This document shows, piece by piece, positions 1 to 38,096 of a stretch of DNA of 38,096 nt. Position 1 is the first letter of the stretch, and every line of letters begins with the position of its first letter. The position numbers and the translations under genes are program-made. The notes below the pieces were generated by a model that was given only the letters and a program-made list of their open reading frames with translations, was not told where the DNA came from and did no database searches. The stretch spans positions 1-38,096 of the forward strand of contig JAQXLA010000025.1 in NCBI GenBank assembly GCA_029011315.1. Direction: 5' to 3'. This DNA comes from Desulfovibrionaceae bacterium. Lineage in GTDB: Bacteria > Desulfobacterota > Desulfovibrionia > Desulfovibrionales > Desulfovibrionaceae.

Positions 1-324
1 GAGGCAGAAAACGGCATGAAAAAAAATAGTGAAGAGGGCGGAGGTTGAATTTTTGGAAAGAAGATGAGACAGAGTTTCCGCCGCATAGGCTGAAACAGTT
101 GTGAAGGATCCGAGAAAGCCTGTTCCTATGCCTGCGGACAGTGAGTCTGCAATGTGTTTTCTGATGGATAAGCTTCGGAAAAAGCCCATGAAGAAGCAGC
201 CGCAGCCGTTGATCCAGAGCAGGGTAAATGGAATATCGAGATTTGAGAGAAGGGTATCCGTGAGATAGCGGCAAGCTGATCCCAGTGCGCCTCCAAGCAT
301 GACGCATACGGCTAGATGAAACAC
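1..324 (-). CDS. crcB: Second CrcB/Fluc fluoride channel subunit, partial at window edge
   Basis: Fluc channels export fluoride through a dual-topology dimer in the inner membrane. The 108 visible residues show the family pattern: an N-terminal GGALGSACRY helix, a central helix with the conserved Asn (WINGCG) and a GFLGSFTT break. I chose the GTG at 324 because GGAG lies 7 bases upstream and the frame runs open from there; it overlaps the end of the upstream crcB by 13 bases, so the two are probably translated together. The usual TTFSTF Phe-box reads TTVSAY, so both pore-lining Phe positions are changed. The C-terminus lies outside the window. Two adjacent crcB genes often encode heterodimers; that this pair does so is inferred. 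Confidence 0.85.
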   Translation of the reverse strand, partial: MFHLAVCVMLGGALGSACRYLTDTLLSNLDIPFTLLWINGCGCFFMGFFRSLSIRKHIADSLSAGIGTGFLGSFTTVSAYAAETLSHLLSKNSTSALFTIFFHAVFCL

Positions 325-683
325 AGTTTTACTCCGAAATATCCCGAAGCGGCCAGCATGGGCGAACAAAGAAGAGTCAGAATCCAGTATGCTGCTGCGG
401 ATCCGGTTTTGTTTTTTTGCAGCAGGCTGAACGTTTCGAACGAAAAAGTTGAAAATGTGGTCAGCGCGCCCAGGAAGCCCCGGGAGATCCACAAATGGAC
501 AGGGCTTTCACCGTGCGATTCTGAAAAAGCCAACAGCACGCCCATGAGAAAAGAACCGAAGGCATTGACCAGTATTGTGCCAGCAAGCGGATTATGAAGG
601 GAAGAGACACACTGAACGGCTATGGCAAAGCGCAGCAGTGCCCCGCAGGCTCCTCCGGCCGCGATGGCCAGCATTGTGTTCAT
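312..683 (-). CDS. crcB: CrcB/Fluc fluoride channel subunit
   Basis: This is a small four-helix membrane protein of 123 residues, the normal family length, that lets fluoride leave the cytoplasm. Seen in the sequence: GGACGALLRF near the N-terminus, the conserved Asn in VNAFGSFLMG, and the canonical GFLGALTTFSTFSFE with both Phe-box residues. The ATG overlaps the nadD stop as ATGA (680-683), indicating translational coupling, and its end overlaps the second crcB. I saw no convincing fluoride riboswitch upstream of the operon, so fluoride control is not supported by what I can read. Confidence 0.92.
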   Translation of the reverse strand: MNTMLAIAAGGACGALLRFAIAVQCVSSLHNPLAGTILVNAFGSFLMGVLLAFSESHGESPVHLWISRGFLGALTTFSTFSFETFSLLQKNKTGSAAAYWILTLLCSPMLAASGYFGVKLCFI

Positions 684-1399
684 TGAGGATCTCCGACTGG
701 TGCCTCATTCCAGATTTTTGTGATTTCATCGCGATGAGCTTCCAGATATTGCAGTGCAGAATGGGGAATAAAACGGGAAATATCGCCTCCAGCCATCCAT
801 ACGGAGCGGAGATGCGAGGAACTGACTTGCAAGTGCGGCAGAGGAAAAAAATAGCAGCGATAGCTCATGCCATTTGGAGAAGCTTCAAGCAGGGATCCGT
901 TCTGCTTGATCACGGATCCAGGCCAATATGCTTCTACCGATGATTTGAAGGCTTCTGCTTCGCGTCCGGATCTTGGAGCTACGAACAGATGTGTCAGCTT
1001 GGGAAGCTCCATCCCCCGATACCAGGTACGCAGCAGGGTGAAGTCTTCTCCTCCAAGAGCAAAGACAGGTTCGGTTTGGGGATGTTTTTTCCGGAAAGCG
1101 GTAAGGAGATTCCATGTGTATGAAGGGGGAGTCAGTTCGGCCTCCAGGGACGAGATGCAGAGACGATTGTCTGCCGTATCCTGAAGAGCGGCTTTGAGGA
1201 TCGTAATTCTCGTTGCAAAAGGCAGAATGCCGGATGCCGCTTTGTGAGGAGGCACGGTGCAGGGCATCAGCAGAACCTGCTGAAGATGGAGAGTGTCCGC
1301 CATGGATCTGGCAAAACGCAGATGGCCGATATGAATAGGATTGAATGTGCCGCCGAGAATACCGATGCGCTGCGGATGGGTTTGCATAAAGAGAAACAT
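680..1399 (-). CDS. nadD: Nicotinate-nucleotide adenylyltransferase
   Basis: NadD transfers AMP from ATP to nicotinate mononucleotide, making deamido-NAD in the cytoplasm. The nucleotidyltransferase signature GGTFNPIHIGH is at about residues 16-26, and a C-terminal SSSHLRS matches the ISSTxIR loop of the family. Length (239 residues) is slightly above average because of the N-terminus. Two in-frame starts are possible, ATG 1399 and ATG 1387; only an AGG just before the first is visible, which would suit the second start (12-base spacing) about as poorly. First gene of the nadD-crcB-crcB operon. Confidence 0.92.
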   Translation of the reverse strand: MFLFMQTHPQRIGILGGTFNPIHIGHLRFARSMADTLHLQQVLLMPCTVPPHKAASGILPFATRITILKAALQDTADNRLCISSLEAELTPPSYTWNLLTAFRKKHPQTEPVFALGGEDFTLLRTWYRGMELPKLTHLFVAPRSGREAEAFKSSVEAYWPGSVIKQNGSLLEASPNGMSYRCYFFPLPHLQVSSSHLRSVWMAGGDISRFIPHSALQYLEAHRDEITKIWNEAPVGDPQ

Positions 1400-1536
1400 C
1401 CTGTCAGTAACATGGACTAGGAAACATCTATTGATTTCATCATCGTTGCTATGATAAAGTATTTACTGTACTTTCGCAATGTGAAAGAAAAATTTTTTAG
1501 CCGACTCATGATTTTTGCCTTAACGACGGAGCCGTC

Positions 1537-2283
1537 ATGTCTAAAACATTCGCGTATATTCCGACAATGCATCGGGAATTCCGTCCCCATGTTCTGAAAA
1601 GTATTCCTGTTCTCTGTATCTGCCGTGAAGAAGCGCAGCCTGGAGACATCGTTCCGGAATGGGCATATTCCAGAAGAGAAATTGATGCCTGTGCAGCAGA
1701 TTTGGAACGGCTGGACGCCATGCAGACGAAATTCGCCTTTCCTGAGAGGAAAATGTCGGCTGATGAAGCTGGAGATTTGGCTGGTTTTGCAAGAAGGGAA
1801 CGGCTTCCTGAAATAGATGCCGCTGAGGCACGCGCCCGGAAAATTCTACTCCTCGGCTATATTCAGGAAGAGAGGATTTTGGCTGCGAGAGAAGCCGCAA
1901 GCAGCTTTCTGGATCAGGCGTCAGTGCTGAGGAAGCATTTTGAAGGGAATTTAGAAGAAGATGAAAACCTGCCTGCGGATATGTTTCAGAATTTTTTCCC
2001 CGACGGCGGGATAGACATGTTGCCAAACTGGAGAATTATGCTGGGGGCCATGCTTTTTGCGCTGCCGGAAGATAGTGTCCTTGTAACGGACGACCCGCGC
2101 ATACTGAAAGACAGAGATCTTGTGTTTGATGAGTTTCCCGATACAGAGGAAAAGGAGAGACTTCCTCAGGGACTTGCGTTTCGCGCCACAACCATTTCTG
2201 CCGGAACACTTGTGGGAAGCAGGGAAATACAGTCTGCGCGCCGCATTCGGGTTGTTGTCGCTGATATGGGGGCAAAGGCATGA
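1537..2283 (+). CDS. Unrecognised 248-residue protein, first gene of HAD/HD-GYP operon
   Basis: I do not recognise this family. The protein is soluble-looking, acidic and rich in Glu/Ala in the middle (about residues 75-140), which should be largely helical. It has no signal peptide or membrane segment, and two Cys in a CICRE stretch near residue 27. The C-terminal third (SVLVTDDPRIL onward) looks like a compact alpha/beta part. GGAG stands 5 bases before the ATG. The end overlaps the HAD gene by four bases (ATGA), so the two are probably coupled and functionally linked. No function is proposed. Confidence 0.7.
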   Translation: MSKTFAYIPTMHREFRPHVLKSIPVLCICREEAQPGDIVPEWAYSRREIDACAADLERLDAMQTKFAFPERKMSADEAGDLAGFARRERLPEIDAAEARARKILLLGYIQEERILAAREAASSFLDQASVLRKHFEGNLEEDENLPADMFQNFFPDGGIDMLPNWRIMLGAMLFALPEDSVLVTDDPRILKDRDLVFDEFPDTEEKERLPQGLAFRATTISAGTLVGSREIQSARRIRVVVADMGAKA

Positions 2284-2975
2284 ATGCTGAAAGGCTGGAA
2301 ATATCCCTGAAACGCTGCTTCCCCCGTGGTTTGACGGGATTGATTTTTGACTGCGACGGTGTGCTGATCAATTCGTTTGAAGCGAACCGAAGTTATTATA
2401 ATCGGTTGCTTCAGGAATTCGGGCATCCTCCGATGACAGAAGAGCAGGCGGCGTATACGCAGATGTCGACGGCCTATCAGGCATTGGAGCATATTTTTCC
2501 GCCTGAGGAAATGCCTGAGTTGCTGTATGTCGCGGAGCATAAGATTCTGTATAGCGAGTACGCTCTGCCGCGTCTGAAGCTGGAAGAAGGTGTTGTGTCG
2601 TGTTTGAGAAGTCTGCATGCGATGGGAATCCGGCTTGGCATCCATACTAACCGTTCTTCAGGCATGTGGGATGTGCTGGATAGATTTTCACTGAGAGACT
2701 TGTTCGATCCGGTGATGACCGTAGAGAGAGTACGCCCCAAACCTGATCCGGACGGAGTTATTCAAACGCTGGCTCTCTGGGGTGCTGAAGGGGCGTGCGT
2801 TGGATTTATCGGAGACAGTCCAACGGATATGGCAGCGGCTTGCGGCGGTGGAACGGTGCGTATTGCCTATCGGCGATCTGATTTGAATGCGGATGTGCAT
2901 TTTGACAGCTATGCCGTTTTTCAGGATGCTGTACAGAATCTGTCTGTACTGAAAACAAACTCAGAGCCGCGGTAG
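2280..2975 (+). CDS. HAD-superfamily phosphatase, phosphoglycolate-phosphatase-like
   Basis: A haloacid-dehalogenase-fold hydrolase of 231 residues, probably a small-molecule phosphatase. All four HAD motifs are visible: I, FDCDGVLINS with the nucleophile Asp near residue 24; II, HTNRSSG near 122; III, the Lys in RPKPDPDG near 155; IV, GDSPTD near 178. The helical cap between motifs I and II is of the C1 type (the Gph/PpaX-like subgroup). It is translationally coupled to the preceding unknown gene and ends 7 bases before the HD-GYP gene. The substrate cannot be read from sequence. Confidence 0.88.
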   Translation: MNAERLEISLKRCFPRGLTGLIFDCDGVLINSFEANRSYYNRLLQEFGHPPMTEEQAAYTQMSTAYQALEHIFPPEEMPELLYVAEHKILYSEYALPRLKLEEGVVSCLRSLHAMGIRLGIHTNRSSGMWDVLDRFSLRDLFDPVMTVERVRPKPDPDGVIQTLALWGAEGACVGFIGDSPTDMAAACGGGTVRIAYRRSDLNADVHFDSYAVFQDAVQNLSVLKTNSEPR

Positions 2976-2982
2976 AAAGAGA

Positions 2983-4107
2983 GTGAGTAACGCAATATTT
3001 CAAAAGCAGAACATTTTAATTATTGATGATTCTGAGATAAATCTCAAAATCCTTTCGTATATGCTGCAGGATCATTACCATCTGGAGATCGCCTGCGGGG
3101 GCAGGGAAGGGATTGAAAAGATCATGTATTTCGGACAAAAGCTGGATCTGATTCTTTTGGATTTGGTGATGCCGGAAGTCGATGGATTTGATGTCCTGCA
3201 TGAAATGAAACATTTGAAGCTCATAAATAAAATTCCTGTTATTATTATTTCAAACGATAACAGTTCTGAAACATTGCATAGAGGCTATGTTGAAGGGGCT
3301 ATGGAGTTTTTAGAGCGCGGCATACAGAAAACAGTGCTTCTGCGCCGTATTCAGAATATTCTTGAGATTCAAAAATATTACCTTTTGCAGCATCAGCGTT
3401 CTCAGCAGACACAGGAACAGGATGCACTCGTTCTGATCAATATTTTAAGCAGCTTGGTGGAATTTCGCAGCAGTGAAAGTGGACCGCATATGTTTCATCT
3501 GATCGGACTGACGAAGTTCTTTCTGAACGCACTGCTGGAGTATACCGATCGCTATGTTATTTCCCGGACAGACTGCAATCTCATTGCGATTGCATCGTCT
3601 CTTCATGATATCGGAAAACTGTCTGTGCCTGATGCCGTTCTCAAAAAGCCCGAAAAACTGACTTGCTCAGAGTTTGAGATCATGAAGCAACATGCCTTAG
3701 AAGGTGCGGAAATGCTGGCTCATATGCCGCTATTTCCTCAGGATAGAATGATCTGTTTTGCGTATAAGATAGCCCGCTGGCATCACGAGCGCTGGGACGG
3801 CAGGGGATATCCTGATGGCCTGGCTGGAGATGCTGTTCCGATCGCCGTACAGGTAGTTTCCCTGGCAGATGCCTATGATGCGCTCAGAAGCGAAAGAGTA
3901 TATAAACCAAGTTTCAGTCACGAAAAAAGCGTTGCTATGATTCTTAACGGAGAGTGTGGGATCTTTAATCCTGTGCTGTTCAGGCTGTTGCGGGAATATT
4001 CAGAAAATTTAAACAGTTTTTTCAAAGAGATGCTGTCTCTTCTGAGTCAGGCTTCAAGCTCGATCAGAGATCTTCTGGAATTGCCTGATAGATTTCTGGA
4101 AAAGTAA
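2983..4107 (+). CDS. Response regulator with HD-GYP domain
   Basis: Receiver (about residues 8-125) fused to an HD-GYP domain (about 150-340); such proteins usually hydrolyse cyclic-di-GMP. The receiver has the acidic pair D15/D16 and phosphoacceptor D60 (LILLDLVMPEVDG). The normal Lys-Pro pair near the last strand reads FLERGI, so the conserved Lys is replaced by Arg and the Pro by Gly, which may alter phosphorylation output. The catalytic part keeps HDIGKL (208-209), HHE (267-269) and the GRGYPDGL signature, so enzymatic activity is plausible. Start is the GTG at 2983, preceded by a weak AAAGAGA. The Hpt gene follows after 28 bases and could supply the phosphate. Confidence 0.92.
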   Translation: MSNAIFQKQNILIIDDSEINLKILSYMLQDHYHLEIACGGREGIEKIMYFGQKLDLILLDLVMPEVDGFDVLHEMKHLKLINKIPVIIISNDNSSETLHRGYVEGAMEFLERGIQKTVLLRRIQNILEIQKYYLLQHQRSQQTQEQDALVLINILSSLVEFRSSESGPHMFHLIGLTKFFLNALLEYTDRYVISRTDCNLIAIASSLHDIGKLSVPDAVLKKPEKLTCSEFEIMKQHALEGAEMLAHMPLFPQDRMICFAYKIARWHHERWDGRGYPDGLAGDAVPIAVQVVSLADAYDALRSERVYKPSFSHEKSVAMILNGECGIFNPVLFRLLREYSENLNSFFKEMLSLLSQASSSIRDLLELPDRFLEK

Positions 4108-4135
4108 GCGGTTCAGATAAATGAGGAAAATAGCA

Positions 4136-4495
4136 GTGAGCATTCAGACATGTTACGATGAACTGGGCGGAAATTACGCAGAAATCCTTTCCAGATTGGG
4201 AAGAGAAGATATGATTCGCCGTTTTGGGCTGATGTTTTTAAAGGATAGTACATTTGCGGATCTGCGCAGTGCTTTGCAGAATGGCGATACGGATCAAGCT
4301 TTCCGTTCCGCGCACACGCTAAAGGGCGTTTGTAAAAATTTGAGTTTTACAGCTTTGGACAAAGAAGTGGACAGCCTTGTAGAAATACTGCGCAATGGCC
4401 ATTTGGAAGAAGGGCGGAAACAGTTTCAGCATGCGGATTGTGTTTATGAGAAAACCATATCCGCCTTGCGCAGGCTTCAGGATGAGGAAGAGTAG
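4136..4495 (+). CDS. Hpt-domain histidine phosphotransfer protein
   Basis: A single small Hpt domain of about 119 residues that shuttles phosphate between a sensor kinase and a response regulator. The motif SAHTLKGVCKNL carries the phospho-His, followed by the usual second helix pair. I prefer GTG 4136 because AGGA lies 8 bases upstream and the protein then begins SIQTCYDELGGNYAEIL, typical of small Hpt proteins; ATG 4121 in the same frame has no ribosome-binding site. It sits directly downstream of the HD-GYP regulator, its likely partner. No kinase gene is in the window. Confidence 0.85.
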   Translation: MSIQTCYDELGGNYAEILSRLGREDMIRRFGLMFLKDSTFADLRSALQNGDTDQAFRSAHTLKGVCKNLSFTALDKEVDSLVEILRNGHLEEGRKQFQHADCVYEKTISALRRLQDEEE

Positions 4496-4503
4496 TACAA
4501 ACT

Positions 4504-4998
4504 CTACAGTCTGCGGCCTTCACAGGCCAGAAGGTAGGCTCTCAGCTCGTTGTCGCGCAGTCCTTCACCTGTGCTGTTCTGCCTTGAAACCCCGATAATA
4601 CGGTGCGAAGGCACCAGAAGAGGCCATGGGTTATTGATTGCAGCAGTTTCGACATGGCGGGCGGCTCGGGGCATTCCCAGCTTTTCGGCAATATCCTGTG
4701 TGCCTCGAATGGATCCGTAAGGGATAGATTGTACATATTGGCAAACTCGCGTTGCAAACGGAGTCAGACGACGCAGACACAGGTGTTCTTCCGGCCAGAA
4801 AGGCTTATATCCCTGTTCGAAACGCAGAAGTTCCATGTGCCAGAGATCATTGGTGCAATGGGGGATACGGCGATGTGCGACATAAAGATCTGCTGTCCAG
4901 CCGATTGTGATGTTAAGGAGCTCGTCGTTTTCCCTGTTGAGAATAAGGCTGATGGCATTGCCTTGAACAAATTCTTCCATGATATGAAACTTTTTCAA
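4504..4998 (-). CDS. Alkyltransferase-like (ATL) protein, MGMT fold with Ser in place of catalytic Cys
   Basis: The C-terminal domain (about residues 76-160) is that of O6-alkylguanine-DNA alkyltransferase: PYGSIRGTQDIAEKLG, the helix-turn-helix with RAARHVETAAINNP, and the active-site loop. That loop reads VPSHRIIG: Ser131 (codon TCG at 4606-4608) replaces the alkyl-accepting Cys of PCHR. Alkyltransferase-like proteins with PSHR, PWHR or PAHR motifs bind O6-alkylguanine and flag it for nucleotide excision repair rather than repairing it. The 75-residue N-terminal part resembles the Ogt N-domain. It converges with the Hpt gene, 8 bases apart, and is divergent from rnhB. Role as damage sensor is inferred from the family. 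Confidence 0.85.
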   Translation of the reverse strand: MKKFHIMEEFVQGNAISLILNRENDELLNITIGWTADLYVAHRRIPHCTNDLWHMELLRFEQGYKPFWPEEHLCLRRLTPFATRVCQYVQSIPYGSIRGTQDIAEKLGMPRAARHVETAAINNPWPLLVPSHRIIGVSRQNSTGEGLRDNELRAYLLACEGRRL

Positions 4999-5034
4999 AT
5001 AATATTTTTTAAACTTTAATTTTTATAAAATTAT

Positions 5035-5694
5035 ATGCTTCTGTCAATAGATGGTACTGGATCCGAAATACCGAATCTCCTTCCCGCGGCAGGCGTCGAC
5101 GAAGTCGGTCGTGGCTGTCTGGCCGGGCCTGTGGTTGCTGCGGCTGTGATCCTGCCTGAGTCATGTCGGATTGAAGGGCTTGCGGATTCCAAAACGCTTT
5201 CGGCAGCGCAGAGGGATTTTTTGGCTGCTTCAATTCGCCTTCAAGCTGTAAGCTGGGGGATTGGGGTCATCAGCGCAGGGGAAATTGATCGCGTCAATAT
5301 TCTTCAGGCTTCGGTCAAGGCCATGAGTCGTGCTGTCTGCAAGCTTCGGCCGCATCCCCGGCTTCTGCTTATCGATGGAAGCAAAACAATTCCCGATGTT
5401 CTTTTTGCCCGTACCTGTCTGAAGGACCGCCTTCCGAAACAGAGGTCTGTCATTAAAGGAGACGCGCGGATTCCGGCGGTTTCCGCAGCTTCAATTCTGG
5501 CAAAAGTCTTTCGGGACAGATTGATGGATTTTCTGGATCTGCGGTATCCGGGTTACGGGTTTGCAGAGAATAAAGGGTATGGCACAGGGGAACATCTTGA
5601 AGCCTTGCGGCGGGCTGGTCCCTGTCCGCAGCATCGGCGTTCCTTCAAAGGTGTTCTGATTGAACCGCAACGAGGAAGTCTGTTCAGTCTGTAA
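5035..5694 (+). CDS. rnhB: Ribonuclease HII
   Basis: Cleaves RNA in RNA-DNA hybrids and removes single ribonucleotides from DNA. The signature [20 protein letters not shown] holds catalytic Asp22 and Glu23; a further Asp is in LLLIDGS and another in the helix [16 protein letters not shown]. The length of 219 residues is typical. ATG 5035 has no clear ribosome-binding site and sits in a very AT-rich stretch; no other in-frame start lies before the conserved DEVGRG. The gene stands alone on its strand, without the rplS that often precedes it. Confidence 0.93.
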
Positions 5695-5849
5695 GCTGGA
5701 GATATTTGAATTGTGTACGCAATACTGATAGGGTGTGAATCGGCAGACGCCAGTTTTTCTTGCGGGATAAAGCTGAAAAACATACAAATACAGATGAGGA
5801 AGACCGCAAAGGCGGTAGATGCAGACAGATAACACTGTGAGGAGAAAAA

Positions 5850-7070
5850 ATGCCAACTTCCCTTGAAAAACTTCCTGTTGCAGAAATGATGCGTCGGCTG
5901 GAAAGGTGTCGAACCCTGGCGGCTTCGATGATTCCTCAGGCAGGCGGGCTTTTGATTTGTTCAAGACCAAATATTTACTATCTAACCGGGACGTTGGCTC
6001 TGGGGCTGCTGTGGATCCCGATGAACGGTTCTCCCGTTTTGATGGTGCGCAAGGGGCTTGAACGGGCTAAATTGGAATCCCCCTGCACGAATATTGCTTC
6101 TTTTCGTTCCTATCGGGATATTGTGGGGATCTGCAGCGATTTCGGAAGCCCTCTGACGCCGGTCATTGCTGTTGACAAAAACGGTTTTACATGGAGCATG
6201 TCTGAAATGCTTCAGGGACGTGTCGCAGATACGAGTTTCCTGGCCTGTGACGGTGTGCTTTCCAGAGCTAAGGCCGTAAAATCGGAATGGGAGCTGAATA
6301 AAATGCGTCTCTGCGGTTCCCGGCATCGCAGGGCTCTGGAAGAGCTGATTCCTGAACGGATTCATCCGGGAATGACGGAATTGGAGATCGCCGAAACGGC
6401 TTTGAAGATCTTTTTGGAATGCGGCAGCAGCGGAATGATTCGTATGAATGCTCATGGAGAGGAAAATTACGCGGGATATGTTTCGGCAGGTGATTCTGGT
6501 AATTATCCGACGTATTACGACGGACCTCTCGGTTGCCGTGGACTGCATCCGGCGATGCCTTTCCTGGGAGATGCCGGAACGGTCTGGCATGAAAATCAGC
6601 CTTTGACAACGGATCTGGGATTCAGTGTTGAGGGATATACAACTGATCGTACGCTGGTGTACTGGGCTGAAGGCGTGGCGATGCCCGATGTGCTGCGCCG
6701 GGCTCAGGATGCGTGCATGCGCGTTATGGAAGAGACGGCTGCGGCACTGAAGCCCGGAGCTATTCCCTTTGAAATATGGGAAAGAGCGCAGGCAATTGCG
6801 GCTGAAGAAGGTTTTGCAGACGTGTTTATGGGAGCTGGAAAGGATCGCGTTGCGTTCCTTGGCCATGGCATCGGTTTGGCTATGGATGAATTTCCTGTTT
6901 TTGCCAAAGGATTTATGGAACCTCTGGAACAGGGCATGACTGTCGCTATCGAGCCAAAAATTGGCGTTCCAGGTCTCGGCATGATGGGAGTGGAGCATAC
7001 GTTTGAGATCACTGCGGACGGTGCGCTCTCCCTGACCGGCGATCTGCGTGACGTTTGCTTTGTAGGTTAA
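5850..7070 (+). CDS. M24-family metallopeptidase (Xaa-Pro aminopeptidase/creatinase fold)
   Basis: A two-domain protein of 406 residues: an N-terminal creatinase-like domain (about 1-150) and a pita-bread metallopeptidase domain. Metal ligands are visible as Asp in TTDLGFSVEGYTTDRTLVYW, His in GHGIGLAMDE, and Glu in VAIEPKIG and VEHTFEIT, the set expected for a dinuclear-metal enzyme. Such proteins cleave X-Pro dipeptides or N-termini in the cytoplasm. GAGGAG stands 6 bases before the ATG. It is likely monocistronic; the 155 bases upstream contain only a short ACCGC/GCGGT hairpin and no promoter I would defend. PepP, PepQ and creatinase cannot be told apart here. Confidence 0.88.
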   Translation: MPTSLEKLPVAEMMRRLERCRTLAASMIPQAGGLLICSRPNIYYLTGTLALGLLWIPMNGSPVLMVRKGLERAKLESPCTNIASFRSYRDIVGICSDFGSPLTPVIAVDKNGFTWSMSEMLQGRVADTSFLACDGVLSRAKAVKSEWELNKMRLCGSRHRRALEELIPERIHPGMTELEIAETALKIFLECGSSGMIRMNAHGEENYAGYVSAGDSGNYPTYYDGPLGCRGLHPAMPFLGDAGTVWHENQPLTTDLGFSVEGYTTDRTLVYWAEGVAMPDVLRRAQDACMRVMEETAAALKPGAIPFEIWERAQAIAAEEGFADVFMGAGKDRVAFLGHGIGLAMDEFPVFAKGFMEPLEQGMTVAIEPKIGVPGLGMMGVEHTFEITADGALSLTGDLRDVCFVG

Positions 7071-7132
7071 CGATACTGCACGGCTCATGGTGCGAATTTC
7101 TTTGAAAGAAAGGCGAAAAAAAGATTTTTACC

Positions 7133-7159
7133 TTGTCAAAAAAAACAGAACAGGATAAG
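7133..7159 (+). promoter_or_regulatory. Possible sigma70-type promoter for the SNF2 helicase
   Basis: TTGTCA (7133-7138) and GATAAG (7154-7159) are separated by 15 bases of A-rich sequence, about 70 bases before the proposed start. The -10 is only a 4/6 match and the spacing is short, so this is weak. Confidence 0.25.
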
Positions 7160-7228
7160 TAAAACTTTTGAAATCGCTGCAATTTTCAGATAGAAATGCT
7201 GATATTTGAGGAAGAGGGAAGCCGCGCC

Positions 7229-10200
7229 ATGAGCATGCATGAAGAAGAAATAGCCGGAATTATTTTACAGAGATTTCTGAATGATTCCGTGCCCGATTAC
7301 ATTCGGGATTCCGGGCAGGAGATTTTGTCTTCCGGCGGCGTTCATAAGCAGATTATCCGCAAAGACGGATCAGAATGGGATATTGAAAGCATAGTCGCTG
7401 GAGATGATTTTCAGAATTATTCGCCCCATCTCCTCCTGCATATGAATGATTCCCGGATGGATCATTCATGCAACTGCCATGAAGCATTCATGGGTGTCTG
7501 CCGGCATGTGGCAGCTGCGGCTTTGAAATTTTTTGCTGATCTTGACATGATGCATGGAGCGGCCGAAGAACCCCAGAAAGTCAATACGGACTGGAAGCAG
7601 AGCTTTCGTCCGTTTTTCCGCAGTTCCATGGAGCCGGAAATAGGTCGGCATTATTTTCTGTTCCGTTTTTATCCGGAAAGAGGGCGGCTTGTCGTTGCTT
7701 TTTTCCGGGCGAGACAGAATAAAACAGGGCTGTCTTCCGTTCATCAGGAAGTGACGCTGGATCAGATACTCCGCAATCCGGAATGGTGCGATCAATCCCC
7801 GCAGTTGCTGCAGGTTATTCGCCAGATCGGACATTATATCGATTATTACGGTCATCGTATTGAAATTCCCGAAGGGCTGGTGTCCTGGTTTTTCTGGGCT
7901 GTACGCCATGAATTTTACCTTCTCTGGCGAGATACGGATCGACCTTGCTCCATTGTCAGTACGCCGCTGAGTCTGAAACTGCGTCCTGTTCTGATTGATG
8001 AAGGTCTCCGTTTCGACGTGCTGCTTCAGCGGGAGGGAAAAAAGCCAGTCTGCATTTCCGACGATGAAAATGAAAGCATTACCTTTCACGGGCAGATGCC
8101 TCTCTGGGTATGCCGCAATCAAAGCTTTTATCCGGTTCAGACGAGTTTTGCCCTGTCTCTGATTCAGGATCTGATTTCACTTCATCCGATTGTGCCTCAG
8201 GACTATATGCCGGAATTTCTGGATCGTGTCTGGACGAGGATCCCTTCTTCGGAACTTTACGAACCCGATGATTTTCTTAAGATTATGGAACCGGTATTTC
8301 AGCCGGCGACGTATAATCCCAAGCTTTTCCTTGATGAAGAAGGCAGCCTGTTGACATTGGAAGTGCAGAATACCTATGAAACGGTGCATGGAGAATTTTC
8401 TCTGCACGGTCCAAATCCGGATTTTCAGACAGGAAGTTATGTTTATGACGGGCGTACCTATCTGGTACGTAGAAATCAGGAAAAGGAAGCTTTGCTGATG
8501 ACGCAGCTTGCGGAGATGCGGTTTCAGCAGCGAAACAATCATCTCTGGTTCATGGAGCCTGAAGAAGCCATCGCTTTTCTGCTGGATGCGTATCCGAAAC
8601 TGGTGGAGACGTGGCGCGTCTACGGAGAACGGGCCTTGACGCGGTACAAGGTTCGCATGTCACAGCCTGTCATTTCAGCCAAGGTCGAGAGCAATGAACA
8701 GGAAAAATGGTTTACGCTTGATATCGAAATTGAGTACGATGGGCAGAAGCTGCCGCTGGATCGCATCTGGCGGGCCTGGTCGAGAGGACGTCGCTATGTT
8801 CAGCTGAAGGATGGTTCCTACACAAGCCTGCCCGAAGCCTGGCTTGAAAAACTGTCGCATAAGCTTCAGGTGCTTGGACTGGATCCTTCCAAGCCGCCGA
8901 AACGGCAGTACCGGCAGTTTGAAGCTCCCGTGCTGGACAATCTGCTTGATGAAATGCCTAATGCTCAGGCTGACTCATTTTGGAATACGCTGCGTGAAAA
9001 GGTGCATAATTTTCGGGAAGTGGTTCCTGTTCAGACGCCTCGCGGTCTGAGAGCTACATTGCGCAATTATCAGCTTCAGGGCATTTCCTATCTGAATTTT
9101 TTGAGCGAGTACGGATTTGGAGGCATTCTGGCCGATGAAATGGGGCTGGGCAAGACGATTCAGACGCTTGCCTTCGTGCAGTCCATGGTCAACAGCGGAC
9201 ACGAGGAGCCAAATCTGATCGTCGTGCCAACTTCAGTGCTTCCGAACTGGGAGCGCGAAGCTTCGAAGTTCGTGCCCGATCTGAAATGTCTGATTGTATA
9301 CGGAACGCGCCGTGAAGGCATGTTCCGCCGCATTGCGGAATCCAATCTGGTCATCACGACGTACGCTCTTCTGCGTCGAGATCTGGAAGAGTTGAAAAAG
9401 CATTACTTTAATGCGGTCATTCTGGATGAGGCGCAGAATATCAAGAATCCCAATACGATTACGGCGCGCTCTGTGCGCATGATCCGGGCGCGTATGCGTC
9501 TTTGCCTGTCCGGTACGCCAATAGAGAACAATCTTTTTGAATTGTGGTCGCTGTTTGAATTCCTTATGCCCGGATTTCTTGGATCGCAGCATGCGTTTCA
9601 GAGGGGCGTGATCAAACCGATTAAAGAAGGCGATGAGGAATCTCTGGAATATCTGCGCTCTCGGGTCAAGCCGTTCATCTTGAGGCGAACGAAGGCGGAA
9701 GTCGCCAAGGATCTGCCTCCGAAGATTGAAAACGTATCCTACTGCAATATGACAGATGAGCAGGCTGAGCTGTACGCCGCGCTGACTCGCAAGCTGCGGG
9801 ATCAGGTGCTTTCTGATGTTGAGGAAAAAGGCATGGCCAAAAGTCAGATGTCTATTCTGGATGCCTTGCTGAAGCTGCGTCAGATTTGCTGTCATCCGCG
9901 TCTGCTTAAAGTGGACATCCCCGGATTTTCCACAGCCAGCCTTCCTTCTGGAAAATTTGAAGCCTTTAAGGATATGATTTTTGACATCGTTGATGGCGGG
10001 CATAAAGTGCTGGTTTTTTCCCAGTTTGTCCAAATGCTTCAGATTATTCGCAGTTGGCTTCAGATGACGGAAATACCTTTCTGTTACCTGGACGGTACAA
10101 GCAAGGATCGGTTTGAACAGGTAGATCGCTTCAATTCCGATCCGAATATTCCCGTCTTTCTCATCTCGCTGAAAGCCGGAGGAACGGGTATTAACCTGAC

Positions 10201-10453
10201 ATCGGCCGACTATGTGATTCATTACGATCCCTGGTGGAATCCCGCTGTGGAAAGTCAGGCGACCGATCGCACGCACCGCATCGGGCAGACGCGCCAGGTT
10301 TTTTCCTATAAGCTGATCTGTCAGAATACCGTTGAAGAAAAGATCCTCAAACTTCAGGAAATGAAGAAGGGAGTTGCCGAAGCGGTTATTCCCGGGCAGG
10401 ATACATGGAAGTCTTTGACGCGGGACGATCTGGAGATGCTGTTTGAAGTGTAG
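7229..10453 (+). CDS. SNF2-family DNA-dependent ATPase with SWIM zinc finger
   Basis: A large helicase-like remodeller of about 1074 residues. Near residue 80 is a SWIM zinc finger, CNCHEAFMGVCRH (CxC...CxH), for DNA or protein binding. A long middle region is of the bacterial SNF2-associated type. The ATPase starts with Walker A in GGILADEMGLGKTIQ, then DEAQ in VILDEAQNIKN, SGTPIENN, and ends with the C-terminal RecA lobe: GGTGINLTSADYVIHYDPWW and the QATDRTHRIGQ motif VI. ATG 7229 follows GAGGAAGAGGG and is preferred over ATG 7196, which adds 11 residues. Single gene, closed by a strong hairpin terminator. The family acts on protein-DNA complexes such as stalled polymerase; the exact target is unknown. 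Confidence 0.93.
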   Translation: MSMHEEEIAGIILQRFLNDSVPDYIRDSGQEILSSGGVHKQIIRKDGSEWDIESIVAGDDFQNYSPHLLLHMNDSRMDHSCNCHEAFMGVCRHVAAAALKFFADLDMMHGAAEEPQKVNTDWKQSFRPFFRSSMEPEIGRHYFLFRFYPERGRLVVAFFRARQNKTGLSSVHQEVTLDQILRNPEWCDQSPQLLQVIRQIGHYIDYYGHRIEIPEGLVSWFFWAVRHEFYLLWRDTDRPCSIVSTPLSLKLRPVLIDEGLRFDVLLQREGKKPVCISDDENESITFHGQMPLWVCRNQSFYPVQTSFALSLIQDLISLHPIVPQDYMPEFLDRVWTRIPSSELYEPDDFLKIMEPVFQPATYNPKLFLDEEGSLLTLEVQNTYETVHGEFSLHGPNPDFQTGSYVYDGRTYLVRRNQEKEALLMTQLAEMRFQQRNNHLWFMEPEEAIAFLLDAYPKLVETWRVYGERALTRYKVRMSQPVISAKVESNEQEKWFTLDIEIEYDGQKLPLDRIWRAWSRGRRYVQLKDGSYTSLPEAWLEKLSHKLQVLGLDPSKPPKRQYRQFEAPVLDNLLDEMPNAQADSFWNTLREKVHNFREVVPVQTPRGLRATLRNYQLQGISYLNFLSEYGFGGILADEMGLGKTIQTLAFVQSMVNSGHEEPNLIVVPTSVLPNWEREASKFVPDLKCLIVYGTRREGMFRRIAESNLVITTYALLRRDLEELKKHYFNAVILDEAQNIKNPNTITARSVRMIRARMRLCLSGTPIENNLFELWSLFEFLMPGFLGSQHAFQRGVIKPIKEGDEESLEYLRSRVKPFILRRTKAEVAKDLPPKIENVSYCNMTDEQAELYAALTRKLRDQVLSDVEEKGMAKSQMSILDALLKLRQICCHPRLLKVDIPGFSTASLPSGKFEAFKDMIFDIVDGGHKVLVFSQFVQMLQIIRSWLQMTEIPFCYLDGTSKDRFEQVDRFNSDPNIPVFLISLKAGGTGINLTSADYVIHYDPWWNPAVESQATDRTHRIGQTRQVFSYKLICQNTVEEKILKLQEMKKGVAEAVIPGQDTWKSLTRDDLEMLFEV

Positions 10454-10479
10454 CTTGATCCTCTTCTTCTTGTGAAGGC

Positions 10480-10516
10480 GGTCTTCTGTCATCGGTCGAC
10501 AGAAGACCATATTTTT
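10480..10516 (+). terminator. Intrinsic terminator of the SNF2 gene
   Basis: A perfect 11-bp stem, GGTCTTCTGTC (10480-10490) with GACAGAAGACC (10498-10508), has a 7-base loop and is followed by ATATTTTT. It lies 27 bases past the helicase stop. Confidence 0.9.
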
Positions 10517-10598
10517 CATGGAGACTGATGAAAAAAGGCGCGTTGTTGCATGATCGCAAGCGCAGAAAACAAAAAACAGGGGTTTTTAAGGATCCGTC

Positions 10599-11426
10599 AT
10601 GAAACAGACTACGGGAACTCTGGCCGCAATGAAGGCTTCAGGGAACAAAATTTCAATGATTACGGCCTATGACTATACAATGGCCAGATTGATCAGTGCT
10701 TCCGGAGCTGAGATGATTCTCGTCGGGGATTCTCTGGGGATGGTGATGCTCGGCTATGAAGATACGGTTCCTGTCACGATGGATGACATGGTGCGGCATA
10801 CCCGTGCGGTATCTCGTGGCTGCGGAGACTGCTTTTTGGTGGCTGACATGCCATTCATGGCCTGCCGTATCAGCAAAAGGGATACGCTTCTGGCTTCAGC
10901 GCGGCTGATGCAGGAAGGTCGAGCCAATGCTGTAAAAATTGAAGGCGGAACAGAAATGGCGGACAGCATTCGTGCTGTAGTAGAAAGCGGCATTCCCGTT
11001 ATGGGGCATGTGGGTCTGACACCGCAGTCTGTGCATGCTCTGGGCGGCTTCAAGGTGCAGGGCAGGGAACTTGCCGGAGCTCAGAAAGTGCTCGATGACG
11101 CCCGTGCCGTTGCGGAAGCCGGAGCATTCGGCATTGTCCTGGAGTGTATTCCTGCGCCTCTTGCCAAGCTGATTACGGAGGAAACGGGCTGTATTACGAT
11201 TGGCATCGGAGCTGGATCCGGTTGTGACGGCCAGGTTCTGGTAGGTCAGGATCTTCTCGGTATGTATTCGGAAAGAACGCCGAAGTTTCTGAAACGGTAT
11301 GCACAGATAGGGCAAACGGTAACAGATGCCTGCAGACAGTACTGTGAAGAAGTGAGAAGCGGGGTTTTTCCCGATGAGGCTCACAGCTTCTCTTTGGATC
11401 CGGAGATTTTGAAGGCCCTTCATTAA
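10599..11426 (+). CDS. panB: 3-methyl-2-oxobutanoate hydroxymethyltransferase
   Basis: First committed step of pantothenate synthesis: transfers a hydroxymethyl group from methylene-tetrahydrofolate to alpha-ketoisovalerate. Family blocks seen: MITAYDYTMARL, LVGDSLGMVMLGYEDT with the Mg-binding Asp, VADMPFMAC with the second Asp, KIEGG, GHVGLTPQS and LECIPAPLA with the catalytic Glu. Length of 275 residues is normal. AAGGA lies 6 bases before the ATG. Flanked by terminators on both sides, so it is transcribed alone; panC and panD are not in the window. Confidence 0.96.
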   Translation: MKQTTGTLAAMKASGNKISMITAYDYTMARLISASGAEMILVGDSLGMVMLGYEDTVPVTMDDMVRHTRAVSRGCGDCFLVADMPFMACRISKRDTLLASARLMQEGRANAVKIEGGTEMADSIRAVVESGIPVMGHVGLTPQSVHALGGFKVQGRELAGAQKVLDDARAVAEAGAFGIVLECIPAPLAKLITEETGCITIGIGAGSGCDGQVLVGQDLLGMYSERTPKFLKRYAQIGQTVTDACRQYCEEVRSGVFPDEAHSFSLDPEILKALH

Positions 11427-11455
11427 CAAAATTGAAAAATATTTTTATGACAGAG

Positions 11456-11491
11456 AAAACGGTTCAGTTTAAATCAAATTGAGCCGTTTTT
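11456..11491 (+). terminator. Intrinsic terminator of panB
   Basis: AACGGTTCAGTTT (11458-11470) pairs with AAATTGAGCCGTT (11476-11488) with two G-T wobbles and a 5-base loop. The stem is flanked by A's on the left and T's on the right. Confidence 0.85.
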
Positions 11492-11599
11492 GTGTGTTGT
11501 TAACACAAGAGAAATGCGGTCTTTTCTTGTTTTTCCAATTTGTTTGCGCTATCCCAATAATATCTTGAAAAGACAATTTTGTGAAAGGAAGGTTTTTTT

Positions 11600-12931
11600 A
11601 TGGATTGGCTTACGGCTCTTAATGATATCGTATGGGGACCTGGAATGCTGGTACTGCTCGTTGGTACCGGGCTTTATTTGACTATCGGCCTGCGTTTCCT
11701 GACGTTCCGGGAGATTCCCGCAAGCTTTAAGAAAATGTGGCACGGCCGTAAAAAGGGAGAGCACGGGGAACTGTCTCCATTTAATGCGCTGATGACTGCC
11801 ATGGCCGCTACTATCGGAACCGGAAACATTGCAGGCGTGGCTACGGCCATTTTTGTGGGTGGTCCGGGTGCGCTGTTCTGGATGTGGATGACGGCACTGG
11901 TCGGCATGGCAACCAAATTTGCTGAGGTGCTGCTTGCCGTGCATTACCGTGAAAAGACGCCTGCCGGAAATTTTGTCGGCGGAGCCATGTATTTTATTAA
12001 AAACGGCCTTGGACCGAAATGGGGCTGGATGGGCACCGCCTTTGCTCTGTTCGGCGTGTTCGCATCTTTTGGCATCGGGAATATGGTGCAGTGCAATTCC
12101 ATTTCCGATGCGGTAAGCAGCACGTTCGGCATCCCCTCCTGGATTACGGCTGTGATCCTTTTCCTGCTGAGCTGCAAGGTCTTTCTCGGCGGTGTGCCTC
12201 GCATTGGCAAGGTCGCTGGACGCGTTGTGCCGATTATGGCTGTGGTCTATATTGCGGTTTCGTTGCTGATTATCATACTGAATATTACAGAACTTCCCGC
12301 TGTATTTTCTATGGTCGTGCGTGAAGCCTTCACGCCCACGGCTGCGCAGGGAGGCTTCGCCGGAGCAAGTGTCATGATGGCAATCCGCATGGGCATGGCT
12401 CGAGGCGTATTTTCCAATGAAGCCGGACTTGGCAGCGCCCCTATTGCCCACGCCACTACGACGGCCGCTTCCCCCATGTTTCAGGCTCTGCTCGGCATGC
12501 TTGACGTTTTTATCGATACCATCATCGTCTGCAGTATGACGGGCTTTACTATCCTGGTGACGGGACAGTGGACTTCCGGCCTGACTGGTGCCTCTTTGAC
12601 TGCGGCGGCGTTTCAGTCTGTGCTTCCCGGCGGGGCTATTATCCTGACGATCTGCCTGATCCCGTTTGCGTTCTCTACGGTGCTTGGCTGGTGCGTATAC
12701 GGTGAACGCTGTGTGATTTATCTTTTCGGAGATCGCGGACAGAAAATTTTTCGCGTCATCTTCTGTCTGATTATTCCTGTAGGAACAGTGATCAAGCTCG
12801 ATCTCGCCTGGCTGCTGTCAGATACCTTTAACGCGCTGATGGCCATTCCGAACTTGATCGGCGTCCTGCTCCTCAGCCCTGTTGTGTTTAGGCTGGTGCG
12901 GGAATACCGGGAAAGGGGATTGGATCGATAA
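11600..12931 (+). CDS. Sodium/alanine-type amino-acid symporter (AGCS family)
   Basis: A polytopic inner-membrane carrier of 443 residues with about 10-11 hydrophobic helices that imports small neutral amino acids (alanine, glycine) with Na+ or H+. Family signatures: [15 protein letters not shown] and [20 protein letters not shown] near residues 72-105, and [17 protein letters not shown] near 270. GAAAGGAAGG precedes the ATG by about 8 bases. Single transcription unit with its own terminator. The substrate is not decidable from sequence. Confidence 0.93.
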
Positions 12932-12957
12932 CGGAGTTTTCCTTTACTGACTTTCAG

Positions 12958-12990
12958 GGTCGCAGCTTTTTTGAGGCATGCGACCTTTTT
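12958..12990 (+). terminator. Intrinsic terminator of the symporter gene
   Basis: GGTCGCA (12958-12964) pairs with TGCGACC (12979-12985) and is followed by TTTTT. The large loop contains a T run of its own and GC bases that could add inner pairs. Confidence 0.75.
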
Positions 12991-13104
12991 ATTTCAGTCG
13001 TAACGTTTTATAACTCCGGCTACGATTTCTGATTGGATGCTTTGCGGGGAGCAGTTAAGCATCTCGTATCCGGGAAGCCCGTTTAAAGGTCGCAAGTAAC
13101 AGAA

Positions 13105-13572
13105 ATGCAAATGTCAGATTTACGCGCGCCTGCTGGGGCACGGCTGGAAAAGAGCCTTACAGGCCCAATTTTTGTTTTTAAAGCCCGGCAAACTGAATCC
13201 GCGGACAACATCATTGTGATGGTTGACGAGGTTCACCATACTCAGGAAGGTGATCTCGGCGAAAAAATGCGTATGGCTCTTCCCAACGCTTTCTTCTTTG
13301 GCTTGACCGGCACGCCCATAAAACGTACGGACAAGAATACGTTCGCCACCTTTGGCGCAGAGTTCGACAGATCCGGGTACATGAACCGCTATTCTTTTTC
13401 CGATTCCATACGTGGTGATGGAGCGCGCTTCCCCTTCGATGGCTGGAAAAGCACCACGGCAGGCACGCAGGAAGTCAGAAAGGCGCTTCGCAGCGTGGTC
13501 TGGATCAAATACAAAATCAAGGATCAGGAAGTCTTCGACAAGGCTTACAACTACATTGAGCAGTACTATTGA
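13105..13572 (+). pseudogene. hsdR: Remnant of type I restriction subunit HsdR, internally deleted
   Basis: HsdR is the ATP-dependent translocase/nuclease of type I restriction enzymes, normally about 800-1100 residues; here only 155 codons remain. From about codon 30 the match is clear: NIIVMVDEVHHTQEGDLG (Walker B/DExH region, Ala changed to Val), FFGLTGTPIKRTD (motif III) and YSFSDSIR. After SIRGDGAR it jumps directly to the family's extreme C-terminus, VRKALRSVVWIKYKIKDQEV and AYNYIEQYY. The N-terminal nuclease domain, Walker A and the second RecA lobe are missing. The first 20 codons are unrelated sequence. It cannot be a working restriction subunit. Confidence 0.85.
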
Positions 13573-13594
13573 TGAGATATAATGGGATGGTCGT

Positions 13595-14467
13595 ATGATA
13601 GGAACAATTATCGGGGATATAGCCGGTTCTCGTTTTGAAAGGCATAACATCAAGTCGAAAGAATTTGAGCTTCTCAACAGCAAGTGCCGTTTTACCGATG
13701 ACTCCGTCATGTCGCTTGCTATTTGCGCAGCTCTTCTTCGCTGCGGCAATAACTATTCGCGGCTGGGAACGCAGGCCATAAGCAGCATGCAAATGATTGG
13801 ACGTGCTTATCCTCTTTGCGGCTATGGCAGGCATTTCCATAAATGGATATTCGACGGCAATCCACAGCCATACAACAGCTGGGGAAATGGGGCCGCCATG
13901 CGGATTAGCGGTTGCGGATACGCAGCCGATTCTCTTGAAACTGTCAAGGAACTCAGCCGGGTTGTCACGGAAGTTACCCATAATCATCCCGAAGGAATCA
14001 AGGGAGCGGAAGCGACAGCCGTCGCCTGCTATCTGGCCCGGACCGGAAAGAGCCTTCTGGAAATCCGCGACTATGTTAACCGCAATTACTATCCGATGGA
14101 TTTCACTCTGGATTCCATCAGGGACAGGTACAAATTTGATGTTTCCTGCCAGGGAAGCGTCCCGCAGGCATTGGAAGCCTTTTTTGAATCGACGTCTTTT
14201 GAAGATGCCATCAGGAATGCCATCTCTATCGGCGGCGACAGCGACACTATTGCCTCCATTACAGGAGGCATAGCGGAAGCCTACTACGGAGTGCCAGCCA
14301 GCCTTCGCAAGCATGCCTTGACATTTCTTGATGAACGCCTGCTTGAGATCCTGGTGGAGTTTGAAAACCGCTTTCCTCCGATAATGGAAAAAATGCGTCC
14401 CGCTGGCAGCGTGCGCATAGAATCAGCAGCGAGAAAAAATTCAGAAAAGGAGACCGCGCTTCAATGA
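13595..14467 (+). CDS. ADP-ribosylglycohydrolase family protein
   Basis: DraG/ARH-type hydrolase (290 residues) expected to remove ADP-ribose from proteins or nucleic acids using two Mg ions. Metal-binding motifs are intact: GDIAGSRFE near residue 8, FTDDSVMS near 34, THNHPEG near 129 and ISIGGDSDTIASITGGIAEA near 213. GGGATGG lies 4 bases before the ATG. It starts 22 bases after the hsdR relic and its TGA overlaps the hsdM start (ATGA, 14464-14467), so it was a member of the restriction-modification operon. Unlike its neighbours the frame is unbroken, suggesting retained or recent function. No ADP-ribosyltransferase is encoded nearby. Confidence 0.88.
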   Translation: MIGTIIGDIAGSRFERHNIKSKEFELLNSKCRFTDDSVMSLAICAALLRCGNNYSRLGTQAISSMQMIGRAYPLCGYGRHFHKWIFDGNPQPYNSWGNGAAMRISGCGYAADSLETVKELSRVVTEVTHNHPEGIKGAEATAVACYLARTGKSLLEIRDYVNRNYYPMDFTLDSIRDRYKFDVSCQGSVPQALEAFFESTSFEDAIRNAISIGGDSDTIASITGGIAEAYYGVPASLRKHALTFLDERLLEILVEFENRFPPIMEKMRPAGSVRIESAARKNSEKETALQ

Positions 14468-14673
14468 TGCAGGCTGCAATGGATGCGGCAGATGATGAGC
14501 TGGCTTCCAGCACAGCCATTCCCGAGGAAACGACAAGCCAGAAGCTGTTATCCCACTTGTTTGAAGCCTCAACATCCTGCGCGGGGACCTATCAATCAGG
14601 ATGAATATAAAGCTACGTGACGCCAATCCTGTTTTTCAAAAGGCTGTCTGAAGTCTACCATCAAAGAGAATGA
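14464..14673 (+). pseudogene. hsdM: Remnant of type I methyltransferase subunit HsdM, frameshifted N-terminus
   Basis: Reading across frames gives the typical HsdM N-terminal helical domain: SQKLLSHLFEA (frame of ATG 14464), then NILRG (from 14571), RGPINQDEYKAT (from 14582) and TPILFFKRLSEVYHQRE (from 14620), ending at TGA 14671. At least three frame changes occur in about 100 bases. The whole catalytic domain with its SAM and NPPY motifs is absent. AGGAG precedes the ATG, which overlaps the glycohydrolase stop by 4 bases. A dead gene, kept only as a relic. Confidence 0.8.
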
Positions 14674-14890
14674 TGTGCTTATCGTCAGATTAGGTTCTCC
14701 TGGAACCGCCTGCGTTGCTACCAAATTTTGTCGAATCTACAATGCTTGCTCAGGAAACCATGTTGAGATAATCCAAATTTCAACCATGGGGGCCGGCAAG
14801 TATTTAGATGCCTTCATCAATGGAACGTGCGCTGTTATTGCTGCCATACCGCTTATTGAATGCATTAAAATACCCAGCCATCAGGGATAG
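14660..14890 (+). pseudogene. hsdS: Remnant of type I specificity subunit HsdS
   Basis: A 75-codon open stretch in a different frame from the hsdM piece. KENDVLIVRLGSPGTACV, the NACSGNHVEII core and IPLIECIKIP follow the pattern of an HsdS target-recognition domain end (gDiLIvr.Gs.Gta, Nasgnhv.ii, ipl...kIPiP). No conserved coiled-coil or second recognition domain follows; the frame stops at 14890. Assignment rests on pattern memory and position directly behind hsdM, so it is less sure than hsdR or hsdM. Confidence 0.55.
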
Positions 14891-16170
<1,280 letters not shown>

Positions 16171-16183
16171 CTTCGCATTCCAC

Positions 16184-16229
16184 ATGGAGCCGTTTCGTGC
16201 CGGAGTGCCGGCGGCTCCATATGCTTTTT
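16184..16229 (+). terminator. Intrinsic terminator of ilvC
   Basis: ATGGAGCCG (16184-16192) pairs with CGGCTCCAT (16212-16220); an inner GCCGG pairing fits in the loop, and CTTTTT follows. It lies just after ilvC and overlaps the upstream extension of the rlmE frame, which argues for the later rlmE start. Confidence 0.8.
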
Positions 16230-16247
16230 CAGGCAGATTCGGCATTT

Positions 16248-16874
16248 ATGAAAGAGTACAGGGATCATTATTTTCTCAAGGCAAAACAGGAACATTATCC
16301 TGCCCGTTCCGTTTATAAGCTGAAGGAGATCGATGCCCGCTTCGGCATTTTCCGTCGGGGCATGCATGTGCTTGATCTCGGAGCCGCTCCGGGATCGTGG
16401 TCTTTGGCAGCTTCCGAGCGTATCGGTACGTCGGGCTATGTCTTAGCCTGTGATCTGCAGACGACGGAAACGGTTTTTCCGGATAATGTTTTTTTTCGGC
16501 AGGAAAACGTTTTTGAGCGTTCCGAGGCCTTTGAAGAAGAACTGTCGCGTCTGGCACCTTTCCATGTCGTCATGAGCGATATGGCTCCCCGTACAACTGG
16601 AACGCGATTTACCGATCAGGCGCGTTCTCTGGAACTCTGCCTTGAAGCCTTCAGCGTAGCGCAGAAAACGCTTATGCCAGGAGGCTCTTTTATTGTGAAA
16701 ATTTTCATGGGACCCGATATCGGGGAGCTGTTGCGAGAAATGCGGCCCCGTTTTGCTCGGGTTACCTCGTTTAAGCCGAAAAGTTCCCGTGCCGAAAGCA
16801 AGGAGACTTTTTTTGTAGGATTAGGCTTTAAATCTCTGGCTGGAGAGCCGGGGAGCGAAGCACAGAACGCATAG
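16248..16874 (+). CDS. rlmE: 23S rRNA 2'-O-methyltransferase RlmE (FtsJ/RrmJ)
   Basis: Methylates the ribose of U2552 (E. coli numbering) of 23S rRNA late in 50S assembly. Seen: [13 protein letters not shown] with the catalytic Lys, the SAM-binding [21 protein letters not shown] with the catalytic Asp, FIVKIFMG with the second Lys and [12 protein letters not shown] with the Glu, completing the K-D-K-E tetrad. ATG 16248 ([13 protein letters not shown]) is the family start; the frame is open to 16197 but that part is the ilvC terminator. Only a weak AGGCAG precedes it. yebC follows after 13 bases, so the two probably form an operon. Confidence 0.93.
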
Positions 16875-16887
16875 CAGGGAGAGACAC

Positions 16888-17637
16888 ATGTCCGGACATA
16901 GCAAATGGGCGAATATTCAGCACCGCAAAGGACGCCAGGATGCCAAACGCGGCAAGGAATTTACCAAAGCCGCCAAAGAAATCATCATTGCAGCAAAGAA
17001 CGGCGGCGATCCTGCGGGTAACGCGAGACTTCGTTCTGCTATTGCCGCGGCGAAGGCTATCAACCTGCCAAAGGATAAAATTGATGCCGCTATTCGCAAG
17101 GGTACGGGTCAGGACGCAGGCGGCGATCTCATTGAAATCAACTACGAAGGTCACGCTCCGGGCGGAGTTTCCGTCATTGTGGAATGCGCTACGGACAATC
17201 GAAACCGCACCGTTGCCGATATACGCCATCTGATGACCAAAACTGGCGGATCCATGGGAGAAGCCGGATGCGTGGCATGGATGTTTGATAAAAAAGGCGT
17301 GATCACCTTCTCTAAGGAAAAATATACGGAAGATCAGCTCATGGAAGCGGCTATGGAAGCTGGTGCCGATGACCTGCGCGATGAAGGCGATGTCTGGGAA
17401 GTGCAGACTGATATGGCGGATTTCAACACAGTGCGCGAAGCCTTTGAAGCTGCAGGACTGGAAATGGTCTCTGCGGAGCTGGCCATGCTTCCCAAGACGA
17501 TGCAGCCGGTTACGGATCCCGAAACGGCTAGAAAGTTCCTCCGTTTTGTGGAAACGATTGAAGATCATGACGATGTGCAGAATGTGTATACCAACGCTGA
17601 TGTTCCGGATGAATTGATGGAGCAGCTTGAAGCGTAA
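16888..17637 (+). CDS. yebC: YebC/PmpR family protein
   Basis: TACO1/YebC family protein of 249 residues. Members have been described as DNA-binding regulators and, more recently, as factors that help ribosomes translate proline-rich stretches. The invariant N-terminus [15 protein letters not shown], then [31 protein letters not shown], and [20 protein letters not shown] are all present, so all three domains are intact. AGGGAGA precedes the ATG by 7 bases. It sits between rlmE and ruvC; yebC-ruvC linkage is common. A strong terminator follows. Confidence 0.95.
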
Positions 17638-17662
17638 GCATTTTTTGTGCGTGAAGGCTTGC

Positions 17663-17690
17663 AAAGAGGGCTCTCTGGAGCCCTCTTTTT
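17663..17690 (+). terminator. Intrinsic terminator of rlmE-yebC
   Basis: AAAGAGGGCTC (17663-17673) and GAGCCCTCTTT (17678-17688) form an 11-bp stem with a TCTG loop, followed by further T's. Confidence 0.93.
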
Positions 17691-17713
17691 GATCGAACTA
17701 TACGGAGATCTGA

Positions 17714-18217
17714 ATGGGTATTACGGTCATAGGCATTGATCCCGGTTCTCGGCATACGGGATGGGGGATTGTGAGCGAGCGATCCGGCATTTTGCATTTA
17801 GAGGCCTGCGGCGCAGTTAGCCCGAAGGTTTCGCTTTCTCTTGCCGATCGCATCGGTTTTATTTTTACGGAGCTGCATGGAATTTTGAAGCAATATGCAC
17901 CGGATGAAGCGTCCATAGAGCAGGTTTTCACGGCTGTGAATATCGCTTCGGCATTGAAGCTGGGGCAGGCAAGAGGCGCAGCCGTAGCAGCCTGTGCTTT
18001 TTGCGGCATTCCCGTTTTTGATTATGCTCCGACGGTAATTAAGAAAGCCGTTGTCGGAACAGGATCGGCTGATAAGGCTCAGGTAGCCTACATGGCTGCG
18101 AAAATGCTCGGTATTGCGAAGCCATGTTGGTCTTCGGATACAGGTGATGCAATCGGCATGGCTCTGTGCCGTTTAGCCATGCGGCGATTTGAGCAGTTAA
18201 CGTCAAAATCTCACTGA
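17714..18217 (+). CDS. ruvC: Crossover junction endodeoxyribonuclease RuvC
   Basis: Resolves Holliday junctions together with RuvAB. The RNase-H-like fold shows catalytic Asp9 in GIDPGSRHTGWG, Glu in SIEQVF (about 68) and the Asp pair in DTGDAIGMALC near the C-terminus. Length of 167 residues is standard. GGAG lies 6 bases before the ATG. ruvA and ruvB, which often follow, are absent here; the gene is closed by a bidirectional terminator facing the next gene. Confidence 0.95.
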   Translation: MGITVIGIDPGSRHTGWGIVSERSGILHLEACGAVSPKVSLSLADRIGFIFTELHGILKQYAPDEASIEQVFTAVNIASALKLGQARGAAVAACAFCGIPVFDYAPTVIKKAVVGTGSADKAQVAYMAAKMLGIAKPCWSSDTGDAIGMALCRLAMRRFEQLTSKSH

Positions 18218-18379
18218 AGTATTCTTGCAATAAGGTAATATCGATTCCTGTATATAGAGATCTCAAAAATTCGTTATTAAATATTTTTCGGATATCATAT
18301 AATAATATCGTAGATGATTCTTTTCCATATCACACAGTTAATGCAGGTAGATCCTGAACAGATTTGGATTTGAATACAT

Positions 18380-18421
18380 AAACGGGAACGATGCTGAATT
18401 GCTCAACATCGTTCCCGTTTT
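18380..18421. terminator. Bidirectional terminator between ruvC and the membrane protein gene
   Basis: AAACGGGAACGATG (18380-18393) and CATCGTTCCCGTTT (18407-18420) form a perfect 14-bp stem with a 13-base loop. A's lead and T's trail, so it can stop transcripts from both converging genes. The 160 bases between ruvC and this stem are AT-rich and show nothing else. Confidence 0.88.
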
Positions 18422-18458
18422 ATTCCCTGTAGATTGATATATGGGAAATATATTGATA

Positions 18459-20195
18459 TTAACGAACTGAAATGAAACCTTCTGCGGAAGTGATAGTTTC
18501 AGAAGCAGGAATGCCCGTATTCCAGACCAACAGCAGAATGACCGCGACGAAGAGCAATGATCCGATCAAAAGAACGAGATCGGAACTGAAGATTCTGGAA
18601 AGCCCAAACAGAATCAGACCAAAAAGAATCCATGATCCGGACTGAACAGCGATGGCAAGCCATGACGCGTCAGCGAGCTGAAGGAAGGAAAGTTCCTGTG
18701 GGAACGCATCGGTGAACATCGGTGCGATATTCGCTGCAGCGAAACAGCACCCGACAAGAATGAAGAAAAGCGCACTTAATCCCGTATAAATTCCGCCCAG
18801 AGAGCCCGTGAGCACATATGCGGACAGAGCCGAGACGACAGGCAGAACGATGGCGAACTGAACGGGAGAAGCTCCAAGCAGACAGAGTCCGATGAGCAGT
18901 ACGACCAAATTCAGCCAGATCCAGATTAAGCCGGAGCGATTTTTTTCCTGCGCTGTACAGGCAAAAGGCAGAGAAAACAGCCAGGGGAGAGTGAGCACAG
19001 CAAATGAAATCAGAGGAATCCAGGCTTTTTTGCCTCCCGAGGCGATTACGGCTCGTATCGGCGCAACAAACTGCTGCTCTACCGATTCTCCGAGAATTTT
19101 TCCGCCGTCTACAAAAAAGACAAGATAGGCGCACCACATGCCGATGAGAATAAGCATCAGGCCGAAGCACAGAGAGCCGTCAGCCCTGCCAATGCGCCGG
19201 AAATCTCCGCGAGCTACAAGAAAGACAATGCTGACCAGCAGAGGCGTAAGCAAGCCGATGACGCCGTTCAGAACGGCAGAAACGGCTGTCAGAGTAAAAG
19301 CTGCGGCAAGCGTCAACGGCGCAAAGCTTTTTTTCCATCCTCTGCAAAATGCAGCCGATGCGGCAGCAGACGCTGCAGCGCAGATCAGTTCCCCTGATGC
19401 GGAGACAGGAAAGCGAATGAAGGCGAGAGAAACGATACATGCCAATCCTGATGCCAATCCGGTTTTGCGTCCTCCGGCGGCCAGACCGAGAAGCCATGCA
19501 GCAAGAACCAAAAGGCCTGAAGAAACAGCTAGTGTGAAGCCTTCGCTGCTTTTCTGAAGTAGAGGGCCGAAAAATTGGCACTGATCCAGCTTGATGGCGG
19601 CGATCGCCTGTTCTCCGACAATTGATGACCAGGAGGAAAATTTTTCTGAGATTATCTGAAAAACAGGAATATTGAAGGCATCGGCATGAATTACAGAAGA
19701 GACTGTTCCCTCAGTCAGGCCGCCAAAATGCCGAGCCGTGTCATACAGACCGATGAGAGATGTTTTCAAAACTGAAGGCAGAGACTGAAGGAACCAGATC
19801 ACTGCAAGCACAAGAGGAGCGATCCAGGCAAGCGCGCCAAACAGACAGGATCCAATCAGTTTCCGTACAGGTTTTTCCTTCGTTGTTTGGGGTTCGTCAG
19901 AAGATTCAGCCTCTGAGGCATAAGCCGCGTAAGCGTCTTCGGATTCGGTGGATACGGTTGTTTCGGATGGGGAAGAGGATTCCATCTCCTGCGGTTGTGC
20001 GCTTAGAGTTTCGGCGGTTTTTTCAGATTCGATTGACAGCTCAGGATCCGTCTCAGTCGTCTTTGTTTCTGTATCTGTAATGGGATCAGCAGCTGGATCA
20101 GGAGAAGGCTGTACAGCGGACACCTGGGCCTGTGCTTCAGTCGTCTTTTCCTGTTTGGAAGACTGCCTGGGATCGAGGAGATCAGGGTTGCTCAT
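18459..20195 (-). CDS. Unrecognised polytopic membrane protein with long disordered N-terminal tail
   Basis: Not recognised. From ATG 20195 (MSNPDLLDPRQ, with AGGA 8 bases upstream) the protein has 578 residues. Residues 1 to about 110 are rich in Glu, Thr, Ser, Pro and Gln with no hydrophobic stretch, so this is probably a disordered cytoplasmic tail. Then come roughly a dozen hydrophobic helices, starting LIGSCLFGALAWIAPLVLAV, with one soluble loop of about 80 residues after the first helix (LPSVLKTSL to GPLLQKSSEG). That big-loop-after-helix-1 layout recalls GT-C glycosyltransferases, but I see no clear catalytic motif. The frame is open 26 codons further upstream, to 20273, without a ribosome-binding site. 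Confidence 0.7.
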   Translation of the reverse strand: MSNPDLLDPRQSSKQEKTTEAQAQVSAVQPSPDPAADPITDTETKTTETDPELSIESEKTAETLSAQPQEMESSSPSETTVSTESEDAYAAYASEAESSDEPQTTKEKPVRKLIGSCLFGALAWIAPLVLAVIWFLQSLPSVLKTSLIGLYDTARHFGGLTEGTVSSVIHADAFNIPVFQIISEKFSSWSSIVGEQAIAAIKLDQCQFFGPLLQKSSEGFTLAVSSGLLVLAAWLLGLAAGGRKTGLASGLACIVSLAFIRFPVSASGELICAAASAAASAAFCRGWKKSFAPLTLAAAFTLTAVSAVLNGVIGLLTPLLVSIVFLVARGDFRRIGRADGSLCFGLMLILIGMWCAYLVFFVDGGKILGESVEQQFVAPIRAVIASGGKKAWIPLISFAVLTLPWLFSLPFACTAQEKNRSGLIWIWLNLVVLLIGLCLLGASPVQFAIVLPVVSALSAYVLTGSLGGIYTGLSALFFILVGCCFAAANIAPMFTDAFPQELSFLQLADASWLAIAVQSGSWILFGLILFGLSRIFSSDLVLLIGSLLFVAVILLLVWNTGIPASETITSAEGFISVR

Positions 20196-20420
20196 GGCAA
20201 AAATCCTTTTCGGCAAGATTATGATTCGGTTTCCAGAAGAATCGTCCGTAAGGCGTGAGTTCAGGCACAGCATACGGAATGTCCGGATACATATTATAGA
20301 AAAATAAAAAAATATTCAAAGGGGAATCTCTGTTTATCACACTTGAATGCAGTAAGATCGATTTTTGAGCTGAAAAACAAAGGACACAGGATAGGTTTTT
20401 TGTGGTAAAGTTTACATAAT

Positions 20421-20453
20421 TTTTATAATTAAAGTTTAACTTTAATTATAAAA
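20421..20453. repeat. 33-bp perfect palindrome containing TTAAAG-N5-CTTTAA (copy 1)
   Basis: Arms of 16 bases (20421-20436 and 20438-20453) are exact reverse complements around a single T. The core TTAAAG-TTTAA-CTTTAA (20429-20445) is shared with two other sites. It lies 34 bases past the nucleosidase stop and about 225 bases before the start of the membrane protein gene. Pure A/T arms and the absence of a T run argue against an ordinary terminator; an operator is possible. Confidence 0.75.
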
Positions 20454-20487
20454 CAAATACCAAACCATTCCATTGAAATTATCTTCT

Positions 20488-21183
20488 TTACAATGGCATC
20501 ATCCGAATAATGCAATCCATAATCGACATGGCTTTTTCCGAAGCTCTTTCCAGTTCCTTGTGAAATTCTTTATCTCCTCCGGTCAGGCTGTCTGAAACGG
20601 ATTTGATAAGCAGACAGGGGATATTGTTGCGCTTGCAGGTGATGACAATCCCCGCAGCCTCCATTTCGCAGATGTCAGCACCGAATTCCTGACGCAGAGC
20701 TCTGCGTTTTTCGGGATCGCTGACGAACTTGTCTGCAGAGGCACAGACTGCTCCTGGCAGCCCCAGATGGATGCGCTTCGCGGCTTGGATAAGATTGCGG
20801 GACGTTTCGAACCAGGGAGCAATTTTTCCCGGATAGACGCCGCGCGGCGTGCCAAGCCAGCCGTTGCCTTCGAAGTCGTAGTGGACGACTTGCTCCACGA
20901 TGCAGACATCAGCTGTCTTCATCGATTCACTCAATGCTCCGACAACGCCGAAATTGACGATAACCTCGACGTCATATTCACTGATTAGGTATTGTGTCGC
21001 CGCAGCAGAGGCAATTTCTCCTGCTCCGGACTGAACGACGTAAAGCGTATAGTTCGTATTAGCGTAGATTAGAACTTCATAGCCGGATTTTTTCCGTTTT
21101 TCGGCAGGAATGCCGTACTTTGCCAGCACAGCGTCTATTTCAATAGCTACTACCATACCGACGTTTTTTCTTAGCACTGTCAT
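20488..21183 (-). CDS. 5'-methylthioadenosine/S-adenosylhomocysteine nucleosidase-like protein
   Basis: A member of the purine/uridine phosphorylase superfamily, closest in pattern to MTA/SAH nucleosidases that cleave adenine from methylthioadenosine or S-adenosylhomocysteine. Seen: SGAGEIASAAATQYLI, VNFGVVGAL, DICEMEAAGI with the ribose-binding Met-Glu, and SVSDSLTGG with the catalytic Asp. ATG 21183 (MTVLRKNVGMVVAIEIDAVL) has GGAG 8 bases upstream; a longer frame to 21234 adds 17 polar residues. Downstream of the aldo/keto reductase on the same strand, 101 bases apart. Another nucleosidase or phosphorylase activity is possible. Confidence 0.82.
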   Translation of the reverse strand: MTVLRKNVGMVVAIEIDAVLAKYGIPAEKRKKSGYEVLIYANTNYTLYVVQSGAGEIASAAATQYLISEYDVEVIVNFGVVGALSESMKTADVCIVEQVVHYDFEGNGWLGTPRGVYPGKIAPWFETSRNLIQAAKRIHLGLPGAVCASADKFVSDPEKRRALRQEFGADICEMEAAGIVITCKRNNIPCLLIKSVSDSLTGGDKEFHKELERASEKAMSIMDCIIRMMPL

Positions 21184-21284
21184 ATCGATGTCTCCACAAG
21201 CGTCCTGTTGCGTGTTGGGTAGCGAGTGTGTCATTTTCTCTTTCTCTGTATTGTATCAGCACTGTAGATCAGCCTGACAAACAG

Positions 21285-22139
21285 TCAGTTCTTATGCATG
21301 ACGTAGTGCTGACGGAGGTAGGCTTCTCTCTCGGGATCTTCCGGATCACGGCTTCCTCTGCCGGTATCCAGACAGCGTATGGCGCTTATCTCGTCTTCCG
21401 AGAGTGTAAAATCAAAAATATTGATGTTCCCGGCTATTCTGTCCGAATGGACGGATTTCGGCAGCACAACGATGCCTTCCTGAAGTGCGAAGCGAAGAAT
21501 AATTTGCCCTGTATTCCTGTGATATTTCCGGGCAATAGCGATCATAAGAGGATGTTCAAGCAGTGCTCTGTCTCCATTGCCAAGAGGCGACCAGGCCTCG
21601 AGGACAACGCCATCCTCCTTGATCAGGCTGCGCAGCTGTTTCTGCTGAAAAAACGGATGATATTCTACCTGATTGACAGCTGGCGGAGTAGAGAACTTCG
21701 GAACGAAGTCCTTCCAAAGTTTTGGCGTCATGTTGCTAACGCCTATGGATTTGATTTTCCCCTGTTTTTGAGCTTCCTCCAGAGCCTGCCATGCCCCGAG
21801 CACATCCCCATAGGGTTGGTGGAGCAGATAAAGATCCAGATAGTCCATCTGAAGCCTGCGAAGAGAGGCGTCAATTCCGGCCCTTGCCGCTTCATAGCCG
21901 TAATTCAGAAACCATAGTTTGCTGGTGATGAACAGATTATTGCGCGGAATGCCGCTCATGCGGACGGCCTCGCCCACTTCGGTTTCATTACCATACACAG
22001 CCGCCGTATCAATGTGTCGATAGCCTGCTCGTAATGCTTCACTGACGGCCTTGCGGGTTGATCCGTCATTGGGAATTCTGAAAACTCCAAACCCGATTGC
22101 CGGCAGCGTATTGCCGTCATTTAAAATAATATTCTGCAT
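21285..22139 (-). CDS. Aldo/keto reductase
   Basis: An NADPH-dependent (beta/alpha)8 oxidoreductase of 284 residues, of the 2,5-diketo-D-gluconate-reductase type. The catalytic tetrad is complete: Asp in YRHIDTAAVYGNE (with Tyr), Lys in TSKLW and His in YLLHQPYG. Cofactor-side motifs GVSNM, AWSPLG and LPKSVHSDRI are present. AAGG lies 8 bases before the ATG. The substrate cannot be told. Copy 2 of the TTAAAG-N5-CTTTAA palindrome lies 27-43 bases upstream of the start codon and overlaps a possible -10 (TATAAC, minus strand). Confidence 0.93.
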   Translation of the reverse strand: MQNIILNDGNTLPAIGFGVFRIPNDGSTRKAVSEALRAGYRHIDTAAVYGNETEVGEAVRMSGIPRNNLFITSKLWFLNYGYEAARAGIDASLRRLQMDYLDLYLLHQPYGDVLGAWQALEEAQKQGKIKSIGVSNMTPKLWKDFVPKFSTPPAVNQVEYHPFFQQKQLRSLIKEDGVVLEAWSPLGNGDRALLEHPLMIAIARKYHRNTGQIILRFALQEGIVVLPKSVHSDRIAGNINIFDFTLSEDEISAIRCLDTGRGSRDPEDPEREAYLRQHYVMHKN

Positions 22140-22165
22140 ACCATTTTACCTTTTTTCTTTGATAA

Positions 22166-22182
22166 TTAAAGTTATACTTTAA
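22166..22182. repeat. TTAAAG-N5-CTTTAA palindrome (copy 2), candidate operator of the aldo/keto reductase
   Basis: TTAAAG-TTATA-CTTTAA; flanking bases extend the dyad partly (GATAATTAAAG and CTTTAAAGATAATT). It overlaps the stop codon of the azlD relic and, read on the minus strand, contains TATAAC, a 5/6 match to a -10 box at a sensible distance from the reductase start. Confidence 0.55.
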
Positions 22183-22440
22183 AGATAATTTGTACTAAAA
22201 ACATATATGCGGCAGTGCCTCCAGCAATGGAAAAAAGCATCTGACGTTTCCAGATATGAATCAGAACGACGATCAGACAGGATGCCAGTTCCGGTAAACC
22301 ATGGTTTCCAGTCACAAAGTCTGTATTTTTCAGACTGACAACAAGCAAGCTGAAGATGGCTGGAGGAAGCACCTGTCCGAGGAGGAAGTGCGGCACGGAA
22401 CGCTTTTCTGATCAGACTGTTTGGCATGTTTTTTCTGAAA
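22172..22440 (-). pseudogene. azlD: Remnant of AzlD-type branched-chain amino acid exporter subunit
   Basis: AzlD is the small partner of AzlC in branched-chain amino acid export, about 100-110 residues. Only the C-terminal two thirds is readable: VPHFLLGQVLPPAIFSLLVV, then HGLPELASCLIVVLIHIWKR and a final GGTAAYMFLVQI helix. Just upstream, KNMPNSLIRK in another frame looks like the preceding loop, so a frameshift lies near 22410. The first transmembrane helix is gone and the sequence runs directly into the end of the peptide-binding-protein gene. azlC is absent. Non-functional as it stands. Confidence 0.7.
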
Positions 22441-22444
22441 TCCT

Positions 22445-24016
22445 TCAAGGGTGGAGTTGCGGAGCAGGATCCCATTCCGTGAAGTTATGCATGATTCCGG
22501 CAGGTGCTGGTTCAATATTGCTGAAACGCGAGGATACGATCGGCAGAGCCAGCGGAACATACAGGAAGCAGTAGGGTTGTTCTTCGTTCAGAATTTCTTG
22601 AAAACGATCATACAGAAGCTTGCGCTGTTGTGCAGAAAAAACAGAACGCCCCTGTTCCAGAAGTGTGTCAATTTCCGGATTGGTGTACCGGGTAAAATTC
22701 AGGCCTCCCTTGCGGGCTGCGGAGGAATGCCAGACGCTGTAAAGATCCGGATCCTGACCGATAGTCCAGCCGAGAATTACGGCATCGAATCGTCCTTCGT
22801 TAATGAAATCGCGGATAAAGGCAGCCCATTCCACCGTGCGGATTTTGACCGAGACGCCGATTTTTTTCCATTGATTCTGAATGATCACCGCTGTGAGGAT
22901 GCGCTGTTCATTGCCCTGATTCGTAAGAATGGTAAATGAGAAAGGGTGTCCATCCCGATCGAGTATGCCATCGTGATCCGTATCGTGCCAGCCGCATTCC
23001 TCGAGCAGACGTCGCGCTTCAGCAATATTTTGGGAGACAGGTGCAATGCCATTGTTATAAAATTCGCTTCCCGGCTTATAAGGGCCATTGGCTGCAATCC
23101 CCTTGCCCATGAGCACGCCGTCGATGATGTCCTGTCGGCTGATGGCCATGGACAGTGCTCTGCGGATGCGGACATCTTGAAAAAAGGGGTGAGTCATATT
23201 AAAGCCGAGAAATGTGTAGACGGAAGAGAGGTATTCATATTTTTGGAAAGCTTTTTCCCAGAAGGAACCTGTAGTCTGGCGGAGCGCTTGCCGAGGAGAG
23301 AGGTTCATCAGATCAAGATTGCGGGCGCGCAATTCCAGAAACATGGTCGCTCCGTCCGGAATAATGCGGTATACGACGGTATTGATGCGCGGCCGTCCCT
23401 GAAAATAGGTGGGCGAAGCTTCAAGACGCAATGCAGATCCAGAGTTCCATTCCCGCAGACGGAAGGGGCCGGCTCCCACAGGATTGCGGGCAAAGCGTGT
23501 GGTACGGATGTCCTGTCCTTCAAGACAGTGTTTTGGCAAAATTGCCTGCATCCAGGTTTGAAGAGCCCGTGCATAAACAGTGTTATAAACAACTTCAAAT
23601 GTAAGCCTGTCGATTTTTCTAAATTCGCTTACAGCCAGAAAGTCATCGGCATAAGGCGTCGGCGTCCTGGGATCAATCATCAGGCGATAGGTAAATTCCA
23701 CGTCATCGGCTGTCAGCGGTTGACCATCTTCCCAGAGCAGACCGTCGCGTAGACGGAAGCGGATGCGGCGGCCTTCATCGAGAATTTCATACGACTGCGC
23801 AGCATACGGTTCGATGCGGAGATTTTTATCGTAGCGTAGCGGAGCGATGTACAGAAGATCCGCAATTTCATGGGAAGCGGAGTCAGAGCTAAGGTAGGGA
23901 ATAAGATTGCTTGGTTCGCCGATGGAGCCCATGACGATACTGTCGGCAAGAAGGCCTGCGGTACAGGGACGGATCAGGCAGAAAAGCAGATAACACAGAA
24001 GAAGTGGAATGCGCAT
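22445..24016 (-). CDS. ABC transporter peptide-binding protein (SBP family 5)
   Basis: Periplasmic solute-binding protein of the OppA/DppA type, about 523 residues. From ATG 24016 it starts with a signal peptide (MRIPLLLCYLLFCLIRPCTAG, no lipobox), which is why I prefer this start to the open frame reaching 24166. Family features: IGEPSNLIPYLSSDSASHEI, LRDGLLWEDGQPLTADDVEF, and later PVGAGPFRLREW, the region binding peptide ends. No permease or ATPase genes are adjacent, so it is an orphan that must use components encoded elsewhere. The ribosome-binding site is weak (GAAG). Ligand unknown. Confidence 0.88.
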   Translation of the reverse strand: MRIPLLLCYLLFCLIRPCTAGLLADSIVMGSIGEPSNLIPYLSSDSASHEIADLLYIAPLRYDKNLRIEPYAAQSYEILDEGRRIRFRLRDGLLWEDGQPLTADDVEFTYRLMIDPRTPTPYADDFLAVSEFRKIDRLTFEVVYNTVYARALQTWMQAILPKHCLEGQDIRTTRFARNPVGAGPFRLREWNSGSALRLEASPTYFQGRPRINTVVYRIIPDGATMFLELRARNLDLMNLSPRQALRQTTGSFWEKAFQKYEYLSSVYTFLGFNMTHPFFQDVRIRRALSMAISRQDIIDGVLMGKGIAANGPYKPGSEFYNNGIAPVSQNIAEARRLLEECGWHDTDHDGILDRDGHPFSFTILTNQGNEQRILTAVIIQNQWKKIGVSVKIRTVEWAAFIRDFINEGRFDAVILGWTIGQDPDLYSVWHSSAARKGGLNFTRYTNPEIDTLLEQGRSVFSAQQRKLLYDRFQEILNEEQPYCFLYVPLALPIVSSRFSNIEPAPAGIMHNFTEWDPAPQLHP

Positions 24017-24189
24017 TGGGAATCTTCGGAATCGGGTTAAAGAACAGGCAGCGAGGCCGCCGTTTTCCGCAGTAATGCGGTGCAGGGACTGTGAAAATGC
24101 CATGTCGTTTGCGGAAAGGCAAGGCTTTGATCTTTTCGGAAAACGCAGAATATGCGATACGTTCAAAAAATGACAGGAACATGAATCTT

Positions 24190-24603
24190 ATGATGACAGA
24201 CAAACAGATCAGGGGGGCTGAAGGTGAAGAGCTTGCTGCGGCCTATCTGTCGCGGCAGGGCTTCCGGATTCTGCATCGAAACTGGCATTTTAAGTCTCTG
24301 GAGCTCGATATCGTGGCCATGGACGGCGATACGCTGGTTTTTGTCGAAGTGCGCACGCGGCGTGCCGGAGGCAAGGTATCCGGACTGGAAAGCCTGAATG
24401 CCGCAAAGCTCCGTCATGTGCGCGATGCCGCCCGAGTTTTTCTGCATATGTATCATCTTTGGAATATCCCCTGCCGGTGCGATGCTGTCGGCATTGCTCT
24501 GAGGAAGGGATCGTATGAGGTTCAACATGTCCGAAATATCGATCTCAGCGAAATCGATTCCAGGTCTTCAGGTCGTCGCTACGCCTCTTGGCAACCCTGG
24601 TGA
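24190..24603 (+). CDS. UPF0102 (YraN) family protein
   Basis: Small protein with a restriction-endonuclease-like fold; members are widely conserved and poorly characterised, suspected in DNA repair or recombination. Seen: GAEGEELAAAYLSRQGFRIL, HRNWHFKSLELDIVAMDGD and VFVEVRTRR, the core with Asp and Glu-x-Arg. Start is uncertain: AGGA at 24175 suits ATG 24190 (or 24193), while ATG 24181 is too close; the open frame to 24091 is not needed. Its last 77 bases overlap rsmI in another frame, and the C-terminal 20 residues after EVQHVRN exceed the usual family end. Confidence 0.88.
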   Translation: MMTDKQIRGAEGEELAAAYLSRQGFRILHRNWHFKSLELDIVAMDGDTLVFVEVRTRRAGGKVSGLESLNAAKLRHVRDAARVFLHMYHLWNIPCRCDAVGIALRKGSYEVQHVRNIDLSEIDSRSSGRRYASWQPW

Positions 24604-25375
24604 TTTTTCTTCCCGGGCGAGGGAGGCTTTGGAACAGGCTGACGCGGTTCTGGCGGAGGATACGCGCCGAGCAGGTCTGCTGTGCAGCCGCTGTGGACTA
24701 AATGTGCGGCGGTTTATTTCCTGCCATAACTTCAATGAACAGGAAAAACTGCCTGATATTCTTAACGCATTGAAAAAAGGTGAACGGCTGGCTTTGATTT
24801 CCGATGCGGGTATGCCCGTTTTGGCCGATCCCGGGTATCGACTGGTACGAGCCTGCCGTCAGGAGGGAATTCCGGTTACGGTAATTCCAGGTCCATGCGC
24901 TGCGGTTACGGCACTGGTCGGAAGTGGTATTCCTCCGCAGCCTTTTGTTTTCTTTGGGTTCCTGCCGAGAGGCGCAGGAGACATCGCTGCAACCCTGGAG
25001 CGTTTTTCAGGTACAGGGGCGGCTTTGGTTTTTTATGAACGGAAGGATCGCCTGGAAGAGACGTTGCGTATCGCTCTGGAAAAGCTTGGTGATCGGGAAG
25101 TCTGTGTTGCTCGGGAACTGACCAAGATCCATGAGGAATATATTCTTTTTCGGCTTAGCGAAGGACTTCCAAAAAAAGAGATTCTCGGCGAATTAACGGT
25201 CATCATCGGTCCGTCTGAAAAAACAGAGAGAACATCCGAATCAGAAGCTGTGGCAATTCTTGAGGAAGAAGTGCAGTCCGGAGGCACGCCAAAGGCTGCA
25301 GCCAAACGGGCGCAGAAGCGGGTCAGCGGTTGGAGTGCTCGGGAGCTGTATGCACTTCTTGTCGCACGGAGCTGA
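24527..25375 (+). CDS. rsmI: 16S rRNA (cytidine-1402-2'-O)-methyltransferase
   Basis: RsmI methylates the ribose of C1402 in the decoding centre of 16S rRNA. Tetrapyrrole-methylase fold: VVATPLGNPGDFSSRAREAL at the start, AEDTRRAGLL, LISDAGMPVLADPGY, VIPGPCAAVTAL, FYERKDRLEETL and ARELTKIHEEY all match the family. GAGG lies 6 bases before ATG 24527, so I prefer it to ATG 24515. The gene begins inside yraN, a common linkage, and the two are probably co-transcribed. A small acidic C-terminal extension (after about residue 235) is normal. Confidence 0.94.
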   Translation: MSEISISAKSIPGLQVVATPLGNPGDFSSRAREALEQADAVLAEDTRRAGLLCSRCGLNVRRFISCHNFNEQEKLPDILNALKKGERLALISDAGMPVLADPGYRLVRACRQEGIPVTVIPGPCAAVTALVGSGIPPQPFVFFGFLPRGAGDIAATLERFSGTGAALVFYERKDRLEETLRIALEKLGDREVCVARELTKIHEEYILFRLSEGLPKKEILGELTVIIGPSEKTERTSESEAVAILEEEVQSGGTPKAAAKRAQKRVSGWSARELYALLVARS

Positions 25376-25385
25376 TTGCAGCATT

Positions 25386-25434
25386 AGACTCTGTATAAAA
25401 ATTAAAGTATTTCTTTAACTTTTATGCAGAGTCT
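25386..25434. terminator. 49-bp hairpin between rsmI and galE containing TTAAAG-N5-CTTTAA (copy 3)
   Basis: Arms of 22 bases (25386-25407 and 25413-25434) pair at 20 exact positions plus one wobble and one mismatch, around the loop TATTT. The inner part TTAAAG-TATTT-CTTTAA is the same pattern as the other two sites. The stem covers the galE stop codon and begins 10 bases after the rsmI stop, so it may end transcription from both sides, although no clear T run follows either arm. Confidence 0.6.
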
Positions 25435-26443
25435 CATATCCCATAGGGTTGTTTTTCTGCCAGTTCCAGGCGTCTCGGCACATGTCCTCAAGGGTTCGTT
25501 CAGCCTTCCAGTCGAGAATTTTTTCCGCTTTTGAAGCGTCGGCCCAGCAGGCTGGCAGATCTCCCTCGCGGCGATCCCCGATGACGTAGGGAATCTTGAC
25601 CCCGCTGACCTGTTCAAAGGTGCGCACGGTTTCCAGAACGCTGTACGGCGTGCCTGTGCCGAGATTGAAAATTTCACATCCTGTATGGCTGACAGCGTAT
25701 TCCAGAGCTTTAAGATGCCCCTGAGCGAGATCGGAGACATGGATATAGTCGCGTTGGCAGGTTCCGTCTGGCGTTGGATAGTCGCCTCCGAAGACCGTTA
25801 ACTTTTCTCTTCGGCCTACGGCGACCTGCGCAATATACGGCATGAGATTGTTGGGAATGCCCTGGGGATCTTCTCCGATGCGGCCGGAAGAATCAGCTCC
25901 GATAGGATTGAAGTAGCGCAGCAGAACGACGGACAGTTCAGGATTGGCAGCGGCTGCGTCATGGAAAATCTGTTCCATCATGGATTTCGTCGTGCCGTAT
26001 GGGTTGGTGCAGAGGCCGCGAGGCATATCCTCCCTGTATGGTACGGGGTTATTTGATCCGTAGACTGTGGCTGAAGAGGAAAATATGATCGATGAAAGGT
26101 GGGTTTCTTCCATGCATTCGAGCAATGTCAGTGTGGTATCGATATTGTTGCGATAGTATAAGATCGGTTTTTGCAGGGATTCGCCGACGGACTTCAGTCC
26201 TGCGAAATGCACAGCTCCGTCAAACCCGCCGTTTTTTAAAACTGGCAGAAGATCCGTTTTTTTTCGTACGTCGCCCCGTATCAGGCTAACCTGTTTGCCT
26301 GCAAGATTCTCGATGCGGCGAATGGCTTCCGGTGAGCTGTTGACGAAATTGTCGATGACGGTGACCTCATGTCCTGCGCGGAGCAAAGCAAGAGCGGTAT
26401 GAGATCCGATATATCCGGCGCCTCCGGCAAGAAGAATACGCAT
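25415..26443 (-). CDS. galE: UDP-glucose 4-epimerase
   Basis: Interconverts UDP-glucose and UDP-galactose with bound NAD, supplying sugars for surface polysaccharide and galactose use. Extended SDR: GGAGYIGSHTALALLRAGHE near the N-terminus, the catalytic SSATVYG Ser and the NPYGTTKSMMEQ Tyr/Lys pair, and HVSDLAQGHLKAL. About 342 residues. ATG 26443 has GGAG 6 bases upstream (inside the ATGGAG of the earlier in-frame ATG 26455), so I use 26443. It lies 37 bases behind the DUF5714-type gene and may be co-transcribed with it. Confidence 0.95.
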   Translation of the reverse strand: MRILLAGGAGYIGSHTALALLRAGHEVTVIDNFVNSSPEAIRRIENLAGKQVSLIRGDVRKKTDLLPVLKNGGFDGAVHFAGLKSVGESLQKPILYYRNNIDTTLTLLECMEETHLSSIIFSSSATVYGSNNPVPYREDMPRGLCTNPYGTTKSMMEQIFHDAAAANPELSVVLLRYFNPIGADSSGRIGEDPQGIPNNLMPYIAQVAVGRREKLTVFGGDYPTPDGTCQRDYIHVSDLAQGHLKALEYAVSHTGCEIFNLGTGTPYSVLETVRTFEQVSGVKIPYVIGDRREGDLPACWADASKAEKILDWKAERTLEDMCRDAWNWQKNNPMGYETLHKS

Positions 26444-26480
26444 ATTGAACTCCATATATAAAAATGCGATGCTATAGAGA

Positions 26481-27215
26481 TTAGACGCGATTCCGTCTGA
26501 TGCTGAAAGGGCAGGCGGAACCGAGGCATTGGTTGTTCAATGGCATTCGGCGGCATTGCGGGGTGGTGAAATTCATGTGAATATGAAAGTGCTTTTCAGC
26601 GAAGAAAACGGCTTCCCGCACGGCAATATAGGAATCTCTTTTGCAGCAGCGCGGGCCGCCGAGCTGTCCAATTTGTGCAAGAGCCTGCGAGGTCATGAGA
26701 TTGGACATGCCCCACGCTTCACGGGCGAGCGGGGTGGATCCGGTAATAAGAGAAACAAAAATCCCCGCGCTGATTCCGGCGCCGCAGGCTCCCCAGAATC
26801 CGCACGCACCGCCCGGAACCTGCCTCCCCCGCCGAATTATCTCCGTCAGTGTTGCAGCAAGATCAATGCGGCCTCCAGCATTGGCGTAGGCTGTCAGCAA
26901 AGCCGCACCGACAAAAATGTGATGTTCCGGACCGTGCATATGGCAAGAGGGGAGAGCCATCAGCTTTTCAAGAATTTCAACAGGATTATCTGATTTTTCC
27001 GCGAGACAGATGCGGAGCACGTCATCAATGTCCTGTATGTGGCAGTCGTCGCAGATGAAATGTCCGTTGAGGCAGCGTGCTGTGCTGAGGATAGTCTTAT
27101 GACAAAGACAGCATTCCATGGATTCACCGTGCGGCAGATATTCCAGATCTGCTCCGCAAATCAGGCATCCTTCGTGTTGAGGGGAGGTGCTGAGAATGAA
27201 TTTTTCGGGTGTCAT
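26481..27215 (-). CDS. DUF5714-type cysteine-rich protein
   Basis: Function unknown. The N-terminal 70 residues carry several metal-type knuckles: CLICG near 15, CCLC near 34 and a CDDC pair near 54. The rest shows conserved blocks that I associate with DUF5714: MHGPEHHIFVGAALLTAY, PGGACGFWGACGAGISAG and GGPRCCKRDSY. The many Cys and His suggest zinc or Fe-S binding in an anaerobe's cytoplasm; this is inference. GAGG lies 6 bases before ATG 27215 (3 before ATG 27218; a GTG at 27227 is also in frame). Upstream of galE on the same strand. Confidence 0.78.
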   Translation of the reverse strand: MTPEKFILSTSPQHEGCLICGADLEYLPHGESMECCLCHKTILSTARCLNGHFICDDCHIQDIDDVLRICLAEKSDNPVEILEKLMALPSCHMHGPEHHIFVGAALLTAYANAGGRIDLAATLTEIIRRGRQVPGGACGFWGACGAGISAGIFVSLITGSTPLAREAWGMSNLMTSQALAQIGQLGGPRCCKRDSYIAVREAVFFAEKHFHIHMNFTTPQCRRMPLNNQCLGSACPFSIRRNRV

Positions 27216-27389
27216 CATGATCCTCACTAAAAAGTTACAGAAGGCTAAAGAGTGTTGATGTTTTCAGGGAATCCATTATGTATTGGACTCTTTTGCCTTG
27301 CAAGCAAAAACAGCGACAACCGGCGACTCTGTGCAGGATGGGATGCTCTGCTTCTTGATCTGCATCGGCTGATGACTCATACTGTTCTC

Positions 27390-28109
27390 ATGAACATTAT
27401 CGCCCATATTTATTGCGGACTGCCCGAAAAATTCGGCGTTCCCCGCCAGAGCGGACTGGCGCAGTCGCTGAAAGCCCGAATTGTTTTTACTCCGGAATAT
27501 CGCAGCCCTGAAGCTGTGCGAGGACTTGATGGCTTTTCGCATATTTGGCTGCTGTGGAATTTTTCTGCCGTCAAAGAGGATGTTTGGTCGCCTACGGTAC
27601 GGCCGCCGCGTCTTGGGGGAAACGTCCGAATCGGAGTCTTTGCCACGCGATCCCCGTTTCGTCCAAATCCGATCGGCCTTTCCTGCGTCCGGCTTGAAAA
27701 AATTGACTTGCATGCGTCTGACGGGCCGATTTTACATGTCTCTGGAGTTGATTTGATGGATGGAACGCCGATTTGGGATATCAAGCCCTATATTCCGTAT
27801 GCCGATTGCCACCTTGAAGCCGCTGCAGGTTTTACAGAATCTCTTGAGCAGCGTCCGTTGCGGGCTGATTTTCCGGATCCCTGGCGCACCTTTTTTTCCA
27901 GAGAGGATCAGAAGGCAGTCTGTGAAATTCTGGAGCTGGATCCCCGACCTCGTTATCACGACGATCCGGAGCGCGTATACGGCATGACTTTCAAGGGATG
28001 GAATGTGCGCTTTACTGTACGCGACGGTGTGGCGGAAGTGTGCGGAGTAGAGCAGGCAGAAAGAAAGAGAGAGTCTGAGATGAAAGACAATACAGATCGG
28101 GAGCAATAA
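27390..28109 (+). CDS. trmO: tRNA (N6-threonylcarbamoyladenosine-37-N6)-methyltransferase TrmO
   Basis: TrmO (TsaA/YaeB) methylates the t6A37 base of some threonine tRNAs. Family features: PEKFGVPRQSGLA, PEYRSPEAVRGLDGFSHIWL, the central RSPFRPNPIGLSCVRL and DLMDGTPIWDIKPYIPYAD. A C-terminal TrmO-specific part (DPRPRYHDDPERVYGM) is present. The family begins close to MNIIAHIYC, so I take ATG 27390; ATG 27372 is a possible alternative and the open frame to 27252 is unlikely. No good ribosome-binding site is seen before any of them. The last 20 residues are highly charged. Divergent from the DUF5714-type gene. Confidence 0.87.
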   Translation: MNIIAHIYCGLPEKFGVPRQSGLAQSLKARIVFTPEYRSPEAVRGLDGFSHIWLLWNFSAVKEDVWSPTVRPPRLGGNVRIGVFATRSPFRPNPIGLSCVRLEKIDLHASDGPILHVSGVDLMDGTPIWDIKPYIPYADCHLEAAAGFTESLEQRPLRADFPDPWRTFFSREDQKAVCEILELDPRPRYHDDPERVYGMTFKGWNVRFTVRDGVAEVCGVEQAERKRESEMKDNTDREQ

Positions 28110-28611
28110 GCTGTTTGGATTGTCTCATCAGACAGAGGTATTCCTGAATATGATTTTTTAAATTAACATAATCATATTGTAAATTTATTATTTTTTTCTT
28201 AAAAAACTTAAAACTTATCAAAAAACATTCCAACAAGCAAGGATAGCAGCTGTCAGGAACGTTTTTTGATTACGTCTCTGCAGGGAGACTCGCCAAATTG
28301 GCGTTTGTATTCCCGGTTAAATTGGGAATTGCTTTTGTAACCGAAGATCAACCAGACGGACAAAGGCCTGCAGGAGGTCCTTACCGACAATCAGGTACTG
28401 CAATGCGCCTAAGGATGGTATCGTAAAATGTCCAGATTCGGTGTCGCCATGGCTTTGATTCTTACCGCGCAAATTTCGCAAAGGGGATGCCGGATTCGCT
28501 CTTTTTTGGGCCTTATTCGTTTATTTTTACTGGAAAATCAGCCTACAACGCTATTTTAAAGATGGCTTTCGGATACTTGAGCAATCTTGATGTTTATACT
28601 ACAGTGCGCAC
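28110..28611. other. 502-base gene-poor stretch
   Basis: 28110-28252 is AT-rich with no clear hairpin. 28253-28400 holds an AraC-family relic on the minus strand. 28401-28611 has a 43-codon frame (28428-28559, plus) with hydrophobic character but no family match or good ribosome-binding site. A TATACT at 28592-28597 might be the nadK -10, without a matching -35. Confidence 0.5.
28253..28400 (-). pseudogene. Remnant of an AraC-family transcriptional regulator
   Basis: On the minus strand 28342-28256 reads VGYKSNSQFNREYKRQFGE and SPCRDVIKKRS then stop: the second helix-turn-helix and C-terminus of AraC regulators (GYes.SqFsReYrr.FG.sP). Immediately before it, in another frame from 28400, QYLIVGKDLLQAFVRLVDL resembles the sugar-binding-like AraC N-terminal domain. 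Joining the two pieces implies a deletion of most of the DNA-binding domain. Too short and frameshifted to work. Confidence 0.7.
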
Positions 28612-29457
28612 ATGAAACAAATTGCTGAAATACTGCTGGTAACAAAGCCGAAGAACCGTCAGGCTGCGGATCTTGCGGAAACCGTGCGTCAGTGGTGCGT
28701 TGGACGCGGTGTTTCGGCCGCCGTGCTGGAATCCAATGACGACGCCATCGAGGTTTACGCCCGCAGATCGGATGCGGTCGTTGTGTTTGGCGGTGACGGT
28801 ACGCTGGTTGGCACATGCCGCAGGCTTGCAGGACAGAAGGCTCCTGTTTTGGGCGTGAATCTCGGTCAGGTCGGTTTTCTGGCTGAAATCTCTCCGAAAT
28901 GCTGGGAACTCCGCATGGAGCAGCTCTTGCGCGGCGAACTGTGCGTGCAGCCCCGCGATGTTTTGAAATGGTCCGTTTTTCGTAATGGGAAGGTGGATCT
29001 GGAGGGGATCGCCGTCAATGACGTCATGGTTGGTCGGGGAGCGCTTGCCCGGCTGCTGCCGGTGTGCGTCTCTGTCGACGGGCACAGTCTCGGATCCATT
29101 CGTTCTGACGGTATTCTTGTCTCGACACCGTTGGGATCGACCGGATATGCCTTTTCTGCGTATGGGCCGCTGATTCATCCCAATGTGCGGGCGATGCTGA
29201 TTACGCCGGTTTCTTCATTTTTTCGCAGTATGCCGCCGGTAGCGATTTCAGCTGATTCCGAAGTATTGATGATGCCTGATGTGGCGTATTCTGAAGCCTT
29301 TCTTACTGTAGATGGTCAGGATGGGCTGGAACTTCAGCAGGGTGATACAGTGCGGATTTCGTGCTCTGATCAACCTTTGAATTTTTTTGCTGTGGATGAA
29401 GACAGCTATTTCCGTCGACTTCGAGACCGCGGTGTCACGCAGTGCCCGAGGAAATAG
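28612..29457 (+). CDS. nadK: NAD kinase
   Basis: Phosphorylates NAD to NADP with ATP or polyphosphate. The family signature VVVFGGDGTLVGTCRRL (GGDGT) is at about residues 61-77, followed by GVNLGQVGFLAE, NDVMVGRG and SDGILVSTPLGSTGYAFSAYG, which bind the substrate. 281 residues, normal. No Shine-Dalgarno sequence is seen before ATG 28612, and if the TATACT at 28592 is real the leader is only about 10 bases. The DUF4254 gene follows after 31 bases and should be co-transcribed. Confidence 0.95.
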   Translation: MKQIAEILLVTKPKNRQAADLAETVRQWCVGRGVSAAVLESNDDAIEVYARRSDAVVVFGGDGTLVGTCRRLAGQKAPVLGVNLGQVGFLAEISPKCWELRMEQLLRGELCVQPRDVLKWSVFRNGKVDLEGIAVNDVMVGRGALARLLPVCVSVDGHSLGSIRSDGILVSTPLGSTGYAFSAYGPLIHPNVRAMLITPVSSFFRSMPPVAISADSEVLMMPDVAYSEAFLTVDGQDGLELQQGDTVRISCSDQPLNFFAVDEDSYFRRLRDRGVTQCPRK

Positions 29458-29488
29458 GCAACAAAGCCGTGGAGGGAGCGAAACAATC

Positions 29489-30124
29489 ATGCTGAGCGGA
29501 ACAGAACTTCACCGATGCCTTGATGCCTGCTTTGATGCGCAGGTTGCAGCAACGGCTCAGTGGCACGATCAGGAACCTGACAGGGATTTTCCGGAAGATG
29601 ACACTGACTGGCCGTCACGGATTCTGGCGATGGTGCTGGCGCAGCATTTGCGCAATTTCAGATTGTGGCATGTGGAAGATACAGCCAGACGGCGTGATGT
29701 TGCTCCTGATGTGATTGCGCAGTGTAAGTACGCTATTGACAAGCTGAATCAGGAGCGGAATGATCGAATGGAGCGTGTCGATGCGCTGATCATGGCGGCA
29801 CTTGAACCTCTTCTGCCTTCGGACTCCGCTTCAGCAATCAATACGGAATCTCCGGGGATGGCAGTTGATCGTCTTTCAATCCTGAGTCTGAAAATCTGGC
29901 ATATGCGGGAGCAGACAGAGCGCACGGATGCCGATGAGACGCATGTGGAATCCTGTCGGAACAAGCTGAAGGTTCTGGAACGGCAGCGCGCCGATTTGAT
30001 CGGAGCTCTGCATGATTTGATCGATGAATATCTGCATGGAACCAAAAAGCCGAAGTTATACTTTCAGTTTAAGATGTACAACGATCCGGCGCTCAATCCA
30101 CAGCTGTATGGAAATAGAAAATAG
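29489..30124 (+). CDS. DUF4254-type protein
   Basis: An all-helical, soluble protein of 211 residues matching the pattern I associate with DUF4254: LAQHLRNFRLWHVEDTARR, MAVDRLSILSLKIWHMREQ and the final KLYFQFKMYNDP block. No biochemical role is known to me. GGAGG stands 10-11 bases before ATG 29489; an open frame reaching back into nadK is not needed. Second gene of the nadK unit, which ends in a strong terminator. Confidence 0.82.
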   Translation: MLSGTELHRCLDACFDAQVAATAQWHDQEPDRDFPEDDTDWPSRILAMVLAQHLRNFRLWHVEDTARRRDVAPDVIAQCKYAIDKLNQERNDRMERVDALIMAALEPLLPSDSASAINTESPGMAVDRLSILSLKIWHMREQTERTDADETHVESCRNKLKVLERQRADLIGALHDLIDEYLHGTKKPKLYFQFKMYNDPALNPQLYGNRK

Positions 30125-30147
30125 CCTGCGTTGCGGCAAAGCGCATA

Positions 30148-30183
30148 AAAAGAGGGATCTCGAAAAAAGATCCCTCTTTTTTT
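30148..30183. terminator. Bidirectional terminator after the DUF4254 gene
   Basis: AAAAGAGGGATCT (30148-30160) pairs perfectly with AGATCCCTCTTTT (30168-30180) around CGAAAAA, with T's following on plus and A's leading for the minus transcript. It separates the nadK unit from the ispG unit converging from the right. Confidence 0.93.
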
Positions 30184-30201
30184 CAATCTCTTTTCTAAAG
30201 T

Positions 30202-30444
30202 CTAAAGGTATTCCTGCTTAACGGCGGCGCGTCCGTCGTCGAGCAGAATTTCCATAAAGGCCATGGAGTATTCGTCCACCGGTGCGGCAGTAAAGATCTG
30301 TCCGCAGCGGCAGTGCAGTTCCGTTTCCCGCAGAGGCGCGGGAATAAAACATCCTTGTCCGCAGCGGGGACAGATATAGCGCAGCATGACCTGCATGCCG
30401 CTTGGCGAAACAGGAGAAGAATCCGGGCTGTTATCTGATTTCAT
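30202..30444 (-). CDS. Small zinc-ribbon protein
   Basis: An 80-residue protein of unknown role. CPRCGQ near residue 25 and CRCGQIF near residue 46 give a four-Cys zinc ribbon (CxxC...CxC, with one extra Cys in GQGCF). The N-terminal 17 residues are Ser/Pro-rich and probably disordered. AGG lies 9 bases before the ATG. It is the last gene of the ispG-rsfS-gpmI unit, 30 bases after gpmI. Confidence 0.7.
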   Translation of the reverse strand: MKSDNSPDSSPVSPSGMQVMLRYICPRCGQGCFIPAPLRETELHCRCGQIFTAAPVDEYSMAFMEILLDDGRAAVKQEYL

Positions 30445-30474
30445 GGCGAAAAACCTGCATTTCGGATTGTTTTT

Positions 30475-32031
30475 TCAGGCAAGCAGACTGGATCCGGTCA
30501 TTTCCTGAGGCTGTGCAATGTCCATCAGCTGAAGAAGCGTTGGCGCAATATCGGCCAGCTTGCCGCCGCTGCGCAAAGGCAGGGCTTTCCATGTTCCGTC
30601 GATAGAGCGCAGGACAGCGACGGGCACGGGATTGGTCGTATGCGCTGTCTGGGCATGGCCTTCAGGAGTCAGCATCTCTTCCGCATTGCCGTGATCGGCT
30701 GTGATGAGGATGGAAGCGCTGGTTTTCTGAGCTGCATTCAAAATGCGTTCTACGCAGCGATCAACGGTTTCTACAGCCTGTACGGCGGCTTCAATAATGC
30801 CGGTATGCCCGACCATATCGGCATTTGCGAGATTGCAGACCATGAAGGGATAGCGATCCCAGGCCTGAATGAGTTTGTCGGTGACCTCTTCTGCGCTCAT
30901 CTGCGGTTTGAGATCGTAGGTGGGGATATCTTTGGGAGAAGGCACAAGAATACGATCTTCACCGGGATTGGGATCTTCCTTGCCGCCGTTGAAAAAGTAG
31001 GTGACGTGCGCGTATTTTTCCGTTTCAGCGATGCGGAGCTGCGCAAAACCCTGTTCGGAAACGACTTCTCCCAGAGTCTGCTCAGGAGCTTTCTTCACAA
31101 TGACAACTGGGAATGTGAATCGGGCGTCATATGCCGTCATGGAAAAGATGCCACAAGGATCGGCCAGTTGGGGTATTCTGCCTCTGTCAAAGCCGTCAAA
31201 AGGACCGGGGAGAAAAGCGGAAACCAGTTCTCGGGCACGATCGGCGCGAAAATTGAAGAAAAAGACCGCATCTCCGTCGCGGACACAGGCTTCATCAGGA
31301 GATTCGACCAGGCGGGGCTTAAGAAATTCATCCGTTTCGCCCTGTTCATAGGCCTGAAGCAGAGCCTTTTCCGGATCAGGAGCTGTCTCTGCCTGACCGT
31401 GTACGAGCATTTCCCAGGCTGTTTGAACCCGTTCCCAGCGTTTATCGCGATCCATGGCGTAAAAACGGCCGCAGAGAGAAGCCAGCCGGACGATTCGGGG
31501 GGCTGGAGCCTTGGAGTTGGCGTTTTCAATCATGGCCAGAACATCGCGGATAAAGCCCGCTCCGCTGGTCGGCTCAGTGTCGCGACCGTCCATAAAGGCA
31601 TGAAGCCGAACCGGTACGCCGTTTTCTGCGGCAGCCTGCAAAATGGCGTCGACATGGCGAATATGGCTGTGGACGCCGCCATCCGAAAGGAGCCCCATCA
31701 GATGCAGGCGGCCTCCGGTCTTCTTCAGCGCAGCATAGGCGCGTTGAAAGACATCTTCCCGGCCGAGCTCTCCGTTTTCAACGGCGATATCGATGCGTGT
31801 CATATCCTGAAACACGACGCGTCCGGCACCGATATTCAGATGACCGACTTCGGAATTTCCCATAAACCCGGCCGGAAGACCGACATCCCGGCCGGAAGCA
31901 CTCAGGGTAGAGGCCTCAGGCAGGGAAAAAATTCGATCCAGCGTTGGCGTCGATGCCAGGGAAACGGCGTTTCCTCTGCCGTCAGGTGCCTTGCCGTAGC
32001 CATCGAGAATCAGAAGAAGGGTATGGTTCAT
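30475..32031 (-). CDS. gpmI: 2,3-bisphosphoglycerate-independent phosphoglycerate mutase
   Basis: Interconverts 3- and 2-phosphoglycerate in glycolysis using two Mn ions. Alkaline-phosphatase fold of 518 residues: LILDGYGKAPDGRGNAV with the first metal Asp near residue 10, GNSEVGHLNIGAGR with the nucleophile Ser near 60, HAFMDGRDTEP, FFNFRADRARE, CNLANADMVGHTG and ITADHGNAEEM with the remaining metal ligands. The start overlaps the rsfS stop by one base (TAATG), so translation is probably coupled. Confidence 0.96.
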   Translation of the reverse strand: MNHTLLLILDGYGKAPDGRGNAVSLASTPTLDRIFSLPEASTLSASGRDVGLPAGFMGNSEVGHLNIGAGRVVFQDMTRIDIAVENGELGREDVFQRAYAALKKTGGRLHLMGLLSDGGVHSHIRHVDAILQAAAENGVPVRLHAFMDGRDTEPTSGAGFIRDVLAMIENANSKAPAPRIVRLASLCGRFYAMDRDKRWERVQTAWEMLVHGQAETAPDPEKALLQAYEQGETDEFLKPRLVESPDEACVRDGDAVFFFNFRADRARELVSAFLPGPFDGFDRGRIPQLADPCGIFSMTAYDARFTFPVVIVKKAPEQTLGEVVSEQGFAQLRIAETEKYAHVTYFFNGGKEDPNPGEDRILVPSPKDIPTYDLKPQMSAEEVTDKLIQAWDRYPFMVCNLANADMVGHTGIIEAAVQAVETVDRCVERILNAAQKTSASILITADHGNAEEMLTPEGHAQTAHTTNPVPVAVLRSIDGTWKALPLRSGGKLADIAPTLLQLMDIAQPQEMTGSSLLA

Positions 32032-32453
32032 TATTCGGCTTCCTGTTTTCGGCTGATGCCCAGACCCTGCCAGAGGGATTCAAGGCGGTAGAGTTCCCGA
32101 ACTTCAGCCTGAAAGACGTGCACGACGATGTCATTCATATCCAGAAGGATCCATTCTCCGGTGCGGTAGCCTTCCATGCGCAGAAATTCATAGTTCTGTT
32201 CTCCAGCCAGCTTCAGAACGCCGTCAGCCAGACTGCGTCCATGACGCTGCGACATGGCGGTGACGACAATCATGCGTTCCATGCAGGAACTGCGTTCCGA
32301 AACGTCGAGCACGGTGATGTCTGCAGCTTTGTTTTCTTCCAGCCAGAGGCGGATAACCTCCGCCTTTTCGCCTGCCGGAGCGGTGGAAAATTTCTTTTTC
32401 TTCGGTGCGATCGAAGAGGAATCGAGTTCTGGAAGCGTTTCAAAGTCACTCAT
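32031..32453 (-). CDS. rsfS: Ribosome silencing factor RsfS
   Basis: RsfS (YbeB) binds L14 on the 50S subunit and blocks subunit joining when nutrients run low. The domain spans about residues 35-130: ADITVLDVSERSSCMERMIV, SQRHGRSLADGVLKLAGE and TGEWILLDMNDIVVHVF, followed by the usual REFYRLE-like end. The 35-residue N-terminal extension is polar. It lies between ispG and gpmI; the rsfS-gpmI pairing is one I associate with Desulfovibrio-like genomes. Confidence 0.93.
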   Translation of the reverse strand: MSDFETLPELDSSSIAPKKKKFSTAPAGEKAEVIRLWLEENKAADITVLDVSERSSCMERMIVVTAMSQRHGRSLADGVLKLAGEQNYEFLRMEGYRTGEWILLDMNDIVVHVFQAEVRELYRLESLWQGLGISRKQEAE

Positions 32454-32486
32454 AATTTGTCCGTATGCTGCTGTATGGTTACAAGG

Positions 32487-33578
32487 TTACGATCTGGATT
32501 GTTTTTCAGCTTCCGTTCTTTCACGGCACAGAATATCCAGTTCTTCCATAAAAGCCGCAAGCAGGGCGTCGCAGCCTCTGACCGTGCGGATGACTTCTCC
32601 CTTGCGGAAAATGACGCCTTTGTCGCGTCCACCTGCCAGACCGATATCGGCTCCTTTAGCTTCTCCCGGACCGTTGACAACGCAGCCCATGACGGCGACT
32701 TTGATCGGCGCCGTTTCAAAGCGCAGTCTCTGTTCCACGGCCTCAGCCATCTGAATCAGCTGAATTTCCGTTCTGCCGCAGGTGGGGCAGGAAATCAATT
32801 CCGGTCCGCGGCTGCGCAGACCGAGACAGCGGAGCAGTTCCCATGCCACCGTCATTTCTTCTTCCGGATCGGCGGTGAGAGAGACTCTGATTGTGTCTCC
32901 GATGCCTTCCGCCAGCAGAATCCCCAGCCCGGCTGCGGATTTGACCGCCCCCCGTACAGGACCTCCGGCCTCTGTGACGCCGAGATGCAGGGGATAGTCG
33001 CAAGCCTGGGAAAGTATGCGATAGGCGTCAATGGTATTGGGGACGGAAGAAGATTTGATGGAAATTTTCATGTCATGGAAATTTCGCTTTTCCAGCATGC
33101 GGACATGCCGGAGGGCGCTTTCTACCATGGCTTCGGGCGTCGGTCCGCCGAATTTTTCCAGCAGGGATTTTTCCACGGATCCACTGTTGACGCCGATGCG
33201 GATAAAACATCCGGCAGCTTTGGCAGCATCGACGACCGTATCAACATGGGGGCCGATGTTGCCAGGATTGATGCGGATGCCGACAAGGCCGGATTCAATT
33301 GCCTTCAGTGCCAGACGATAATCAAAATGGATGTCAGCCAGGACGGGAATCGGGCTACGGTCGGCAATAGTTCGCAGCTTTGAAGCTGCCTGATCGTCCG
33401 GTACGGCAACGCGCACCAGTTCGCATCCGGCAGCAGCGAGCCGCTGAATCTGGGCAAGAGTGGCTTCGGCATCACGCGTATCCGTATTGGTCATGCTCTG
33501 AACGACTATGGGCGCATTCCCGCCGATCTGCAGGGAGCCCGCGCGCAGAGCCCTTGTGTGTTTGCGTATTATGTTCAT
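32487..33578 (-). CDS. ispG: 4-hydroxy-3-methylbut-2-enyl-diphosphate synthase
   Basis: IspG converts methylerythritol cyclodiphosphate to HMBPP in isoprenoid synthesis with a [4Fe-4S] cluster. TIM barrel: VVQSMTNTDTRDAEATLAQI near the start, LVRVAVPDD, DIHFDYRLAL and VGIRINPGNIG. C-terminal cluster domain: ISCPTCGRTEIQL (two Cys) and VMGCVVNGPGEAKGADIG (third Cys and Glu ligand). I take ATG 33578 (MNIIRKHTRALRAG), giving 363 residues, with CAGG just upstream; a GTG at 33623 in frame is possible. First gene of its operon, with a promoter about 130 bases upstream. Confidence 0.95.
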   Translation of the reverse strand: MNIIRKHTRALRAGSLQIGGNAPIVVQSMTNTDTRDAEATLAQIQRLAAAGCELVRVAVPDDQAASKLRTIADRSPIPVLADIHFDYRLALKAIESGLVGIRINPGNIGPHVDTVVDAAKAAGCFIRIGVNSGSVEKSLLEKFGGPTPEAMVESALRHVRMLEKRNFHDMKISIKSSSVPNTIDAYRILSQACDYPLHLGVTEAGGPVRGAVKSAAGLGILLAEGIGDTIRVSLTADPEEEMTVAWELLRCLGLRSRGPELISCPTCGRTEIQLIQMAEAVEQRLRFETAPIKVAVMGCVVNGPGEAKGADIGLAGGRDKGVIFRKGEVIRTVRGCDALLAAFMEELDILCRERTEAEKQSRS

Positions 33579-33621
33579 GACAGCCTGCTTCGATGCAGCT
33601 TGTGAGGGGAAACAATGAGAC

Positions 33622-33650
33622 ACCTGATTTTATCAGGGATGAAATCAGGT
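33622..33650 (-). promoter_or_regulatory. Hairpin in the ispG leader
   Basis: ACCTGATTT (33622-33630) pairs with AAATCAGGT (33642-33650) around an 11-base loop, about 45-70 bases before the ispG start and inside the predicted leader. No T tract follows, so this is not a terminator. Confidence 0.4.
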
Positions 33651-33709
33651 AATTCAGGGTATTGGGCAGCGGATTTCCGGTCTGTTATACCGCTGTTGCA
33701 TGAAACAAG

Positions 33710-33738
33710 GCTATAGTAGAAAACCGCCGTTTTGACAA
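33710..33738 (-). promoter_or_regulatory. Sigma70-type promoter of the ispG-rsfS-gpmI operon
   Basis: On the minus strand TTGTCA (33738-33733), a 17-base spacer and TATAGC (33715-33710) give a 5/6 and 4/6 match with ideal spacing. Transcription would begin near 33703, leaving a leader of about 125 bases. It lies only 29 bases beyond the mcrC stop, marking the edge of the restriction genes. Confidence 0.6.
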
Positions 33739-33766
33739 TACACAGAACATGGACAGTCTGTGGCTC

Positions 33767-35218
33767 TCAGCTTTTTCTATCAAGGGATTGGAAGGGGGCA
33801 TGATCTTCGTTTTCGGTCGCGGCGGGGAGCATTTCTTTCAATAAGCTGTGCACTGACTTTTCCGTTAGTTCCCTGTTTGAGAGATTAATAAAACGAATTC
33901 CAATATGTGTCGAGGAACTATCGGCCTTGTAGTCTAGTTTGCATCTATCAGCCATACAGGGGCAATCACTGCAGGATTGACATTCTCCCTTGCAGTTTGG
34001 TTTGCATTCAGACACACAGGGATATAGGAGCACAACCTGCCTGGCGTTGTACTTTTTCTGATAGGCAAACAGCTGATACATATCAGCTTGTGAGATGCCA
34101 TAATTATTCTTCTTACCGTCAAGTTTTTTCCATTTTGTGTCCATCACTATATCGGCTACTCTTGAAGATTCATTCTTTTTCCAAATAACGATATCGGGTT
34201 TTATCCGGAACTTTTGCGGCTCATCAAACAGATAAAGCTTTTTATCCTGCGCAGACAGCTGATATTGATGAGGAAAGTCGGAAGCAAGCACTTTTTGCAG
34301 TTGCGCAGCGATGTAGCTTTCAAATAATTTCTCCATCGGGAACAGCAGGGAGAAGGCTACGCCGGATCCGGAGAAAGGCGTGAAGGTTTTTCCAGTCAAA
34401 AATATTTTGCTCCACATAAGCGCTTTTTGATAGTCGGCAAACTGCCTGTCAAGGACGATTTTGTCAAAATCTTCCTTGTAATTGACAGAGATCTCCACGT
34501 CGGAAAAAGCATTCAGCAGCGTTTTAAGCTTTGCTTTGTTTTTGAATGAAGCTGTGCGCCTGTAAAGATGGTTCAGGGTGGCTTTCAAAATTCTGTTGGC
34601 ACTGTTGTTGGTATTGAACTCATCGTATTCTACAAAGCTGCGTTCCTTATGCGCGTAGTTGCGGCGGATCTGTTCGGCAACGATAAGTTTTCCCTTGAAG
34701 AGTTGTTCATTGGATCGGATTGTTTCGTAGTTGCCCCGCAACCCTCGTTTGACGATGTCGGAGACTTCGTTTGCAAACATGCTGATAAAACATTCAAAGA
34801 TGCTGCTCCTGTCGATGCCCACACTGGCATTTCGTAAAATTTTATATGATTCGCCGCGCAGCGTTTTCAGCATCTCAATCAGGAGATTTTTCGCCTTTTT
34901 TCTCCTCTCTTCTTGCTTTTTATTTGTTATTTGTGTTTTTTCATCATCGGTGAAAATCTTGGGCAAAATCTCTATTAACGTGCCGTCGTTCATCATGATT
35001 ACGCCGACATAATGTTGCGCCGTGATGATTTTGCCAACACCCCTGCGCACAGAAAGTCTCATAAGATCCGGAGTATCGGATTCTTCGGATCTGTTCAGCA
35101 AGATGAATTTTTCCAGAGCGTTAAAGGTCTCTTCTGAAAGGACTGAATTACTAGCTGGATTTCCAGATGAAAAGAATTCGTATTCAGTGATTTGATGAAG
35201 TTTATTCTGTGGACTCAT
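33767..35218 (-). CDS. mcrC: McrC-type nuclease subunit of a type IV restriction system
   Basis: McrC (483 residues) is the nuclease partner that joins McrB rings and cuts DNA carrying modified cytosine. N-terminal part (1-270): VGVIMMNDGTLIEILPKIF and RGNYETIRSNEQLFKGKLIV. C-terminal PD-(D/E)xK core: Asp342 in RIKPDIVIW, then Asp360-Thr-Lys362 in DIVMDTKWKKLDG, and QADMYQLFAY. Unusual: residues 401-426, right after the strand ARQVVLLYP, hold eight Cys (401, 405, 409, 413, 416, 419, 421, 426). Its ATG overlaps the mcrB stop (ATGA). Codons are AT-richer than the neighbouring ispG operon, suggesting acquisition by transfer. Confidence 0.88.
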   Translation of the reverse strand: MSPQNKLHQITEYEFFSSGNPASNSVLSEETFNALEKFILLNRSEESDTPDLMRLSVRRGVGKIITAQHYVGVIMMNDGTLIEILPKIFTDDEKTQITNKKQEERRKKAKNLLIEMLKTLRGESYKILRNASVGIDRSSIFECFISMFANEVSDIVKRGLRGNYETIRSNEQLFKGKLIVAEQIRRNYAHKERSFVEYDEFNTNNSANRILKATLNHLYRRTASFKNKAKLKTLLNAFSDVEISVNYKEDFDKIVLDRQFADYQKALMWSKIFLTGKTFTPFSGSGVAFSLLFPMEKLFESYIAAQLQKVLASDFPHQYQLSAQDKKLYLFDEPQKFRIKPDIVIWKKNESSRVADIVMDTKWKKLDGKKNNYGISQADMYQLFAYQKKYNARQVVLLYPCVSECKPNCKGECQSCSDCPCMADRCKLDYKADSSSTHIGIRFINLSNRELTEKSVHSLLKEMLPAATENEDHAPFQSLDRKS

Positions 35219-37053
35219 TGTTTAGGCACCAGAAAATTGTATGACTCAATTTTATCGAACGCATCATGATTCATCTCATATAATATCAGATTATCTTCAA
35301 TAGGCAGATCATCATCAGAATTTCCGAACAGTTCTTTTTTCAATTGTTCTTTGCAGGTGATAAACTGGTGATCCTGATCTCCTTGCTTCTGGTTATCCCC
35401 CAGCACAAGACGGATTTTCTGATAATCGTCATGAAAATATTCCTGAAGCAGAGGGATTATTTCGTTCTTAAAGATCTGCCCCAGTGCCGTCAGAGTTGCG
35501 TTGTCTTTTAACTTCATAAAATAGGCATGTCCGATTTGGTGATCGCGATCATACAATACGGCAATGCGTTCATTCATCGTTTTCAGTATTTCGTTGACAG
35601 CAATGCCTGAGATCGTGATTCCTTCAAGCAATTTTTCCTTAGGCATAATTTCTTTGAAGTGAAATCGGCGTCTCAGTGCCGTGTCAAGCATGGCGATGGA
35701 GCAGTCAGCGGTATTCATCGTGCCGAGAATATAGACATTGTCGGGGACGCCAAACGGTGTTGTATCATATCTCAGAGAGGTTTTGATCTCTTCCGGCTTT
35801 CCAATACGTTTGGATTCTTCAATCAGAGTGATCAGTTCGCCAAAGATCTTGCTGATGTTGCCACGGTTGATTTCATCAATGATGAAAACGTATTTGGGAA
35901 GGTGCCTTTTGGCGCTAACAGATGATGAGTATTTTGCAATGAGAGACAGCACATCGCGAAGAGCAATCTTCATTTTGTACACAGTTCCTGGTCTCATCAG
36001 TTGTTTGCCGTTTATCTTATAGATGTCTTCTTTGATGCCTTTTACAAGCCATTTGACATTTCTCTTACGACAATATTCTGAATATTCAGCGCACCATTCA
36101 TATTCTCCGGTGATGACGCCAATAGCATCTATGATTTTGTTTGAATAGCAGGAGAAAACAATATCTCCGATTTCCATCCTGTTTATGAAAGCGTCCAGAA
36201 TTGCTTTCCCGCCATTTTCGAAGTTAGTCTCGTCGGTAATATCCGCGCCATAGCTATCCCAGCCGATGCGGATATGCCCATTGTTCAAGCAGTCAGTTCT
36301 GATGGGGTTGTCACCTGCAGAGTATAAGGAAACCTTCCAAACAGTCGAATTTTCATTGAATCCCCATGACAGCAAATCCTGCGAGAAATAGGAGAGCGAG
36401 GCTTTGTCGCAGAATTTTTTGAATAAGCCGTCTTCTCGGTCATAACAGATATTGCCGTTATCATCCGTAACCGGCTTAATGCCTTCGATAAAATCTTCAT
36501 ATCCGTAAGATTGGTGGAAGGTCGTAAAACAGATCTGCCCATCATTCAGATATTGGCGGTATCGTTTAATAACGTCGTCGTATGGTTGAGCCTTGACTTC
36601 CTCAAGCGGCTTGTTTTCGATGATCGCCACTGCATACATGACAGTGTGGTAAGTTTTGCCTGTGCCGGGAGGCCCATAGAGAATGGTATTTTTTCTGATA
36701 TCCGTCATGGTTGACTGTCCCTCTTTATTGGATTTTACATTGTTTTGGATAAACAAACCATATAGATTGTTCATTTGTGAATTCGGATTTGTATACTGCT
36801 GTTTAAATTCGATATATTTTTTTAGATAAGATACATAATCACTTCGATATTTTCTCTCAAGAGCAGATAAATTAGGATTGATTTTATCTGAATTCAATTT
36901 TGTAAGTAATGATGAACAGTGATCGTTACGATATTCATTATCGATATCTACAGAATACGTCGCCTCTATAGTTTTCAGGCCTGAGGCATAGGAACTAGCA
37001 GATTTCATTCCTTGAGATATCATATATTTTATATAATCTTCGCGTGCAAACAT
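35215..37053 (-). CDS. mcrB: McrB-type AAA+ GTPase of a type IV restriction system
   Basis: McrB (612 residues) is the GTP-driven, modified-DNA-sensing motor. N-terminal 1-85 is a small helical module with YIKYMISQGMKSASSYASGL, like the leading domain of other restriction proteins. The AAA+ core has Walker A GPPGTGKT (127-134), Walker B FIIDEINRGN (Asp393-Glu394) and the McrB signature MNTAD at 446-450, followed by Cys where Arg is usual, then ALRRRFHF. Between Walker A and B, about residues 233-362, lies an extra beta-rich piece (VWKVSLYSAGDNP, IRIGWDSYG, MEIGDIVFSCY, AIGVITGEYEW) that looks EVE/PUA-like, the fold that reads modified bases. AGGATT precedes the ATG. Coupled to mcrC. Confidence 0.88.
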   Translation of the reverse strand: MFAREDYIKYMISQGMKSASSYASGLKTIEATYSVDIDNEYRNDHCSSLLTKLNSDKINPNLSALERKYRSDYVSYLKKYIEFKQQYTNPNSQMNNLYGLFIQNNVKSNKEGQSTMTDIRKNTILYGPPGTGKTYHTVMYAVAIIENKPLEEVKAQPYDDVIKRYRQYLNDGQICFTTFHQSYGYEDFIEGIKPVTDDNGNICYDREDGLFKKFCDKASLSYFSQDLLSWGFNENSTVWKVSLYSAGDNPIRTDCLNNGHIRIGWDSYGADITDETNFENGGKAILDAFINRMEIGDIVFSCYSNKIIDAIGVITGEYEWCAEYSEYCRKRNVKWLVKGIKEDIYKINGKQLMRPGTVYKMKIALRDVLSLIAKYSSSVSAKRHLPKYVFIIDEINRGNISKIFGELITLIEESKRIGKPEEIKTSLRYDTTPFGVPDNVYILGTMNTADCSIAMLDTALRRRFHFKEIMPKEKLLEGITISGIAVNEILKTMNERIAVLYDRDHQIGHAYFMKLKDNATLTALGQIFKNEIIPLLQEYFHDDYQKIRLVLGDNQKQGDQDHQFITCKEQLKKELFGNSDDDLPIEDNLILYEMNHDAFDKIESYNFLVPKQ

Positions 37054-37219
37054 AATCCTGATCCGTTATTATTTTGAATAAAGAATGAATTGGATAGAAG
37101 GGGCATCGGAGAAGGAACTATCAAAGAATGGAGGTGTAAGACTGACGAGACGAATCGGCGAAGGACATCTCGAGTAAGCTCCTGCTGGCCGGGATGAACG
37201 TAGTAGGAAGTGTTGCGAG

Positions 37220-37561
37220 ATGTTGAGGAAAAATAGAGACTATTATTCATATGAGGACATTATAAAACAATCCTTACTAGCACACAAGTATGCCAGAATT
37301 AAAGGTTCACAAGAAGATGTAGCTACAGTATCCTTGCAGTATTTGTTGTCTTCTTATGCGGAGTTACGAGAAAGTTTCAATGTGCTGATTTCAGAGAAGC
37401 AGCTCGATGTCACTATCAGCCCCGAAGTCAACTATCTTTGCCAGGTTACTGGCAAGAATGGTGAAAGGCCTGATATAGCAGGTTTTTCCGCCAACCGAGA
37501 AGAAAACGTGCTGTGTGAGGTAAAATTTTTTGCTGGGCTGACGGATAATCAACCTAGATAG
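37220..37561 (+). pseudogene. PD-(D/E)xK-type gene truncated by an insertion sequence
   Basis: The first 113 codons of an apparently longer gene. A helical N-terminus (YEDIIKQSLLAHKYARIKGS) leads to ERPDIAGFS and NVLCEVKFFAGLTDNQP, the Asp...Glu-x-Lys core of a nuclease-like domain; related proteins continue after NQP. Here the frame stops two codons later, at TAG 37559, which is inside the insertion-sequence end. It is divergent from mcrB, 166 bases apart, so it probably belonged to the same defence patch. Only a weak AGGAAG is upstream of ATG 37220. The rest of the gene may lie beyond the element, outside the window. Confidence 0.7.
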
Positions 37562-37624
37562 TGTCGTCAATTATCTTCCAATTTTTATAACGGTCTGCTA
37601 TACTCCCAGAAAAGGAGGGAGAAT

Positions 37625-38096
37625 ATGCAAGCCGTACACCGCCGTCACGATATATCCGACAGTGTTTGGGAACTTTTGGAACCGCATCTGCCAGGACGCA
37701 AAGGCACTCGTGGCGTGACCGCCCGTGATAATCGATGCTTTCTGAATGCTGTCTTCTGGATACTTCGCACTGGAGCTCCGTGGAGAGATCTGCCCCCCGA
37801 TTATGGGGATTGGAAAAATACCCATCGGCGCTTCTGCCGCTGGAGAGACGCTGGGGTCTGGGAAAAATTACTTGAGATTCTTATCTCAGAACCTGATTTT
37901 GAGTGGCTTATGATTGATGCAAGCCATATCAAGGTGCATCCGCATGCTGCGGGAACACACGGCGGCAACCAGGACATGGGACGCACAAAAGGGGGCTTAA
38001 CTCCAAGATACACCTGGCCGTGGATGCGCATGGTATGCCGGTCAGAATGTTTGTTACATCAGGTACCGCTGCGGATTGCTCGCAGGCTTGCAGACT
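37625..38096 (+). CDS. IS5-family transposase, OrfA frame (partial)
   Basis: Begins HDISDSVWELLEPHLPGR after AAAGGAGGGAGAAT, the usual N-terminal helix-turn-helix part of IS5 transposases, then NAVFWILRTGAPWRDLPP and LMIDASHIKVHPHAAG, which contains the first catalytic Asp of the DDE triad. The frame stays open to the window end, but after 37990 its translation loses family likeness; the real protein continues in the -1 frame. Confidence 0.88.
   Translation, partial: MQAVHRRHDISDSVWELLEPHLPGRKGTRGVTARDNRCFLNAVFWILRTGAPWRDLPPDYGDWKNTHRRFCRWRDAGVWEKLLEILISEPDFEWLMIDASHIKVHPHAAGTHGGNQDMGRTKGGLTPRYTWPWMRMVCRSECLLHQVPLRIARRLAD
37993..38096 (+). CDS. IS5-family transposase, OrfB frame (partial)
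   Basis: After the slippery-looking AAAAGGGGGC (37987-37996) the -1 frame reads GLNSKIHLAVDAHGMPVRMF, the standard continuation of the transposase catalytic domain with the second Asp. A programmed -1 frameshift is normal for this group. The third catalytic residue lies beyond the window. Confidence 0.8.

What the first reader, a model, noticed from the sequence alone, without database searches (positions are those of the whole stretch)
33941..34018. Eight-cysteine cluster inside the McrC nuclease domain
McrC residues 401-426 contain Cys at 401, 405, 409, 413, 416, 419, 421 and 426, directly after a core strand of the PD-(D/E)xK fold and before the C-terminal part. This spacing could hold a [4Fe-4S] cluster or two zinc ions. 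Some Cas4-, AddB- and Dna2-like nucleases use a Cys-ligated Fe-S cluster near the nuclease fold; a comparable cluster in McrC would be unusual and could make restriction redox-sensitive in an anaerobe.
Basis: partly seen in the sequence, partly recalled or inferred. Interest (0 to 1): 0.55.

Follow-up and report, generated by a model that had tools for sequence, protein, structure and literature searches.

The report
Cysteine-rich loop in an McrC nuclease
A bacterial DNA-cutting defence protein (McrC) has a short extra loop packed with eight cysteines that the nearest relatives found here lack; the loop may hold a metal, but nothing here shows that it does.

Summary
An intact mcrC gene (33767-35218, minus strand, 483 aa) codes for Cys 401, 405, 409, 413, 416, 419, 421 and 426 at exactly 33941-34018. 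The cluster is not chance composition. It forms the tip of a beta-hairpin in the PD-(D/E)xK domain, right after the strand VVLLYP. Catalytic residues D342, D360 and K362 are kept. The nearest relatives found (56-57% identical, Clostridia) have a shorter loop there, without cysteine. Of 146 distinct McrC-like proteins read through this loop, 144 have at most two Cys there. The one other clustered case is a very distant McrC (locus L124) with YP-C-x4-C-x3-C-x4-C in the same hairpin. In a tree the two sit apart, each beside Cys-poor relatives, so they look like separate gains. That parallel is the best evidence for a metal site; it is one case. AlphaFold2 gives the loop very low confidence. The arrangement is not that of Cas4/AddB nor the CPxC zinc ribbon of CoCoNuT McrC. 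My best reading is a local metal knuckle, zinc more likely than Fe-S, with a structural role. A loop without metal is nearly as likely. Redox control is untested.

The parts
33767..35218 (-). mcrC, nuclease subunit of a type IV McrBC system, 483 aa
   Evidence: ORF; PF10117 E 1.3e-83; fold match to Thermococcus McrC 6ut7_G, Z 26.2, rmsd 4.0, 388 aligned
33941..34018 (-). eight-cysteine cluster, residues 401-426
   Evidence: Cys positions and coordinates
34019..34039 (-). strand before the cluster, residues 394-400, ending in the common YP anchor
   Evidence: model secondary structure; Y399 in 132 and P400 in 125 of 150 aligned rows
33887..33937 (-). strands after the cluster, residues 428-431 and 438-444; the last matches the relatives' IRFIDL strand
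   Evidence: model; alignment A1
34133..34195 (-). catalytic PD...DxK residues D342, D360, K362
   Evidence: invariant in A2, 17 sequences; D..(D/E)xK intact in 147 of 150 rows
33984..34007 (-). first copy of an imperfect 24-nt repeat (around CKPNCKGE)
   Evidence: 19 of 24 identical to the second copy, 63 nt away; 1 of 3000 codon shuffles as good
33921..33944 (-). second copy of the imperfect repeat (around CKLDYKAD)
35215..37053 (-). mcrB, AAA+ motor subunit, overlapping the mcrC start by 4 bases (ATGA)
   Evidence: AAA_5; NCBIfam McrB model E 2.2e-38, below its cut-off

Best explanation
This is an ordinary-looking McrBC type IV restriction system whose McrC has gained a cysteine-rich extension at the tip of the hairpin that follows the Q/Y-motif helix of its nuclease domain. 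The most likely working is a small local metal knuckle: four of the cysteines (probably among 401-413, the spacing closest to L124) hold one zinc, or less likely an Fe-S cluster, and the other four may hold a second. The knuckle would stiffen a long surface loop and could change how the nuclease domain meets DNA or its dimer partner. Shown: position, rarity, intact catalytic residues, and a second four-Cys cluster in the same hairpin of a distant McrC. Inferred: metal binding, kind of metal, and any effect on cutting.
For: Eight Cys in 26 residues is far beyond chance. The reading frame, both flanking strands and the active site are kept. L124 carries YPCSGNKCSETCSKNKC at the same anchor, the only other case with more than two Cys among 146 proteins. 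The tree puts window McrC with L004/L005/L010 (support 0.973) and L124 with the phage protein L147 (0.999), all Cys-poor in this loop, so the gains look separate.
Against: No relative with the same insert was found, so conservation of the Cys cannot be tested. The L124 cluster is not kept in its one nearer relative, L147 (28.8% identical). The loop is predicted at pLDDT below 50. The 70-aa piece around the insert has no Pfam match at E up to 10, one weak NCBIfam match (E 0.086) that lies after the Cys part, and PDB sequence matches of E 0.21 or worse.
Confidence: 0.42

Rival explanations
1. The loop binds no metal. It is a recent, tolerated expansion of a variable surface hairpin, partly made by a local duplication, and the cysteines have little or no function.
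For: The hairpin varies in length and sequence among the relatives read. An imperfect repeat at 63 nt (19 of 24) was matched by 1 of 3000 codon shuffles and 0 of 500, hinting at a duplication. Very low model confidence. Closest relatives keep intact frames without it.
Against: Eight Cys do not arise from that short repeat alone: the second copy (CKLDYKAD) holds only one Cys. Free thiols at this density are unusual (recalled), and a second McrC has a Cys cluster at the same anchor.
Confidence: 0.33
2. The cysteines hold one or two [4Fe-4S] clusters that make McrC sensitive to oxygen or redox state.
For: CX3CX2C (409, 413, 416) and CX2CX2C (413, 416, 419) spacings are present; that such spacings occur in Fe-S proteins is recalled. 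The genome codes for GcpE/IspG just downstream (that IspG is an Fe-S enzyme is recalled), so Fe-S assembly is likely available.
Against: The layout differs from the Cas4/AddB staple. Zinc fits the same kind of ligands; PMC3466216 itself describes a four-Cys nuclease structure with zinc (passages). Paper searches showed no Fe-S restriction McrC among the papers listed.
Confidence: 0.18
3. Sequencing or assembly artefact, or a decaying gene.
For: Only one genome was seen to carry it; an IS4/5-type transposase ORF lies near mcrB at the window end.
Against: Frame open from start to stop through the insert, strands kept on both sides, active site kept, mcrB open and overlapping by 4 bases; genome reported 100% complete with 0.08 contamination.
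Confidence: 0.05

Closest known systems
McrC of classical McrBC (Thermococcus gammatolerans 6ut5/6ut7, E. coli 6hz4)
   Same: Same overall fold, Z 26.2 to 6ut7_G and 17.7 to 6hz4_M; catalytic D, D, K (alignment; PMC7680126 passages)
   Different: The words zinc and cysteine do not occur in the main text of PMC7680126; the E. coli hairpin begins YPHVDTAVKH, without Cys in the part aligned
Clostridial McrBC of L004/L005
   Same: Nearest McrC found (57% and 56%); McrB 60% over residues 117-605
   Different: Shorter hairpin loop, no Cys there; McrB is 1063 aa, with a long segment that window McrB lacks
   Same: YP-C-x4-C-x3-C-x4-C in the same hairpin
   Different: Very distant (tree distance 4.48), two McrB-like genes beside it, four Cys instead of eight
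Cas4/AddB/Dna2 Fe-S nucleases
   Same: PD-(D/E)xK-type nuclease with a Cys cluster
   Different: One N-terminal plus three C-terminal Cys bind the cluster in Cas4 and AddB (PMC3466216, passages); here one compact hairpin
CoCoNuT CnuC (McrC) with zinc ribbon
   Same: McrC homologue with predicted Zn-binding Cys, so metal in McrC-like proteins has been proposed before (PMC11090510, passages)
   Different: Two or three CPxC motifs there; no CPxC here

Membership tests
McrC (PF10117) | matches the curated profile over its length | tested here: met
   E 1.3e-83, residues 66-400, profile 2-318 of 318
McrC (PF10117) | catalytic D, D-x-K of the nuclease | tested here: met
   D342, D360, K362, invariant in A2
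McrC (PF10117) | paired with an McrB AAA+ gene | tested here: met
   35215-37053, AAA_5 E 6.2e-13
McrC (PF10117) | cuts modified DNA with McrB and GTP | not testable with these tools
   needs purified proteins
Cas4/AddB Fe-S staple nucleases | one N-terminal and three C-terminal Cys around the nuclease core | tested here: not met
   eight Cys in one hairpin; only other Cys is C143, Ile in L004 and L005
Cas4/AddB Fe-S staple nucleases | bound [4Fe-4S] cluster | not testable with these tools
   needs protein
CoCoNuT CnuC zinc ribbon | two or three CPxC motifs | tested here: not met
   no CPxC anywhere in the protein; CPC at 419-421 only
CoCoNuT (PDDEXK_7, PF04411) | match to that profile | tested here: inconclusive
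   no match in the own genome, but none of the 14 control genomes rang either

The most novel reading that the evidence does not exclude
The tip of the hairpin after the Q/Y helix of McrC is a place where metal-binding clusters have arisen more than once, and in this genome an eight-Cys version holds one or two Fe-S clusters that switch or gate cleavage by the nuclease domain.
Probability: 0.1. Interest if true: 0.65.

Novelty: new variant of a known kind. Interest (0 to 1): 0.35.

Why it matters
If the loop binds metal, McrC would join the restriction-type nucleases with a metal knuckle beside the active domain, and the hairpin would be a site where such knuckles evolve anew. If Fe-S, phage restriction could depend on iron or oxygen. 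If not, it is a good example of a striking motif that close relatives do without.

Tried and rejected
Conservation test: not possible for lack of close relatives with the insert. Relatives found and read: all 8 of genome contigs (read), none found in viral contigs with the single sequence, all 9 of viral contigs with the alignment (read), and 6 of the 156 plasmid records (read); none of them carries the cluster. The other plasmid records (163 records) and 21 were not read. For L047 my first script picked a frame that ends before the hairpin; read in the right frame it has one Cys there. The 70-aa piece gave no match in phages. The insert peptide elsewhere in the own genome: only a weak match, E 0.106, with a stop codon in its frame. 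A window-spaced Cys pattern in viral contigs gave 43 stretches, none with an McrC-like ORF at E up to 10. The L124 protein gave no relative in viral contigs, no other match among 63 genomes of its order, two weak plasmid hits and one phage hit whose hairpin has no Cys. Tandem Repeats Finder: nothing; the repeat was seen only by a self-comparison script. PADLOC had no match for McrC. I considered that the loop equals the dimer-contact loop between beta10 and beta11 of Thermococcus McrC (PMC7680126, passages), but could not map that numbering, so I make no claim.

Rows dropped: 2 of 165 loci had no McrC-like ORF; 4 of 150 distinct ORFs did not reach the anchor columns and were left out of the 146; 3 of 150 were too gappy for the tree. 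For L047 the row in that set is the wrong-frame ORF named above. The set holds fragments, near-duplicates and a frame-broken MAG gene (L006), so the 146 are not independent. Not all PF10117 hits were read.

Full report
The finding is real. mcrC runs from 35218 down to 33767 and its 483-residue product has Cys 401, 405, 409, 413, 416, 419, 421 and 426 at 33941-34018, as stated. Against the Cys content of the other 34 ORFs of a mechanical set from the window (some of them doubtful) the cluster has a probability of 3e-8 per place, and random placing of the protein's nine Cys gave it in 0 of 200,000 trials.

The protein is an McrC. PF10117 matches residues 66-400 at E 1.3e-83, phmmer finds Thermococcus gammatolerans McrC at 7.2e-23, and the AlphaFold2 model (mean pLDDT 77.4) matches 6ut7_G with Z 26.2, rmsd 4.0 over 388 residues. 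D342, D360 and K362 are invariant in alignment A2 of 17 sequences. mcrB overlaps the mcrC start by four bases and carries AAA_5. The pair has lower GC (0.43 and 0.40) than the downstream ispG (0.57; GcpE by Pfam). The three genomes listed as of the same genus have no PF10117 match, and 40 of 288 genomes of the family do, the window's own included. The nearest McrC and McrB found are clostridial. All this suits a horizontally gained cassette; that is inference.

Where the cluster sits. The strand 394-400 ends in the common YP anchor; then comes the Cys segment; then strands 428-431 and 438-444, the last matching the IRFIDL strand of the relatives. L004, for example, has a shorter stretch between YP and that strand, without Cys. 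So the cluster is an extension of a hairpin tip, not a separate domain. An imperfect 24-nt repeat at a distance of 63 nt (19 of 24) links CKPNCKGE to CKLDYKAD. Codon shuffles of the segment reached that in 1 of 3000 and 0 of 500. It hints at a local duplication but explains few of the Cys.

How unusual. At I held 165 loci, of which 163 had an McrC-like ORF, 150 of them distinct. In 146 the anchor could be placed. Cys counts in the next 30 residues: none in 103, one in 30, two in 11, four in L124, eight in the window. Its C-x4-C-x3-C-x4-C resembles C-x3-C-x3-C-x3-C of window residues 401-413. In a tree of 147 of the 150, window McrC groups with L004, L005 and L010 (0.973), L124 with a Ruminococcus phage protein, L147 (0.999), and all of these neighbours are Cys-poor in this loop. 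I read this as two separate gains at one spot. I noticed L124 by looking for Cys-rich tails, so the coincidence of place is a lead rather than a planned test.

Metal or not. No relative carrying the same insert was found, so the usual test, conservation of the ligands, is not available. The model has pLDDT below 50 at 406-426; with no metal and no homologue covering the insert that is expected either way. The 70-aa piece around the insert has no Pfam match at E up to 10, and its PDB sequence matches have E 0.21 or worse. The Cas4/AddB arrangement described in PMC3466216 (passages) is not met. The zinc ribbons with CPxC motifs of CoCoNuT CnuC described in PMC11090510 (passages) are not met either, though they show that Cys metal sites in McrC homologues have been proposed before. 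Paper searches for McrC with iron-sulfur (20 of 39 papers listed), McrC with cysteine and zinc (20 of 131), McrBC with zinc ribbon (8 of 8), McrC with Fe-S cluster and restriction endonuclease (1 of 1) and restriction endonuclease with iron-sulfur cluster, phage defense and redox (1 of 1) showed, by titles and abstract starts, no report of an Fe-S restriction McrC.

Verdict. A new variant of a known kind: an intact McrC with a cysteine-rich hairpin tip. A local metal knuckle is my best explanation at 0.42, with no metal at 0.33 and Fe-S with redox control at 0.18. Metal content of the purified protein would settle it.

Noticed in passing
window 37625-38095 (+): Transposase ORF of the IS4/5 kind (DUF4096, E 1.8e-27) running to the window end, near mcrB.
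   Followed up: partly
window 37220-37561 (+): Short ORF with PDIAGFSANREENVLCEVKFFAG, which looks like a PD-(D/E)xK nuclease piece to my eye; no Pfam match. Perhaps a defence gene cut by the mobile element; not tested.
   Followed up: partly
window 35215-37053 (-): McrB has 264 residues between its GPPGTGKT and IIDEINR motifs, as long as in L004 and L007 McrB (271-272), so a domain seems inserted in the AAA+ core of this whole group; window McrB lacks the long N-terminal-side segment (about residues 85-569) of L004 McrB.
   Followed up: partly
window 26484-27227 (-): DUF5714 protein (E 1.2e-67), the next most Cys-rich ORF of the set from the window, up to 6 Cys in 26 residues.
   Followed up: no
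L209 7473-12547 (-): The L124 McrC lies beside two different McrB-like AAA genes.
   Followed up: partly
L006 3983-6798: Relative whose mcrC frame ends inside the same hairpin while the expected next strand (VTVRVEFIDLF) starts the following ORF; a MAG with N stretches, so perhaps an error.
   Followed up: no
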